NCBI GenBank assembly: GCA_000531095.1
Contig: HG799463.1
Location: 1,040,008 to 1,104,007 of the forward strand
Source: Gemmata massiliana
Lineage (GTDB): Bacteria; Planctomycetota; Planctomycetia; Gemmatales; Gemmataceae
Direction: 5' to 3'
DNA: 64,000 bases
Shown here: positions 1 through 64,000 of the stretch, piece by piece
Numbering within the stretch: position 1 is the first letter of the stretch
Layout: each line of letters starts with the position of its first letter
Position numbers and translations under genes: made by a program
The notes under the pieces: model-generated
The model's input: the letters and a program-made list of their open reading frames with translations, nothing else
The model's database searches: none
What the model was told of the DNA's origin: nothing

Positions 1-972
1 AAGGAAGGGGGGACAAATCCAAGAACAGAAGATGTTGCGCCACTCGCGGTGGTTTTAAGCCCCTCTCCGTTTAGGGGAGGGGTTGGGGAGGGGTTGCAGA
101 CAAAACCTACCCGTCTCACTGTTCTCGTTCGCAATCTCGAACAGCTCGACGCCGTTCTCGCGTGGGCGCCGGGTGACGGGCTGCCGAAGCCGTCCGCGAT
201 CTACGCAGACTTTGAGGATCTGCGGCGCTACAAGGACGCGGTCGCGAAGGCGCGGGCCGCAGGCGTGCCGATCGGATTGGCCCCGGTGCGCGTGTGGAAG
301 CCCGGTGAGGACGGTTTTCAGGCGCTCGTCGCTCGCGCGGAACCCGACATCGTCCTCGTGCGGAACCTCGCGTCGATCAGTTACTTCCGGGAGCAATTGC
401 CGAACGCGCGGCTCATCGGTGACTTCAGCCTCAACGTGGCGAACGAACTCACCGCTGGTGTCTTGATGAGTGCGGGTTTCGAGCGCCTCGTACCGAGTTA
501 CGATCTCAACTGGGATCAGTTCGCGTCAATGGTTCGGCGCGCGCACGCGGACTGGTTCGAGCCGGTAGTTCACCAGCACATGCCCATGTTCCACAATGAA
601 TTCTGTATCTTCGCAGCTTTCCTAAGTAACGGCAAAGACCATACTAGCTGCGGGCGTCCTTGCGACCGACACAAAGTTGAGCTGAAAGATCGCGTTGGCG
701 CGGAATTCCCAGTCGTAGCGGACGCGGGATGTCGCAATACAGTGTTCAACAGCATTGCACAGAGCGCGGCCGAGTACGTCGGACGGATGCGTGAACTCGG
801 GTTACGCACATTTCGCATTGACCTGTTGCGAGAAACCGCAGATCAAGTTGAGCGACTCCTTACCCACTATGCACGCGTTGTCGCCGGATTGGATGACGGA
901 CGCACAACGTGGAGAGACTTAAGCACGCTCAATCAGCTTGGGGTGACACGCGGGACGCTTCAGGTCATCTGA
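1..972 (+). CDS. Peptidase U32 family protein, C-terminal part (runs off the left edge)
   Basis: The frame is open from base 1, so the gene begins upstream of the window; a Met codon at 49 lies inside an inserted repeat and is not a credible start. The visible part carries the U32 core, with a barrel strand pattern (IVLVRNLAS, LIGDFSLNVAN) followed by the cysteine signature FHNEFC, SCGRPC, DAGCRNTVFN. U32 proteins such as RlhA, TrhP and UbiU/V use four such cysteines to hold an Fe-S cluster and act in RNA or quinone hydroxylation; which of these applies here is unknown. The 3' portion from about base 583 is AT-richer and diverges from the displaced copy at 40088-40477 (about 28 differences in about 129 residues by eye). 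In it the usual M-E-H of the FHxEHC motif reads N-E-F. I infer a chimera: host 5' part plus an element-supplied 3' end. Confidence 0.8.
   Translation, partial: KEGGTNPRTEDVAPLAVVLSPSPFRGGVGEGLQTKPTRLTVLVRNLEQLDAVLAWAPGDGLPKPSAIYADFEDLRRYKDAVAKARAAGVPIGLAPVRVWKPGEDGFQALVARAEPDIVLVRNLASISYFREQLPNARLIGDFSLNVANELTAGVLMSAGFERLVPSYDLNWDQFASMVRRAHADWFEPVVHQHMPMFHNEFCIFAAFLSNGKDHTSCGRPCDRHKVELKDRVGAEFPVVADAGCRNTVFNSIAQSAAEYVGRMRELGLRTFRIDLLRETADQVERLLTHYARVVAGLDDGRTTWRDLSTLNQLGVTRGTLQVI
57..106. repeat. Palindromic GC-rich element inserted in frame in the U32 gene
   Basis: The stretch around 60-92 reads as CCCCTCTCC, a short loop, then GGGGAGGGG and further GGGG runs. It translates in frame as SPSPFRGGVGEG and interrupts an otherwise ordinary U32 sequence. 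It resembles the right half of the palindromic element at 60517-60690. It appears tolerated because the frame stays open. Exact borders cannot be set without the upstream sequence. Confidence 0.6.
583..595 (+). repeat. Left attachment core (attL)
   Basis: The 13-bp CCCATGTTCCACA is identical to 40088-40100. Upstream the U32 frame is GC-rich; directly downstream the sequence turns AT-richer (AATGAATTCTGTATC). The core encodes PMFH of the conserved FHxEHC motif, a typical choice of a conserved coding site by an integrase. Confidence 0.7.
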
Positions 973-1074
973 TCTTATTGCTCAACTGCGTAACCTCCTT
1001 TCCAGTAAGATAGTTACAAAGCATGCGACTGTTTCATGAGATTTCGCTACCTAGCTGACCCATACCAAATTAAA

Positions 1075-1114
1075 CTCCTAGTGATCGACCGTTCACAAGT
1101 CACTAGGAGCTTTT
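1075..1114 (+). promoter_or_regulatory. Hairpin over the recombinase start: terminator and/or RBS-masking stem
   Basis: CTCCTAGTGA (1075-1084) pairs perfectly with TCACTAGGAG (1100-1109) and is followed by CTTTT, the form of an intrinsic terminator for the U32 transcript. The AGGAG of the right arm is also the Shine-Dalgarno of the recombinase GTG at 1116. The stem would therefore hide the ribosome site on read-through transcripts. The left arm ACTCCTA is shared with the equivalent place after the displaced copy (40573-40580). Confidence 0.6.
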
Positions 1115-1115
1115 C

Positions 1116-2948
1116 GTGCCAACTGCATACTCTTATCTCAGATTTAGTAGCCCAGAGCAAGCCTCTGGTGATACTCTTCGTCGGCAGAGCGAAAAACGCG
1201 AAGAATGGCTTAAGGCGAATCCCAACGTAAATCTCGACAACTCTCTTTGCCTTACTGACGCAGGCAAATCCGGATGGAACCGCGATAATTTCGATACCTA
1301 TGCATTAGCAGAGTTTATCAAACTCATCGGCGGGCCAATCAAATCCGGCTCTTACTTGTTGGTTGAAAACCTCGATCGTCTCTCACGCGAAAAGATTACA
1401 GTAGCGGTAAGATTGTTTCTTGAAATCCTGGAGAAAGGAGTGACTATTGTTCAGTTGCTTCCTTCTGTGACAGTGTTTAGTGAGGACGAAATTTCTCGCG
1501 AACCGTTTCGTTTGATGCAAGCCATCCTCGAGCTGCAGCGAGGAAAAGCTGAATCAGACCTCAAGTCCGAGCGCATTGCGGGAGCATGGGAGAACAAGCG
1601 GAAGAACCTGAAAAATCAAATAGCAAGTCGAAGGTCGCCGGGGTGGATTCGTGCCGTCGGTGGTGAAGGAAAAAAGATGAAAGACACGGCACCAGGTGAG
1701 GTTCGCTTTGAGTTGATCGAAGACCGGGCAGTGATTGTTCGCCGTATCTTTACGGAATGCATTGAAGGTAGCGGCGTACAAAGTATTGCGAGGAAGCTGA
1801 ACGAAAACAAAATACCAACGATGGGCAGAGTGACGATTAAAGAACGCGGTTGGCTAGGAAAGGAAGTACACGGCGAAAATTATCGAATTCATCAGGTGAC
1901 GTGGAATGAAACCACTGTTTACCAAATCCTCACTTCACGGGCAACGTTTGGCGAATATCAGCCCGGGAGAGGGCGCAAGCGAAAGAATCGCGTGAAAGTT
2001 GGCGAAGTTCGTTCCAATTATTACCCTTCCGCGATAACTCGCGAAACGTTCTTTGCAGCCCAAGCAGCACTTGCAAGTCGAGGCGGGAAGGGGCGAAGTG
2101 GAAAGGGAGCGGGGCGGCGCGGGAATCATGTTAATTTGTTTGCCGGCCTCCTGATTGACGCACTAGATGGCGGTTCTCTTACATATAAACACTCTGATAC
2201 ACGCTCACCCATTCTTGTTCCCGTGAACGCTAAAAAAGGGAAGCAAACTGCATGGACATCCTATCCAGCAGCACCGCTTGAACGCGCCTTGCGATCCGTA
2301 CTGGTCGAAGTGAGAACCGAAGAAATAGGTGAAGACGTTTCACCATCGCTTCGGATCGATGCGCTCAGGGGGCGAAAAAATGAGTTAGAGAAGCTAATCG
2401 CTTATTGGCAAGGTAAAATGGGTAATCTTGCTATCGCGGATAGCGTGGAAACAAAGCTGGCTGAGTTCAGTACTGAACTGCGGGCAGTATCTGCTGAAAT
2501 GGAAAGTGTTGAGCGCGAAGCCGCCAACCCGGCTACAGAAGCTTGGGCGGCCGTCCGCACCCTCGCAGGAACCAATCCAACCGACGACACCGACGAGCTC
2601 CGCACTCGTCTTCGAGCCGCTATCCGACGAACTGTTTCTGCAGTGTACTGCTTTTTTAACGGGGTTGGACGCTATCGCTTGGCACTGGTCCAAGTCTATT
2701 TCCGCAGTGGCGGTTCACGCGGTTGCTTTATCATTTATTCCCCTGGCCGGTCAAACCACCGTGTGAAACGACCTGGTCGAGTTTGGTTCAGCTCTAACCG
2801 TGATGGAATAGGCTACGATGGGGAGTCGGCCCCCAATTACGACCTTCGCGACGGTGTTGATAAGGTATTTGTTCCTGAATGGCTTGCGGAATACCCTCGG
2901 GAAAAGATCGAAGAATTCCTAGCGATGGGTATTGACGTGAATGATTAA
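1116..2948 (+). CDS. Large serine recombinase (integrase) of the element
   Basis: The 610-residue protein has a resolvase/invertase N-terminal domain (YSYLRFSS with nucleophile Ser11 or Ser12, GDTLRRQ, VENLDRLSR). A 'Recombinase' domain follows at about residues 165-330 (GWIRAVGG, IVRRIFTECIEGSGVQSIARKLN, VYQILTSRATFGEY). A coiled-coil-like stretch (about 415-475) and a C-terminal domain come next. This is the architecture of phage integrases of the phiC31/Bxb1 type. The usual zinc-ribbon cysteines after the recombinase domain are missing (LLIDALDGGSL). The GTG start follows AGGAG with 6 nt spacing. Its position 520 bp from the left core fits the role of catalysing entry of the surrounding element. 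Confidence 0.9.
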   Translation: MPTAYSYLRFSSPEQASGDTLRRQSEKREEWLKANPNVNLDNSLCLTDAGKSGWNRDNFDTYALAEFIKLIGGPIKSGSYLLVENLDRLSREKITVAVRLFLEILEKGVTIVQLLPSVTVFSEDEISREPFRLMQAILELQRGKAESDLKSERIAGAWENKRKNLKNQIASRRSPGWIRAVGGEGKKMKDTAPGEVRFELIEDRAVIVRRIFTECIEGSGVQSIARKLNENKIPTMGRVTIKERGWLGKEVHGENYRIHQVTWNETTVYQILTSRATFGEYQPGRGRKRKNRVKVGEVRSNYYPSAITRETFFAAQAALASRGGKGRSGKGAGRRGNHVNLFAGLLIDALDGGSLTYKHSDTRSPILVPVNAKKGKQTAWTSYPAAPLERALRSVLVEVRTEEIGEDVSPSLRIDALRGRKNELEKLIAYWQGKMGNLAIADSVETKLAEFSTELRAVSAEMESVEREAANPATEAWAAVRTLAGTNPTDDTDELRTRLRAAIRRTVSAVYCFFNGVGRYRLALVQVYFRSGGSRGCFIIYSPGRSNHRVKRPGRVWFSSNRDGIGYDGESAPNYDLRDGVDKVFVPEWLAEYPREKIEEFLAMGIDVND

Positions 2949-3100
2949 ATAAATTCGATTGGCGCGTATGGTCGAAGGCAGTGGCTTCGATTCTTCGCCT
3001 CGCCTCTTCCTTCGGAGTGCGGGGCGGCTTCATTTCTGCTGGTCTCGACTAAGCTAAAAACAAATCCGAGTATTTATATTTGACTCTAGACTCAGTGGTC

Positions 3101-3138
3101 AGATCATCTCTAGGATACGCCCGGCGAGAAGATGATCT
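3101..3138 (+). promoter_or_regulatory. Inverted repeat before the HTH gene's RBS
   Basis: AGATCATCT (3101-3109) and AGATGATCT (3130-3138) form a perfect 9-bp stem directly upstream of the ribosome site CGGAGGA (3141-3147) of the gene at 3155. It could be an operator for that HTH protein or an mRNA hairpin. The rest of 2949-3154 shows only AT-rich sequence (TATTTATATTTGACT) that may hold a promoter. Confidence 0.4.
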
Positions 3139-3154
3139 CCCGGAGGATTGATTC

Positions 3155-3592
3155 ATGAGTATCGCGAATTTAACGACGAACGAACTGCTCGAGGTCAGCG
3201 GACTCCATCGCAACGTGCTGGAGAAGTGGATCCGAGAGCGGATGCTCACCCCGATGAACGGGGCCGCGGGGTCCGGGCGCTACCGGGCGTGGTCCCCGAT
3301 CCAGGTGACCGCCGTTACGTATGCCGCGGCCGTAGGGCGAGGTGATCCGGTGGCACGAACCGAGGGGTACGCCGCGCTCGTGGCCCGGTTCGTCGCCGGC
3401 CACAGTGTCGAGGAGCTCGAAGTCGCGTTCGCCGAGGGGCGCCGAGTAGTCGTACTCGTCGGGGAACCGCGCCTGATCGCACCTCCGCCCGGCGTGCGGC
3501 TGCCTCCGCATCTCGACCTCGCGCGAACATACCGGCGCGTGCTTCAGCGCCTCGGAGCGTTGGCTCCAGTCGTCGAAGACGCGGGCAATTAA
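3155..3592 (+). CDS. Small HTH protein, MerR/excisionase-like
   Basis: The 145-residue protein has a winged-HTH-like N-terminus (TTNELLEVSGLHRNVLEKWI, then GSGRYRAWSP and the helix IQVTAVTYAAAVGRG), as in MerR/Xis-type DNA-binding domains. The rest is not recognisable. It follows the integrase and precedes the primase on the same strand, a common place for an excisionase or element repressor. The ATG has a strong CGGAGGA site 8 nt upstream. The role as recombination directionality factor or regulator is inference. Confidence 0.6.
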   Translation: MSIANLTTNELLEVSGLHRNVLEKWIRERMLTPMNGAAGSGRYRAWSPIQVTAVTYAAAVGRGDPVARTEGYAALVARFVAGHSVEELEVAFAEGRRVVVLVGEPRLIAPPPGVRLPPHLDLARTYRRVLQRLGALAPVVEDAGN

Positions 3593-3684
3593 CCGCCACC
3601 TAATCGTCCAACCCAGATCTCGCCCTCAGCTCGTCCCGAATCAGATTTCCAAACACTACCGATCTTCCGATATGGAGTAGCTTC

Positions 3685-5883
3685 ATGCCATCTCCCGTGT
3701 ACCTTCGTGCGCTCGAATTCACAATTTCCTCCATCGACTTGACGAATTTGCGCGAGTCCGGGTTAACGGACGAAACCATTCGCACGAACCGGTTGCGGAC
3801 CGAGTACGACGCGAACGAGTTAGCTCGGATCTTGAACCAGTCGCCTTCCAAGCCGTGCTGCCTTGGCGGACTCGTGATCCCCTACCGCGACTTGGATGGG
3901 TGTCTCAACGGGCTCGCTCGGGTGCGCCCGCATTCTGCCCGCATGAGTAACGGGCAACCGGTGAAATATGAGCAACCGAAGAACGCCCCGCTCCGTGCGT
4001 ACTTCCCGATCGCAAGTCTAAACCCGCTCCGGGACGGATCGAGCCCGGTCTACCTCACAGAAGGGGAGAAGAAAGCGCTGGCCCTGTCGCAGTTGGAACT
4101 CGCTGCCGTTGGGCTCGGGGGCATCTGGTGCGGGTGCCGCAAGGGGACCAGGGAGTTGATCGATGATCTCGGCGCGGTACCGTGGAGCGGGCGCCCGGTC
4201 TACATCGTGTTCGACTACGACGCCAAACCGAACACACGCTGGAACGTGTTTGCCGCCACGCAACGACTCGCCTGCGCGCTCCAGAGTGCCGGTGCGGGTG
4301 AAGTGTATCGTGTCGAACTTCCCCCGGGACCAGACGGCACGAAGCAGGGCGCCGACGATTTTCTCGTGACCCACGGTCCAGACGCTTTTCGAGAACTGGT
4401 CGCGCGCTCAACGCCGGTGTCGGCCGCGGCCGTTGCGCCACCTGTAACGCACGCCGAGGGCCGAACCGAGGCCGCGAATGCGATTCGCCTCGCCCACCAG
4501 CGCGGCGAGGCGCTGCGCTACACCGTGGAATGGAACGAGTGGTTGGTGTGGGACGAGTGCCGGTGGAAGCGGGATACGGGGAGTGTCAAGGTGCAGGATC
4601 AAGCAGCTATGGTCGCTCGGGGGCTTTGGGAGGAGGTACGCGGTATCACCGAAGACGGGCTCCGGAAGCAAGCGATCGCGTTCGTCACTGCCAGCAATTC
4701 CGCGAAGGGGGTCGCCAACATGATCAAGCTTGCGCAGGGTACGCTCGCGGTCCGGGCCGAGGAACTCGACGCGGATCCGTGGCTATTGAACTGCGCGAAC
4801 GGAACGCTAGACCTGCGCACGGGAGAACTGCGTCCCGCGGACCCGGCCGATCATCTCACCAAGTTGTGCCCGGTCCCATACGAGCCGGACGCGTCGTGCC
4901 CGGTCTGGGAAGCGTTCCTCGGCAGCGTGTTCGCGGGTGACGAGGAGCTGATCGGGTACCTCCAGCGGTTACTCGGCTACGGGGTGACCGGGAACGTGCG
5001 CGAACAGGTGCTCCCGGTACTCTGGGGGAAGGGGAGCAACGGGAAATCGACCCTGGTGAACGCGGTATTGGGCGCGCTCGGGGACGATTACGGCGGCACA
5101 CCTCCCCGGTCCCTGTTCGTCGCGTCCCGGTCCGGCGAGCGCCACCCGACCGAACTCATGACACTCCAGGGCCGGCGCTTGATGATCGCGCAGGAAACGG
5201 ACGCGGACTGCCGGCTGAACGAGGCCCTGATTAAGCACCTGACCGGGGGCGATAAGGTGACGGGCCGGGGCATGTACGAGAACTTCAGCTCGTTCACCCC
5301 TACCCACAAGTTGATGCTTTGTACGAACCACAAGCCCCTCGTGCGCGGGACCGACCACGCCGTGTGGCGCCGCCTCAAGTTGATCGAGTTCCGCGTGCGC
5401 TTCGAGGGGCAGGCGATCGACACCTCACTGCCCGATAAACTCAGAGCTGAGGCGCCCGGGATTCTCGCGTGGATGGTGCGCGGGTGTCTGGAATGGCAGC
5501 GGGACGGGTTACGCGAACCCGAATCGGTCCGGAATGCGACCCGGACGTATGCGACCGAACAGGACGAAGTGGGACGGTTCATCACGGAGCGCTGTGAGAT
5601 CGGGGACACGTTCTCCGACACCGCCTCGGAACTGTTTAAGGCGTTTAAAGAAGCCCTCCCCGACAGTGACCTCTCGCAGACGGCGTTCGGCCGGGAACTA
5701 TCGGAACGCGGTTACGAGAGCGGTCACGTGACGAGCGGCCCGTTTAAGGGGCGGAAGACGTGGAAAGGACTGCGCCGCACCGGGATGATTCGGTCCGAGG
5801 AGGGAGTGGGGGAAGGAATCGGTACTATCCCCGCTCCCGTAGCCGCGGCACTCCGGCGGAACCTAAACGACCCCGGCGGTTAA
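3685..5883 (+). CDS. P4-type phage/plasmid primase-helicase
   Basis: The 732-residue protein combines a TOPRIM/DUF3854-like N-terminus with a C-terminal D5/P4-family SF3 helicase. The N-terminus shows VIPYRDLDG, VYLTEGEKKALAL and VYIVFDYDAKPN at about residues 65-190. The helicase has a LLNCANGTLDLRTG linker, Walker A GKGSNGKSTLV near 452-462, Walker B-like LMIAQETD near 500, and the sensor region HKLMLCTNHKP. Such proteins start replication of mobile elements. The gene supports an episomal or self-replicating stage of the element. Its 3' end is repeated as a decayed copy at 6499-6690. Confidence 0.88.
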   Translation: MPSPVYLRALEFTISSIDLTNLRESGLTDETIRTNRLRTEYDANELARILNQSPSKPCCLGGLVIPYRDLDGCLNGLARVRPHSARMSNGQPVKYEQPKNAPLRAYFPIASLNPLRDGSSPVYLTEGEKKALALSQLELAAVGLGGIWCGCRKGTRELIDDLGAVPWSGRPVYIVFDYDAKPNTRWNVFAATQRLACALQSAGAGEVYRVELPPGPDGTKQGADDFLVTHGPDAFRELVARSTPVSAAAVAPPVTHAEGRTEAANAIRLAHQRGEALRYTVEWNEWLVWDECRWKRDTGSVKVQDQAAMVARGLWEEVRGITEDGLRKQAIAFVTASNSAKGVANMIKLAQGTLAVRAEELDADPWLLNCANGTLDLRTGELRPADPADHLTKLCPVPYEPDASCPVWEAFLGSVFAGDEELIGYLQRLLGYGVTGNVREQVLPVLWGKGSNGKSTLVNAVLGALGDDYGGTPPRSLFVASRSGERHPTELMTLQGRRLMIAQETDADCRLNEALIKHLTGGDKVTGRGMYENFSSFTPTHKLMLCTNHKPLVRGTDHAVWRRLKLIEFRVRFEGQAIDTSLPDKLRAEAPGILAWMVRGCLEWQRDGLREPESVRNATRTYATEQDEVGRFITERCEIGDTFSDTASELFKAFKEALPDSDLSQTAFGRELSERGYESGHVTSGPFKGRKTWKGLRRTGMIRSEEGVGEGIGTIPAPVAAALRRNLNDPGG

Positions 5884-6498
5884 GGGTTAATAGAGTTAAC
5901 CCGAAAAGGGAACTTCTCCCTAGGCGCGCGCTAGTACGGACTTTGGTTATTGGACTATTAACCGTTAACCGTTAACCCGGGGTATACGTCTCGGGGTTAG
6001 CGGGGGCCGCGAGTCTCGCTCGGTTCGATCCGCGCTTCGTAACGCCGCTCTTGTCCGTAAGGGATTCATTCGGAACGGGTAGCGTTATGCCGGTATTCAC
6101 CCGCCGCCCGGAGATGCTCTCAATATTCCCTCCGACACGCACTTTCACAACACGTAAACGAACTGGGTACGGCGGAGTCGAAGAGGAGCCCGGAATGACG
6201 GCGGCCGGTCATTAGTTTTGCGCCTCTCGGACGCAATTCAGGCGACATGAGCGGTCGAAATGATCAGCCGTTCTTCGACTGAGGAAGTCGTCGAATGCGG
6301 ACGCGGAAACGCCGATTTCACCACCGGCGCTGTTTGGGGAAAGTCGGGACGAACGCATCTCGTAGCGAGCCGGTCGATTCTTACCTTCCCCCAGGAACGC
6401 GTGATGCGTAGAGGCCGAGGAACGCGCGGGTGAGAGAAGCGCCATCCGTCACCCCGATCGTGTGCCCTCGGTGGCTCGGGCGTGACGAGGAGGGCGAC
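5884..6498. other. Intergenic stretch with GTTAACC repeats and dispersed repeats
   Basis: No gene is visible. At 5957-5980 the heptamer GTTAACC occurs in tandem (ATTAACCGTTAACCGTTAAC), and related GTTAACCC words occur just after the primase stop. These could be iterons or a primase-associated origin. At 6122-6175 and 6381-6446 there are dispersed repeats shared with 9711-9760 and 9971-10034 (CACAACACGTAAACGAACTG; CCTTCCCCCAGGAACGCG). Confidence 0.4.
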
Positions 6499-6690
6499 CG
6501 CGTGACGTGAGGCCTGTGCAGGGGGCGGAAGTCGTGGAAAGGGCATCGCCGGACCGGACTGATTCGGTTCGGTGAGGGTAAGGAACCGGTATTACGCCTG
6601 CCTCCGTCGCCGAGGCAGTGAAGCGGCGCCTAAAGGAATCCGGCGGTAAGGGAGTTAACCCCAAAAAGGGAACTTCCCCGAGGCACGTTC
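6499..6690 (+). pseudogene. Decayed second copy of the primase 3' end
   Basis: This stretch lines up with 5728-5936: GTGACG, GGGGCGGAAG, CGTGGAAAGG, TGATTCGGT, GGCGGTAAGG, GAGTTAACCC and AAGGGAACTTC appear in the same order and spacing. The frame is broken by substitutions and indels. It marks either a tandem duplication or the scar of a related element that lost its body. Confidence 0.6.
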
Positions 6691-6700
6691 TACAACGCAG

Positions 6701-8101
6701 TCACAGCACCTTCCAAACTTCCTCCGCCACCCGGATACCGGACCGGACCGCCCCGTCCATGTACCCGCACCACACCTCGGACGTCTCCGTCCCCGCCCAG
6801 TGGATCTTCCCGACAGGCACCCGCAACGCCGCACCGGACGCGGTCAATACGCCCTTCGGCAGCGGGGAGACGCACCCGGTCGTCCATTTCTCCCCCGCCC
6901 AGTCCTGCTCGACGAACTCGATCGGCTCGCTCGCTCCCTTCCCGAACAAGGCGACCAGATCGTCCAACACCGCCTTCTTCCGTGCCGCCGCACCCTTCGG
7001 GGCCTTCTTCGGGTCGATGAACACCACGATGACACCCTTCGACCCGTCCGGCGGGGAGTTGTCGAACGTCACCCCGGCCGGACCGCGGTCGCTCACCGCC
7101 AGTCCGCTCAGCCCGGAATCACGCCAGAACGGCTTGGCGTACACCACGTTCACCTTGAACCCCGGCTCGCCGACCCAATTCTTCGCCAATCCGGCCCGCT
7201 GCTCCGGCATGGCGGGGGTGAACGCGATCCGGGCCGTGTCGGCCGGCATCATCGCCACCACCACCCGCTTCGCCTTGACTCGGACCAGTTTCGACTCGAC
7301 CACCACCGCGTCGCCGTGGTCGATCTTCGAGACCGGGGAGGCCAGCACCAGGTCGTCGCCCAGATCGGCCGCGAGCTTCTTCGACAGCGACTGCGGACCG
7401 CCCTTGAACCGCAGCTCCTGTGCCCCGACGTTCAGGGCGCGCAGGCCGCCGGCCGAGTGGACGTAGAAGAGGAACCACAGCAGCGACGTTTTCTCCGCGG
7501 ACCCGAGGGCCGTTTCTACCTCCAGTCCGAACTCGTCCCGCGTCTCGGCGCTGCTGGTGTTCGCCTTCAGCCAGTCGGCGACCGTGACCGCGTCCCACTC
7601 CTTCGCCCTCTTCGCCGCCCACGGGTCGGCCAGCGGCACCTCACGGGCCATCGCGTCGAGCTTGTCCTTCACCTTCCGCAAGTCCCGGCTGGCGTGGTCC
7701 CCGGCCGGGACGGTGAGGCGGGAGCCACCGAAATGAACGACCGTCTTGCCCTTCTCGTGCGTCCGGAACGTCTCGACGCCCAGTTCCTTCGCCAGTCCGA
7801 GGACGGCCGTTTGCGTCGGCCCGGCCCACTGCCCGCCGCCCTCGACCACGTGCCCGCCGCCAATGGCGTGGTCCAGCGTTCGGCCGCCGACCCGGTCCCG
7901 CGCCTCGATCACGCACACCTTCACCTTGCGGCGGCGGAGTTCACGAGCGGCGGTAAGCCCGGACAGCCCCGCTCCGATAACGGCGACGTCCACCTCGCGG
8001 GTCGGCGGGTCGGCGGCAACGGCGGTTCCCGTCGCCACGGCCGCTGCGGCAATCAGGAACTCTCGGCGGGGTAAACTGTGACCGTCAGTTCCTTCGGGCA
8101 T
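6701..8101 (-). CDS. Flavin-containing monoamine oxidase family protein, Tat-exported
   Basis: The 466-residue protein begins with a twin-arginine signal (LPRREFLIAAAAVATG). An FAD-binding Rossmann motif follows (VAVIGAGLSGLTAARELRRR, then EARDRVGGRT). It ends with the family's C-terminal FAD site (WAGTETSEVWCGYMDGAVRSG). Members oxidise amines using O2 and release H2O2 and ammonia; the substrate cannot be told. The ATG has a GAGGGGGA ribosome site. It stands alone inside the element with typical host-like GC and looks like acquired cargo. Confidence 0.87.
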   Translation of the reverse strand: MPEGTDGHSLPRREFLIAAAAVATGTAVAADPPTREVDVAVIGAGLSGLTAARELRRRKVKVCVIEARDRVGGRTLDHAIGGGHVVEGGGQWAGPTQTAVLGLAKELGVETFRTHEKGKTVVHFGGSRLTVPAGDHASRDLRKVKDKLDAMAREVPLADPWAAKRAKEWDAVTVADWLKANTSSAETRDEFGLEVETALGSAEKTSLLWFLFYVHSAGGLRALNVGAQELRFKGGPQSLSKKLAADLGDDLVLASPVSKIDHGDAVVVESKLVRVKAKRVVVAMMPADTARIAFTPAMPEQRAGLAKNWVGEPGFKVNVVYAKPFWRDSGLSGLAVSDRGPAGVTFDNSPPDGSKGVIVVFIDPKKAPKGAAARKKAVLDDLVALFGKGASEPIEFVEQDWAGEKWTTGCVSPLPKGVLTASGAALRVPVGKIHWAGTETSEVWCGYMDGAVRSGIRVAEEVWKVL

Positions 8102-8345
8102 GGCATCCCCCTCTCATCGTGGACCGAAACGTTCGGACCAGCTTACCCGGTCCCAGGACGGAATGTAGCAGGGCGCCACCCTTCGGCGGCGCAAGTCTCA
8201 CCCCGGACCGCGTTCGAGGGCGACGGGAGAGGCAGGCAGCCAGTCGGAGCACGATGTTCCAGACGGCACGGTCCTGAGTCTCCGCCACGATCCAACTGCT
8301 AACACCCCCTGGTTGTGCCGGGCTTCAACGGGGGCCACTCTATCG

Positions 8346-9443
8346 TCACGGTCGCCATTTCTCGAACGTCTTGCCGTTGAATTTGTGCGCCCCCGCCTCG
8401 TGCGTGCCGAGCCACAGGTCGCCGTAGTTGTCTTTGTAAACGGCGAACAGCGTGGTCTCCTTCGCCCCGTCTTTGACGGGATAGCGGGTCGCCCTTTCGC
8501 CGTCGTACCGCCACACCCCCGCGTTGTAGCTCGCCATCCACAACACCCCCTTCGCATCTTCGACGACGGACATGAAGTAGACGCGATCGCTTCCGTCCGG
8601 GGCGTTCACGTCGAACCCCTTTTCCCGCTTGTACTTCAGCATGCCCTTTTCCGGTTCGGGGGCGTCCTTCGCGTCGACGCTAAAGCGATACCGGGTGTTG
8701 CAGATCCAGAAGGCTCCACTCTTGTCTTCGAGGATGGAGCGGATGCCAAACGAGCCGCCGTTTTTCACGTTCGTTAAGTGATCCTCGTACAGCCAGCGAA
8801 AGGAGCCTCCGTCGAATCGGCCCGCGCCGGCGTTCGCGGTACCGATCCAGAGATTGCCCTTGCGATCCTTCACGATGGTGTAAGCGTCGTAAGGGTTCGA
8901 TCTTGCGTTGGGGAACTTGGTCCGAGGAAATCGATCGAGCCACTCCTCGCCGATCTTGGTCTTCGGAATCGCCAGCCGGTGCAATGACGTGCCGTCGTAC
9001 CGGAAGACCACGCCGGAATCCTGGGGGCCTACGAACCACAGATCATCCGGCCGGAGCTTCCACTCCTTCGGGTCCGCCTTTTCCGAAGCAGTCAGTGTCG
9101 TGAACGCCCGCCCGTCGAACCGGCTGATGCCCTCGTAGGTGGTAAAGTAGACGTTCCCCGACTTGTCTTCCTGCACTCCCCGGATTTGATTGCTGACCAA
9201 GCCGTCCTTCGTTGTGAAGTTGACCAAGGTCTTCCCGTCGTACCGGTACACGCCGCTGTCGTTGCTTCCAAACCAATAGATATCGTTCTTCGCCTGCATG
9301 ACGTACATTATGTTCTTGCCCAGCTCCGACACGGCCTCGCCGTTTGCGGCCTTCGGCTCGGGTTTCTTGTCCTGAGCGGCGGCGGTGGCGGTAGCGGAGA
9401 GGGCGACGAGTAAGGTCAGGGCTCGAAGTCCGAGCAGGGGCAT
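8346..9443 (-). CDS. Secreted beta-propeller protein with two-component-regulator propeller repeats
   Basis: The 365-residue protein starts with a signal peptide (MPLLGLRALTLLVALSATAT, cut near AAAQ). The ATG at 9443 has GGAGA upstream; a longer open frame to 9542 has no ribosome site. Repeats of the Reg_prop type run through the protein: YWFGSNDSGVYRYDGK, VYFTTYEGISRFDG, LWIGTANAGAGRFDG, LWMASYNAGVWRYDG, LWLGTHEAGAHKFNG. They form a propeller as in the sensor part of hybrid histidine kinases, but no kinase follows. It is likely a periplasmic binding or scaffold protein of unknown ligand. Confidence 0.75.
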   Translation of the reverse strand: MPLLGLRALTLLVALSATATAAAQDKKPEPKAANGEAVSELGKNIMYVMQAKNDIYWFGSNDSGVYRYDGKTLVNFTTKDGLVSNQIRGVQEDKSGNVYFTTYEGISRFDGRAFTTLTASEKADPKEWKLRPDDLWFVGPQDSGVVFRYDGTSLHRLAIPKTKIGEEWLDRFPRTKFPNARSNPYDAYTIVKDRKGNLWIGTANAGAGRFDGGSFRWLYEDHLTNVKNGGSFGIRSILEDKSGAFWICNTRYRFSVDAKDAPEPEKGMLKYKREKGFDVNAPDGSDRVYFMSVVEDAKGVLWMASYNAGVWRYDGERATRYPVKDGAKETTLFAVYKDNYGDLWLGTHEAGAHKFNGKTFEKWRP

Positions 9444-10578
9444 CTTGTTCTCCACGGTCAACTTCGAGGGAGACGCTCGGGCACGTCTGGCAGGGGTAGT
9501 TCCAGTACGCGAGATGGGTAGTCGAGGTTCAAGCCCCCGCAAGAGACGTGCGGTTTCAGCTCAGCTTCTCACCGCGTGAGTGGAACGAAGTCACAGAAGC
9601 GCTCAGTATCAGTTCCCGCCTCTACCTTCGCCAGGAGTTCGCCGTGCTAAACGGCGAGGAAAGTGCCGAGGGGAGAACGGCGCAGACGCGCTCTTTGTCG
9701 TCGCGCGCGTTCCCTCGGAATACGAGCCCTCACAACATGTAAACGAGCTGGTGTACGGCGGTGGTGTCTCGACGCGGGATAAAGGCCCAACGTAAACGCG
9801 AGTTGCCGCCGTCAACGCCGTTACCTCGGGCGCTATTCTGGGACCAGCGGGGAAGTGAGAAGGCTAGTCGCTATCCGGCTGCAAAGCGCCGATCGCATCA
9901 ATGGCGATTCCAGCACGGACGTTGATTGGGAAGGTAAGCCGCCCGTAACGCGTCATGAGCGTGTCGAGTGCTTCCTTCCCCAGGAGCCGTGACGCGGAAT
10001 GGTCGCGGAACGTGCGGGTGAGGGAACGGCCAACTACCATGTCCACCTGTTCTTCGCTGCGGCGAGGGTCAGCCCGGACGAGGCGAACCGGATCCGCGGC
10101 GCGCTGTCGGAGGTGCTGGAGTGTCCTCTGGCAGAGCTGCCGCGGGCGATCCGTGGCGAGCGCGGGCGGTGGGAGGCCGAACCGTTAGTGAATTAACGGT
10201 CAAGTCAACGAGACGCAGCGGAGACCCACAGGCGCTAAACGAGCCCTTGGCGGGATTCGTGAAGAGGAACTCGACAGGTTGCGGTGAGCGATCAAGAATG
10301 GCGGCGATCTTTATGGCAGTGGCGAGCACGCGACTTATCAGTGCTTGCGTGTTGGGGGGATTTCGTCTTGAACCTTCAATTGGCCGGGTACCGGGCCCTT
10401 CGACCGCAACCCGGCAAGTGATGTGAGGAGAATTTGGATCGATCTGATCGGATGACAGCCGAGGTGTGACTGCGCCCAGAAACGCCCGTGTGTATCGGCG
10501 ACCCGTCCCTCACAACGGCCTCGAAAACGGTCCGCTTCGGGGCGGAGCCTTTCTAAATGCCCCGGCGCCCTGATTGAG
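9444..10578. other. Long intergenic stretch with dispersed repeats and a gene fragment
   Basis: No intact gene is recognisable. 9711-9760 (CACAACATGTAAACGAGCTG) and 9971-10034 (CCTTCCCCAGGAGCCGTGAC) match the repeats after the primase. A 65-codon frame at 9999-10196 on the plus strand (YHVHLFFAAARVSPDEANRI) reads like the tail of a decayed gene, but I cannot assign it. The remainder to 10578 shows nothing I can name. Confidence 0.4.
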
Positions 10579-11769
10579 CTACGGCTTCTTCTCGGCCTCT
10601 TTGATGAGTTGCTCAACGGCATCATCCAAGAAGTAGTACTGCTCATACTTCCCGTCCTTCCCGGCCCTCGCGCTGATCGCTCGGAGGTGATCGCCTTTGT
10701 AACGGATCGTTCCGTTTCCGTCGAGCAGGTACAGCGTGGGCCACGCGGAAACGTTCCACTGCTTGACGATCGGGCCGCTCCCGTTCTGACAGTCCGCGAA
10801 CGAGTGCCAAGTGACCCCGGCCTTCTCAACAGCAGCTTTCCCCGCGGCCCGGTCCTTGTCACCGTTCACCCCGAGGATCGCGAACGGTTTGTCCTTGTAC
10901 CGCTTGAGCAGTTCCAACTCGTGCGGAACGTCACCCATACACGGGCCGCACCATCCGGCCCAGAACACGATCAGCGTAATCTTCCCGCGGTACCCGGACA
11001 GTTTGAGTGACTTCCCGTCCAAGTCCTCCCCCTCGAGGTTCGGCGGGGTCTTGCCGATGCCCAGGTTGCGCATCTCGAACCGGAGCCGCTCGGCTTCCTC
11101 GCCCAGTGTGGTAAAGTGCTTCACGTCGGCGTAGCGGGCGATCACCTGTTGGAGCAGTTCGTCCGCCGATTGCTCGCCCGCATCGCGACTCGTGTGATCT
11201 TCAGGAGACACGCGGTCCGCGCGCGCCTTCAGTATCCGGGCCAGCGCGTACCGCGAGAGCCCCTGGACGTCCCGATCAGGGCTCTTTTCGATCGCGGCCC
11301 GGAGCACCCGCTCACCCGAAGGTGAGGAGGCGTGAACCGACGCACACACACCCTTGAGGCGAGAATCTTCGATCCAGTCGCGGATCACGGCATCGGCGGC
11401 CTGTTCGGCCTCGGGGTCATGAGCTGCGTGGTAGAAGAGCCAGGACGCGGCTTCCAAGGCGGCGGGATCCTTCGGGTACGCCTTGATGAGGGCCAGGAAT
11501 GCCCCGGCGTAGTAGCTCGAGTTCGATCGCCGGCCGTGTTCGTCTGAGGCCCGCTTCCTTTCCTCGTCCGATTTTGCCGCTTGATAAGCGTCACTGAAGT
11601 CCCGTTGCCCCTGCCGCTGGGCGCTGACGAGAGCCTTGAACTGCTCGGCCGGGCTCCTCGTTGTGTCGATCCTCGCTCGAGGCATGGGAGCCCGCTCGGG
11701 AGTACCGGCCGGGCTCGGGGGGGAGCAAAACCCGAGTGCCAGAACAGTGACCGTAGCGAGGTGACGCAC
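10579..11769 (-). CDS. TlpA-like thioredoxin-fold protein, exported
   Basis: The protein is about 396 residues from the GTG at 11769, preceded by AGAGG; a TTG 14 codons earlier is a weaker start. A signal peptide (MRHLATVTVLALGFCSPPSP) leads into an alpha-helical region of about 200 residues. A TlpA/AhpC-type thioredoxin domain follows, with LSGYRGKITLIVFWAGWCGPC and cis-Pro region WPTLYLLDGNG. The CGPC pair supports redox activity on periplasmic substrates. This 'helical domain plus TlpA' layout is common in planctomycetes. Confidence 0.82.
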   Translation of the reverse strand: MRHLATVTVLALGFCSPPSPAGTPERAPMPRARIDTTRSPAEQFKALVSAQRQGQRDFSDAYQAAKSDEERKRASDEHGRRSNSSYYAGAFLALIKAYPKDPAALEAASWLFYHAAHDPEAEQAADAVIRDWIEDSRLKGVCASVHASSPSGERVLRAAIEKSPDRDVQGLSRYALARILKARADRVSPEDHTSRDAGEQSADELLQQVIARYADVKHFTTLGEEAERLRFEMRNLGIGKTPPNLEGEDLDGKSLKLSGYRGKITLIVFWAGWCGPCMGDVPHELELLKRYKDKPFAILGVNGDKDRAAGKAAVEKAGVTWHSFADCQNGSGPIVKQWNVSAWPTLYLLDGNGTIRYKGDHLRAISARAGKDGKYEQYYFLDDAVEQLIKEAEKKP

Positions 11770-12078
11770 GGGAACCTCTCGATCTGGATGAATAAGAGGA
11801 GTAGCGTACAAGAAGCTTCGTATTTATTCAAGCATTTTTCAGATAAATTTTAGTTGCGCGTCCTCGAAGCTCTCGTGATCTCGATGTGCGAAGTGGTAAG
11901 TGCCCTAACGTTCCGAACGCGGGTCATCGCGAGGTACTCCAGGCCAAACTCTTTGGATCTGCCGCGTGTGCCTTGAGCGACCAAATCGCTCACGGCGCCC
12001 ACGGTTCAATAACCCGGTGCGGCTGTTGTCCCGTCGGGTCGCCGAGCCGTTAAGATCGGAGTCCGGCTACGAACACGA
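11770..12078. other. Intergenic stretch, no gene seen
   Basis: This region separates the divergent thioredoxin gene and recombinase. A moderately AT-rich patch (11815-11855) may carry the promoter of the thioredoxin gene. I see no gene or clear repeat. Confidence 0.35.
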
Positions 12079-12123
12079 AAACCCTCCGGCGCGCTTTTCT
12101 CAGGAGCGAGCGCCGGAGGGTTT
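12079..12123 (+). promoter_or_regulatory. Strong hairpin upstream of the small recombinase
   Basis: AAACCCTCCGGCGC (12079-12092) pairs perfectly over 14 bp with GCGCCGGAGGGTTT (12110-12123). It is followed at once by the ribosome site AAAGGAGG (12124-12131) and the GTG at 12136. It resembles an intrinsic terminator. The similar hairpin before the large recombinase suggests a shared way to limit recombinase expression. Confidence 0.5.
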
Positions 12124-12135
12124 AAAGGAGGCATC

Positions 12136-12750
12136 GTGCCAACGTCTATTATAGCTGCGGACGAACTCGATCGGGGCACCCGCGTCGTCGGGTTCGCACG
12201 CGTCTCCGAGGCCGGGCAAGTGAGCAAGGGCTCGCTCCGGCGGCAGCAGCAGATCTTGCTCACCGGGATTCGAGAGCGCGGGTTCCTGCTACGGAACATC
12301 GTAGCCGAACAGGAACGCGGCAAACTGAACGAACCCCGCCCCCACCTTCTGCGCGCGATCGAGGCCGCGCGTCGGCACCGGGCCGGAATTGTTGCGGTCA
12401 ATCTGTCCCGATTGATTCGACCCTCGGCGTTCGACAAAGTCGAGAATTGGACAGCGGTTCCAACAGCGGAAGAACTGGAGTTACTCTTCGCTCTTTCGGA
12501 CGGTGTGTTATTCCTCGCGACGCTCGAGCCGCCCGAGAGTCTCCCGTCCGAGGTGCATAGTCGGGCGATCAAGCGGGGGCAAGCGGCGGCGGGGAACCGC
12601 GGCGGGCGCCCATCGGTCGTACCCTACAACGTCGCGAACAAGGTCTTGGAAGATATCAACTCGAAGGAGCTCCCGTACCGGGAAATCGCGAATCGGCACA
12701 AGGTATCGCTCTCGGCCGTAAAACGTCTCGCCCAAAAGGGCTTCCACTAA
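12136..12750 (+). CDS. Small serine recombinase/resolvase-like protein
   Basis: The 204-residue protein has a resolvase catalytic domain with VVGFARVSEAGQ (Ser nucleophile in RVS), LRRQQQIL and VNLSRLIRP. It ends with a HTH (LPYREIANRHKVSLSAVKRL). Size and layout match resolvases and IS607-like recombinases more than integrases. It may resolve dimers of the element or belong to a nested insertion. The GTG start has a near-perfect AAAGGAGG site. Both serine recombinases of the element begin with GTG coding MPT. Confidence 0.8.
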   Translation: MPTSIIAADELDRGTRVVGFARVSEAGQVSKGSLRRQQQILLTGIRERGFLLRNIVAEQERGKLNEPRPHLLRAIEAARRHRAGIVAVNLSRLIRPSAFDKVENWTAVPTAEELELLFALSDGVLFLATLEPPESLPSEVHSRAIKRGQAAAGNRGGRPSVVPYNVANKVLEDINSKELPYREIANRHKVSLSAVKRLAQKGFH

Positions 12751-12827
12751 ATACCTCGTTTGGCGACCGGAGCCGGAGATCGGTGCGAGAAGCAGGTACC
12801 TACCCAGTCCGAAAGAGGACGTATCTC

Positions 12828-12882
12828 TCCCACCATGCTCCCACTGTATTCCCACCACTTACCCACATTTTCCCGCCTCTGA
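12828..12882 (+). repeat. Five tandem 11-bp iterons
   Basis: Five consecutive 11-mers start at 12828, 12839, 12850, 12861 and 12872: TCCCACCATGC, TCCCACTGTAT, TCCCACCACTT, ACCCACATTTT and CCCGCCTCTGA. The block is framed by the direct repeat TACCCAGTCCGAAA (12801-12814) and TACCCGGTCCGAAA (12891-12904). An 11-bp step puts each unit on the same DNA face, as in Rep or recombinase binding arrays. The rest of 12751-13078 holds no gene. Confidence 0.5.
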
Positions 12883-13078
12883 CGCAAATTTACCCGGTCC
12901 GAAACCATCAGTTTCTGCCCGTCTCCTCTCAAACTACACGAGCGTGTCGACCCGATCCGGAACCCTTGTTTGCGTGGGGGCGATCAGGCGCATTATTTCG
13001 CAGAGGAACGAAAGGCAGATCTCTTCCGGTTCGGAGGTCGCCGGCGTTACGGGTTAGGCCGCGCTCAGGAAACTTCGT

Positions 13079-14056
13079 CTAGCGCTTGGGGGACGAGCGC
13101 GTGTGGGGCTTAACGTAGGTTCCGTCCTTCCTCGTGTACCCGCTCACGTGGACGGTCTTCGGAGGCGCGCTCGATGCGCCCCCGACAGTTACGCTACTCG
13201 AGGGGGGCTTAATGACTGGTGCCGGGCCGCCTCCCGATGAAGTCGAGCCCCCAACCTGGGAGTTAGAAGGCGAAACCGGTTCTTTGGCAGGCGGCTTCTC
13301 GCCCGCGAGAACCGATTCCGGCGGCCCGGCGGCGATTCGATCCTCTAACTTCGCGAGGGCCTCCCAAATCGGGGGGATTTCCTTCTTGAGCTTCTCGATC
13401 TCCTGTTTCGTCGAGTAGTCGAGCGCGCCCATCTCCACGCGGCGCTTGTACGTGGCCTCGCGCTCCGCAAGGCGAGCCTCTTTCGCGTCACCTTCTTTCG
13501 CGAGTTCGTCCGCCTTTTCTTCGAGCTCGGCTCGCCAGACCTCGGTGCGCCGTTTGATTTCCTCTTGGCGCTCGGCGTCCTTCCGTTTCGCTTCCGACTC
13601 GCGTTCTTCGCGCCTTCTCTGGGCATCGGCCTCCCGCTCAGTTTCTTGCCGCTTGAGTTCCGCGACCCGCTCCCCTTCCTTTCGCTTGGATTCTTCTTCG
13701 CGCTCCCGGCGTATCGCCACCAGCATGTCTTTTGCACCGGGAGCGCTGTACTCGGCGTTCACCCGGTCATCGAGCCCGCGGTTGATCCACATCCTCGCCT
13801 CGTTGGTGTCACCGTCCTTTAACACTAAGTCAACGATGCGCGCGAGGATGAGCTCCTTCTCCGAGGCGGTCGTCCACCGGTTCGCGTAAAGGGTTTTGTA
13901 CTTGCGTACCGCGCCGACTTTGTCCCCGCTGTCCCATTGAGCGTTGGCTGCGCCGAACTCTTTCTGTGTATCCTCGCGTCCCGCACAGCCCCCACACGCG
14001 AGGAGTACCGCGAAGCAAAGCGCGAACACCGGGATCGGTAGCCGTGGGCGAAGCAT
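13079..14056 (-). CDS. Lipoprotein with a charged coiled coil, planctomycete type
   Basis: The 325-residue protein starts at the ATG at 14056, which has AGAGGA upstream. The signal peptide carries a lipobox (VFALCFAVLLAC). A TPR-like segment (FGAANAQWDSGDKVGAVRKY) is followed by a long Glu/Arg/Lys coiled coil (about residues 130-240) and a Ser/Pro/Gly linker. The C-terminal motif GYTRKDGTYVKPHTRS occurs in many planctomycete surface proteins. The N-terminal half is paralogous to the protein at 37363-38454. Function is unknown. Confidence 0.7.
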   Translation of the reverse strand: MLRPRLPIPVFALCFAVLLACGGCAGREDTQKEFGAANAQWDSGDKVGAVRKYKTLYANRWTTASEKELILARIVDLVLKDGDTNEARMWINRGLDDRVNAEYSAPGAKDMLVAIRREREEESKRKEGERVAELKRQETEREADAQRRREERESEAKRKDAERQEEIKRRTEVWRAELEEKADELAKEGDAKEARLAEREATYKRRVEMGALDYSTKQEIEKLKKEIPPIWEALAKLEDRIAAGPPESVLAGEKPPAKEPVSPSNSQVGGSTSSGGGPAPVIKPPSSSVTVGGASSAPPKTVHVSGYTRKDGTYVKPHTRSSPKR

Positions 14057-14715
14057 GCGAGATCCTCTGCTCATGATTGGTAGCGGCTGCAAACGTCCGA
14101 GACCGTCTATCACTAAGTCTGGGGTTGCCGGACGATAATCTAAGTCGGCTAATTGTATGCTTGAAGCTGAAATTCTGTCAATTCACGAGGGGAGCATTTG
14201 GTGAGGGCGATAGGCGTTCGCACTCCAGACGTACCACGCTGCTTCGGCGTTTCATTGGACACTACGGAAAGAGGCGAACCGACAAAGTGCGATCGAATTG
14301 CCGCGTACCGATCTGTGGAACCGGGTTCACGATCGCAACACAGGAAACCGGCGGGTGAGTAAGGCTGTACTCGCGGCGCCTTGTCGCGTGCGATGCTCCT
14401 CCAGCGACTGCGCGTATGCGTTGCTACGTACCGACGTAGATAAGCCCGCTCGGAAGATGCGTCGAAACGAATTGCTAATTCTACCTTCCCCCAGGAGCCT
14501 CGACGCGGTGTGGCGATCGAGACAGACTTTACCGCGTCCAAATCCGTGCCCTTGTGTTGGTGATGGCTCGGAGTACGCGAGGAGCGGTGTGGAAGCGCAT
14601 AACCGAGGACGGAGGAGCAATCGGTCGACAATAAGGCAGAATCGTTCAGCGGGCGATGTGCTCGAAAGAACGGCCGGCCCGCATTCTGGAGTGCCTTTTG
14701 AGTTCTGGCCGTCGA
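14057..14715. other. Intergenic stretch with one dispersed repeat
   Basis: No gene is supported. 14481-14500 holds CTACCTTCCCCCAGGAGCCT, a member of the dispersed CCTTCCCCCAGGA family. The rest is degenerate sequence next to a transposase scar. Confidence 0.35.
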
Positions 14716-14925
14716 ATCTCACCTCGGACACGGTCGTGCTCTTGGGTGAGAACTTCTTGGGCAATTCGCGCCACGGGCACCCGATCCTGAGCACATAGAA
14801 GATGGTGTCGAGTACGTCCCGGGTCGAGGTCTTGCGGGCCGTCCGCCGGGGTACACGGGGATCAAAGGCTCGACCAACACCCATTGCTCGTCCGTCACAT
14901 CGCTCGGGTATTGTAGAGTCCGCAT
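14716..14925 (-). pseudogene. Remnant of an IS5-family transposase, N-terminus
   Basis: On the minus strand the frame ending near 14800 reads YPSDVTDEQWVLVEPLIP and GGRPARP. A second frame continues as TSTRDVLDTIFYVLRIGCPW and RELPKKFSPKSTTVSE. Together they match the start of IS5-type (DUF4096) transposases, split by a frameshift and lacking the DDE core. No inverted ends were found. Confidence 0.75.
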
Positions 14926-15608
14926 CCCATACGCTACGACCCGAACAGAGTTGGCCCGATGCACTGGCGGGGCAACACGTTACTGAAAAAGAACCCCTGT
15001 GGAACAGTCAATAACCTGACCAGCTCCCGTTGCTCAGCCTCAACGATGACAACCCGGAACTGGTTCGCGCCCATCCTCGTGAGCCACCAGATGTTCGGTG
15101 ACGCGCACGAGTCAAACTTCTGCCAGCTCTAGTTTGGCGCCCGGCACTGCGCCACCGGCACGCCTCGTTCGCCTATGAGCTACCGTGAACGACGTACGCA
15201 CAGGGCCGCGCGCCGGGCGGACACCCAGTTCAAGTGGTTTCACGCTTCGTCCCCGGTCGAATTGGACGTCGGGCACCTTATTTAGATTCGCTACCATTGA
15301 ACGCTCAAATCTTGAATCCATGTGTACGCAAAAATTTGGGCCGCAGAAGACTTGAATAAAATCAGCAATTATTTAACAACAGAGTTTGACAAAAATGGCA
15401 CGGGATGAGAGCATCTCGCCGGCCGAATTGGCATGTACTTTTGCTAGACTCCGTTTGGTACGTCTGTGCCGGCTCAAAACAACGAGCTGCGGACGTGATT
15501 CCTTTGATTTTCCTGGGGACGCCCTTGATCCGCTCTCTACCCATCCGCCTTCCGTCTCCGTTCACCCTGTTCACCCGCTTGGCCGTCCTCCGCGAGCGCG
15601 CAACGGCG
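14926..15608. other. Intergenic stretch before the giant RHS gene
   Basis: The region is degenerate with no gene I can name. 15270-15400 is AT-richer (TTATTTAGATTC, TTGAATAAAATCAGC) and may hold the promoter of the RHS gene. An open frame joins 15405-15608 to the RHS gene, but it has no signal or family match. Confidence 0.35.
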
Positions 15609-18600
15609 ATGTTTCGTTCAGTCGCGCGAGCGGATGTGCGATCGATCAAGTTGAACATGGAGCCGATGGAGGAGCGCTTGGTGCCCGATGGGCGCCCGTT
15701 GCCGTACCCGGTTATTTTTGCCGGATCGGGTGTCGGCGAAACGGCCGTCGTTAAGGCGTACGATGCCGACACCGGGAACCTGCGCTGGACCAAAAACGTG
15801 TACGGGCCGGCTTTCGCGGGCGGGGTTCGGGTCACGGCCGCGGACTTTACCGGGGACGGTATACCGGACGCGGTCGTGTCTCCCGGCGCCGGGATCGTGC
15901 CCTTGGTTCGTGTCCTCGACGGGAACACGGGCAACGAAATCGACGGCCCGTTGGGGCACTTCCTCGCGTACTCGGCTCTGAATGCCAGCGGCGTGCACGT
16001 GGCCGCGGCGGACGTGAACGGCGACGGCAAGGCCGACGTGATTACGGCCGCTGACTCGCTCCTCGGAACCCGGGTGCGCGCGTTCAGCGGAACCACCGGG
16101 CAGATGCTCCTCAACTGGAACCTGACCGGCGCGGGGTTCGGCTCCGGGGTGACCGTGGGAGCCGCGGACCTGAACGGGGACAAGAAGGCCGAGGTGATCC
16201 TGGGTGGGAGCTCGGGCGGGTGGGTGAAGACCTACGATCCCACAACCGGATCGCAGCTCGCCGGGCCGCTCGGCAGCTTCCGGGCGTTTGGAACCGGTTA
16301 CACGGGGAGCGTGTTCGTAAACTCGGATTCGTTAGCGAACGATGTGGATGGTGACGGGACACCGGATATCGTCGTCGGAACGGGCGCGGGTGTCGCGGCC
16401 GAGGTGAAGGTGTTCTCCGGCGCGACCGGGGACGTGCTCTACGACTTCCAGCCGTTCGGGTCGAGTTTCACGGGAGGGGCGCGGGTCGCGCTGGCCTACG
16501 CGGACAACGATACCCGCGCGGACATCGTTGTGGGCTCCGGTCCCGGGGCGCCGTCTCAAATTAAAGTGTTCAGCGGGGCAACGGGCGCACAGCTAGAGGC
16601 GCCGCTGGGCTTGTACGTCCCGTTCGACGGGTCCGAGGCTGGGGTCTTCGTCGGCGCGAGTAACGACCCGCCCGTGGGTCAAGTGATCTTCAGCGCGACC
16701 TCGGACGATTACCACGGGGCGATCGTCGATCTCACCGTTACACTGATGGGTGATGGAACCTATCGGTGGGACTATGAGGTCACGAACAACGGGTTCTGGG
16801 GTAGTTCTCAGATCGCTTATTTCGCGGTGTGGTTCTCGGGTACCGTGAGCGTCTCGGGAATCGCGAACGATCGCGTGTGGCTTGATCCCGCTAATGGCAG
16901 CAATTCCAGCGTCGGTTGGTCCATGATACCCGGCGCCCCGAACCCGATTCCGACGGGGGGCGGGACGGGCCGGTTCTCGTTTACGACCGCGCCCCGGGCC
17001 ATCGTGTCGGCACTTATCACGCTCGACAGCAGTACCGGCTTCACGTTCGCAGGTCCGGGTACCCCGCTCTCCGCGTTGATACCGAAATCTCTGGCGGTCG
17101 TGAGCCTGCCGTGTTTCAACGGCCAGATTAACCCGACCCCCGCGCCGCCGCTGCCCAATCCCCCGCCGGCAACCGGTAAGCCGATCCGATACGTGGACGG
17201 GGTCAACATGGTCGTTGCCCCGGGGCTGTCGTCCACCGGGTTCGGGGCCGGGTGGGGCACGACCCTGTCCTGGTCCAACGACTTGAGCTACTCGGTCGGG
17301 ACCAGCGCCGGGAACGGGTGGGTGGCCGGGGATCAGGCCCGACTGTATCGCGCCGGATCGGTCCTTTACTTGGTGACGGATGCGACAACCGCGTACTTCT
17401 TCGACGGCCAGGGCGCCCCGGACGCGGACGGGAACTACGCCACGTATACCCCTCGCTTCTTTTACAACACCACGGTCACCTACGACGGGGCCAACGATCA
17501 GTTCGTGATCACCACGGACGACGGGACCGCGTACCGGTACCTGGACTTCGGGTCGGCCCGGTCGAGCGCCGCGCGCGGGGCGTTCCAGTCGCGCACGGAC
17601 CCGGGCGGCCAGGTCACTCAGGTCACGTCTCGGGACACCGACGGGCGCCCGCTCGAGGTCCAGGCGGCCCAGACGGTGGGCGGGGTGACGACGACCGAAT
17701 CGTACCTGTACGCGTACCTGGGCTCGGGCGACACGAACGCCGGAAAGTTGGCCTCCGTGACTCTGCGCCGCAAGGTCGGTACTGGGAGCTGGGCCACGGT
17801 CCAACAGGTCGCGTACGCGTACTACGTGTCGGGGGACGCCAACGGGAACTGGGGCGACCTCAAACGGTTGACCGTGAGCGACGCGGCCGGTTCGGTGCTC
17901 GACCAGCGGTACTACCGCTATTACACCGGCGACACGTTCAACGGGGCCACGCAGATCGGGTACCGGGGCGGGATCAAGTACGAACTGGGGCCGGACGCGT
18001 ACGCGCGCCTCAAGGCTGCTCTGGGTGGAACCGATGCGGCGGTCGAGACGACCGCGGACGCGACCGTGGCGACCTACGCGGATAAATACTTCGAGTACGA
18101 CGCCCAGCACCGGGCCAGCAAGGAGACGGTTTCGGGGGCCGGGTGCACCTCGTGCTCGGCGGGTCAGGGCACGTACACGTACACGTACACGACCAGCTCC
18201 AACGCGATCGGGCACAACTCGTGGGCCACGAAGACGGTCGAGACGCGCCCGGACGGGAGCACAGACACCGTTTATACGAACGCGTTCGGCGGGGTGATGC
18301 TCACGGCGTTTACGGACGCGGCCACCGGACTGGTGTCGCTCACGTACTACCAGTACGACGCGATGGCGCGGGTGGTGCTGGTCGCGAACCCGTCGGCCGT
18401 GACCGGGTACAGTGACGCGTACCCGGACCTGGTGCGGTTCGTGTCGGGCAACGCCCAGTACCTGAGCGATGCGGCCGGGCTGGTGACCGCGTACACGTAC
18501 GGGGCTTCGACCACGGCGACGACGCTGGTGCCCGGGGACGCGGTGTGGTACCTGAAAGCGGTCGCGATCCGGCAGGGGGAAACGGGCACCGCGGTGCCCC

Positions 18601-21600
18601 AAGAAGCGCTCACGTACATCATGAACACGGTGGGGGGAATCAACTTCTTCCACCTCGCGTCGGACACTGTGTACCGGAACGGTAACGGGACCGGCGCGCA
18701 GACGACAAACTACACGTACACGTTCCTGTCGGGCACTAACCAACCGGCCACGGTTACGGCCACGCTGCCGACGGTGACTACCGCGCAGAACGGGTCGAAC
18801 AGCGCGACCGCGGCCACGGTCGTTAACGACGCGTTCGGGCGCCCGGTGTGGACCAAAGACCAGAGCGGGTTCATCACGTACACCCAGTACGACACCGCGA
18901 CCGGCGCGGTGGTGAAGACGATCACGGACGTGGACACGACGCAGACGGGCGCGTTCGCGAACTTGCCGAGTGGGTGGGCCACGCCAACGGGCGGCGGGTT
19001 GCACCTCGTGACGACGTACGAGGTGGATTCGCTCGGGCGAACCACGAAGGCCACGTACCCGAACGGGCGTATCGACTACACCGTGTTTAATGACGCGGCC
19101 CACGAGGGGCGTTACTACGTCGGGTGGGATGCGACGACGAATCGGCCCACCGGGCCGACCACGGTCGTCCGGTTGGACCGAGTCAACGGGTACACCGAAA
19201 CGCTGACGATGAGTGCCGCGCCGACCGTGTCGGGCGGGCGCCCGACCGGGACCGAGTCCGTTTCGCAGGTGCAGTCGCTGTCGCGCAGTTACACCAACGA
19301 GGCGGGTCAGTTGACCCACACGGACTCGTACTTCAATCTGTCCGGGCTCGCGTACTCGACTTCGGGTGCGCTCGGGGCCGAGGGCGTGAATTTCTACCGG
19401 ACCCGCTACGAGTACGATAACACCGGGCAGGTGAAGCGGGTGCAAACGCCCCAGGGCACGATCACCCGTTACGTGCGCAACGGGTTCGGGGAAGTCGTGA
19501 GCGAGTGGGTCGGGACCGACGACACGCCCACGACCGGGTACTGGTCCCCGACGAACACCGCGGGCACCAACTTGGTGAAGGTGCGCGAGTACCAATACGA
19601 CAACGGCGCCGTCGGGGACGGGAACCTGACCAAAGTGTCCGAGTACCCGGGCGGGAGCGCGGCGGCACGCGTGACCCAGACGTGGTATGACTGGCGCAAC
19701 CGTGAGGTCGCAGTCAAGAGCGGCATCGAGGCGAGTGAGTCGACCTCGGTGAACCGGCAACTGGTGTACTACACCTACGACAATCTGGACCAAGTCACGA
19801 TGGTCCAGGTGTACGACGCGGACGGGGTCACTCCGACCGTGACGGGCGGGGTGCCGCAACCGTTGTCCGCGAGCTTACTCCGGGCACAGGGAACGACCGA
19901 GTTCGACGAGTTGGGGCGCGTGTTTCGGACCCGGGTGTTCAGTGTGAACCCGGCCACCGGGGCCGTGAGCACTAACAGCTTGGCCACCGACACCTGGTAC
20001 GACGCGCGCGGGCTGATGATCAAGACGTCCGCGCCGAATGGGCTGGTGCAGAAGTGGGCGTACGACGGGGCCGGGCGCGTCACGACCGCGTACACCGGGG
20101 ACTGGGGTAACGATACCGGGTACGCGGACGCGGACGACGTGGTCGGGGACACGGTTCTGAATCAGGTCGAGTACGTCTACGACCCGAGCGGGAACGTGCG
20201 TCAGGTGACCACGCGGGACCGGTTCCACGACGCGAGCGGGACCGGGGCACTGGGCACCCCGACGACCGGGATCGCGGCCCGGGTCAGCTACATGGGGTAC
20301 TACTACGACCTCGCGGACCGCACGATCGCGGCCGTGGACGTGGGCACCAACGGGGGCTCATCGTGGACCCGGCCGGGCACCGTGCCGAGCCGCTCGGCGA
20401 CCGTGCTCGTGACCTCGAACAAGTACGCGACCGACGCGGTCCAGGTGATCAAGTTGACCGGCAGCCCGACCGGGGGCACGTTCACCCTCACGTTCGGTGG
20501 GAACACGACCGGGGCCATCGCGTACAACGCGTCGGCCGCGACCGTGCAGACCGCGCTCGCGGGGCTCGCGTCGATCGGGGCCGGTAACGTACAGGTCTCG
20601 GCCGCGGCGGGCGGGGGTTGGGAAATCCGGTTCATCGGGACCAAGGCGGGCGCGTACCAGTCGGCGATTGCGGCCAACGGGGCCGGGCTCACGGGCGGGA
20701 TCTCGCCGTCCGCCTCCGTATCCACGATCAACGCGGGCGGGGACGCGGGACGCGCGGCCGAGGTCACGGATGCGGCCGCACGCGTGACCCGGACGTATTC
20801 GGACGCGCTCGGGCGCACGACGCGGACGACGGCTAACTTCGTGGACGGGGTGGTATCGGACGTCGACGATAAGGCCACCGGGTACACGTACAACGGGGCC
20901 GGGGTCACGAGCGTGATCGCGTACCTGACGGGTGGGGGCGTACAAACGACTGGGTACGTGTACGGGGTCTCGTCCGCGACCGGCAGCGCCGTCGAGTCCA
21001 ACGAGATCGTGCGCCTGACCCAGTGGGCCGACCCGACCTCCGGCGCGGCCAGCGCGACCGAGCAAGAGTCGGTAACGGTCAACGCGCTCGGCCAGGCGGT
21101 CACCACGACGGACCGCAACGGGAACGTCCACGTGCTGACGTATGACGTGCTCGGGCGCGTGGTGAGCGACTCGGTGACCGCGTCCGGCACCAACGTGGGG
21201 ATGATCGAGACGAGCTACGACACGCTCGGGAACGTGTCCCTGGTCACGAGCCGGGACGCGACCAACGCAATCGTGAACCAGGTCGCCCGGGAGTACAACG
21301 GGTTGGGTCAGTTGACGGCCGAGTGGCAGTCGCACTCGGGCGCGGTCACCGGGAGCACGCCCAAGGTCCAGTACGCGTACAACTTCAACGGGAACGGGAC
21401 CACGAACCAGTCCCGACTCACGTCCATCACGTACCCGTCGGGCTACGTGCTCACGTTCAACTACTCGTCCGGGATCAACAGCGCGGTCAGCCGGGTGTCC
21501 TCGCTGAGCGACCCGAACGGGGCCGTGGAGAGCTACGATTACCTGGGGGTCGGTACCGTGGTCCGGCGCGCCCACGCGGGTCCGAGCCTGGACCTGAGCT

Positions 21601-23375
21601 ACATCAAGCGCACGGGCGAATCGAACGGGGACGCCGGGGACCAGTACACGGGCCTGGACCGGTTCGGGCGCGTGGTTGATCAGCGCTGGCTCAACCCGAG
21701 CACGGGTGCCGCGACGGACCGGTTCCAGTACGGGTACGATCAGGCCGGGAACCGCAAGTACCAGGACAACCTGGTGAACGCGGCCCTCGGGGAGGTGTAC
21801 ACGTACGACGCGCTGGACCAACTGACCGGATACAGTCGGGGCACGCTCAACGGGACCAAGACCGGGATCACGGGTACCGCGTCCCGGACTCAGGGATGGG
21901 ACTACGACGCGCTGGGGAACTTCGACAGCGTGACCACCAACGGCACGGCGCAGACGCGCACGGCCAACAAGCAGAACGAGATCGCGACCATCAGCGGAGG
22001 TGCGATCACGCCGACGTACGATCCGAACGGGAACATGACCAAGGACGAGACCGGTAAGCTGTACGTGTACGACTCGTGGAACCGGCTCGTGACCGTCAAG
22101 AACTCGGGCGGGACCGTGCTCAAGACGTACACCTACGACGGGCTCAACCGGCGCATCACCGAGACCGCGGGCGGGACCACGACGGACCTGTTCTACTCCC
22201 AGGACTGGCAGGTGCTCGAGGAGAAGGTCGGGAGCGCCACGAAGACCCGGTACGTGTGGAGCCCCGTGTACGTGGACGCGATGGTCCTGCGGGACCGGGA
22301 CGCGGACGGGAATGCAGGCAACGGGTTGGAGGAGCGCCTGTGGGTGCAGCAGGACGCCAATTTCAACGTGACCTCGCTTGTTGACAGCAGCGGTGTCGTG
22401 ATCGAACGCTACACTTACGATTCGTACGGGCAGATGGCGGTATTGGACCCCAACTGGTCAGCAGATTCGGACGGCAAAAGCGACGTGGCTTGGGTCTACC
22501 TGTATCAAGGAGGCCGATTGGATGAGGCGAGTGGGTTGTACCATTTCCGCAATCGAGATTACTCCGGTACGCTCGGACGGTGGGTAAGCATCGATCCACT
22601 TGGTTTCGTTGCGGGAGATGTCAATTTCTACCGAATGGAAGGGAACAGCACTGTTAACAGGCTTGATCCAAACGGATTGGATCACTTCTGGTATGGTAGT
22701 GGCCAGGGATCGGATCAATACTACTTCACCCGAACGTATCATATAACAGGCTGGAAAAGCAACTGGAGCATCTACCTCGGCGATCAGGTAGAGATTAACG
22801 GCCGCACATATATACAATTTGCTGGGCACTATGTTCCGAAAGAAAAAGTCGACACGGAACTGCTGGATAATTGGAAGGAATGGAAGAACGATCGCAACAA
22901 GCATATGGACTGGTTCAAAGCGAATAAAACGACTGATTTTAGCTCAACCTACGCGAGTGGTTTTAAGCAGGAATTCGGCAAAGATGTATATGGAACGGTA
23001 GAAGGCTGCCGAAGGGAAGCTACTGACGCATATAAAGACACGTATATTACCGGCCCGCTTGCTTCCGCTGCGCTCCCAATAGTAGTTAGAGTGAGAAGCA
23101 GCACTAAGCTCGCACGTGAAGCTGAGGTCGCCGGAAAATCCCACCAAGCAAGCCTAGACGATCTAGTAAGAAAACTTGGACAAGGTAATCTCAATCCTGG
23201 AGTTGGAACGAGGCCAATTGGCGCTGGTATTTCAGAAGCGCGCGCTCGCGATGGGGCGAGAATCTATTTCCGTATGTCACCCGATAAAAAATCCATAGAG
23301 ATCCTCGGAAAATCCAATAAGGACAATCAGGATCCTGTTATCGCAGAACTGTTGAGGCTATATGGCGGAAAATAA
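15609..23375 (+). CDS. Giant RHS-repeat polymorphic toxin with planctomycete export motif
   Basis: The protein is about 2588 residues from the ATG at 15609, chosen because MEPMEERLVPDG then falls near residue 17, as is usual for this export-associated motif. The order is: FG-GAP/VCBS-like repeats (about 50-355; DFTGDGIPDAV, DVNGDGKADV, DVDGDGTPDIV), a Pro-rich linker (about 508), and many YD/RHS repeats. Inside these sits a domain at about 1603-1720 (VIKLTGSPTGGTFTLTFGGN) seen in other planctomycete surface proteins. The RHS core near 2280-2357 includes YHFRNRDYSGTLGRWVSIDP and ends in DPNGLD. A unique AT-richer tail of about 230 residues follows. Its end (ARIYFRMSPDKKSIEILGKS) looks like a RelE/BECR-type RNase fold, which is inference. 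The RHS shell normally encloses and releases such a tip toxin. Confidence 0.88.
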   Translation: MFRSVARADVRSIKLNMEPMEERLVPDGRPLPYPVIFAGSGVGETAVVKAYDADTGNLRWTKNVYGPAFAGGVRVTAADFTGDGIPDAVVSPGAGIVPLVRVLDGNTGNEIDGPLGHFLAYSALNASGVHVAAADVNGDGKADVITAADSLLGTRVRAFSGTTGQMLLNWNLTGAGFGSGVTVGAADLNGDKKAEVILGGSSGGWVKTYDPTTGSQLAGPLGSFRAFGTGYTGSVFVNSDSLANDVDGDGTPDIVVGTGAGVAAEVKVFSGATGDVLYDFQPFGSSFTGGARVALAYADNDTRADIVVGSGPGAPSQIKVFSGATGAQLEAPLGLYVPFDGSEAGVFVGASNDPPVGQVIFSATSDDYHGAIVDLTVTLMGDGTYRWDYEVTNNGFWGSSQIAYFAVWFSGTVSVSGIANDRVWLDPANGSNSSVGWSMIPGAPNPIPTGGGTGRFSFTTAPRAIVSALITLDSSTGFTFAGPGTPLSALIPKSLAVVSLPCFNGQINPTPAPPLPNPPPATGKPIRYVDGVNMVVAPGLSSTGFGAGWGTTLSWSNDLSYSVGTSAGNGWVAGDQARLYRAGSVLYLVTDATTAYFFDGQGAPDADGNYATYTPRFFYNTTVTYDGANDQFVITTDDGTAYRYLDFGSARSSAARGAFQSRTDPGGQVTQVTSRDTDGRPLEVQAAQTVGGVTTTESYLYAYLGSGDTNAGKLASVTLRRKVGTGSWATVQQVAYAYYVSGDANGNWGDLKRLTVSDAAGSVLDQRYYRYYTGDTFNGATQIGYRGGIKYELGPDAYARLKAALGGTDAAVETTADATVATYADKYFEYDAQHRASKETVSGAGCTSCSAGQGTYTYTYTTSSNAIGHNSWATKTVETRPDGSTDTVYTNAFGGVMLTAFTDAATGLVSLTYYQYDAMARVVLVANPSAVTGYSDAYPDLVRFVSGNAQYLSDAAGLVTAYTYGASTTATTLVPGDAVWYLKAVAIRQGETGTAVPQEALTYIMNTVGGINFFHLASDTVYRNGNGTGAQTTNYTYTFLSGTNQPATVTATLPTVTTAQNGSNSATAATVVNDAFGRPVWTKDQSGFITYTQYDTATGAVVKTITDVDTTQTGAFANLPSGWATPTGGGLHLVTTYEVDSLGRTTKATYPNGRIDYTVFNDAAHEGRYYVGWDATTNRPTGPTTVVRLDRVNGYTETLTMSAAPTVSGGRPTGTESVSQVQSLSRSYTNEAGQLTHTDSYFNLSGLAYSTSGALGAEGVNFYRTRYEYDNTGQVKRVQTPQGTITRYVRNGFGEVVSEWVGTDDTPTTGYWSPTNTAGTNLVKVREYQYDNGAVGDGNLTKVSEYPGGSAAARVTQTWYDWRNREVAVKSGIEASESTSVNRQLVYYTYDNLDQVTMVQVYDADGVTPTVTGGVPQPLSASLLRAQGTTEFDELGRVFRTRVFSVNPATGAVSTNSLATDTWYDARGLMIKTSAPNGLVQKWAYDGAGRVTTAYTGDWGNDTGYADADDVVGDTVLNQVEYVYDPSGNVRQVTTRDRFHDASGTGALGTPTTGIAARVSYMGYYYDLADRTIAAVDVGTNGGSSWTRPGTVPSRSATVLVTSNKYATDAVQVIKLTGSPTGGTFTLTFGGNTTGAIAYNASAATVQTALAGLASIGAGNVQVSAAAGGGWEIRFIGTKAGAYQSAIAANGAGLTGGISPSASVSTINAGGDAGRAAEVTDAAARVTRTYSDALGRTTRTTANFVDGVVSDVDDKATGYTYNGAGVTSVIAYLTGGGVQTTGYVYGVSSATGSAVESNEIVRLTQWADPTSGAASATEQESVTVNALGQAVTTTDRNGNVHVLTYDVLGRVVSDSVTASGTNVGMIETSYDTLGNVSLVTSRDATNAIVNQVAREYNGLGQLTAEWQSHSGAVTGSTPKVQYAYNFNGNGTTNQSRLTSITYPSGYVLTFNYSSGINSAVSRVSSLSDPNGAVESYDYLGVGTVVRRAHAGPSLDLSYIKRTGESNGDAGDQYTGLDRFGRVVDQRWLNPSTGAATDRFQYGYDQAGNRKYQDNLVNAALGEVYTYDALDQLTGYSRGTLNGTKTGITGTASRTQGWDYDALGNFDSVTTNGTAQTRTANKQNEIATISGGAITPTYDPNGNMTKDETGKLYVYDSWNRLVTVKNSGGTVLKTYTYDGLNRRITETAGGTTTDLFYSQDWQVLEEKVGSATKTRYVWSPVYVDAMVLRDRDADGNAGNGLEERLWVQQDANFNVTSLVDSSGVVIERYTYDSYGQMAVLDPNWSADSDGKSDVAWVYLYQGGRLDEASGLYHFRNRDYSGTLGRWVSIDPLGFVAGDVNFYRMEGNSTVNRLDPNGLDHFWYGSGQGSDQYYFTRTYHITGWKSNWSIYLGDQVEINGRTYIQFAGHYVPKEKVDTELLDNWKEWKNDRNKHMDWFKANKTTDFSSTYASGFKQEFGKDVYGTVEGCRREATDAYKDTYITGPLASAALPIVVRVRSSTKLAREAEVAGKSHQASLDDLVRKLGQGNLNPGVGTRPIGAGISEARARDGARIYFRMSPDKKSIEILGKSNKDNQDPVIAELLRLYGGK

Positions 23376-23700
23376 CGCAACTCGCACCTATTCCCTCAAA
23401 ATATTTGGCGACCAGATTAATGTCGCAGATGATAATGTAGATGTTGAGGTTACACTGACAGACGGAAGGCGGTTTGTTGCCACGTTTTTCACCATCAAAA
23501 ATATCGAGTCGATCATGAATCGCTATAGAGAAACTGGAGAGTGTTTGCATGGTAAGTATTTCTGGTCTAGTCAGATGATTATTATTGATGAAATTAGGCC
23601 CAGCCTGATATTTGATACGATAGATGATTTGTTGAATTCAAGAGAATTTGAATCTTCATTTAGGGAGATTTTAAATAACAATGGGTCGGGCGGCTGTTGA
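23362..23700 (+). CDS. Probable immunity protein for the RHS tip toxin
   Basis: This is a 112-residue acidic protein (VEVTLTDGRRFVATFFTIKN, GKYFWSSQMIIIDEI, FDTIDDLLNSREFESSF). Its ATG overlaps the last 14 nt of the RHS gene, with GAGG upstream, so translation is likely coupled. It shares the AT-rich composition of the toxin tail, unlike the GC-rich shell. Position, size and charge fit an immunity protein that binds the toxin domain in the cytoplasm. I know no named family for it. Confidence 0.65.
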   Translation: MAENNATRTYSLKIFGDQINVADDNVDVEVTLTDGRRFVATFFTIKNIESIMNRYRETGECLHGKYFWSSQMIIIDEIRPSLIFDTIDDLLNSREFESSFREILNNNGSGGC

Positions 23701-23753
23701 GTACTTGCGTGTATTTTCGCACACTTTAGTGCTCGATCCACCGAATTTCTACG

Positions 23754-23793
23754 GCCACCTTGCTAAATAGCTCTGTGCGAGGTGGCTTTTATT
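23754..23793 (+). terminator. Probable intrinsic terminator after the toxin-immunity pair
   Basis: GCCACCT (23754-23760) pairs with AGGTGGC (23780-23786), with some extra pairing inside the loop, and is followed by TTTTATTAT. The rest of 23701-24068 has no gene. Confidence 0.5.
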
Positions 23794-23942
23794 ATGCCAG
23801 GAGAGACAATTCTCCCACTTCTTGGTTTCGCCCGGTTCACGGCCGAGTGCGCCGTAACGCGTAACCATCACCACTTCCTTAGATAGCCCTTCATTATGAA
23901 CCTCGCCTTGCCGGAGAAGGTTTCGTCGACATTCTACGTAAC

Positions 23943-23965
23943 AAATACGACGTAACGTCGTATTT
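23943..23965. promoter_or_regulatory. Perfect 11-bp dyad, operator candidate
   Basis: AAATACGACGT and ACGTCGTATTT are perfect reverse complements around a single A. The dyad lies about 100 bp before the HTH gene at 24069 in an otherwise featureless stretch. A dimeric HTH protein could bind it; which one is unknown. Confidence 0.4.
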
Positions 23966-24068
23966 CGGGTTCCGGAATACACCGCGAGGAGAACCCGAGA
24001 CACACCGGCCCGGGTATAACGGAGTAAGCCGAATACCGACGGCTGGGTTTTGACTATAGGGGTTTTAG

Positions 24069-24671
24069 ATGCCGCTCCCGAAGAACGCGCAAAATGACAA
24101 GGCCCGGATCGACGCGCGCCGGGCGAAAGTTGCCGCGCTGTACCTTGCTGGGAAGTCCCAGCAGGCGATCGCGTGTGAAGTGGGTGTGTCGCAAATGACC
24201 GTGAGTAAGGACTTAGCCAAACTCCGCGCGGCTTGGCGCGAGTCAGGGCTCCGGGATTTCGACGCGATGCGCGGTGAGGAACTCGCGCGGCTCGAACTGA
24301 TCGAATGCACCGCGTGGCAGGCATGGAAAAGCTCGTGCGAGGATGCGGAAACGTCTCAGGTTGAAACCGAACTGAGGAATCCTGGGGGGAAGGCATCGAA
24401 CCCCAGCCCGAACGCGCGCTGTACCGTCCCGGTGCGGATAACGCGGACGCGCTCGAGCCGCAAGGAGAACGGGGACGCTCGGTTCCTTCAACAGGTTCTC
24501 CAGTGTGTCGAGTTACGACTGAAGATGATCGGCGCGCTCGACCCGGTGCCAATCCCGGTCCCGTTGGACAACACGATTACCAACTGGGACGAGATCGTGG
24601 GCAAAGAGGTACCGGACGCGGATGTCGAACCGCGCAAGGATGTCGCGCCGGATCAACGCTCGATCAGGTGA
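24069..24671 (+). CDS. HTH DNA-binding protein, terminase-small-subunit/resolvase-HTH-like
   Basis: The 200-residue protein has a clear HTH at about residues 22-46 (AALYLAGKSQQAIACEVGVS, then QMTVSKDLAKL). A longer helical, Arg/Glu-rich part follows, with a Pro-rich tail (PVPIPVPLDN). The layout is close to the DNA-binding parts of small terminase subunits and element regulators, but no partner terminase lies nearby. A regulatory role is the safer guess. Confidence 0.6.
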   Translation: MPLPKNAQNDKARIDARRAKVAALYLAGKSQQAIACEVGVSQMTVSKDLAKLRAAWRESGLRDFDAMRGEELARLELIECTAWQAWKSSCEDAETSQVETELRNPGGKASNPSPNARCTVPVRITRTRSSRKENGDARFLQQVLQCVELRLKMIGALDPVPIPVPLDNTITNWDEIVGKEVPDADVEPRKDVAPDQRSIR

Positions 24672-24738
24672 AATGTACACGATTCGGTACGCCGCTCTTT
24701 GTCCCACACTTCCCTCGACAGCTCACCTTGGGACTCTT

Positions 24739-25446
24739 CTAATACCGCAGGTCGGTAACGAATGCGTCCGGTACGCCGGCGTCTACGAGCGCACGGGCGA
24801 GGCTCACCCACTCACCGCAGTTGTCGAGGATCATCGAGTCGGCGGACGCTACGAGATCGCCGGGTTGCACCAGGACCGCGTCCGGATTCGGGACGACCTC
24901 GGCGATCCAGTCCGGGTTCACTTCCCGGATCAGTCCGGCGAGCCGCCCGCTGTTCGACACGGGCGAATCCAGCAACCACGTGCACGGTCCCGCACCCCAC
25001 TCTGCGAGGTACCGGGCCGCCAGTTCCAGCGCCGGGCGCGTCTCGTCGACCTTCCGGTACGTGCCGTGGACGCTCGCGAGATCCCGGTAGCTCCCGTCCC
25101 GACACGACAGGATCACCCCGCCCCCGAGCGCGGACTCCAGCGTCAGAATCAGGTTGAACCCGTCGATCCGCAGCGCCTGGCCCCGGAGTGCTGCGGTCCC
25201 GATCTCACGCGATCGGCGACTGGCAAGGGCCGCGTCGGAGCACGCCGAGCGGAGTACCGCGATCCGCTGGCGCTCAACCAGTTTGTACCGGTCCCCGACC
25301 AACTTCAGGGCCGAAGCGTCGGCGTACCCGCGGGAGAACAGCCAGGACAGATCACTCACCGCGGCGGTCAGGTCCGCGCGAGCGTCCGGGCCGAAATAGA
25401 TCGGATCTTGCGGACCGGGACCGCGGTGCTTGCGCGTATCGGGCAT
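24739..25446 (-). CDS. DUF434 domain-containing protein
   Basis: The 235-residue protein starts at the ATG at 25446 with GGAGG upstream. Its N-terminal half carries the DUF434 pattern (RGPGPQDPIYFGPDARADL, SDLSWLFSRGYADASALKLV, GDRYKLVERQRIAVLR). The second half (RIDGFNLILTLESALGGGV, LSCRDGSYRDLASVHGTYRK) matches the companion DUF5616-like region, which resembles a nuclease or RNA-binding fold. Function is unknown. It converges with the HTH gene and diverges from the flavin reductase. Confidence 0.75.
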   Translation of the reverse strand: MPDTRKHRGPGPQDPIYFGPDARADLTAAVSDLSWLFSRGYADASALKLVGDRYKLVERQRIAVLRSACSDAALASRRSREIGTAALRGQALRIDGFNLILTLESALGGGVILSCRDGSYRDLASVHGTYRKVDETRPALELAARYLAEWGAGPCTWLLDSPVSNSGRLAGLIREVNPDWIAEVVPNPDAVLVQPGDLVASADSMILDNCGEWVSLARALVDAGVPDAFVTDLRY

Positions 25447-25526
25447 ACTCAACCTCCGAATTCTTGGTACGGCCACGCGGTGCGAGAGTTGCACTCCTGC
25501 GAGCGCCTCGTCATTTCGGAGTCCCC

Positions 25527-26078
25527 ATGAAGAAGTACAAGAAAGCCGCCTTCGACGTCGACAAGATCCGCCGGTTCCTCGAACCCGGTCCGGTCGTGCT
25601 CGTCAGTAGTGCCCACGCGGACGAGCGGAACATCATGACGATGGGCTGGCACATGATGCTCGGGTACGATCACGTCGGGTGCTACATTTGGGACCAGAAC
25701 CACAGCCGTGAACTGATTCGGAAGAGCCGCGAGTGCGTCATCAACGTGCCCTCGTTCGAGCTGATCGACGCGATCATCGGGGTGGGTAACACGCACGGGC
25801 CGGACGTGGACAAGTTCGAGGCGTTCGGGCTGACTCCGGCGAAGGCGAAGAAGGTCGGGGCGCCGCTGATCGCCGAGTGCTTCGCGAACTTCGAGTGCCG
25901 GCTGGTCGATGACAGCCAGGCCGATGCGTACAGCCTGTTCGTGTTCGAGTGCGTGAGGGCCCACTTCGCGACGTCCCCGAAGTACCCGAGGACGGTTCAC
26001 TACCGCGGGGACGGGGTGTTCATGATCGCGGGCGAGAACAAGAGCTACCGGCGTAAGTTCAAGCCCGGGATGTTGTAG
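25527..26078 (+). CDS. Flavin reductase family protein
   Basis: The 183-residue protein has a split-barrel FMN-binding fold (PGPVVLVSSAHADERNIMTM, GWHMMLGYDHVGCYIWDQNH, ECVINVPSFELIDAI) ending in a substrate-side segment (FKPGML). Family members reduce or hold FMN; the HADERNIMT version is widespread in bacteria without a defined role. The ATG at 25527 fits the family start; the frame is open further upstream but without similarity. Confidence 0.82.
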   Translation: MKKYKKAAFDVDKIRRFLEPGPVVLVSSAHADERNIMTMGWHMMLGYDHVGCYIWDQNHSRELIRKSRECVINVPSFELIDAIIGVGNTHGPDVDKFEAFGLTPAKAKKVGAPLIAECFANFECRLVDDSQADAYSLFVFECVRAHFATSPKYPRTVHYRGDGVFMIAGENKSYRRKFKPGML

Positions 26079-26194
26079 CTCGCAGGAGAGCGTCACTGCC
26101 GAACTCTCCCGGCCGCACGGAACGCAAAACGGACAACGTGATTCGCCTGCCAGTATGTCGAAGGAATGGGTTGGCCGGGGTTGGCTGGCTGCCC

Positions 26195-27958
26195 TTACTT
26201 TTCTTTCGCTGGCAGCCCACGCTTGTCAGGGTTCCACATGCGATACCCGATGCCCATCCCCGGCGCGGCGCCGTGCCGGAACTCCTCCGGGAATTCGGTC
26301 TTCGTCGGCGCCTCCGGCCAGAAGCAGTACACGGCCGCACGGTCCGCAAACAGACGATACCCGAGCGGCGCCCCGTCGAACGGGTTCAGCGGGACGGCCG
26401 GCAGGAACGCTGGCACAAGATCGGTAAGGGCGCCGGGCCAGCGCCCGTTCTTTAGGCGGAATCGTTCGCACGCGACACCCGTGGCGGCGCACAGAAGGTT
26501 CGCGCGGCACCGCAATCCCGCCTCGGCGATTTCCGAGAGGTACAGCGCGCTGGCGTAGAGTTGTGGCTCGGCCCGGGCGTATTTCTCGTAAGGTGGCACG
26601 ACCAGCCACGTGATGACGTGCCGGAACTCGTTCGGCGGTCCCATCGGGGGCGGTACCGCGCGCAGTGCGGCGAGTTGTTCGTGCGGGGGTCGGTTCGTCG
26701 CTTCGTGGTACGCGGTGAGGATTTCGAGAGCCTTCGCATGATCCCCTGGGAGCAGCGCGCGATACGCTCGGAACGCCGCGGCATGTTCCGGGCCGACCTC
26801 GGCAATGTTGGCGAACTTGATCCAGAACCAGTGCTCCGGTGGGATCGTCCCGTCCTCGAGGCCGCGGAACAGCGCGTCGACCATGCCGCGATGGCCGCGC
26901 AGCCCGGTCCGGAGGTACGGGACTTCTGCCTCCGCGAGGAGCGCGGTTTGCAATTCCGCGAGCCCCTCGTTCGGCTCGCCCCACGCAAGCACTTGCATGG
27001 CCGTTTGGGCCGCGGCCGTCGCACACATCATGCGGCCGGATTGGGAGCCGAGGAACGGTTCGTCACCGATGGCCCGCGCGACAGCGAGAGCGGCGCGTGC
27101 GGACGAGATCCCGTGGTTCGGTTCCTTATCAAGAGCGGACAGATGGCCGTCGTACCGCAGCAGGGACGTGACCGTCAGGCATTTTTCGATGTGCGGAACG
27201 AGCGTACCGAGCGGATCGGGTTCAAGAGCGACGGCGAACTGGCCGCCCCGGGTGCTTCTCAGGCCGCGAGCTTCTGCCCGCACACGAGACGTTGCAACGG
27301 CCTGATTGCGCGCGGACGCGATAGCATCTTGTGGCGGCAGTCGGTTATCGCTGATTCGTTCCCACGGTGCCGCTTCCCTGGAGCCGCGCCACGTCTTCCA
27401 CTCGTCCGGCACACGGTCGGCGATTTCGAGAACCCGCGGGGCCGTGTTCTCGTTTGGTGGTGGTTCGGCTTTCTTCCGCGCCTCCAGGATCGCGTCGAGC
27501 CGCCACCCGGGTTCGTCGACGTCGAGCCGGTTGGTCGTAACGGTCAACTGGCGCTGGCCGAGCCGGCTCATCTGCCATCGGCCGAGGAACAGCGAGAACG
27601 CGATTGCCGCAAAGAGGCCCAGGCTCCAGAACGCGAGTTTCCGCAAGCGGCGGAACCGGAGGAGCGACGGGGGCGGAGCGAAGTCGTCGTCCGGATCGAT
27701 CACGGCACGGGCTCGCGTTCGGGTGGTAGGGGCGGCGCTGGTCGGTGTTCCACAATCAACAAACGTACTCGCTTCCAAGGGAAGTTGAGGCGACGGGTTG
27801 GGTTTTCTCCACGCGGAGAGAGCAGCTATGACGGCCTCTTCCTCACGGAGAGGACGACGGATCGATGGACCGATTTCACGTCTCGCCACTGACTTCGGGT
27901 TCGGGCGTGAGGATGCCCCGAACGAGTGGTGGGTTGGGCTCGGTTCCCCAGTACACAC
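26195..27958 (-). CDS. Membrane-anchored planctomycete protein of unknown function
   Basis: The protein has up to 587 residues; the start is uncertain because no clear ribosome site is seen. One transmembrane helix (LAFWSLGLFAAIAFSLFLG, about residues 112-130) leaves a short cytoplasmic N-terminus and a large helical extracytoplasmic domain. The C-terminal part has the motif FRLKNGRWPGALTDLVPAFL followed by NPFDGAPLGYR, which recurs in planctomycete membrane proteins. No enzymatic motif is visible. Confidence 0.65.
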   Translation of the reverse strand: MCTGEPSPTHHSFGASSRPNPKSVARREIGPSIRRPLREEEAVIAALSAWRKPNPSPQLPLEASTFVDCGTPTSAAPTTRTRARAVIDPDDDFAPPPSLLRFRRLRKLAFWSLGLFAAIAFSLFLGRWQMSRLGQRQLTVTTNRLDVDEPGWRLDAILEARKKAEPPPNENTAPRVLEIADRVPDEWKTWRGSREAAPWERISDNRLPPQDAIASARNQAVATSRVRAEARGLRSTRGGQFAVALEPDPLGTLVPHIEKCLTVTSLLRYDGHLSALDKEPNHGISSARAALAVARAIGDEPFLGSQSGRMMCATAAAQTAMQVLAWGEPNEGLAELQTALLAEAEVPYLRTGLRGHRGMVDALFRGLEDGTIPPEHWFWIKFANIAEVGPEHAAAFRAYRALLPGDHAKALEILTAYHEATNRPPHEQLAALRAVPPPMGPPNEFRHVITWLVVPPYEKYARAEPQLYASALYLSEIAEAGLRCRANLLCAATGVACERFRLKNGRWPGALTDLVPAFLPAVPLNPFDGAPLGYRLFADRAAVYCFWPEAPTKTEFPEEFRHGAAPGMGIGYRMWNPDKRGLPAKEK

Positions 27959-28251
27959 ATCTCACCGACAACGCGGAGAGGGAGACGGGTACTTTACGGA
28001 CGGGGGTATTGGGATGGGAACGCTGACGAGCGTCTCGACGGCGGAAATGAGGCGCTAACACGCTTCGAGAAGCTGAAACGTTCTGCGCCCAGTTACGCAG
28101 CGACGGGCGCAATCATTCACCCCTCGCGCCTACCGCAACTCCATCAACACGAGTTTAGGTCTGTTACTCTCCCCCAGGAGCGAGCGGTAGGGCGCCTTCT
28201 GCGGAGTTCTGCGCCGGCACAACTCGGAATACGCGCCCGTGACGAAGGAAG
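27959..28251. other. Intergenic stretch with a dispersed repeat
   Basis: No gene is seen. 28161-28180 holds CTGTTACTCTCCCCCAGGAG of the CCTTCCCCCAGGA family, and ACTCGGAATACGCGCCCGTG near 28220 echoes the repeat at 9715. Confidence 0.35.
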
Positions 28252-28671
28252 TCATTCCATCACTTCGACGACTTCGGCCTTGGACACGCTGGCTTTGATC
28301 GCGGCGATCGCTTTCTCGGCGTCGGCCTTGGCCTTGTACCCCTCACTGGATGTCGCCACGACCTGACCGTTCGCCGCTTTCAACCGCCAGCGATGCTCCT
28401 TCTTCTCGTCCTCGTACACCTCGAACTTCTCCTTGTCGTCAGTGCCCGCCTTCTGAACCAACTCGACCCCGTGCCGGGCGTCAGCCACGGCCTTATACCC
28501 CTGACCCGCGGTAGCGAGGATCGCTCCGTTCGCGGCCTTGAGGCGCCACCGGAACTGCTCGTCCTTTCCCTTGTACATCTCGAACTTCATCTTCGCGTCT
28601 TGCGCGGGGGCCGGGCCGATGAGGTACAACAGTCCGGCGACGATTGCGGTGGCAGATAGGGCACGGGACAT
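28252..28671 (-). CDS. Exported YegP-like (DUF1508) protein with two repeats
   Basis: This is a 139-residue protein with a signal peptide (MSRALSATAIVAGLLYLIG, cut after APAQ). Two tandem DUF1508/YegP units of about 50 residues follow: FEMYKGKDEQFRWRLKAANG and FEVYEDEKKEHRWRLKAANG, each continuing as an ATxxxGYKxxxDA helix. The family is small and of unclear function; secreted versions occur in planctomycetes. Confidence 0.82.
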   Translation of the reverse strand: MSRALSATAIVAGLLYLIGPAPAQDAKMKFEMYKGKDEQFRWRLKAANGAILATAGQGYKAVADARHGVELVQKAGTDDKEKFEVYEDEKKEHRWRLKAANGQVVATSSEGYKAKADAEKAIAAIKASVSKAEVVEVME

Positions 28672-29183
28672 GACGCGACCTCAGAGAACATCAGGCGGGC
28701 GAGAGCCGGAACGGGCGGCAAATCGCGGGCCAACCGAAACCACGCCGTGCCCGACTTCGCGCCCGACCGACCCGTGAAAGTGCGACGGGTCTCGTCCTTC
28801 GGTTACTGACCAAAATAGTCGCGACACTTCGGCGGGCACTCGGGGGCTGAAGGTTATGCCGGGAAGCTGCGTCCAGTCAGATCTGATCGCTCGGAGTTCG
28901 TAATGTGCGCGCTTTGGCACTGAAGGCGCTTCATCGGGGCGCGGATGGTTCTGTCACCTTCCCCCCAGGAATCCCGCCGGTGTGTGGTCATGATGAGCGA
29001 GAGGTACGTTACGGAATGAGCGCGTTAGCAGTGGCGGAAGGTGCTGTCACTGGATTGCAGCAGCACTCACCCAATGCCGTCCCAAGAAATTGAGAGACAC
29101 TGCGAATGCAGGAATGAGGCTGGTCTACTTGGGCTGTGAAGCCGGCGTCCAAAGGGCGAGATTGACTAGCGGTTGGGCGCAGG
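28672..29183. other. Intergenic stretch before the ATPase gene
   Basis: No gene is recognised. 28951-28970 holds CTGTCACCTTCCCCCCAGGA of the dispersed family. The end of the stretch must contain the promoter of the ATPase gene, but I cannot place it. Confidence 0.35.
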
Positions 29184-31352
29184 GTGAGTAAAATCGTGAG
29201 ATCCCCGTACCCCAGCCCTCCCGCGGGATTGTCCATGGCTATGAAGCAGCTCGGCGTCCGACTCGGCACAGATCAAATAGAGAAATTCTCGAAGGCATCA
29301 TCAATCCAAGCGATTGAGGAATTGCTCTGGAACGGTTTCGATGCAGACGCCAACCGCATCACGGTTACGGTTGAGCGGGACAACGTCGGCCTCGGCGTGG
29401 CGTGGTTGCTCATCAAAGACGACGGCGCCGCGATCCCCTACGGGCTACTCGATAAGACCTTCGAGACAATCGGAGATTCGATGAAGGCTAGAGTGCGCGC
29501 TACCCCCGCAGGGCGCGTGCCCCGTGGGCGGTTAGGCCGAGGGCGGTTTAAGGCGTTCGCGCTAGCGAAATCCGTTAAGTGGGTTAGCCGTTATCGAGAG
29601 GGTTCGGAGGTACGAGAATTCACTATCCACGGCGACAAGTCGAAGCCTCAACCTTTCATGGCCACCGAACCACAGCCCGCGGCGGGCGGCACGGGTGTCG
29701 AAGTAGTCATCGGGCCTATCGATCGAGCCTGCCCGGAACTGCTTGATCCCTCTCACGTCGTTCGGGAATTGTCCAAACGGATGGCGCTCGGCCTCTTTCA
29801 TCACCCCGTCGAGATCCGCTTCGACGGCGTTCTCGTGAACCCAGAAGAGTTCATCTCCCACCGGCAGGAACTGTCCGTCGGGGTTAACGACGAGTACGGT
29901 GTGCAACAACAAGTGTCACTGACGGTCATCGAGTGGAACGGCATTCCTGCCAAATCGGTATATCTGTGTGACGCAGAAGGGGTTGCGCAGCATGAATGGG
30001 AGAAGCTCGAGATTCCCGCTGGAAAAACATTTTCGTACACGGTCTACGCCCAATCGCTTTTCGTGAATCGCCTTATTTCGACTGACGTCATCGGCCTCGG
30101 TGATCTGAGCGAGGAAGTGAAGAACCTCAAGTCGGAAACTCGCAAGGCCCTTGACGCCCACTTCCGGTCCCGGCTCTCCGCGCTCGCGGGCGGTTTAGTT
30201 GCCGAATGGCGTCAAGATGGCATATATCCGTACCCCGAAACTACCACCACCCCGGTCGAGCAGGTTAGCCGCGAGGTATTCGACATTTGCGCCCAGACGG
30301 TCCATGAACTACTTCCGAGCTTCCAACAGGGATCGAAGGCCAACCGCAAGTTGTTGTTCCGGCTATTGAAGCAGGCTGTTGAGACCGACACCGGCTCTCT
30401 TTGTGATATTTTCGAGCAAGTGTTGTCGCTAAAGAAGGAGCAGCAGGACGAGTTGGCTGGCATTCTGAAGAGTGCACGGCTCGGGGCTGTGATCAGCGCG
30501 GCGAAAACAGTGCTCGACCGGCTCAAGTTCCTCGAAGCTACCGAGCACCTGTTTTTTGGCGACCGCGCCGACGAGGTGAACGAGCCGCACCACCTCCAAC
30601 AAATCCTACTCAAGGAGCTGTGGCTCTTCGGCGACGAGTTCGCTTACGGTCGACAGGAAGCTTATTTGGTCAAGGCGCTTGAGGTGCACGCCGCGCATAC
30701 TGGCCAGTCATTCGATCCGAACACAGGTGCGATTTACAACATCCGGGACGGCAAGAAGAGTCGATTGGACGTCATGCTGAACAGCACCTACGCCCGCACG
30801 GATCCATATAAATTTGAGCATCTAGTGATTGAGCTTAAGCGATCTTCCGTAAAACTCGGGAGCGAAGAGTTGGCCCAAATTGAGAGCTACGCACTGACCG
30901 TCGGGAAGGACAGTCGGTTTGATAACAATCGCACGAAGTGGACTTGGATGCTGATCGGCGTCGAATGCGATGAATACACTGAGGGGCGTAGAATGTCCCA
31001 GGACCGCCCGCCTGGTCTGATCGCGAACCGTGCCGGTATGCAAGTGTGGGTGAAGACGTGGTCGGAAATTATTTCCGCGGCGAAACGCCGGTACGAGTTC
31101 TTCCTCAACCAATTAGAGGTAGAACTGACGGCTGATGATGGGCTGAAATATCTCCGCGAGCGTCACGAGAAGTACCTCCCGTCTTCGCTAAGAGAACCTG
31201 TGGCCACACTGCCTGTGACAACGAGTGCGACCATCGCCGTCGCTCCGTCGAAACCGGCCCTTACCTCATCTGGGATTCTGGCACTTCCGCCAGCAACAAA
31301 CAGTGTGGCCTCCAAAGCGGCTAAGCAAGTTAAGAAGAAAATGGATACGTAA
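29184..31352 (+). CDS. GHKL ATPase with C-terminal PD-(D/E)XK-like domain, likely defence protein
   Basis: The protein has up to 722 residues; the ATG at 29235 is an alternative start with a better family fit. The N-terminus is a histidine-kinase/Hsp90-type ATPase: AIEELLWNGFDADA (catalytic Glu and Asn), IKDDGAAI (D-x-G), and the lid GRLGRGRFKAF. The C-terminus has a nuclease-like core: RLDVML (about residue 527), VIELKRSS (about 549) and AQIESYAL (about 564), in the D...E-x-K...Q order of the PD-(D/E)XK superfamily. GHKL-nuclease fusions (MORC-like or Shedu-related) are frequent in defence islands. The gene lies next to a SIR2 effector, which supports that role. Confidence 0.75.
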   Translation: MSKIVRSPYPSPPAGLSMAMKQLGVRLGTDQIEKFSKASSIQAIEELLWNGFDADANRITVTVERDNVGLGVAWLLIKDDGAAIPYGLLDKTFETIGDSMKARVRATPAGRVPRGRLGRGRFKAFALAKSVKWVSRYREGSEVREFTIHGDKSKPQPFMATEPQPAAGGTGVEVVIGPIDRACPELLDPSHVVRELSKRMALGLFHHPVEIRFDGVLVNPEEFISHRQELSVGVNDEYGVQQQVSLTVIEWNGIPAKSVYLCDAEGVAQHEWEKLEIPAGKTFSYTVYAQSLFVNRLISTDVIGLGDLSEEVKNLKSETRKALDAHFRSRLSALAGGLVAEWRQDGIYPYPETTTTPVEQVSREVFDICAQTVHELLPSFQQGSKANRKLLFRLLKQAVETDTGSLCDIFEQVLSLKKEQQDELAGILKSARLGAVISAAKTVLDRLKFLEATEHLFFGDRADEVNEPHHLQQILLKELWLFGDEFAYGRQEAYLVKALEVHAAHTGQSFDPNTGAIYNIRDGKKSRLDVMLNSTYARTDPYKFEHLVIELKRSSVKLGSEELAQIESYALTVGKDSRFDNNRTKWTWMLIGVECDEYTEGRRMSQDRPPGLIANRAGMQVWVKTWSEIISAAKRRYEFFLNQLEVELTADDGLKYLRERHEKYLPSSLREPVATLPVTTSATIAVAPSKPALTSSGILALPPATNSVASKAAKQVKKKMDT

Positions 31353-31614
31353 CCATCCGTCCTTTTTGAAGACTGGGGTAGTAGACCGTTGCGGGGAAGG
31401 TCTATTTGTAACACCTGGGACGATTAGGAGAGGCGGAAGGGGCGAGGGATGCTGCTGGCGGAAAAATACGGGTTGTAGGACACTTTTTTTTGGGAAACTA
31501 ATTCACAGAAAGAATCTTTGGATTGTTTCGCTTGACAAATAATTAGCCTATATCTATCGCGAATCGTATCGACAGTATCTAAGGCTCCTGGCACCTAAGA
31601 ATCCAACGCATAAC

Positions 31615-33006
31615 ATGACCGAAGTGGATCTAATACGTGAATTCGCTGCCGCCCTAACGAAGGGTGCGGGGTGTCTCTTTGTGGGATCAGGCGTGTCCGC
31701 TGGATCAGGCCTGCCCGACTGGCGGGGAGCATTGGCCGACCTGACTAAATCGCGTCTTTCTATTGATCTCAGTAAGACGGACAATTATCCACTCATCGCC
31801 CAATTTTTAGTGAATGATGCATCGGGTAACCGCGGCCCATTGATCAAGAGCTTGAGGGACATCTTTCATAGATCACTTCATCAAAACGACAATCATAAAG
31901 CCATATCATTGATGAATCTGAAGACGATATGGACCACAAACTATGATACAATGCTGGAAGATGTCTTCGCCGGATCGCATATCACTGTTCGCCACACGGA
32001 TGACAATGTCACGTGGACTGTTCCGTCGGCTGATATTGAGATCATCAAGGCGCATGGATGCATCGATAGATCATGTCATGATGATATAGTCATTTCACTT
32101 GAGGATTATGAGGATTATCACGCTAAACGCCCCGCGACAGTTCAGCGTCTTCAGCACGACTTGATAAGCAACTCATTTTTATTCATCGGTTATTCGTTTA
32201 GCGATCCTGATATCGCAAGCGTGCTCACTACTGTTCGTCGATTGAAGAGTACGGCAACGCAGACTCACTATATGATCAAGACGCGTGACATGGAGGCCGA
32301 TTCACGCACTTCACTCTGGCACAAAGACCTTCAGCGTATTGGCATCCAAGTTGTTGAAATTGCCAGCCACGATAAGCTTCCACGAATCTTGATTAACATC
32401 GCAAAGAAATCGGTAGGAAGGACCGTGTATTTTACTGGATCTCACAAAAATCAGTCGGATACCACACATGATTTTTGCGAAGCTGTCGGCAAGGGAGTAG
32501 CGGAAATTTACAAGGACAGCCGAGGGCAAGTCCTCGAAGCGCCCATTGTCATGGACGGTCAATCGACGGGCCTGAGCCGTTCGATTATAATGGCCTTTAC
32601 CAGCAGGCTAATACATCATCGACTAGATATTCGCCGTCACATCGATGTTTACACCAATCCATATTCTCTTAACCCTCAACTTTCCGATGACTCCTCTTTG
32701 CTCCCACAGCTTGAGCGACTAAGGGCGCCGTTGATGAAGAGAACACAAGTAGTCGTAGCATTCGATGGAGGGATTGGAACCGACGCGGAGGTCCGCCTTG
32801 CCCGCGCATACAAGTGCCATATTCTCCCGGTACCGCGGTTAAGTGGCGGGTCAGCATCCAAACTTTTACAGGATAGTGGTATCTCAAGCCACCTGATGAC
32901 GATCTGCCCAAGATACTTGAATAAGGCCAGAAGAAGGCGGTTGAAGCCTGACGATGTTGCCGAAGCTGTTGGCTCGATGCTGGCTTCGCAGGTGGAGGCA
33001 ATATGA
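31615..33006 (+). CDS. SIR2-SLOG protein, ThsA/Thoeris-like NADase effector
   Basis: The 463-residue protein is close in length to Bacillus ThsA. The SIR2 domain (1-260) has the NAD loop VGSGVSAGSGLPDW (23-36), TTNYD with catalytic Asn109, KAHG with His147, and GYSFSDPDI (192-200). The C-terminal domain (267-463) has the SLOG pattern VYFTGS, VAFDGGIGTDAEV (381-393) and LPVPRLSGGSA (404-414). In ThsA that fold binds a cyclic ADP-ribose isomer and triggers NAD depletion and abortive infection. No TIR (ThsB) gene is seen nearby. The next gene overlaps by ATGA and encodes a ThiC-like protein. The sequence is AT-richer than the host. Confidence 0.85.
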   Translation: MTEVDLIREFAAALTKGAGCLFVGSGVSAGSGLPDWRGALADLTKSRLSIDLSKTDNYPLIAQFLVNDASGNRGPLIKSLRDIFHRSLHQNDNHKAISLMNLKTIWTTNYDTMLEDVFAGSHITVRHTDDNVTWTVPSADIEIIKAHGCIDRSCHDDIVISLEDYEDYHAKRPATVQRLQHDLISNSFLFIGYSFSDPDIASVLTTVRRLKSTATQTHYMIKTRDMEADSRTSLWHKDLQRIGIQVVEIASHDKLPRILINIAKKSVGRTVYFTGSHKNQSDTTHDFCEAVGKGVAEIYKDSRGQVLEAPIVMDGQSTGLSRSIIMAFTSRLIHHRLDIRRHIDVYTNPYSLNPQLSDDSSLLPQLERLRAPLMKRTQVVVAFDGGIGTDAEVRLARAYKCHILPVPRLSGGSASKLLQDSGISSHLMTICPRYLNKARRRRLKPDDVAEAVGSMLASQVEAI

Positions 33007-34121
33007 TTGCAAGGCTCAAATCACGAAGGGGATGGGTGGAGGCCGGTCCCGGCTATCCCACCCGTGTCATGGTCCTGATTGGAATGAATGCCGAGGCAGA
33101 GCGAGCTGATCAGGTCATAAAGATTGACCGGTTAACCGCTCTCCCTAGAGGGCCTGACGTCATCGCAGATCTAAGCCAACTCCGTGGCAGGCAGGAACTG
33201 CTCTGGCCACGTGTAGTCAACGACACGTCATGTGTCGCCGCAACGCTACCAATTTATTCCGTCCGAGTGAATCACGGGCGGGTTGATCCCGCGGAGCTAC
33301 TCGAGCGAACGATTGAACAGATCGAGGGAGGCGTCGGCCTAATTACTATCCACCCGACTCCGTGCTTCGACCTCCACACCATGTCACTGTCGCGAGCACT
33401 TCCCTGCACCTCGCGGGGGGGGAACATTGTCGCCACGGACCTTGCCGTCCGCAGCTGGCGGGGGGAAAATGTTTATATGCAGATTCTTCCCGAGCTTCTC
33501 GCGTTTGCTAAGCGTTACGGCACTGTAATCAGCCTCGGAGCCTCTTATCGATCGGGCACCATCTTTGACAGCTTTGACCAAGTTCAACAGGCCGAAATTC
33601 GGCAGCAAATCGACCTTGCCAAGTTGATCGCCGGAGAAGGAGTCGGCGTCATCATCGAATCTCCTGGGCATGCCCGCCCCTCCGACATTCGCCGAGTGGC
33701 CGTCCCTCTTCGTGCCTCCGGATTCCCAATCATGCCGCTCGGACCAATCCCAACTGAGGCCGCGGTCGGACAAGATCACATCTCGGCCGCCATCGGCGCC
33801 ACTTTACTCGGCCTTGAGGGTTGTGCCCACATCCTCGCTGCAGTTACACGGGAAGAGCATACGGGAGGAATTCCCACCGTCGCCTCTACGCTGGAAGCTG
33901 TTGAAGCGGCGCAGGTTGCAGCACGCATCATCGACTTAGAGTGGAACGGTGATGACTCGTTTGACCGAGACGTGGCTCGGCACCGTTCGGCTGACCGGAC
34001 CTGCGTCTCAGGACAGGAACAGGCGGGCTGCTCCCGTTGTGGCTCAACATGTCCGCTCCAGCACTATCCCCGGCACGTGGGCTCGGACTCTCTTCCCCTC
34101 CCACTTGTGCGAGATCACTAG
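33003..34121 (+). CDS. ThiC-like (HMP-P synthase family) radical-SAM homologue
   Basis: The 372-residue protein is shorter than ThiC. ThiC core landmarks are in order: VGLITIHPTP (111-120), TSRGGNIVA (136-144), ISLGASYRSGTIFDS (176-190), VIIESPGHARPSDI (216-229), MPLGPIPTEAAVGQDHISAA (244-263), AVTREEHTGGIPT. ThiC and its BzaF relatives rearrange aminoimidazole ribotide with a C-terminal CX2CX4C iron-sulfur site. Here the cysteines are C343, C346 and C350, a CX2CX3C spacing. The start ATG overlaps the SIR2 stop (ATGA), so the two are made together. I infer that it supplies or senses a nucleotide-like ligand for the effector. A thiamine role is possible but unlikely for an element-borne gene. 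Confidence 0.72.
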   Translation: MIARLKSRRGWVEAGPGYPTRVMVLIGMNAEAERADQVIKIDRLTALPRGPDVIADLSQLRGRQELLWPRVVNDTSCVAATLPIYSVRVNHGRVDPAELLERTIEQIEGGVGLITIHPTPCFDLHTMSLSRALPCTSRGGNIVATDLAVRSWRGENVYMQILPELLAFAKRYGTVISLGASYRSGTIFDSFDQVQQAEIRQQIDLAKLIAGEGVGVIIESPGHARPSDIRRVAVPLRASGFPIMPLGPIPTEAAVGQDHISAAIGATLLGLEGCAHILAAVTREEHTGGIPTVASTLEAVEAAQVAARIIDLEWNGDDSFDRDVARHRSADRTCVSGQEQAGCSRCGSTCPLQHYPRHVGSDSLPLPLVRDH

Positions 34122-34195
34122 CCACTCAATCCTTCTCAATCACAGCTTTAATTCACTCCAACGCCCTTAGACGTAATAACGATGGAAAGTCATTG

Positions 34196-34798
34196 CTAAG
34201 CCGAACGAGTTGCAATTCTAACCCCAACCGACTTCAATAGGTACGGCAGATCAACCAATCGTTCTTCCGCACCTAAAGGTTCCGAATCTTGACGAGCGTC
34301 AATCTGACAAAAACTCATTCGCGCGGAGTTTCCAATCCCTGGGGGAATTTCCTCAATGCTGGAAACGCTCCAGTCGTAACGTGAGCGGAAGTGAGTTGGA
34401 AAATAATGTGTACCAGAAAAAATGTCGTGTATGAATGTGAGGCAAATTCTCTCGCACAGTGGCAGGAATGTTCTGTAGACATCGGCGCCTCCGGCAATCA
34501 TTAGTTCGTCGGTGCCTCTTCGCTGGCAGGCCTGTTTCCCGATTTGCAGCGCCTCTTTTGCGCTGCGCGCTTTCGCACAGCCATCGAATTCGGTCTCGGC
34601 AGAGCGGGTCAGGATAATAGTTTCTCGTCCTGGTAGAGGGCGGCCGATCGTCTCGAATGTTTTTCTTCCCATTACCAGTGGTTTACCCATAGTTAAAAGC
34701 TTGAACCGCTTGAGGTCGGCGGGCAACTTCCAGGGCAATCCGGACTCGGTTCCGATTAGGAAGTTTCGGTCAACAGCAGCAATAATGTTGATTATCAT
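34196..34798 (-). CDS. folA: Dihydrofolate reductase
   Basis: The 200-residue protein has the complete DHFR pattern: INIIAAVDRNFLIG, GLPWKLPADLKRFK (with active-site Asp), MGRKTFETIGRPLPGR, and ELMIAGGADVYRTFLP. It is longer than the usual 160 residues because of a C-terminal extension (QDSEPLGAEERLVDLPYLLK). It lies 7 bp downstream of thyA with GAGG before its ATG, forming a thyA-folA operon that recycles the dihydrofolate made by thymidylate synthase. Its moderate GC matches the element rather than the host. Confidence 0.92.
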   Translation of the reverse strand: MIINIIAAVDRNFLIGTESGLPWKLPADLKRFKLLTMGKPLVMGRKTFETIGRPLPGRETIILTRSAETEFDGCAKARSAKEALQIGKQACQRRGTDELMIAGGADVYRTFLPLCERICLTFIHDIFSGTHYFPTHFRSRYDWSVSSIEEIPPGIGNSARMSFCQIDARQDSEPLGAEERLVDLPYLLKSVGVRIATRSA

Positions 34799-34805
34799 TC
34801 AATCC

Positions 34806-35639
34806 TCAGACAGCGACCTCGCCGTGAAGTGGCGCATGGTGCCGATAGCCTCGCAATTTGATGTGCTCGTGCTTCAATTCGGAGAGGCTCCGAACGCTCG
34901 GATCAATCAACAATTCGGGTAGCTCCAGAGGGCTCCGAGAAAGCTGCTCTCTGACTTGGTCGAGATGGTTCTCGTAAACGTGGACGTCTCCGAAGGTATG
35001 CACAAACCACTTGGGGGTTAATCCCGCGAGGTGTGCAATCACGTGTGTCATGAGGGCATAGCTGGCGATGTTAAACGGAACTCCGAGGAAAGCATCTGCT
35101 GACCTCTGGTACAATTGACATGAGAGTGACCCGCCGCTAACGCTGAATTGAAAAAGTGTATGGCAGGGTGGCAGAGCCATGCGCTGTACGTCAGCGGGAT
35201 TCCAAGCAGACACGATGAGTCGGCGGGCGATTGATGATGCTGGATCGGCTTTGACTGCCTCAATGCCTTCGAGGAGCTGGCCAATCTGGTCGATCGCTTC
35301 TCCGCTTGGGGTCTCCCAACTCCGCCACTGCTTTCCGTACACCGGCCCGAGTTCGCCCTCGGCGTCCGCCCACTCGTCCCAGATCGTGACCTTTTTGTCC
35401 TTGAGGTAGGCAATATTCGTTGACCCGCTCAGGAACCAGAGTAACTCGTGGACAACCCAGTTGAACGCCAGTTTCTTGGTTGTGACAGCGGGAAAACCTG
35501 CCGCCAAGTCGAACCGCATCTGGTAGCCAAAAACGCTGAGAGCCCGGATCCGCTCTCCGGTGGATTGGAGCATCGCTCGGGTGGGTTTTAGCTCCCCCAG
35601 GCGGATGATGTGATCGAGTAATTCCAAATATTGCTTCAT
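34806..35639 (-). CDS. thyA: Thymidylate synthase with altered phosphate loop
   Basis: The 277-residue protein aligns along its length with E. coli Thy[37 protein letters not shown], catalytic Cys in [30 protein letters not shown] (with the Asn that selects dUMP). It ends in a normal AV terminus. The odd point is the loop that is DRTGTGT in nearly all TS proteins. Here it reads TGERIRA before LSVFG, so the phosphate-binding Arg21 is replaced by Gly in a gap-free alignment. The enzyme may still work with the new Arg residues, or may have changed substrate. Confidence 0.92.
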
Positions 35640-35671
35640 CGCAGTCCATCCACCAGAGGCTTACCCGTCTT

Positions 35672-36313
35672 CTAGGCTTTGCCCAACAGTCCGTCGACCA
35701 CCCAACAGCCACGGAAGTGCTGCTGTCCCGAGCGGCAATGAGCCAGAACAAACGAGTTATTACAGTCTTCATCGACGAGGGCATCGGCCAAGATCGGCAG
35801 GACGTCAAAACGGTATTCTTCATACGCTTGAAGGGCGATTCCGACGGTCCGGTCAGTTCTCCAAGGCGCAAAGTCGATCTGTTCAGCGAAAGGATCGCCG
35901 ATCAGGTCACGCAAGACGGCACATTGAGCCTGTCGCTCCTCCCGCCAGATCTCCCGAGGGAACATCGCCCGAACCGAGCGCTCCGCTACGGCCTCCTTCG
36001 GAGCTTCGTGAGCTACCCAGTTCGCCTCCTCGACTACGAGCTCGCGCACCTTGCCGATTTGTTGGGGTAGGCGAGCTTCGATTTCGATCGCACGCTTCAA
36101 CATCGAGCGCAAGCCGTCGGACGACTCTAGGCCGTCTGCATAACGTTCAGCGAATTCGACAATCTGTTTGACATCTGGGCTGGCGAGGTGATCCCATACT
36201 CGGCGGAAACAGGCGCATCCGAAGAGTCTCAGTTTGCGGTCACCGGGGTTGGTGCCAATGAACTGAAGAAGAGCTTCAGGATCTGTACATTCGGCCCAAT
36301 CATGCCGGGTCAT
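35672..36313 (-). CDS. Gemmataceae paralogous family protein, function unknown
   Basis: The 213-residue protein shows the family pattern: WAECTDPEALLQFIG, RKLRLFGCACFRRVWDHL, EFAERYADGLES, IYxE-like region replaced by ALQAYEEYRFDVLPILADAL, and HFRGCWVVDGLLGK at the end. Gemmata genomes carry many such proteins, often next to TIGR02996 domains; none has a known role. It is just upstream of thyA on the same strand. Confidence 0.7.
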   Translation of the reverse strand: MTRHDWAECTDPEALLQFIGTNPGDRKLRLFGCACFRRVWDHLASPDVKQIVEFAERYADGLESSDGLRSMLKRAIEIEARLPQQIGKVRELVVEEANWVAHEAPKEAVAERSVRAMFPREIWREERQAQCAVLRDLIGDPFAEQIDFAPWRTDRTVGIALQAYEEYRFDVLPILADALVDEDCNNSFVLAHCRSGQQHFRGCWVVDGLLGKA

Positions 36314-36495
36314 TTTCGGCCTCCTCGTCCTTCAGCTGGTCCTGTCAATCCGGAATGCCCAGCCGTTTGGGCGAAGCACTGTTCCCAACTGCCCTGTTTC
36401 CGTCAACCCGAGTTGGCTCATTTATCAAGATTAATTGACTTAAAACCTTACTCCGAAATGACTTGCCGTCAGCACAGCATGTTGTTGTCAGTGTT

Positions 36496-36870
36496 TCACC
36501 TAACGATTTCAAGCATGGGTATCATGGGAATCGACCTTTCCCAGTATACCACCCTGCAACCCAAATTCTCAGAGTTGATTGGGGTTCGGACTTCGATGGA
36601 ACTGAGCGATTCTCTGTTTGGAGGGTTGGCGCCGAGCTGTTCAGTTATCTGGGACGGGTCGAACAGCCTGCTGGTCGGTCGTCGGCCCCCGACGGCGTTG
36701 GCACAGTCGGAGTCGGTGGTCCGATACAAGCGGTTGGCAGCTGACCGGTAGACGGCAAACACCCGCACGGCCTCGCTCTGGGGCATGCTGGCTCGGATGT
36801 TCGCAACAACGTAGGTGCGGAGATAAAATAAGGCGTCCGACGAAAGGATGAGCGCGTCGTGAGGCTTCAT
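36496..36870 (-). CDS. Possible small hypothetical protein
   Basis: A 124-codon frame (ALFYLRTYVVANIRASMPQS, EAVRVFAVYRSAANRLYRTT) shows a plausible helical N-terminal half. The C-terminal half looks less protein-like. No family is recognised, and the ribosome site is unclear. It lies between the Gemmata paralogue and the XRE regulator on the same strand. It may be a decayed gene. Confidence 0.35.
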   Translation of the reverse strand: MKPHDALILSSDALFYLRTYVVANIRASMPQSEAVRVFAVYRSAANRLYRTTDSDCANAVGGRRPTSRLFDPSQITEQLGANPPNRESLSSIEVRTPINSENLGCRVVYWERSIPMIPMLEIVR

Positions 36871-36937
36871 TCCGACAGCTTGCCGAGCCTGTCGCTCCTA
36901 TCCCGCTCGAGGAGAAAAGACTTCTGTAGTCCCGCGC

Positions 36938-37222
36938 TCACTTTGCTTTTCCGTCTTCCTTTTCAACGTCCCGAATGATCGAGGACATCGTCGTTCCGAG
37001 TGCGACGGCGAGCTTCTCGACCACCAGAAGTGTGGGCACCTGCTTTCCACGCTCCAATAGCCCGACGTAGTTCCGGTGCAGCTCGGCGCGGGCCGCGAGC
37101 GCCTCCTGCGATACCCCGGCGGCCTCTCGGTATCGGCGTAACACGGTTCCGAACCTCTTCGCGATCGACTCCACTTCTGCTCCCACTCCACGAAAGCAGT
37201 TAGTGCAACCGATAGTGTGCAT
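36938..37222 (-). CDS. XRE-family HTH transcriptional regulator
   Basis: The 94-residue protein is almost entirely a Cro/C1-type HTH: FGTVLRRYREAAGVSQEALA, ARAELHRNYVGLLERGKQVP, TLLVVEKLAVALG. The ATG at 37222 lies within the inverted repeat 37213-37253, suggesting self-repression. It could control the divergent gene at 37363 or the element's cargo. Confidence 0.82.
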   Translation of the reverse strand: MHTIGCTNCFRGVGAEVESIAKRFGTVLRRYREAAGVSQEALAARAELHRNYVGLLERGKQVPTLLVVEKLAVALGTTMSSIIRDVEKEDGKAK

Positions 37223-37276
37223 CTTGGTCTACACACGATAAATTTGCACACTAAGAATTTGAACATGATAATGTTC
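37213..37276. promoter_or_regulatory. Two operator-like dyads between the XRE gene and 37363
   Basis: TAGTGTGCA (37213-37221) and TGCACACTA (37245-37253) are a perfect inverted pair overlapping the XRE start codon. GAACAT (37261-37266) and ATGTTC (37271-37276) form a second dyad around GATA. Both lie in an AT-rich pocket that must also hold the divergent promoters. Confidence 0.5.
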
Positions 37277-37362
37277 ATATAACTCCTTCTGCGGCGCGCC
37301 TCCGGTCCGAACGGGCTGAGGTGCAGTTCTTCACGGTTAGATCCCCGCAGGAGCAAGTCCCG

Positions 37363-38454
37363 ATGCCCGTCGTCACCTGCCCGCACTGTTCCAACTCCGT
37401 TACCCTTCCGGACCCGTGGACCGCGCCCGGGTACACGTGCCCGCATTGTCACCGAGGCGTACCTATCCGCATCCTCGCGCCGGTTTCACATTCGTCCACA
37501 CCTCCACCGCCCGAACGTCGAGATCCCCGCCCCGAGGATCGGAGAAGGAACCGGCGCGAGGGGCGCGAGCGATACCCCGTGCGTCCCTCGTTTATCCAGG
37601 CGCATCCGCTCCTGTTCGCCGGAGGCATCCTCTCGGCCATTACGTTCCTGTTCGTGGTCGCCTGCTGCGGTGGGCTCATCTACTCCAGCGGGGCGAGGCG
37701 CGAGGCCGCGCAGAAGGAACTCGCGGAGGCAAACGCACTGTGGGACGCGGGAAACAAGGCAGAAGCGGCGAGCAAGTACGCGCGGGTTCTGGACCGGGAC
37801 TATTCGGACCTCCCGCCCGCGGCCGAGAAGCCCGTCGTGTACCAGCGCGTGATCGATCAGGATCTCGAACGGGGCGATAAGGACGCGGCCCGGGCGCGGA
37901 TCGAGAAGGCACTCGACAAGAAGATCGACATCGCGCCCGGGAGCCCGGCGTTAACTCAGCTGATTGCGCAGGTGCGTGCGGCCCGAGAACGGCGCGAGGC
38001 CGAGGAGCGCGCTGCACGAGAAGCGGAAGACAAGCGAAAGCGGGAAGAAGCCGCTCGGCGTGACCAGGAACGCGCCGAAGCCGAGGCGAAGCGACGCCGC
38101 GAGGAGCTCGAAAAGCCACAAATCTCAGTGGAATTATTGCAGGCGCGTGACGGACCGTTTCGCACGGCGGATGGGCTCAACACCCGGATGGTATACACGG
38201 ACTGGAAGAACACGGGGAACGGTCCCGTGCGTGCGGTGCACGCGACAATCATCGCGTTCGATAGTCGCGGCAGAGAGTTGTACGCGGCGCGCGACTATAC
38301 GATCTACGCCGTGCCTCAAGACGACGCCGGAATTGCGCCGGGAGAAACTTACATCGAGCCGCAGGGCATGGGACACGTCCTCCCGCCGCTCTTACCCAGA
38401 CCGGTCGCGCGGTTCACGGTCAAGATAACTCGCGCGGACGAAAAAGGTAATTGA
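37363..38454 (+). CDS. Zinc-ribbon, membrane-anchored coiled-coil protein
   Basis: The 363-residue protein has an N-terminal zinc ribbon (TCPHCSN...YTCPHCHRG), a Pro/Arg-rich linker, and one transmembrane helix (LFAGGILSAITFLFVVACCG). A TPR-like segment (LAEANALWDAGNKAEAASKY) and an Arg/Glu coiled coil (about 215-265) follow. The C-terminal FxxxM-type beta domain (MVYTDWKNTGNGPVRAVHAT) resembles extracellular 'translocated' domains. The middle is paralogous to the lipoprotein at 13079-14056. The ATG at 37363 has AGGAG upstream. Role unknown. Confidence 0.65.
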   Translation: MPVVTCPHCSNSVTLPDPWTAPGYTCPHCHRGVPIRILAPVSHSSTPPPPERRDPRPEDRRRNRREGRERYPVRPSFIQAHPLLFAGGILSAITFLFVVACCGGLIYSSGARREAAQKELAEANALWDAGNKAEAASKYARVLDRDYSDLPPAAEKPVVYQRVIDQDLERGDKDAARARIEKALDKKIDIAPGSPALTQLIAQVRAARERREAEERAAREAEDKRKREEAARRDQERAEAEAKRRREELEKPQISVELLQARDGPFRTADGLNTRMVYTDWKNTGNGPVRAVHATIIAFDSRGRELYAARDYTIYAVPQDDAGIAPGETYIEPQGMGHVLPPLLPRPVARFTVKITRADEKGN

Positions 38455-38786
38455 AGCGATGGCCTGTCGCGCGAAGGAGTCGCGGGACGAGTCCGCTCTA
38501 GCGAACCCGTGATCCGCAACCGGGCGAACGCTGGGGCATTAAAGTGACCTTCTTCGGAACCAAATTCGCCACCTACAAGTTCTCCGAACCGTCGGGCTAC
38601 TGAGCAGCGAAAGCCGTTACTCGGGCCGATCCGGTTAAGTGTTAGAGTAACGCGCGCTGGATCGGCGGGTAGATCTGGATTCGATACAGACACACGGACA
38701 GATAATTGAGCTTTCTCCCAGGAGCAACTCACGTGGTAAAGGCCCCCGGCGCATTTGACTGGGGGCGCAAAGGACTAGACGCGTTG
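38455..38786. other. Intergenic stretch, one dispersed repeat
   Basis: No gene is visible. 38708-38725 (GAGCTTTCTCCCAGGAGC region) fits the dispersed CCTTCCCCCAGGA family. It follows one gene and meets the 3' end of the dioxygenase gene. Confidence 0.3.
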
Positions 38787-39515
38787 CTAGTACCGGAGGT
38801 TGCTTGCGTTAAAGTAAGCGACAGCAGTAGCGCGGCTTCCCGACAAGAACCGAGTATTGCCGTGATACTCGCGGTTGTCCGCGATCAAGACGTCGCCAGG
38901 GTAAAGATCCACCGCGAGGTCGGCGGCGGGGAAAACCAACAAGCCTCCAACGAATCCGTCAGAACGCATTGCGGTAAGAGCGCCTAATCCGCCGTCCAAG
39001 TTGTTGGGGTCTTGATGGATCCCCGTGGCGCACAGGTTTGCCGTCACCGTCGTAAAGGAGGTATCGGGAATGAGGCGTCCCGTTGAAATGCTTCCTGCAG
39101 CTGCCGCAAGCGTGGCGTATTCATTCGGACGCGTTTCCCGAAAGGTCAAATCGAGCAATCGCAGCAGCGGAAGCACGTGCCTCCAGTGGGCGGGATGTCC
39201 ACTATTGAACGCTGCGGGTTTACCTTCATAGAAACCCGCGAAGTTATTGTGGAACACCGCATTTTCGCCTGCCGCAATTGGACGCTTGTTGGTTGGCTTC
39301 GCCATTACTTCCAGCGACTTCCTAGACAGGTTACGAAGAGTCGCAGGTACCACACCTTTGCGGTACGAGAGCAGCAGCGTACCGTCCGGCCAATACACAT
39401 CCGCATCCCGCTCTCCGATCACACTGGAATAGTGTCGCTCGTCAGGGTGTCGCCCCTTTAACGTCTCGACTAGTCGACTTGAGACGCGTTTGGAGATTAC
39501 AACGCACTCAACCAC
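38787..39515 (-). CDS. TET/JBP-like 2OG-Fe(II) dioxygenase
   Basis: The 242-residue protein has a double-stranded beta-helix core: TTVTANLCATGIHQDPNN with iron ligands His167 and Asp169, GFVGGLLVFPAADLAVDLYP, GDVLIADNREYHGN with His218, and Arg228 for 2-oxoglutarate. This order and the G-x-V-G-G-L-L-V-F-P strand resemble the TET/JBP branch that oxidises thymine or 5-methylcytosine in DNA, including phage versions. The GTG start sits behind AAGGAGGT inside the preceding gene, so the two are coupled. It could modify the element's DNA; a small-molecule substrate cannot be excluded. Confidence 0.6.
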   Translation of the reverse strand: MVECVVISKRVSSRLVETLKGRHPDERHYSSVIGERDADVYWPDGTLLLSYRKGVVPATLRNLSRKSLEVMAKPTNKRPIAAGENAVFHNNFAGFYEGKPAAFNSGHPAHWRHVLPLLRLLDLTFRETRPNEYATLAAAAGSISTGRLIPDTSFTTVTANLCATGIHQDPNNLDGGLGALTAMRSDGFVGGLLVFPAADLAVDLYPGDVLIADNREYHGNTRFLSGSRATAVAYFNASNLRY

Positions 39516-40011
39516 GAGCCACCTCCTTCCCAGCTTGGCGAATGGCCTCGATGGTCGCGGAGACTACACCCCATTGAGCCCGAAGGTCTTTAAGGACGGG
39601 TTCGAGTTCGTTTGCCATTTCTGGGGGAAGGATGAACTTAACGAGAGCGTCGTCTACCTCTTCTTCTTCTGTCTTCTCTCGCTGGTTCGCGCCGGACTTC
39701 CGTAATGACGCCTGCGAACGGTTACCCTGCGCTTGCTGAAGAGCCTTCCACTGCGTTTCCTCATCGTCGGTAACCGACGATGATTCCGCGAATCGAATGT
39801 AAGCTTTTGTCTGCGTCAGACCCAGCGTCAGGTTTGTCTCGACGAACTCTTCCCACTTTAGCCCTTTCTCCTTTACCATTTGTCTCAGTTCTCGCAGGTC
39901 GGCGCCCTGTTGTCGAGCGTGACGAAGCCTGTCGGGACGGGACCGCTTTTCGCGCTCGTTCACTCGGGTGGCGAAAGTTGCGATTGGATCGAGGTACGTA
40001 GGTTTCGGCAT
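39508..40011 (-). CDS. DUF3102-like small DNA-binding/regulatory protein
   Basis: The 167-residue protein starts at the ATG at 40011 with GAGAGAG upstream. Its centre (KEKGLKWEEFVETNLTLGLT, QTKAYIRFAESSS) resembles the DUF3102 pattern of plasmid and phage proteins. An acidic linker (KTEEEEVDD) and a C-terminal helix pair follow. It lies directly inside the right end of the element and overlaps the dioxygenase gene by 8 nt. It may act as a partition or accessory factor; this is inference. Confidence 0.55.
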   Translation of the reverse strand: MPKPTYLDPIATFATRVNEREKRSRPDRLRHARQQGADLRELRQMVKEKGLKWEEFVETNLTLGLTQTKAYIRFAESSSVTDDEETQWKALQQAQGNRSQASLRKSGANQREKTEEEEVDDALVKFILPPEMANELEPVLKDLRAQWGVVSATIEAIRQAGKEVARG

Positions 40012-40087
40012 TGTCTCTCTCGAGAAAAGCAACGGTCGAAACGGTTTTTGGCAGGATCTGCTTAGTAGCGAAATCACACGAAACTGG

Positions 40088-40100
40088 CCCATGTTCCACA
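40088..40100 (+). repeat. Right attachment core (attR)
   Basis: The 13-bp CCCATGTTCCACA is identical to 583-595. Upstream the sequence is AT-richer element DNA (AAATCACACGAAACTGG); directly downstream it is GC-rich host DNA (TGGAGCACTGCGTGTTCGCG) encoding the standard M-E-H-C. Confidence 0.7.
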
Positions 40101-40477
40101 TGGAGCACTGCGTGTTCGCGGCGTTCCTCAGCACGGGCAAGGACCACCGCGATTGCGGGCGCCCGTGCGAGGTCCACAAGGTCGAACTCCGGGACCGCGT
40201 CGGCGCCAACTTCCCGGTGCTGCCCGATACCGGGTGCCGCAACACCGTGTTCAACAGCGTGGCCCAGAGCGCGGCCGAGTACGTGGGGCGCATGCGCGAG
40301 TTGGGACTGCGCACGTTCCGCGTCGATCTGCTGCGCGAAACGCCCGCGCAAGTCGTCTCACTTCTGGAGCGCTACGCTCGCGTGATCGCCGGGCGCGACG
40401 ACGGGCACGAAACCTGGCGCCAGCTCCGCGTGTTGAATCAACTCGGTGTGACACGCGGGACGCTTCAGGTCATCTGA
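40088..40477 (+). pseudogene. Displaced original 3' end of the U32 gene
   Basis: It encodes PMFHMEHCVFAAFLSTGKDH, the CGRPC and GCRNTVFN motifs and the same final TLQVI as the copy ending at 972, but has no start of its own. High GC codon use marks it as the ancestral host copy. Similarity with the left copy continues about 100 bp past the stop (TGATCTAATTGCTCA, GAGATTTCGCTAACT) to the ACTCCTA at 40573. Confidence 0.8.
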
Positions 40478-40577
40478 TCTAATTGCTCACCCGCGTAACC
40501 TCTTTCTCAGGATGGTTACAAATCATGGCCATTTCAAGAGATTTCGCTAACTGGGTCAATCGCGTCAGAATAAACTC

Positions 40578-42014
40578 CTAAGCGTTGCCGGCGCGCTGGT
40601 TGAATTCATCGAACGGGTAAGTGATCGGGGCGTCTTTCTTCAAAAGGTTGTACGCGCGCATCTTTTTGTAGAGCGTCACACGGCTCACGCCGAGCATCTG
40701 TGCGGCCCGCGTGCGGCTCTGGTTGGCCTTTTCCAGGGCTCGCAGGATGTTCGCGCGCTCGGTCGCCTCGCGCGTCTGCTTCAGAGTGCCGTCGAACCCG
40801 GTCGGCAGGGGCATCATTACAGTCGGTGCGTCGGTACGGCTCAGCACTTGCGGCGGCAGGTGGTGGACCTTCAGTTCGCTCCCCGCGCTCGTGAGCACCG
40901 CTTGCTGAACGACGTTCTCCAGTTGGCGGATGTTGCCCGGCCAGGGGAACGCTTCCAGGGCGCGGAGCGCCTCCGGGCACACGCTGAACAGTCGCTTGCT
41001 GTACTTCGTGCCGTACTTTGCGACCATCCCGCGCACGAGCGGGCCGATGTCCTCCGGGCGGTGGCGCAGGGCCGGCAGGTGGAAGCTGAGCACGTGGAGC
41101 CGGTAGTACAAGTCGCGGCGGAACGTCCCGCGCTCGACCGCGTCCGCGAGGTTCCAGTTCGTCGCGGCCACAATGCGCGCCCGACACACGTGCGTTTCGT
41201 TGCTGCCCACGGGCTCGAACTCGCCGGTTTCGATCACCCGCAGCAGGTTCGCCTGGTGCTCTAACCCGAGGGTGTCGATCTCGTCGAGCAGGATCGTCCC
41301 CTCGCCGGCCGCGGCGAACTTGCCGACCTTCACCGCGTCGGCGCTCGTGAACGCCCCCTTCGCGTGGCCGAAGAACTCGCTGGCGATCAGGTTGCCCGAG
41401 AGCGTGCCGCACGACACCACGAGGAACCGGTTCGCGCGGCGCGCGGAGCAGTCGTGAACGAGCTTCGCGAGAAACGTCTTGCCCGTGCCGGTCTCGCCCT
41501 CGATGAGCACCGTGACGTCGTGCGCGGAGGCGATGCACAGTTGCTCGACCATCGCGGTCAGCGAGGGCGTGTGGTTGATGAGGCGCCGGCGGATCGTCTC
41601 GGCGGCGCTCTCGGTGGCGGGGTCGGCGAACGGGGTACCGGCTGCGAGCGCGCGGTGCGCCCAGGCGGTCAGCTCGCGCGGGTGGTGCGGCCACGCGAAC
41701 CGCTCGGCGATGTACGGGTTTAGCGGGTCGAGCTTGCCGCTCGCGCGGACCGCGTCGGTTTCGAGAACGGACAGCCCGGCCGGGAGGTGCTGGACCTTCG
41801 TTTCGCGCACGACCGTTTCGACGGCCGATGCGTCGGCCGGGTCGGAGGCGAGCAGGAGCAGATCGCCGTCCGTTTCGGGCGTGAGCAGGTTCGGGACGTC
41901 TTCGTAGCGAACGATCGGGGCCGTAACTTGGATGGCCCGGTACAGGTGGCTTTGCACCACGGAGGCGAGGCGCTGGTCCTGTGCGACAATGACGAGCCGG
42001 CGGGAAGAACCCAT
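40578..42014 (-). CDS. Sigma-54-dependent Fis-family response regulator, GAFTSA variant
   Basis: The 478-residue protein starts at the ATG at 42014. A degenerate receiver-like domain (RRLVIVAQDQRLASVVQSHL) precedes an AAA+ domain with Walker A EGETGTGKT, Walker B ILLDEID and the RRDLYYRLHVLSFHLPALRH sensor region. It ends in a Fis-type HTH (RAAQMLGVSRVTLYKKMRAY). The sigma-54 contact loop reads GAFTSA instead of GAFTGA, and the receiver lacks an obvious phospho-Asp pocket. It sits just outside the element and its target is unknown. Confidence 0.88.
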   Translation of the reverse strand: MGSSRRLVIVAQDQRLASVVQSHLYRAIQVTAPIVRYEDVPNLLTPETDGDLLLLASDPADASAVETVVRETKVQHLPAGLSVLETDAVRASGKLDPLNPYIAERFAWPHHPRELTAWAHRALAAGTPFADPATESAAETIRRRLINHTPSLTAMVEQLCIASAHDVTVLIEGETGTGKTFLAKLVHDCSARRANRFLVVSCGTLSGNLIASEFFGHAKGAFTSADAVKVGKFAAAGEGTILLDEIDTLGLEHQANLLRVIETGEFEPVGSNETHVCRARIVAATNWNLADAVERGTFRRDLYYRLHVLSFHLPALRHRPEDIGPLVRGMVAKYGTKYSKRLFSVCPEALRALEAFPWPGNIRQLENVVQQAVLTSAGSELKVHHLPPQVLSRTDAPTVMMPLPTGFDGTLKQTREATERANILRALEKANQSRTRAAQMLGVSRVTLYKKMRAYNLLKKDAPITYPFDEFNQRAGNA

Positions 42015-42779
42015 AGGTGGCGAAGCTCCGCAAACGATCTGCGCGGCGCCGGGAGCGTCCACAAGGGCGCGCGGCGACCGGGGCGATGTCGGATGCGCGC
42101 GGCACGCGAGCCACGTTTCGAGCCGATGGGTCCGTGCGGAGTGCGGGCACGAACCGCGATCAACTCGAACCGGGACCGCGCGCCGCGCACGGGTCCGAAT
42201 GGAGAGCCGATACAGCTTCTACCGCTCGGGTGATCGATTTCTCTCGACCGTTGCGGAAAAGTTTCGACCGCGCTTCCACACTAAATCAAAGTTTACAAAC
42301 GGGATCGATGCAACCGGACCGCCCGAAGATGCTGAAAAAACCGACGATTCCGAGCTGTTCCTTGCGGCGAGAGCCGAATGTCGAGGCGCGGCAAGGGCGA
42401 TTTCGCGTAGCAGAAAAAACAGGAAAAAGTTAGGCTGGCGGGCGTAATTGACTGAGTCCGTTTTCGAGTGCTTTCGGGTACAGGGTCAGAACTGCTGGTA
42501 CTCGATCCGTCGTTGCTGCCGCTGGTCCGACTCCCGGCGCAGCTCCTTCTAAACACCGGGCGGTCCATTCTAATGTCTGTTCAAGATCCGTGTAGCACGG
42601 CGCTAGGATTTGAAATCGGGTACTCCGGAGGTATTTGATAGAGGGTGCCACGAAAGCACTATCAACGTACTTGTGGACGCGCGCGATTGAAGATTGTGGC
42701 GCGGGCTGGGGACCAAGGCCCCCGGCGGCAATGGCGAACCGACGGTGAAGAACGTCCACCGGGCAATGGACCGCTGACG
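42015..42779. other. Intergenic stretch, degenerate
   Basis: 42240-42440 is AT-richer and may contain the promoter of the regulator gene. 42640-42779 is probably the decayed start of the IS630 transposase that follows. No intact gene is seen. Confidence 0.35.
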
Positions 42780-43190
42780 TGAAACCGAAGCGGGACGGGT
42801 GGAAGACGGCCCAGCCCGTTGACCCCGGACCGGTTGGTGTTCGCCGACGAATGGTGGTCGCCCATCGTCCCGTCAACAACTATCGAGGCCATCGGCCGAC
42901 AGGCGCTGGTCCCAACGTGGCGGGCCGGCGATGCGGTGGTGAACAATCTGGTCGGTCACAGGCGGTGCGGTGAAACAGGCGATCGAGGGGCCGGGCGGGC
43001 GGTACCTTTCGCAGTACAGCCCCGATTTCAACCTCATCGCGTTGGTGTTCTCCAGACTCAGGGGTCCGCTCCGAGCTGTTGGGAAGCGAACCATCGGACA
43101 GATTGTGGAGCGTCCTGGGTCGGGTACGAGATGCGTTTGCGCCGGTACTCGTCCGGCGCTACCCCCGACACTACGGACACAAGAGTACCA
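42780..43190 (+). pseudogene. Remnant of an IS630-family transposase, C-terminal part
   Basis: Three successive frames give pieces of one protein: LVPTWRAGDAVVNNLVGHR, then KQAIEGPGGRYLSQYSPDFN and LIALVFSRLRGPLRAVGKRT, then LWSVLGRVRDAFAPV and RRYPRHYGHK. They match the end of IS630 transposases (VVMDNLxxHK, YSPDFNPIE, FxKLKxxLRxxAxRT, RNYFxHCGY). Two frameshifts and the change of the catalytic NPIE to NLIA show it is dead. Confidence 0.8.
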
Positions 43191-43245
43191 ACGCTACAAC
43201 GCAGGGCGAAATGAGACTGCGATCGCACTTCAAGCCCCGAACTCG

Positions 43246-44922
43246 CTACGGCGCGGCACCGATTTCTTCCCGCGCCTTTTCTTCTTGGGGGCGCTCGGCG
43301 CTGTGCGTGCCGTTGAACCGCGCGTGGAGCCGGTCCCAGTCGATAAACATCTTCCCGCCGGTCGCCTCGTACTGCTTCTGGAACGTGAGGATCAGGTGCA
43401 ATATGGCGTGGTCGACGAACTGCAATCGGTCGAGGTGAACGTGCAATTTCACCCCTTGTGGGACAGCTTCGAGCGCCTCCGCTAGCACGGGCAGGCGGAG
43501 GAACGTGGCCGCGCCCTCTAGGTACAAGTGAACGCGCTTGTGTTCGGATTCGTCCACGCGCCGCACCTTGAGGTGCGAGAAGCGGATGAGGAGTTTCAGC
43601 GCGGAGAGAACCACCCCCAGAACCACGCCCGCGAGCAGATCGGCCCCGACGATGGTCCCTGCGGTCGCGACGAAGATCAGCGCCTCGCTCTTGCTCTCCT
43701 TCCACAGCGCCCACAGCCCCGGTAAGTTGAGGAGTTTCCATCCGGTGTAAACCAGGATCGCCGCGAGCGCCGCGGCCGGGATGCGCGAGAGCAGCCCCGG
43801 CAGGAGCGAAACGAACAGGAGCAGCCAGAGGCCGTGGAGGATCGTTGAGAGCCGCGATTTCGCCCCCGCTTCCACGTTCGCGGCGCTGCGGACGATCACG
43901 CCCGTCATGGGCAGCGCCCCGACGAACCCGCAAATCGTGTTGCCGACGCCCTGCGCCATCAGCTCGCGGTCGAAATTCGTGCGCGGGCCGTTGTGTTTGG
44001 TGTCCACCGCCACGGCGCACAAGAGCGTTTCCGCGCTCGCGATCAAAGCGAACGTGAGGCCCGCCTTCCAGATCAGGCCCAGCGTGAGTAGCTCCCAGCC
44101 GGGCCGCCCCATCGGTTTGAGGGAATCGACGAGGCTGGCCGAAATTTGCACCCGTTCGACGCCGATCCCGCCGTGGTTGTCTACCGCCGGGCCGATTTGC
44201 ACTCCCAGCCCCTCGAAAATCGGGCGCCCGAACTCGTTCACCAGCACCGCTGCTAGCACCGCGACGACCGCGGCCGGAACGATCTTCAGGCGCTTCGGTG
44301 CGATCGGCTTCCAGACCGCCAGCACAATAACTGCGAGCAGCCCGATCACCGCGGCTTCGGTGTGATTCGCGCTCGCGCCGGTGGGCGGATCGAACGCCTT
44401 CCAGACCGCTTGCGGGATCGTCAGCAAACCGTCGAGCACCTTCTTGGGCGCGGTATCGTCCACCATCTCGTGGAACTGCTTCGCAATGATGGTGACGCCG
44501 ATCCCGGCGAGCATCCCCTCGACCACCGCGGGCGAAACCGCGCGGAACCACTGGCCGATGCGGAACACCCCCGCGGTGAGCTGGATTGCTCCGGCGATGA
44601 TGATCGCCAGCCCCAAGAGGACGACGGGGTTCGTGTCCGGGACTTGCGCCTTCGCGTCGTCCAGGAACTGGATGACGAGAACGATCAGCCCGGCGGCCGG
44701 GCCGGACACCTGGAGCGGGCTCCCGGCCAGGAACCCGACGACCAGCCCGCCCACGACGCCGGTGATGATCCCGGCTTCCGGGGGCAGCCCGCACGCTTGC
44801 GCGATGCCGATGCACAGCGGCAGCGCCACCATGAACACGACGAGCGATGCGAGGAAGTCGGCCACGGCCGAGCCGCTCGCGCGGCCCGACTCGGGCGCAG
44901 GTTTGAGTTCGTCCCTGACCAT
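43246..44922 (-). CDS. SulP-family anion (probably bicarbonate) transporter with STAS domain
   Basis: The 558-residue protein has about 10-12 membrane spans (LASLVVFMVALPLCIGIAQA, GLPPEAGIITGVVGGLVVGF, NTICGFVGALPMTGVIVRSA). A short cytoplasmic STAS domain follows (VKLHVHLDRLQFVDHAILHL). The gene lies 43 bp downstream of a beta-carbonic anhydrase on the same strand. That pairing, known from BicA/SulP-CA fusions, points to bicarbonate rather than sulfate transport; this is inferred from context. Confidence 0.88.
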   Translation of the reverse strand: MVRDELKPAPESGRASGSAVADFLASLVVFMVALPLCIGIAQACGLPPEAGIITGVVGGLVVGFLAGSPLQVSGPAAGLIVLVIQFLDDAKAQVPDTNPVVLLGLAIIIAGAIQLTAGVFRIGQWFRAVSPAVVEGMLAGIGVTIIAKQFHEMVDDTAPKKVLDGLLTIPQAVWKAFDPPTGASANHTEAAVIGLLAVIVLAVWKPIAPKRLKIVPAAVVAVLAAVLVNEFGRPIFEGLGVQIGPAVDNHGGIGVERVQISASLVDSLKPMGRPGWELLTLGLIWKAGLTFALIASAETLLCAVAVDTKHNGPRTNFDRELMAQGVGNTICGFVGALPMTGVIVRSAANVEAGAKSRLSTILHGLWLLLFVSLLPGLLSRIPAAALAAILVYTGWKLLNLPGLWALWKESKSEALIFVATAGTIVGADLLAGVVLGVVLSALKLLIRFSHLKVRRVDESEHKRVHLYLEGAATFLRLPVLAEALEAVPQGVKLHVHLDRLQFVDHAILHLILTFQKQYEATGGKMFIDWDRLHARFNGTHSAERPQEEKAREEIGAAP

Positions 44923-44965
44923 GAAATCGGAACTCCCGGATCGAGAGGGGCGGGGGACGAGTGGG

Positions 44966-45652
44966 TCACACGCCCGCGGGGACGGCGTGGTTCACCGGCC
45001 CGCGCCGGATCAGCGGGTGCGCCGGGATCGCCTCCGCTCCGAGGTTCGTGAACTGCCCGCTCTCCGGGTCGTAAACGAACACCTCGCCGGTTTCCATCTT
45101 GTACACCCAGGCGTGCAGCTTCAGTTCGCCCGCGGCGAGTGCCGTTGCAACCGCGGGGTGCGTGCGCAGGTGCTCCAGTTGGGTCAGCACATTTTCCTGG
45201 ACGAGCACCTTTGCCCGCGCCTCGCCCGTCAGGTGCGAGTAGCAGGCGCAGACGATTTCCGCGCTCGCTTGCGCGTGGTCGAGCCACTGTTTCACGCGCG
45301 GCATGTTCGCGGTGCATTCCGGCTGGAGCACGGCGTGCATCGCGCCGCACCGCGTGTGCCCGCAGACGATGACGTGCCGGATGTTCAGCCCGCGGAGTGC
45401 GTACTCGATCGTCGCGGCCTCGGCGCTGGGCGCCCCGGGCGAGTACGGCGGCACGATGTTCCCCGCGTTGCGGAGCACGAACAGGTCGCCCGGGTCGGTC
45501 TGGCAGATCAGGTCCGGGACCATCCGCGAGTCGGAGCACGTGATGAACAGGGCTTGCGGGGACTGGCCGTCCGCGAGCTTGCGGAAGAACGCGCGGTTGG
45601 GTGCGAACACATCGGACTGAAACTTGTGGATGCCGCTGATGAGCTTTTCCAA
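44966..45652 (-). CDS. Beta-carbonic anhydrase
   Basis: The 228-residue protein has zinc-site motifs FITCSDSRMVP and VIVCGHTRCGAM, LRNAGNIVPPY, and a C-terminal TGEVFVYDPESGQF strand, as in beta-class enzymes. It converts CO2 and bicarbonate and is first in an operon with the SulP transporter, so the pair likely serves CO2/bicarbonate uptake or pH balance. Confidence 0.93.
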   Translation of the reverse strand: MEKLISGIHKFQSDVFAPNRAFFRKLADGQSPQALFITCSDSRMVPDLICQTDPGDLFVLRNAGNIVPPYSPGAPSAEAATIEYALRGLNIRHVIVCGHTRCGAMHAVLQPECTANMPRVKQWLDHAQASAEIVCACYSHLTGEARAKVLVQENVLTQLEHLRTHPAVATALAAGELKLHAWVYKMETGEVFVYDPESGQFTNLGAEAIPAHPLIRRGPVNHAVPAGV

Positions 45653-45778
45653 GGGTACCGTCTCCCGAATCGTTGAGCGTGGTGTTAGGGACGGCGCGAG
45701 CGCAATGGCGCCCTGCGGCCGAGAACCGGTCGGTTGATTAGGAGTGCGCGAACGCGCCAGTAGTCGGACCGGGGGAGC

Positions 45779-46129
45779 CTAACAGCGATAGGGAGTGCCG
45801 AGACCGTTGCGGAACGGGTCTTCGGAGACGGGCGGGACCGCGCGAGCGCGCGTGAGGTGCGAGCGATTCGATGCGTGTGCTGGTGCGAAGCGTTCGACCG
45901 GTTCGCGGACCGGGGAGTAGTGCCGGGACGGGGAGGAGACGCGCTCCTTCCCATCAACCTCCCGCTCGTCGTCCTCTTCGTTCACCGGGGCAACGGGTGC
46001 GTTGCCGACGGGGACAACGGGCAAGATCGGTGCGAGAGCCCCCGCCGCTTGTTGCGCGCTGGTGAACGGCACCAGGCACGCAATCAGCATGAAGGTTCGG
46101 AAAATCGCACCGAGGCGGGGCATTGGCAC
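45779..46129 (-). CDS. Small exported hypothetical protein
   Basis: This 116-residue frame (GTG, or ATG two codons later) has a good signal peptide (LGAIFRTFMLIACLVPFTSA) and a Pro/Val-rich, then charged, mature part of low complexity. No family is recognised. It lies alone upstream of the carbonic anhydrase on the same strand. Confidence 0.45.
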   Translation of the reverse strand: MPMPRLGAIFRTFMLIACLVPFTSAQQAAGALAPILPVVPVGNAPVAPVNEEDDEREVDGKERVSSPSRHYSPVREPVERFAPAHASNRSHLTRARAVPPVSEDPFRNGLGTPYRC

Positions 46130-46348
46130 CTACAAATCGGGAAACAACACGACAATTCTAGGTCGTCGGAACCGTTGCGAGCAAGCGCATTCGGTCGAAG
46201 TACACGCACAGTGAGTGCCGACTATCCTTCTTCGCGAATAAACGGCACAGATTTTGTGTTCGGCGTTGAATAGTAGCGATACGTTGAAAAAGCAATAAGA
46301 AACCGTCCCAAAATAGTCTCCGGACCGGCCGTTGAGCCGAGCCTACCC

Positions 46349-47374
46349 ATGCTCACTTCTCCACTCATCGACCACATTCTGGCCACGATCCCGAACCGCA
46401 CGATCGGCGTGCTCGGCGACCTGTTCCTCGACCGGTACCTGGATATCGACCCGGCCCTGAACGAACCATCGGTGGAAACGGGATTAACCGCGTACCAGGT
46501 CGTCGGCGTGCGGAGCTACCCGGGCGCCGCGGGCACGGTCATCAACAACCTCGCGGCCCTCGGGGTGGGGCACGTTTACCCCATCGCGTGCATCGGTGAC
46601 GACGGCGAGGGGTACGAGCTCCGCCAAGCGCTGGGCAAAATGCCCGCGGTCGAACAGGGCGGGATCTTCCTGTCCGCGGCGCGGCGCACGCCGACCTACA
46701 CGAAGCCGATGCTGGGCAAGGAGGAACTCAACCGGCTCGACATCAAGAACCGCACACCGACCCCGGAAGACATTCAGGACCGCGTCATCGCGCTACTGGA
46801 CGAAGCGTGGTCCCGACTGGACGCGCTGCTCGTGCTCGATCAGGTGAGCGAAACGGACTGCGGAGTCGTTACAGCAAAAGTGCGCGACCATTTGGCGCAA
46901 CTCGCCGAACGCGACCCGAAGAAGTTCGTGATGGCCGACAGCCGCGAGCAGATCTGGGAGTTCCGGAACGTGGCCGCCAAACCCAACGCCCGTGAGTGTT
47001 ACTCGACGCGGGATCGGGGCGGACTGTCCCCGACCCAAGAAGCTCTGGACCTCGAAGTGTGGCAACGAACCTCGACCCTCGGCCGGGTTCTTTTCGCCAC
47101 AGAGGGAGAATGCGGGATCAGCTTGTTCGACCCTCAATCGCCCGGGCGTCGGGTCCGCGTTCCGGCCTACCCCGTGTCCGGTCCCATCGACATCTGCGGG
47201 GCCGGTGACAGTTGCTCCGCGGGGATCGCGTCGGGGATGGTGAGCGGGACAACGCACGAGCAGGCCGCAGCGTTCGGGAACCTGGTCGCGTCGATCACCA
47301 TTCAGCAGATCGGCGTGACCGGTACCGCGCCCCCGGAACTCGTGCGCAAGAGGTGGAGCGAAGTGAACGAGTAG
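46349..47374 (+). CDS. PfkB-family carbohydrate kinase, RfaE/HldE-like
   Basis: The 341-residue protein has the ribokinase fold: IGVLGDLFLDRYLDID near the start, PGAAGTVINNLAALG for substrate binding, and GPIDICGAGDSCSAGIASGM with the catalytic Asp and anion hole near residue 280. The GDLFLDRY start and FVMADSREQI segment are closest to heptose-7-phosphate kinases (RfaE domain I). The exact sugar is not certain. Confidence 0.85.
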   Translation: MLTSPLIDHILATIPNRTIGVLGDLFLDRYLDIDPALNEPSVETGLTAYQVVGVRSYPGAAGTVINNLAALGVGHVYPIACIGDDGEGYELRQALGKMPAVEQGGIFLSAARRTPTYTKPMLGKEELNRLDIKNRTPTPEDIQDRVIALLDEAWSRLDALLVLDQVSETDCGVVTAKVRDHLAQLAERDPKKFVMADSREQIWEFRNVAAKPNARECYSTRDRGGLSPTQEALDLEVWQRTSTLGRVLFATEGECGISLFDPQSPGRRVRVPAYPVSGPIDICGAGDSCSAGIASGMVSGTTHEQAAAFGNLVASITIQQIGVTGTAPPELVRKRWSEVNE

Positions 47375-47461
47375 GTCGTGTAATTTGATTAGCAATAATC
47401 CGTTAGCGGCCCGAACCATCTCAAATAGTTCGGGCCGAGGGTGAGCCCAAAACTGGGTTCC

Positions 47462-48601
47462 TCACTCGTTTGCGTTCCACCAATCCTGGGCGATCGCGAA
47501 CGACATGGTCATACCCAGCCCACCGGGGGCGACGGCGATCACGCAGCCCGGTTGCGGCTCGGCCGTCACGAAGTGCTTTTCCGGGTGCTTCGCGTAGATA
47601 CCGTGCCAGCGCGCCGCGATCGACCAGTCGGGCAGGTCCGCTAACACGCGCAGTTGCTTGAGGATGAGTTCGTCGATCTCGACCTTATCGAAGAGGCTGA
47701 TGTCCGCGTCGTACTCGTGCGAGTCGCCGATCACCACCTCGCCGCGGTCGTTCTGCGAGGCCATAACGTGGATGCCGTACTTCACGTAGTCCGGCATCGT
47801 TTCCGCGATCCGGCGCTTCAATTGGGGTAGCGCCGAGCACATTTCAAACGCCTTGTAGTGACACAGCGTCAGCCCGCCGGCGACGTGCGTGCCGATCCGC
47901 CAACCGTTGGATTGCGGGCGCGTCTTCATCATCTGGAGTTTGCACCGGCGGATGCCGCTCGTCGCGAAGACTTCTGGGAAGAGCGTCTCGAAGTCGGCCC
48001 CAGAACAGACTAACACGCGGTCCGCGCGCCACGACTCGCCGCTCGCCGTCGTGATGCGCGGTGCTGTGATGTCAGTGACCGTCTCGCCGAGTCGGAACTG
48101 CACGCCGTGGGCTTCCGCCAGGAAGCGCGGGATACGTGCCACTGCTTCCGGTGGGTTCACGGCCAGTTCGGTCGGGCTGTACAGCCCCCCGCGCAGGCCG
48201 GCCGGGTTCGCGACCGGGAACCGGTTCAGTACCTCGGCGCGGGACAGGTATTCACACTTCACCCCGAGTGGCGCGGCCGTTTCCGCGAACTCGCGCAGCA
48301 CAGCGTCTTCGTCTTCCTCGTGCGCGAGGTGCAGCGACCCGCACTCCGAAACCCATACCCCCGCTTGCGCCTTCAGTTCCAGCCACCGGGCGCGACTGCG
48401 CAGGGCGCGGTCGTAGGATTCTCCGGGCAACTGGCCGATGGGCCACACCATGCCGAAGTTGCGCACGGACGCGCCCTGCGGCTTGGTCGTGCGGTCGAAC
48501 ACTACGACCGAGTGCCCGCGGCGCGCGGCTTCCCACGCGAACGCGAGCCCCACGATGCCCCCGCCCACAATCGCAACGTTCGCTCGGCGCTCGGTTCCCA
48601 C
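47462..48601 (-). CDS. TIGR03364-type FAD-dependent oxidoreductase
   Basis: The 379-residue protein starts at the GTG at 48601 with GGAGG 6 nt upstream. It has a DAO-family FAD motif (VAIVGGGIVGLAFAWEAARR), the TIGR03364 signature GASVRNFGMVWPIGQ, and a C-terminal GCVIAVAPGGLGMTMSFAIA. This subfamily is often found with phosphonate breakdown genes and oxidises an amine or amino acid. Here it is directly downstream of a GntR-LacI regulator, which probably controls it. Confidence 0.85.
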   Translation of the reverse strand: MGTERRANVAIVGGGIVGLAFAWEAARRGHSVVVFDRTTKPQGASVRNFGMVWPIGQLPGESYDRALRSRARWLELKAQAGVWVSECGSLHLAHEEDEDAVLREFAETAAPLGVKCEYLSRAEVLNRFPVANPAGLRGGLYSPTELAVNPPEAVARIPRFLAEAHGVQFRLGETVTDITAPRITTASGESWRADRVLVCSGADFETLFPEVFATSGIRRCKLQMMKTRPQSNGWRIGTHVAGGLTLCHYKAFEMCSALPQLKRRIAETMPDYVKYGIHVMASQNDRGEVVIGDSHEYDADISLFDKVEIDELILKQLRVLADLPDWSIAARWHGIYAKHPEKHFVTAEPQPGCVIAVAPGGLGMTMSFAIAQDWWNANE

Positions 48602-48603
48602 GC

Positions 48604-49752
48604 TCAACCTCCATCGGATCGCGAGGGGGTCGCACGGACCGAACTCTCGCGCACAATCAAGTGCCCCGGAACGACCACTTTCAACGGGCGGCGGTCCGGG
48701 TTCTGCCTTCGCTCCCGCATCAGCCGAATTGCCTGCTCCGCCAGTCCCTCGGACGGGTACGAATACGTCGTGATTCCGATGGCGAACTGGTCGCCCATCG
48801 GCAGGTCATCGGACCCGACGACGGCCACCTCGTCGGGCACCCGGATACCACGATTCAGAAGCTCGAAGATCAGTCCCATCGCGGTGTAATCTTGAAAACA
48901 GACTACGCCGTCGAGGTTCCGCTCCCGCACCTGGTCGGCGAGATGGGCGTAGGCCTCGCGCGACGACAAATCGTGGCTCTGGTAGAGCACAACCGGTGCC
49001 GGGGTGACGCCCAGTTCTGGGTCGAAGGTGGCCGCGTGAAGCGCGTAGAGGTAGCCCGCGACCTTGTCGTTGTGGCTGCTGGTCGGGGACGCAACAACGA
49101 TCGCGATGCGCCGGCGCCCCAACTCGAGTAGGTGCCGTGTCAGGCGCGCGGACCCGTCCACATCGTCTACTGCGACGAGGTCGTGCGTCAGTTCGCGACT
49201 GTAACCGCGCAGGTTGCGCTCGACCAAAACGACCGGCAGCCCCTCCGCGCCACAAGCGCTGAGGAACCGCTCGTCCAGTTGCATTTCCTCGACGCTGTGG
49301 CGCGACGGGATGCAAAACACACCGTTCACGCCCGCGTCCTTGGCCCTGCGAACGCTGGTCCGGAGTTCGCTCTCGGACATGCGCACCGCGAGCTGGATCG
49401 CGTCGTGTTCGATGTGCATCGGCTCCCGGCGCGCGACGGCCTCGAAGCCGATCCGCGAGAGTGAGAGCGTGGCCCGCTGCCACGGCCCCGGTGTGAGGCG
49501 CAGCACGAGCGCCCACCGCTCGGCCGATGGCGGGGCGACCCGTCGGCTCCCGGACCGCTCAACGGTTTGGATCAGCCCCTTGTCACGCAGGATCTGGAGC
49601 GCCCGGGACGCGGTCACGACGCTCACCTTGTGAACCTCGGCGATGCCGCGCACGCTGGGCATGCGCCCGCCGTCCCACTTCCCCGTGCGGATTTGTAACT
49701 CCAGCGCGGTGGCGACCTCGACGTATTTGGGTAACCCGTTCAACGCGCTCAT
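48604..49752 (-). CDS. GntR-HTH regulator with LacI-type sugar-binding domain
   Basis: The 382-residue protein starts at the ATG at 49752. An N-terminal GntR winged helix (RMPSVRGIAEVHKVSVVTAS, RALQILRDKGLI) is joined to a periplasmic-binding-protein-like effector domain: GVFCIPSRHSVEEMQ, VAVDDVDGSARLTRHLLELG, RRRIAIVVASP, VPDEVAVVGSDDLPMGDQF. The layout equals AraR-type regulators. Its stop lies 2 nt before the GTG of the oxidoreductase, so both are one operon. Confidence 0.87.
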   Translation of the reverse strand: MSALNGLPKYVEVATALELQIRTGKWDGGRMPSVRGIAEVHKVSVVTASRALQILRDKGLIQTVERSGSRRVAPPSAERWALVLRLTPGPWQRATLSLSRIGFEAVARREPMHIEHDAIQLAVRMSESELRTSVRRAKDAGVNGVFCIPSRHSVEEMQLDERFLSACGAEGLPVVLVERNLRGYSRELTHDLVAVDDVDGSARLTRHLLELGRRRIAIVVASPTSSHNDKVAGYLYALHAATFDPELGVTPAPVVLYQSHDLSSREAYAHLADQVRERNLDGVVCFQDYTAMGLIFELLNRGIRVPDEVAVVGSDDLPMGDQFAIGITTYSYPSEGLAEQAIRLMRERRQNPDRRPLKVVVPGHLIVRESSVRATPSRSDGG

Positions 49753-49908
49753 TGGGGGCAATCTCCGGCGCCTGGCAGCGTGTAGCACAGTGTCGCAGCC
49801 TGTGCTACAAAATGCGAGCCGGCATTCGCAAAATTCACACGATTGTCTCAAAATCCCCCCGTGCGAAGTGAGTAACCGCGCACGGGGACGTTGTGAACTG
49901 CTGCGTTC

Positions 49909-51801
49909 TCAGTCCTTCTTGATCGTGAACTGGTCGAACAGCCGCCCCTCTTGGTCGAACGCCTTGAGGTCGAACGTGCCCTGGTGGATGTTCGCGTAGC
50001 AGAAGTGGAAGTCGGAACGGAATTGTTGCTTGAAGAACGGCGGGGTCGGGGCGAAGTTCTCGAGACCGCCACCGCCGCCGCCGCTCGTGACGTACACGAT
50101 ACCGTTCTTCTGGTCCACCTTGCCCTCGCGGATCGGCCACGTGCGCTCGTAAACGTGGACGTGGCCGTTGAACACCACATCGACCTTGTACTTCTCGTAC
50201 AGCGCGACGAAGTTCCGCACACGCACGTCGCCGTAGGTGCTCGACCCCTTCCAGGTGTTGCCGTAATCGTCGTCGTCCGAGCAGTACGCCGGGTGGTGGT
50301 GGTAGCAGAATTTCCACTTCGCGGTGGACGCGGCCAGCGCCTTCTCCAGCCACTTGTACTGCTCACCGTCCGATTTCAGGTTGCGCTTCGAGTTCGTGTC
50401 GAGCACGAAGAATTCCGCATTGCCGTAGGTGTACGAGTAGTAGTACTCGGGCTTCGGCAGCGAGAAATACTTGTAGTAGTGCGGGTGGTCCTTCTCGTGG
50501 TTCCCGATGCACGGGAACACCGGAACCCGGCCGAACAGCTCGTGACACGGCTTGAACAGGTCACCGGTCCACTGGGCCTTCGACGCGCCGTCGTCCACCA
50601 CGTCGCCGCAGTGGACGACGAAGTTCGGTCGGCGCTCCCACATCAGTTTCGCGACCTTCCCGGTCACGACCGGGTTGCGCTGGGTGTCGCCGATGACGGT
50701 GAAGCTGAACGCATCGTTCGACCCCGGCGCGGTCATAAAGGTCAGCGGCTTGCCTTCGAGCTTGCGCCCCTGCGCGTCCTGGCACACGACGCGGTAAAAG
50801 TATTTCGTGTTCGGCTCCAGCCCGGTGAGTGCCACTTCGCCCATCGTGTCGGGTTTTTCGACCTTCACCTGCTGCTTCGCCGGGAGCGCGGTGCCGTATT
50901 CGAGAACCGCGGTGCAGGGGTCTTCCGTTTCCCACATCACGGTGATGCCGGTCCGCGTGACGTACTGGAGGTACGGCTCGACCACGAACCGCGGCCCCTC
51001 GGGAACCACCGACGGCACGTCGACGAGTGCCTTGTCCGCCTGGAAGTGCGAGGTCACCTGATTCGCGGCGATCGCGTGCGGGCAGAGGAGCACTTCCTTG
51101 ATCGCGCCGTGCAGCGGGTAGTCTTCGTTGTCGTCCTTGTAGCGCCCGATCACGAGCGGGGCGGACTTCGAGTACAAAACGGGGCCGGACTGTTCGGTGC
51201 TCGTCGAATCCAACTGTCCGTTCACGAACAGTTGCATCTGTTTGCCGTCGTACACGGCCGCGATGTGGTGCCACCTCCCGCGTGCGAACTCGCTCTTCGA
51301 CTCCAGGTAGGTCATCTTGCCGTCCCCGTCGTCGGCGCCCTTCGTCGACAGGCCGAAGAAGAATTTCTTCTTGTTTGTGCCGACAATGAAGCCGGTTTCG
51401 GCCGGCCCGTTGTCCTGGAAGCACCCGAGAACCCCGGTCCACTCGGTCGGCTCGTCGACCCGCACCCACGCGACCACCGAGAGCGCCTCTTTCGGGAGGA
51501 ACGGGGCATCGGGCGCGACGCGCGTTTTGATCATCACGCCGTCATCCGGGCCGGTAAGATGCAAATAAGCCCCCGCGTTACTTTCCGTCACGAGCGCCGG
51601 TGCCCCGAGCAGGGTGCCCGTTAACTTGCCGGCGCGGTCCGTGACCGTTTTGCCGGCCACGGCGTCGGCGTCGAACACCCAATGCGCGGACGGCTTCAGG
51701 TCCGGCTTCGGTGCTGCCGATGTTGACTGGTTGAGCAGGAACGCGAGCACGGCGACGGTACACGCGCCGGCCCCTCCCACTTTCACCCATGTTTTGGCCA
51801 C
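49909..51801 (-). CDS. Exported LamG / purple-acid-phosphatase-like metallophosphoesterase
   Basis: The 630-residue protein has a signal peptide (GGAGACTVAVLAFLLNQSTS). A LamG/concanavalin-like domain (about 35-245; GRWHHIAAVYDGKQMQLFVN) and a fibronectin-III-like domain (YLQYVTRTGITVMWET) follow. The calcineurin-type phosphoesterase has all blocks: FTVIGDTQ, HCGDVVDDG, GNHEKD, HHHPAY and GHVHVYER. Such proteins dephosphorylate extracellular esters. The GTG start has only a weak ribosome site. Confidence 0.88.
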   Translation of the reverse strand: MAKTWVKVGGAGACTVAVLAFLLNQSTSAAPKPDLKPSAHWVFDADAVAGKTVTDRAGKLTGTLLGAPALVTESNAGAYLHLTGPDDGVMIKTRVAPDAPFLPKEALSVVAWVRVDEPTEWTGVLGCFQDNGPAETGFIVGTNKKKFFFGLSTKGADDGDGKMTYLESKSEFARGRWHHIAAVYDGKQMQLFVNGQLDSTSTEQSGPVLYSKSAPLVIGRYKDDNEDYPLHGAIKEVLLCPHAIAANQVTSHFQADKALVDVPSVVPEGPRFVVEPYLQYVTRTGITVMWETEDPCTAVLEYGTALPAKQQVKVEKPDTMGEVALTGLEPNTKYFYRVVCQDAQGRKLEGKPLTFMTAPGSNDAFSFTVIGDTQRNPVVTGKVAKLMWERRPNFVVHCGDVVDDGASKAQWTGDLFKPCHELFGRVPVFPCIGNHEKDHPHYYKYFSLPKPEYYYSYTYGNAEFFVLDTNSKRNLKSDGEQYKWLEKALAASTAKWKFCYHHHPAYCSDDDDYGNTWKGSSTYGDVRVRNFVALYEKYKVDVVFNGHVHVYERTWPIREGKVDQKNGIVYVTSGGGGGGLENFAPTPPFFKQQFRSDFHFCYANIHQGTFDLKAFDQEGRLFDQFTIKKD

Positions 51802-52229
51802 GAGGCACCCGGGGTTAGGGAATGTGTACTATACAAAAGCTGGACTGATGCCCGTTTTGTGCTACGGCGGCAGTATAGCGAGGTGCGTGTGTAGTTCGGG
51901 TGAAATTAAGGAACGTGCCCAACCGCACGACTTGCGCCAACATTTCGCCCGGCGGTCCGTTCAGTTCGTTGACAGTAGTAGTGTGAGGGTGATACCGTGA
52001 ATCTCACGGGTCCTCGCGCCCTCAAAATGAAGACCTTCCGCTCGGGCGGAATCAGACGGGATACCGGCCCTGGAGCGCAGGAGTCTGAACAACGAGGGAG
52101 ACCCCGCGCACGCGGGCCGTCGCACTCACTTCTGTTGTCCGGGCTTCAGCGACCGTTTATCTGATCCCGTACCGACCGCCGAACCTGGAGTCCGCAGGCG
52201 ATTCCGCCCGCACCCGGAGAACCGCAATT
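51802..52229. other. Divergent intergenic region, no gene seen
   Basis: This region lies between the phosphoesterase and the pilus operon and must hold both promoters. An AT-richer spot (51815-51840) lies before the phosphoesterase gene. I see no repeat or RNA gene. Confidence 0.35.
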
Positions 52230-54716
52230 ATGGCCGTTACGAAAGGTTACTGGGGCATCGACATCGGGCAGTGCGCCCTCAAGGCGCTGCGCCTGGAGAT
52301 GATCGACGGGAAGCCCACGGCGACCGCGTTCGACTACGTCGAACACGCGAAGATCCTCTCCCAGCCCGACGCGGACCAGGATCTGCTCATCCGCGAGGCG
52401 CTCGAAAAGTTCCTCTCCCGCAACAGCGTCAAGACCGACGAGGTGGCGATCGGCATCGCCGGGCAGTCGGGCCTGGCCCGGTTCGTCAAGCTCCCGCCGG
52501 TCGAGGAGAAGAAGATCGCCGAGATCGTGAAGTTCGAGGCGAAGCAACAGATCCCGTTCCCGCTCGACGAGGTCGAGTGGGACTTCCAGAAGATCGGCGG
52601 CGGCGAGGCCGTCGACGGGTTCGCCCTCGAGACCGAGATCGGTCTGTTTGCGATGAAGCGGGACATCATCTCTCGCTACCTCGGGTACTTCACCGGGAGC
52701 CGGATCGAGGTCCACCTCATCCAGATGTCGCCGCTGGCGCTGGTCAACTTCGCGACCTACGAGTTGCTCAAGCCGAAGGTCGACCCGCTCGAGGGCGAGC
52801 CGGAAGAGGACCCGATCCCGCGCGGCAAGAAGCGCTGCACCGTCGTGATGGACGTGGGCACCGACGCCTCGAACCTCATCATCACCGACGGCGCGAAGAT
52901 CATCTGGCAGCGCCCGATCCCGTTGGGCGGGATGAACTTCACCCGCGCTCTCACCAAAGAACTGAAACTCACGCTCGCGAAGGCCGAGCACCTGAAGCGG
53001 AACGCGGCCAAGAGCCCGGACATGGCCAGCATCCTCAAGGCCATCAAGCCGGTCCTCACCGACTTCGTGGGCGAGGTCCAGCGGTCCCTGGGGTACTTCA
53101 CCAACACGCACCGCGACGCGCACGTCGCGCACATGGTGGGACTGGGCAGCGCGTTCAAGCTCCCGGGGCTCCAGAAGTACCTCGCGGACAAGCTCTCGCT
53201 CGAGGTGAAGAAGCCCACGAAGTTCGACCGGCTGAGCGGCGACGCGGTGCTGAACGACCCGCTGTTCCAGGAAAATCTGCTCACGTTCCCGATCGCCTAC
53301 GGGCTAGCGCTCCAGGGCCTGGGGCAGGCCCGGCTCACCACGAACCTGCTCCCGCAGGGCATCCGCGTGGACCGAATCATCCGGTCCAAGAAGCCCTACG
53401 CGGCGGCGGCAGCAGCGGCCCTTCTCGTCGGTCTGGGGGGGATGGCGATGGGATTCTCCGGTCCCTACGCCGCGATCACCGACAAGAACATCGACAAGGG
53501 CATCGAGATGACCAAGTCCGCGGGTTCCGCGTACTCGAGCCAGGAGAGCAAGTACAACCAGGGGGTGGGCAATTCCAAGAAAAAACAGGACGAAACCAAG
53601 CTCATCATCGCCGGCGCGGAGGAGCGCCTGAACTGGCCCCGGTTGACAGAAGTGTTCACCGCGAGCCTCCCGCGCCCGGGCGAAAACGGCAACCTGAACG
53701 AGGAAAAGGCGAAGGTGAACACCGACCTCCCGGAGTTCGACCAGAACAAGTTGTGGAGGGGCGAGGGGAACGCCGGGCAGAGCGCATACGACTGGTTCCT
53801 CCGCCGGATGAGTGAGGGCGTGCCGATCGAGAACGCCCTCGCGGACGCTAACTCGGACTACCCCAAAGCCCTTGCATACGTGAACGTCGAAACCGTTCAC
53901 ACTCGCTGGATCACCAACGCGAGCGCGTTTCTCACGGCCGCCGACGAACAGATTCAGGCCCGGTTCAACATTCCGATCGCGAACTGGATGAAGGACGACG
54001 AGCGTGAGAAGGACGAAACTAAAACGCCGCCCCGGTCGAAGCCCAAAGCGGCCGAGGGCGGGGCGTGGGTCGTCGAGATCCGTGGGTACACCGACCACAA
54101 GGGCGGGCGCCGGTTCATCGAACAGTCGCTCATCCGCAACCTTCAGCGGACCGACGTGTTCGCCAAGGACGAAAACAAGGTCGCACGGTACATCGTCGGC
54201 GTACCGGACCCGGTGAAAGGGAAGGTGAGCCACGCATTCGTTTACAACGTGTGGCCCGTTTATGACCCACAACCGAATCTTCAGTACGCCGCCACATCGT
54301 ACCTCGACGGCCTGATCGGGGGCAGCGGAAGTGGCACCGGCATCGGAGGGCCGGGGGGGGACGGTAAAGAGGGCGGGCCGCCCAGCGGCCTTATCCCGGG
54401 CGGGGGTTCCGGGGGGCCGCCAGGTCTTTCGGGTTCGGGTTCAGGTTCGGGTTCGGGCACCGAGGTCGCGGCGCTCGCCCCCACGTGGCAGGGATTGGGG
54501 ACCACGGGTACCGCCGGCGCTGCTCGTGGTAACGCGGGTTTAGGCTCGGCGGGCTTCGCCGGCCCCGGTATGCCCGGTATGCCCGGTGGTTCGACGGTGG
54601 GTAGCGGGGGAGGGAAAAAGGTCGAGGACACCGGCCGGACGCGGTACGAGTTCGTCGTCATGTTCCTCTGGCGCGAACCGACCCCGTCCACCCCGCCCGC
54701 GGGGTCCACGCCCTGA
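52230..54716 (+). CDS. Type IV pilus PilM-PilN fusion protein
   Basis: The 828-residue protein begins with an actin-like PilM domain (about 1-370): WGIDIGQCALKALRL, GIAGQSGLARFVKLPPVEEK, VMDVGTDASNLIITDG, HMVGLGSAFKLPGLQKYLAD. A membrane helix (YAAAAAAALLVGLGGMAMGF, about 390-410) is followed by a long PilN-like periplasmic region with Gly/Ser-rich linkers (about 690-800). In other bacteria PilM and PilN are separate and form the inner-membrane alignment complex. This fusion heads a cluster with the next two genes. Confidence 0.83.
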   Translation: MAVTKGYWGIDIGQCALKALRLEMIDGKPTATAFDYVEHAKILSQPDADQDLLIREALEKFLSRNSVKTDEVAIGIAGQSGLARFVKLPPVEEKKIAEIVKFEAKQQIPFPLDEVEWDFQKIGGGEAVDGFALETEIGLFAMKRDIISRYLGYFTGSRIEVHLIQMSPLALVNFATYELLKPKVDPLEGEPEEDPIPRGKKRCTVVMDVGTDASNLIITDGAKIIWQRPIPLGGMNFTRALTKELKLTLAKAEHLKRNAAKSPDMASILKAIKPVLTDFVGEVQRSLGYFTNTHRDAHVAHMVGLGSAFKLPGLQKYLADKLSLEVKKPTKFDRLSGDAVLNDPLFQENLLTFPIAYGLALQGLGQARLTTNLLPQGIRVDRIIRSKKPYAAAAAAALLVGLGGMAMGFSGPYAAITDKNIDKGIEMTKSAGSAYSSQESKYNQGVGNSKKKQDETKLIIAGAEERLNWPRLTEVFTASLPRPGENGNLNEEKAKVNTDLPEFDQNKLWRGEGNAGQSAYDWFLRRMSEGVPIENALADANSDYPKALAYVNVETVHTRWITNASAFLTAADEQIQARFNIPIANWMKDDEREKDETKTPPRSKPKAAEGGAWVVEIRGYTDHKGGRRFIEQSLIRNLQRTDVFAKDENKVARYIVGVPDPVKGKVSHAFVYNVWPVYDPQPNLQYAATSYLDGLIGGSGSGTGIGGPGGDGKEGGPPSGLIPGGGSGGPPGLSGSGSGSGSGTEVAALAPTWQGLGTTGTAGAARGNAGLGSAGFAGPGMPGMPGGSTVGSGGGKKVEDTGRTRYEFVVMFLWREPTPSTPPAGSTP

Positions 54717-54829
54717 GCCGACGCGCTCACCGTCCGGACCCGTTTCGAGCGGGTCAGCCCAGCGTACACCGTCGCGCCGCGGGGGACCGCGGCCCTTTGC
54801 CGACCGCACACCCGAACAGGGTTTAAGCT

Positions 54830-56725
54830 ATGAAGACCGAAAGCCCCGCGAAGAAGCACCATTTTTGGATACTCCTCGGCCTCGTTCCCCTGCTCACGCT
54901 GATCGGCGTGCTCATGGTGAGTTCCAAGGTCGGGGGCACGATCGACGCGCGCCAGGCCGATATTGACAAAGCGAATAAAGACATCGACTCTAAAAAGAAC
55001 GCAAAGTCGAACGAGTTACTCGCCAAGTTGGACAAGAGCCTGGCCGTCGTGGAAAAAAAGCAGACCGATTTGCACAAGGAAAATTGGGAGCGCCAGAAGG
55101 CCCTCTTCACGTGGCCCCGCACGACCAACTCCCCGGTGTTTAAGGCGCTCGAAGACAAGGGGCTGAAATTCGGCGACCCGATCCCGGACCTCACGGCGGT
55201 CCACGGCGAGTTCCAACAGGCCGACAGATACCTGTACGAATACTCATCAATCCGTCGGGATGGAAGCGGCACCGGCACCGGTATGGCCGACCTCATGGCC
55301 CCGACCCAGTTCAAGGACGGGTGGCAGCGGGTGCTCCGCTACGTCGACAACTTCGGCCAAGTGATCGTAAACAAGGACCAGGTCTGGTTGATCCTCGAAG
55401 ACATGTGGGTCCAGCGGTCACTCCTGAGTGGGCTCCGCACGGTCAACACGGACCTCGCGACCTTCGAGCGGGTCCGGTACGAGCGGGACGGCAAGGTGAT
55501 CGACGATCCCGCGAAGGGGTCGACGGTCCAGAACAAGACGAAGCGCCTGTTCCGGAGTCGCAACTGGGAGGTGACCCTGGAGATCGTACCCGAGGGCAAC
55601 ACGTACCAGATCACCGGCACCCTCACGAACATTTCCGATCGCTTACAGATCATGGGCGCCAACGGCCGGATGACGCTCAACGTGTGGCTCTCGACGGCCC
55701 CGAACGCCCAACCGCTGACGTTCCCGATCATGCAGGAGTTACTGCCCGGGAGGGGGGCGATGAAACCCCTTAAAGACAAAGACGGAAAGACCGTGCAGAT
55801 GGTGCCCGCGAACGTGCTCCCCATTCACCCGCTCCCGAGCCACACGCTCCCCACGGGGACCGAATTGGAGAAGCTGGAAATCGCGCGCGTCGAGCAGGTG
55901 TTCGATATCCGGACCGTGCCGCTCAAGCGGATCGAGGCCCTCGTTATGGGCCAACTCGACAGCCGCAACGCCGCCCAGCCGACCCTGGTGCCCCCACGCA
56001 CGCCCCCGTTCAGCAAGGAGTTCGTGGGCGACCCGGCAGCCGAAAGTTCGACCGACGGATCGAGTGGCGGGCCGGGGGCGGCATACGGGGGGGGCAAAGG
56101 CTCCCCGCTTCCCGGCGGATCGGCGGGCGGCCCCCCGATGCCGGGAAGTGCCGAAGGCCCGGGGGGGGCTCCGGGCGGGCCTCTCGGTGGACCGGGCGGG
56201 CTCTTCGGTGGCGCAGGGGTTACCGGACAACGATTCGGCGGCGGGACACTCACAGCGGTAGTCGACGGGAACAAGAAGCGGTACATCGCCGCCACCGAGC
56301 AGGTGCGCCGGATGCCGGTCGGTCTCGTGGTCATCGTCGACCAGTCGTACATCCAGGACGTGTTGCTCGCGCTGTCGAACTCGCCCTTGCGCTTCCAGAT
56401 CACCCAGGTCACGTGGAACCGCTTCCGCGGGTCGCTCGACGGGCTCAGTAGCTCCAGCTTGGCCACCGGCCCCGGGGGTGGCATCGACTCGGGGTACGGT
56501 CGGGAAGGGAAGCTCAATTTCGGCGGCGGAGACCCCGACGAGCGCGGGGGGCGGTTCCCGGGCAGCGGGTCGAGCATGGGGGGGCCGCCGCGCCCCGGTC
56601 CCGGCGGTATCGGCCCGATCCCGGGCTCCTCGAGTGGCATGCCCGGTCCCGGTGGTTACCCCGGGGGGTACCCGGAAGCGGGTCCCCGGGCGGCAGTTCG
56701 TCAGTCTCGTCCGAGTCCCAAGTGA
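54830..56725 (+). CDS. PilO-like pilus assembly protein, probably frameshifted near its end
   Basis: The 631-residue protein has an N-terminal membrane helix (FWILLGLVPLLTLIGVLMVS), a coiled coil (about 35-80), alpha-beta domains (WEVTLEIVPEGNTYQITGTL; MPVGLVVIVDQSYIQDVLLA) and Gly/Pro-rich linkers. It holds the PilO position of the cluster. The open frame ends in an abnormal tail (AAVRQSRPSPK). In the -1 frame the sequence continues as SQVTSGLVELSVYGIVSLYE, the expected end of this family. The switch falls at the G run 56662-56667, so a one-base loss is likely. Confidence 0.72.
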   Translation: MKTESPAKKHHFWILLGLVPLLTLIGVLMVSSKVGGTIDARQADIDKANKDIDSKKNAKSNELLAKLDKSLAVVEKKQTDLHKENWERQKALFTWPRTTNSPVFKALEDKGLKFGDPIPDLTAVHGEFQQADRYLYEYSSIRRDGSGTGTGMADLMAPTQFKDGWQRVLRYVDNFGQVIVNKDQVWLILEDMWVQRSLLSGLRTVNTDLATFERVRYERDGKVIDDPAKGSTVQNKTKRLFRSRNWEVTLEIVPEGNTYQITGTLTNISDRLQIMGANGRMTLNVWLSTAPNAQPLTFPIMQELLPGRGAMKPLKDKDGKTVQMVPANVLPIHPLPSHTLPTGTELEKLEIARVEQVFDIRTVPLKRIEALVMGQLDSRNAAQPTLVPPRTPPFSKEFVGDPAAESSTDGSSGGPGAAYGGGKGSPLPGGSAGGPPMPGSAEGPGGAPGGPLGGPGGLFGGAGVTGQRFGGGTLTAVVDGNKKRYIAATEQVRRMPVGLVVIVDQSYIQDVLLALSNSPLRFQITQVTWNRFRGSLDGLSSSSLATGPGGGIDSGYGREGKLNFGGGDPDERGGRFPGSGSSMGGPPRPGPGGIGPIPGSSSGMPGPGGYPGGYPEAGPRAAVRQSRPSPK

Positions 56726-56931
56726 CCTCGGGACTCGTCGAATTGAGCGTGTACGGGATCGTCTCGCTCTACGAAAAGTACGAGGCGCCGAAGCCGGCGG
56801 ACGGTGCCGCCGCCACGACGACTACACCGACCAACGCGCCGGAACCGGCGGCCCCCGCGCCGAACACCCCGGCCCCCGCGCCGAACACGACTACGCCTCC
56901 GAAGATGCGCCGCCGGTACGCTCGAGTTTGA
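56722..56931 (+). CDS. C-terminal tail of the PilO-like protein in the -1 frame
   Basis: The GTG at 56722 opens a 69-codon frame, but the same frame is open back to at least 56641. It therefore joins the upstream gene without a gap. Its start (SGLVELSVYGIVSLYEKYEA) is the usual end of planctomycete PilO-like proteins, followed by a Pro/Ala/Thr-rich extension. I read it as part of the same gene, not as a separate small protein. Confidence 0.65.
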   Translation: MTSGLVELSVYGIVSLYEKYEAPKPADGAAATTTTPTNAPEPAAPAPNTPAPAPNTTTPPKMRRRYARV

Positions 56932-57101
56932 TCTCCGGTCCTGAATCGGGGCGGTTCGGACCGATCGAACCGCCCCTCGCGACCGTGAACGAGTCCGGGC
57001 GCGTAACGGCCCTTAACCAAATACCAACACCGCGAGCCGTGAACCGTTTCTTCTGGTAGCGGCGGACGGCCCCAACGAAGACCCGAACCGAGGGACGTAC
57101 A

Positions 57102-59528
57102 GTGGCAAAAGCCAAAGCCAAATTCGACGCAAAGGACTTCCTACTTCGCAAGGGGGAGATCCTGGTGATGGGGGTAGCCGGTGTGTGTTTGGTTGCGTTG
57201 CTCTTCTGGGGCGTGACCAAGTGGGCCAGCGCCGAAGATCCGGCCACAATTGCTCGCACCCTCGCGCAGAAGTCCGAACAGGTCAAAACGAACATCGCCA
57301 CCGGCAAGCCGAGTCCAGAAGACCTGAAAGCCATTCAGCCGGCCGAGTTCATCATCAAGCCCCAGGACAATACGCCGGCCCGGACCACCGACTTCCCGGT
57401 CAGCGGTCCGATCTTCGACCCCACCGCGCAGCCGAGCACCAAGCGAGACAACCCGCTCGTACTCAACGTGGGGGACTTCCAGATCGACCTCGTGAGCGGC
57501 GCAATGCCCGGTTACGACATCATCTACGACGGCGACGATCCGATGATCGCGGTTCTCACCAACGTGGTCAAAGGTGATCTCGATAGGGAAAAGATGAAAG
57601 CGGCCCTCGCCACGCTCCGGGCCACTACCCGGCGCGGCCAGGAAAACCTGAACAAGATCAAAAGCTCGCTGCCCAAAAACAATCAACCCCCGGGCGGCCC
57701 GGGGTTCCCTCCAGGCGGTCCCGGGTTCCCCCCCGGTGGTCCGGGCGCCCCCACGATGCCGGGGGGCGGTAAGGCCGGCGGCAGCATGAGTGGCCCATAC
57801 GGAATGCCAGGGTCCGGGTACAACATGAATGCCCGGCGCATGGACGAGGGTAAGGTCATCAAATACGTCTCGCTCAAAGATATTGATGCCGCCATTGAGA
57901 AGGGGAATCACCCCGCGCTCACCGTGATCCCGGTCCGTATGGTCACCATCCACGCGGTTGTTCCGTACAAGGCCCAACTCGAAGAAATCCGTAAGGCGCT
58001 GCGCCTTACGAGCGATGCGGAGGCCCGCGCGTGGGGGCCGTTCTACGACGGGTTCGAGATCCAGCGCCGCGAATCGCGAATACTCGCCAACGGGAAAGAG
58101 GAAGTGATCCAGGAGTGGGTCGAGCTCCCGAAAGACGTGACGAGCACCGAGGGGAACTACAAGTTCGAGGAGAAGTACATCGACATGATCGACACCCGTA
58201 AAGTCGCGGATCACATCGACGAAGGGTACTTCCCGTACTTCCTCAAGCCCGACATGATGCTCTCGATGCCGCTGCCGATGTTGGCCAAAGATCTCAACGC
58301 CAAGTACCCGGAGATCACGCTCAAGCCGATTCTCGACAACATCAAGAAACTCGAAGAGAAGAACACCCAGAAGATCGGCGCCTCGGAATTCGCTCTCAAG
58401 GTCTCTGGTAAGAAATCACGGGACAGCATTTACGGAACGAAGATCAACGCCGCCGCTGGTTTCGGTTACGAGCGCGAGAACTTCGGGGGCGGGCCGCGGC
58501 TCCAACCCCCGGGCGGTGGTAAGCCCGGGGCGCCCGGCCCGATGGGGGGGCCGCTTCCCGGTCCGGGGGGGGCGAAGCCGGGGTCGGGGGTCGGCTCCAA
58601 AGCGCGGTTGCCGGACGGGTACGATCCATACGGGAGCAGTGAAGCATCGGACGACGTCGAGAACTACCTGCTCCGGTTCGTGGACTGCGACGTGAAGCCC
58701 GGTCACACGTATGCGTACCGGATTCGCCTGCGCATGATTAACCCGAACTACGGTCAGGACGCCAAGGCCGTGATCAATCCGGAGTTCGTCAAGGAGAAGT
58801 ACAAGACGCTCTACAGCAAGTGGATGTACCTGCCGACGTCGATCCCCGTGCCGAACGAGTCGTTCCTCTACGCTTACGACACGAAGACGTACCGTGACCA
58901 AACCGCTGCGGCCTACGAGGGGCAGCGCGAGTTGCTGAACCGGATGCAGCTCAAGGACAACCAGGCTGTCGTACAACTGTCCAGTTGGATGGAGCAGGTA
59001 CGGGCCGACACCGGTAGCAAGCACGAACCGGTCGGGTCGTGGGTGGTTACCGAGATCCCGGTCGGGCGCGGCGAGTACATCGGGCGCAAGCAGTACATCA
59101 AACTCCCGCTGTGGTCCTCGGAGAGCCACCAGTACCAGTTCCGTGAAGTGGCCGATAAGGTCATCCCGCCGAAAAACGGGAAGGAGCAACCGCAACCCAA
59201 GGGGTGGCTCGTGGACTTCTCCACCAAGTCGATTCTGGTGGACTTCGAGGGCGGGCGGATTAAGGGCCGGTCCCCGGTAGCCTTCGACGAAAAGGGAAAC
59301 GTGGTCGCGCGGACCCGGACGTTTGAAGAAGAGGTCGCGACCGAAATGCTCATCGTCCGCCAGGACGGTAAGCTCGTGGTGCGCAGCAGCCAGGTGGACG
59401 AGGGCGACGAAAAGCGCAAGGACATTGCGGCGAAGTGGTCCGACTGGCTGAAGGCCGTTGAAGCCCACAAGGGCGCGGCCGGTACCCCCGGCGCCCCGGG
59501 CGAGTTCAACCCGTTCGACAAGAAGTAA
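57102..59528 (+). CDS. Pilus-cluster membrane protein in PilP position
   Basis: The 808-residue protein starts with GTG. One N-terminal membrane helix (ILVMGVAGVCLVALLFWGVT) is followed by a large periplasmic part with two Gly/Pro/Met linkers (about 200-240 and 465-510). Mixed alpha-beta domains follow, including a fibronectin-like segment (ENYLLRFVDCDVKPGHTYAY, RIRLRMINPNYG). No enzyme motif is seen. Position after PilM-N and PilO-like genes suggests a lineage-specific replacement of the PilP or PilO partner. Confidence 0.65.
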   Translation: MAKAKAKFDAKDFLLRKGEILVMGVAGVCLVALLFWGVTKWASAEDPATIARTLAQKSEQVKTNIATGKPSPEDLKAIQPAEFIIKPQDNTPARTTDFPVSGPIFDPTAQPSTKRDNPLVLNVGDFQIDLVSGAMPGYDIIYDGDDPMIAVLTNVVKGDLDREKMKAALATLRATTRRGQENLNKIKSSLPKNNQPPGGPGFPPGGPGFPPGGPGAPTMPGGGKAGGSMSGPYGMPGSGYNMNARRMDEGKVIKYVSLKDIDAAIEKGNHPALTVIPVRMVTIHAVVPYKAQLEEIRKALRLTSDAEARAWGPFYDGFEIQRRESRILANGKEEVIQEWVELPKDVTSTEGNYKFEEKYIDMIDTRKVADHIDEGYFPYFLKPDMMLSMPLPMLAKDLNAKYPEITLKPILDNIKKLEEKNTQKIGASEFALKVSGKKSRDSIYGTKINAAAGFGYERENFGGGPRLQPPGGGKPGAPGPMGGPLPGPGGAKPGSGVGSKARLPDGYDPYGSSEASDDVENYLLRFVDCDVKPGHTYAYRIRLRMINPNYGQDAKAVINPEFVKEKYKTLYSKWMYLPTSIPVPNESFLYAYDTKTYRDQTAAAYEGQRELLNRMQLKDNQAVVQLSSWMEQVRADTGSKHEPVGSWVVTEIPVGRGEYIGRKQYIKLPLWSSESHQYQFREVADKVIPPKNGKEQPQPKGWLVDFSTKSILVDFEGGRIKGRSPVAFDEKGNVVARTRTFEEEVATEMLIVRQDGKLVVRSSQVDEGDEKRKDIAAKWSDWLKAVEAHKGAAGTPGAPGEFNPFDKK

Positions 59529-59549
59529 GCGTTTGATCCGAAACGCGCG

Positions 59550-59586
59550 CACCGCCGGGGACATTTCCCGGCGGTGTTCTTTTTTG
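59550..59586 (+). terminator. Intrinsic terminator of the pilus cluster
   Basis: CACCGCCGGG (59550-59559) pairs perfectly with CCCGGCGGTG (59567-59576) and is followed by TTCTTTTTTG. It lies 22 bp after the stop of the last pilus gene. Confidence 0.85.
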
Positions 59587-59662
59587 CCCCCTGCCACCGT
59601 TCCGGATTGGCCTCCCGCGATCGGCCCGATCGGGCTACTATCCCGCCCTGGGAGGAGAACCG

Positions 59663-60547
59663 ATGTCCGGGCGATACCGAGATTACGCCGTTCTTGTGGC
59701 CGTGGCCGCAGCGCTGACGCTGCCAAACCTCGGCGCGACGAGCTTGTGGGACGTGGACGAGGGGGTGAACGCCGAAGCCGCCCGCGAGATGCGCGAGAAC
59801 GACACGTGGGTGATCCCGACGTTCAACTACCAGCTGCGCACCGCGAAACCGGTGATGCTGTACTGGCTCCAGCGCGCCAGTTACTCCGTGTTCGGCGTGA
59901 GCGAGTGGTCCGCGCGGCTGCCGTCGGTTCTGGCGGTGTGGCTCACCGCGCTGCTCGTGTACGAGCTGGCGCGCCGGATGTTCGACCGGGCCACGGGGGT
60001 GCTCGCGGGGATCGTGCTGGTTTCCGCACTGGAAGTCTGCGTCCTCGCGCACGCCGCCACACCCGACGCGACACTGCTCCTGTTCACCGTTCTCACCTAC
60101 TACCTGTTCTGGACACGACACGAAGGCGACTCGCGCCGGTGGTGGACCGCGACGGCCGCCGCGTGCGGGCTGGCGGTGCTCACGAAGGGGCCGGTCGGGG
60201 TCGCGCTGCCGGGACTGGTGATTCTTCTCTACTTCGCGTGGAACCGCGAACTCGGCCGGTTGCTGGACCGCAAGTTCTTTTGGGCCGCACTGGTATTCTT
60301 ACTCGTCGCCGGGCCGTGGTACGGACTCGTCACGGCCGAAACGCGGGGGGCGTGGGCACAGGCGTTCTTCGGGCGCGAGAACCTTCAGCGCTTCGCGACC
60401 CCGATGGAGAACCACCGCGGGCCGTTCTTCTACCACGCGGCCGCACTGCTGGTGCTGTTCGCTCCGTGGAGCGTGTTCCTGCTCGGCGTCCTGTGGTACA
60501 GCGTAAAGGCGGCTAGACCTACCCCCCGTCCCCCTCGCTTCTTGTGA
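59663..60547 (+). CDS. GT39/ArnT-like glycosyltransferase, N-terminal part of a broken gene
   Basis: The visible part has several membrane spans and the family's acidic motif LWDVDEGVNAEAAREMRE, TAKPVMLYWLQRASYSVFGV, and KGPVGVALPGLVILLYFAWN. Members transfer sugar from polyprenyl phosphate to lipid A or proteins outside the membrane. After LLGVLWYSVKAAR the frame enters a 174-bp palindromic element and stops at 60545. The rest of the protein continues in another frame from about 60691. Confidence 0.8.
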   Translation: MSGRYRDYAVLVAVAAALTLPNLGATSLWDVDEGVNAEAAREMRENDTWVIPTFNYQLRTAKPVMLYWLQRASYSVFGVSEWSARLPSVLAVWLTALLVYELARRMFDRATGVLAGIVLVSALEVCVLAHAATPDATLLLFTVLTYYLFWTRHEGDSRRWWTATAAACGLAVLTKGPVGVALPGLVILLYFAWNRELGRLLDRKFFWAALVFLLVAGPWYGLVTAETRGAWAQAFFGRENLQRFATPMENHRGPFFYHAAALLVLFAPWSVFLLGVLWYSVKAARPTPRPPRFL

Positions 60548-60690
60548 GAGGGAACCCCCTGCGGGTTCCCCCTGCAACCCCCTCCTGACAGGGAAGGGGG
60601 AGTTGGCGCGTGAGCCCGCTGGGTTTGAAACTGCGTCAGTCGACAGTTCATTCTCCCCTTCCCTTCAGGGAGGGGGGACGGGGGGTAGGT
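60517..60690. mobile_element. MITE-like palindromic element inside the glycosyltransferase gene
   Basis: ACCTACCCCCCGTCCCCC at the left end (60517-60534) and GGGGGACGGGGGGTAGGT at the right end (60673-60690) are perfect terminal inverted repeats. Inside are further palindromes: AACCCCCTGCGGGTTCCCCC, and CCCCTTCCC...GGGAGGGG. No gene is present and no clear target duplication is seen. The inner palindrome is related to the insert at 57-106. Confidence 0.75.
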
Positions 60691-61482
60691 TGTCTTGCTT
60701 CCCATCGCCCCTTCCGCTTTTTGATCTGCTGGTTCGCGGCGTACCTCGTGTTCTTCTCGGCCGCGGCGACCAAGTTGCCGAACTACGTGCTACCGGTGTA
60801 CCCGGCGCTCGCGATCCTCACGGCCCGGTTCCTGACGCGCTGGCAGACCGGCGAACTCACCCTTCCCAAGTGGCTGATGCCGTTGGCGGTTGGAGCGCTC
60901 GTGTTCACGGCGATTGTGGTCGGCGGTGGGATGCTCGTTGCGGGAGACGCGGTGAAGGTGCTCCCGGCGGGGGGGCGGGTGTTTCCCGGCCTGGGACCGT
61001 GGGCCGTCGTCGGGCTGGTTCCCCTGATTGCCGCGGGCGCGATGGCGTGGGCGCTGCGGGCAAACGATCGTGCGCGGTTCGTGCGTGTGATGGCCTTCGG
61101 TGCGATCGCATTCACCGGACTGACCGCCGCGTTTCCGGCGCAGAAGGTAGACGTTTACAAGGCACCGCGCGAGTTGGTGCGGGCAAGCGGCGTCGATGAC
61201 CCCACTCGCGAGATGCGCCTCGCGCACATCGACTGGTTCCAACCGAGTGTGGTGTTCTACGCGCACCGCGAAGTGGCCGATTTGAAGTCGGTGGAACAGG
61301 CCGCGGAGTTCCTCGCGGTACCGACGCCGGGGTACCTGTTCGTTCCCGTGAAGACGTGGGAGCAGTTCGTGGAGCCGAAGGTCGCGGTGCCCACACGGAT
61401 CGTTGCCCGGCGCTACGACTTCTACCGGAATAGCGAGATCATCGTTGTCACCAATGAGGTGACTGTGACCGCGGGTCGGTGA
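60610..61482 (+). CDS. GT39/ArnT-like glycosyltransferase, C-terminal part of a broken gene
   Basis: From about 60700 the frame reads FLICWFAAYLVFFSAAATKL and PNYVLPVYPALAILTARFL, the last membrane spans of ArnT-type enzymes, followed by a periplasmic end (ADLKSVEQAAEFLAV). The first about 27 codons (HSPLPFREGGRGVG) come from the inserted palindromic element. Its frame is not that of the N-terminal part, so a full-length protein cannot be made without frameshifting. Confidence 0.75.
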   Translation: MSPLGLKLRQSTVHSPLPFREGGRGVGCLASHRPFRFLICWFAAYLVFFSAAATKLPNYVLPVYPALAILTARFLTRWQTGELTLPKWLMPLAVGALVFTAIVVGGGMLVAGDAVKVLPAGGRVFPGLGPWAVVGLVPLIAAGAMAWALRANDRARFVRVMAFGAIAFTGLTAAFPAQKVDVYKAPRELVRASGVDDPTREMRLAHIDWFQPSVVFYAHREVADLKSVEQAAEFLAVPTPGYLFVPVKTWEQFVEPKVAVPTRIVARRYDFYRNSEIIVVTNEVTVTAGR

Positions 61483-61497
61483 GATGTCGAGCCCCGA

Positions 61498-61561
61498 GTC
61501 ATAAGGTCGAAAGTCGTAAAATCATCAATGTTTTCGACTTTACGACTTTCGACCTTATGAC
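61498..61561. terminator. Long perfect hairpin between convergent genes
   Basis: A 23-bp perfect stem: the left arm 61498-61520 begins GTCATAAGGTCGAAAG, and the right arm 61539-61561 ends CTTTCGACCTTATGAC. The 18-nt loop contains AATGTTTTC. It lies between the 3' ends of the glycosyltransferase and glgC and may terminate both. Its length also suits a REP-type repeat. Confidence 0.55.
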
Positions 61562-61578
61562 CCGGGACTACTGAGAGA

Positions 61579-62871
61579 TCAGACCACGGCCCCTTCGGGA
61601 ATGACGGCCCCGCGCGGGACGCAGATGATGCCGTCGCGAATGTGGTACGACCCGTTCGGGCCGTCCGCTTCGAGCTTGTTCTCCCGGTTGCAGAGCCGCG
61701 CACCGCGCCCGATGCGGCAGTCCTTGTCGAGAATAGCGCTCTCGATCACCACGTTGTCACCGATGTTCAGGTCCGGGCGCCCGACCTTGCGGTTCGCCGC
61801 GCGCTGGGCGTCGGTCTCGAACTTGTCCGACCCAATAATGATCGTGTCGCGGATCGTGCAGCCCGTCCCGATGCGGCTCCGGACCCCGATCAGGCTCCGC
61901 TCGATGCGCGAGTCCGCGCCGATCACGCACCCGTCGGCCACCACGCTCTGTTCCAGCGTGGCCCCGTTGATCCGGCTGGCCGGAAGGTTCCGCATGCGGG
62001 TGTAGATGACACCGTCGGCCGAGAAGAAGTCGAACGGCGGGGTCGAGCTGGCGAGCGCCAGACTCGCTTCGTGGTAGCTCTTGATGGTGCCGAGGTCTTC
62101 CCAGTACCCGTCGAACAGGTGCGCGCTGATGTTCTTGGTCTTGTAGTTCCGCGGGAACACTTCTTTGCCGAAGTCGGTCGCGAGCGGCTTGGCGGTCAAC
62201 AGTTCGAGGAGCACGCTCGTCTTGAACAGGTAAATGCCCATGTTCGCGAGATAGTGGCGGCCCCGGCACTCGATCCCGCGCCGCTCGATCCAGTCGGCCG
62301 AGGTGTAGTACGGCTGCCGCTCCTCGGGCGTTTTGGGCTTCTCCACGAACCCCGTCACGCGGCTCTGCGCGTCCATGCTGAGGAGGCCGAACCCGGCCGT
62401 GTCCTTTTCCGGCACGGGGATCGCGGCGATCGTGATGTCGGCCCGGGTAGAGCGGTGCGTCTCGAACAGGTGGCGGAAGTCCATGCGGTAGAGTTGGTCG
62501 CCGGAGAGGATCAGCACCTCGTCCGGGTCTTCGCGCTCGATGTACGAGATGTTCTGCCGCACCGCGTCGGCGGTTCCTTGGTACCAGTCGGCACTCTCGT
62601 TCGTCTGCTGGGCGGCCAGAACCTCGACGAACCCCTTGCTGAACATGTCGAACTTGTACGTATTGGCGATGTGCCGGTGCAAGCTGACGCTGAGGAACTG
62701 CGTGAGGACGTAGATACTGTGGAGCTCGCTGTTAATGCAGTTGGAGATCGGGATATCGATGAGCCGGTACTTGCCCGCGACCGGGACCGCGGGTTTGGAG
62801 CGGGCTTTTGTGAGCGGGAACAGCCGGGTGCCGCGGCCCCCGCCCAGAATGAGCGCCAGGACGGATCGCAT
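61579..62871 (-). CDS. glgC: Glucose-1-phosphate adenylyltransferase
   Basis: The 430-residue protein starts at the ATG at 62871 with GAGG upstream. A nucleotidyltransferase domain (LALILGGGRGTRLFPLTKAR, SKPAVPVAGKYRLIDIPISN, YQGTADAVRQN, VLILSGDQLYRMD) is followed by a left-handed beta-helix (IGADSRIERSLIGVRSRIGT). It makes ADP-glucose for glycogen synthesis and is normally allosterically controlled. It is complete and uninterrupted. Confidence 0.95.
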   Translation of the reverse strand: MRSVLALILGGGRGTRLFPLTKARSKPAVPVAGKYRLIDIPISNCINSELHSIYVLTQFLSVSLHRHIANTYKFDMFSKGFVEVLAAQQTNESADWYQGTADAVRQNISYIEREDPDEVLILSGDQLYRMDFRHLFETHRSTRADITIAAIPVPEKDTAGFGLLSMDAQSRVTGFVEKPKTPEERQPYYTSADWIERRGIECRGRHYLANMGIYLFKTSVLLELLTAKPLATDFGKEVFPRNYKTKNISAHLFDGYWEDLGTIKSYHEASLALASSTPPFDFFSADGVIYTRMRNLPASRINGATLEQSVVADGCVIGADSRIERSLIGVRSRIGTGCTIRDTIIIGSDKFETDAQRAANRKVGRPDLNIGDNVVIESAILDKDCRIGRGARLCNRENKLEADGPNGSYHIRDGIICVPRGAVIPEGAVV

Positions 62872-63193
62872 GGAAGAGCCTCGAAACGGGCCTAAAACGA
62901 GACGGGCCGGGGCGAACTGGAGAGCCGGCCGCATGTCAGGATGCTAACAGGGTGCCAGCGCACGGGAAAGCTGCCAGACTTAAGAAACATTGACGAAATG
63001 GCGGCAGCACCAACACAACCCGGACAACGCGGGAATCGCGAAGTGACGCGGGCCAGGCGCCGGGAGCAGAGAACAGAGAACGCTGCGACCCAACGAAACC
63101 TCGTGCCGCTCGTTTCAACCTACGGTTGCGGTGGTGGCAGTTGTAACGGATAATTGCCCCGTCGATCCACCAGAACGCGACGGAGGCGAGCCA
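62872..63193. other. Divergent intergenic region
   Basis: The region separates glgC and the TPR gene and must carry both promoters. No gene, repeat or RNA is seen. Confidence 0.3.
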
Positions 63194-64000
63194 TGATGCG
63201 GTTCTTCGTTGTCGCTTGCGCGGTGTTGGGGCTGTCCGAACTGGCACCGGTTCGAGCGCAGTTCGTGGTCGGGTCAATGCCCGGCCCGGGTTACGGCTTC
63301 GGCGGCGGGTACTCGTATCGGGGCGGGTTCGGGTTCTCGTTCGGCGGACCGCACGTTCGCGTGAGCGGCTTCGGCGGTGGGTTCGTGTCGCGGGCCGTGT
63401 TCTACCCGCCACTGGTCCCGGTTGCGCCTCTCGGTCCCGTCGGGTTCAGTGGCCCGGCGTACTGGAACAGGTGGGGCGTCGCGCCACCGATAGTAATCGT
63501 CACCCCGCCACCCATCATCGTCGGTGGGAACTTCGACGCACCCGATCCGGACGCGGCAGCCAATAACGTCCCTCCGCCGCGCAACGACGCGGTCGTGTTC
63601 CCGCGCGGGGCGAAAGAAACCGACTTCATCGTGATCTCGCCCAAAAAGGGAACCACGGTTCCCGAAGTCACCCGCGTCGCTCCTCCCCCGTTGCCACCGC
63701 CGCCAATGGGCGCGTTCGACCCGTTCAAGCCGGTCACGAAAGTGGCCGCGGAGTACCCCGAAGCGGACCCGAAAAAGGAAGCGGCCCGGCTCGTGAAACT
63801 CGCGCGGACGGCATTCGCTCTGGGCGACTACGGGCGCGCTGCGGAACACTTCGAGCGCGCGATCACGGCGGACCCGGCTGACGCACGGGCGTACTTCCTG
63901 CAAGCCCAGGCGCGATTCGCGACCGGCCAGTTCGCAGAAGCCGTGGCCCGAATTCGCGACGGGCTGGCGCGCGACGCGAAGTGGCCGACCGCCGCGTTCG
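63194..64000 (+). CDS. Exported TPR protein, cut by the right window edge
   Basis: The frame is open from the ATG at 63194 (or 63197) to the last base; GGAGG lies upstream. A signal peptide (MMRFFVVACAVLGLSELAPV, cut near VRAQ) is followed by a Gly/Phe-rich segment (GYGFGGGYSYRGGFGFSFGG) and a Pro-rich middle. Two TPR units start at about residue 200: ARTAFALGDYGRAAEHFERA and FLQAQARFATGQFAEAVARI. This order is common in planctomycete exported proteins. The end is not visible. Confidence 0.8.

Follow-up and report, generated by a model that had tools for sequence, protein, structure and literature searches.

The closest known systems to the protein described here are the Tet_JBP proteins (PF12851) of phages, such as Nonlabens phage P12024L_26, Pelagibacter phage HTVC112P gp18 and the enzyme of Caulobacter phage Cr30. 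To our knowledge the way in which TET/JBP enzymes of phages locate their DNA is not settled. A link between ParB-like proteins and TET may already appear in earlier papers on the gene neighbourhoods of phage TETs. Fusions of ParB with N6/N4 methyltransferases have been reported from phages, dioxygenases not being mentioned in the main text (PMC12704722).

We analysed a window of 64,000 nucleotides from Gemmata massiliana, which holds a gene for a dioxygenase of this type and an overlapping partner gene (Table 1). The protein shares with phage Tet_JBP its sequence profile, the HxD...H...R arrangement, an N-terminal T-x-x-R and the HGNT motif, and in HTVC112P an overlapping partner gene likewise lies upstream of the TET gene. 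Unlike the phage proteins, it is not detected by Pfam, has no R..PYCR loop and shows changed pocket residues. The locus also differs in lying on a bacterial island. Genes for TAGT, amino acid:DNA transferase, radical SAM and P-loop kinase proteins neighbour viral relatives. In the window, Pfam scans of the genes next to the dioxygenase found none for a glycosyltransferase, an amino-acid transferase or a base kinase, unlike in many phage relatives.

Table 1. Features of the dioxygenase pair and of the island, by position in the window
Feature	Position	Strand	Remark
U32-family peptidase gene 3' end, left boundary	565..972	plus	DNA repeat comparison
Large serine recombinase, island left end	1116..2948	plus	
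Small HTH-like protein	3155..3592	plus	92% identical to gene after TET in G400 prophage
DUF3854/D5-type primase-helicase	3685..5883	plus	DUF3854 also follows TET in G480 element
TET/JBP-type Fe(II)/2OG dioxygenase	38787..39515	minus	242 aa, GTG start at 39515
R228, aligned with 2OG-binding R1896 of TET2	38832..38834	minus	alignment
Distal iron ligand H218	38862..38864	minus	alignment with 129 relatives
HxD iron ligands H167 and D169	39009..39017	minus	alignment with 129 relatives
Site without the family's R..PYCR loop	39219..39227	minus	alignment, models
R78, invariant in 129 relatives	39282..39284	minus	alignment
DUF3102-like partner	39508..40011	minus	167 aa, ATG at 40011; 8-nt overlap with dioxygenase gene
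Partner C-terminal tail, residues 124-164	39520..39642	minus	matches tail of ParB-like phage TET partners
Shine-Dalgarno AAGGAGGT for dioxygenase	39521..39528	minus	inside partner gene
U32-family peptidase 3' fragment, right boundary	40070..40477 (start approximate)	plus	repeats gene end at 972

Family membership of the dioxygenase

The preliminary description had called the 242-residue protein TET/JBP-like, and profile, predicted structure and catalytic residues bore this out, so that by family it is almost certainly a true, divergent TET/JBP dioxygenase. It scored 157 bits with a profile made from 129 relatives, the query having been left out, against 2.8 bits for the best of 2,000 shuffles, and it matched PHROG 24024 (phrog_24024) at E 1.9e-28. 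Its phage homologues were found by tblastn, and every one examined was a Tet_JBP protein passing the Pfam cut-off. As a query the dioxygenase gave no match in Pfam (PF12851 model included) or NCBIfam, and a Pfam Tet_JBP search of its own genome did not pick it up. No relative was found with the dioxygenase alone in scans of viral contigs, genome contigs and plasmids, nor anything in the PDB with this sequence alone. For a profile containing the query, TET2 was the sole meaningful PDB match (E 1.1e-5), and it was so again (E 1.9e-5) for a second alignment that was led by a viral relative and included the query. The tree did not place the query, which sat on a long branch (2.93) with unsure placement.

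The AlphaFold model of the dioxygenase had high confidence over the full length (pLDDT 94.3, pTM 0.90) and showed the feature of fold membership, a double-stranded beta-helix nearest to TET structures. It aligned best with human TET2 (Z 21.7, rmsd 2.7, 233 of 242 residues), followed by NgTET1 (Z 18.1), CcTet (18.1) and CMD1 (17.8), while matches outside TET/JBP did not exceed 15.0 (AlkBH3 Z 15.0, FTO 14.1). An intact viral relative (L108) gave a fold ranking much like this one. The best match is thus not a small-molecule hydroxylase of the phytanoyl-CoA type, which had been considered beforehand; this type appeared neither among Pfam matches nor among top fold matches of the dioxygenase. The fold common to TET2, NgTET1, CcTet and CMD1 covers nearly the whole protein and includes the iron and 2OG residues, whereas identity to these eukaryotic enzymes is 9-17% and the protein is much shorter than TET2.

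The H-x-D, distal H and R read earlier from the letters line up with the 129 relatives as H167-x-D169, H218 and R228, positions that are 99-100% conserved. The iron and 2OG residues are all kept at about 30% total identity, and the retained positions include R78, G94, F154, T156, T158, N160, H167, D169, G176, G190, P196, H218-G-N-T, R228 and Y234. The position of R78 appears to resemble that of R1261 in TET2. Other positions have changed. The R..PYCR loop, which is 98-99% conserved in relatives and characterises the phage-type subgroup but not TET/JBP in general, is absent; going by the alignment, it seems to belong where TET2 has a loop that touches DNA. The G-D after HxD has become N171-N172 (relatives have D where N172 stands), V-H ahead of the distal His has become N-R, the Arg found eight residues past R228 in relatives is N236, and the C-terminus is short and lacks the Cys motif of relatives. 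In a HMMER alignment, with TET2 residues counted from H1382, N172 (D+3) lies opposite TET2 N1387 and N236 (R+8) opposite H1904, both of which we take to be positions contacting 5-methylcytosine (5mC); the first is thus as in TET2 and the second differs.

Altogether 6 of 21 residues conserved at 98% or more are lost, the highest loss among 130 aligned sequences. Together with the loop deletion, the short C-terminus, the long branch and the solitary position of the pair at the island edge, this could suggest a decaying prophage remnant, left from a phage otherwise gone, with a dioxygenase inactive or on its way out. We regard such decay as unlikely: the reading frame is open, the strong ribosome site and the coupling are kept, the model is confident across the whole dioxygenase, and drift would hardly be expected to leave the iron and 2OG residues, R78 and HGNT untouched at such low identity.

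The upstream partner and its relatives

Translation of the dioxygenase had been proposed to start from a strong ribosome site inside a DUF3102-like gene, and we found AAGGAGGT 5 nt upstream of the GTG, within the final codons of the partner gene. The window partner had no usable Pfam match (PF11300 included). The name DUF3102-like nevertheless suits it, since over 88 aa it shares 51% identity with a protein of genome G400 that matches DUF3102 (PF11300) at E 2.3e-6. A PADLOC search with dioxygenase and partner matched no defence family.

Among 101 further genomes of the same order, two (G400 and G480) contained a homologue of the dioxygenase, and no relative was found in 293 genomes sampled across the phylum. 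Each of the two TET genes overlaps a DUF3102-like gene immediately upstream; the pairing is thus kept despite TET identities of 27-31%, and the coupling seen in the window is real. Both enzymes keep the R..PYCR loop. In G400 the pair opens an early operon of a prophage; next come a gene for a small HTH-like protein and one for a Toprim/AAA primase-helicase, with capsid genes adjoining. In G480 a serine recombinase gene, just past a gene that resembles comM in sequence, is followed by the pair and a DUF3854 protein. The G400 prophage, which carries an intact TET, also contains overlapping genes for an N6/N4 DNA methyltransferase and a GT2-type glycosyltransferase (L182:14209-15734); the glycosyltransferase could modify DNA.

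Viral relatives were sampled as 145 loci in 51 clusters at 80% identity, 44 of which had a visible upstream ORF. This ORF belonged to one and the same ParB-like family in 39 clusters, and in 37 of those it abutted or overlapped the TET gene; Pfam called ParB_N in 18 of 45 sampled viral partners. When the G400 partner protein was used as query, no DUF3102 partner turned up in viruses. Window partner and ParB-like partners share the gene slot and the C-terminal tail and differ in the N-terminal part, which is DUF3102-like in the former. The last 45 residues or so are common to the DUF3102-like partners and the ParB-like family (hhalign E 4.4e-6, score 43.3; best of 200 shuffles E 0.054, score 18.4). 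The group as a whole gives a strong tail match and the window protein by itself a weak one (E 0.038, against 1.4e-5 for G400 and 0.005 for G480), the C-terminal position being the same in all.

DUF3102 was also found fused to N6/N4 DNA methyltransferases at three loci of the order, one in the same genome as the window (L193) and the others in related genomes (L190, L195), and hence accompanies DNA modification elsewhere. Given the shared tail and these fusions, we read the partner as a putative DNA-directed adaptor whose tail is predicted, from sequence, to serve in TET docking or targeting. A broader reading, which we hold as possible though doubtful, is that phages and mobile elements guide their TETs with an adaptor of two modules, a constant docking tail and interchangeable heads that would bind DNA or act as a switch, ParB-like in most viruses and DUF3102-like in these bacterial elements; the window protein would then be a variant of changed base specificity, most likely acting on thymine. 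A neofunctionalised oxygenase that kept the TET fold and acts on RNA, a nucleotide or a small molecule is very improbable: the missing loop, which may face DNA, and the differing pocket residues would suit it, but the enzymes with the closest solved folds are all active on bases of DNA or RNA, and the domain of the partner occurs fused to DNA methyltransferases.

The island and its boundaries

The pair lies at the right edge of an island of about 39 kb, both boundaries of which carry a repeat of the 3' end of a U32 peptidase gene; this supports the position within an element that had been proposed earlier. The right-hand fragment is 75% identical in DNA to the gene end at 972, and the large serine recombinase lies at the opposite end; the name U32 rests on a weak Pfam match and on reading of the sequence. 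Since the same fragment pattern recurred in G417, G402 and G406, this looks like a genus-wide integration site. In G417 (C1:3699667-3722105) one full-length U32 copy adjoins three U32 3' fragments, a pattern suggestive of tandem integration by several elements. Similar sequences (TTTCA.GAGATTTCGCTA) at 1031-1069, 40047-40084 and 40530-40555, after both U32 gene ends and as an inverted copy at the right boundary, are possibly parts of attachment sites.

The window also encodes a ThsA-like SIR2-STALD protein (PADLOC ThsA E 1e-65), whose gene overlaps a ThiC-like radical SAM gene by 4 nt (31615-34121, plus strand); this odd pairing might be a variant resembling Thoeris. The gene immediately before the ThsA-like one (29184-31352, plus strand) encodes a 722-aa protein with a HATPase_c_3 domain, which had no PADLOC match.

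Substrate and possible role

No C5-cytosine methyltransferase (PF00145) was found in G400 and G480, the latter genome being only 84% complete, or in the sampled flanks (a few kb) of the 145 viral loci, where a positive control worked, the same query detecting distant C5 methyltransferases. These absences favour thymine, and our best reading of the sequences is that the dioxygenase would be a phage-derived pyrimidine-methyl hydroxylase, with thymine favoured over 5mC as its substrate.

Oxidation of 5mC to 5hmC in host- or element-methylated DNA, as a means to escape or tune restriction, is quite unlikely. TET2, NgTET1, CcTet and CMD1 act on 5mC, N172 aligns with TET2 N1387, the Melnitz relative sits after an HhaI-type C5 methyltransferase, and the genome of the window has two C5-cytosine methyltransferase genes, so that 5mC could be available. 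Both of these genes are on other contigs, however, and TET occurs in G400 and G480, and at the viral loci as sampled, without a detected C5 methyltransferase. In another genome (G401:C1:1643796-1645734) a C5-cytosine methyltransferase gene directly adjoins an additional ThyX gene, an arrangement that recalls nucleotide-modification clusters of phages.

The presence of thyA and folA on the element had been taken as a hint of DNA-base modification, a suggestion that our results did not support. By the published rule for dUMP-type enzymes (PMC8670742), ThyA has canonical active-site residues (PCH, PFN), and we therefore dropped the idea that it makes a modified nucleotide. The gene, the only thyA here, lies about 3.1 kb from the dioxygenase with other genes between and supplements ThyX; it gives little support for DNA modification.

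We give about an even chance to the following mechanism as a whole, which builds on sequence comparison and structure models. The translationally coupled pair, which lies on the serine-recombinase island, would be phage-derived, and the DUF3102-like protein would be an adaptor that binds DNA and brings in the dioxygenase through its C-terminal tail. This enzyme would then hydroxylate a DNA pyrimidine on its 5-methyl group, thymine being favoured, with 5-hydroxymethyluracil as product, and 5mC possible. The hydroxylation might mark the DNA of the mobile element and perhaps shield it from restriction.

These predictions would place TET-type chemistry on a bacterial island and on a related prophage and element; in the genomes of these two no C5-cytosine methyltransferase was found, which points to thymine as the substrate there. 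With a conserved partner whose head is exchangeable and whose tail is constant, TET targeting becomes directly testable, and if the adaptor reading is true, programmable base oxidation could follow.
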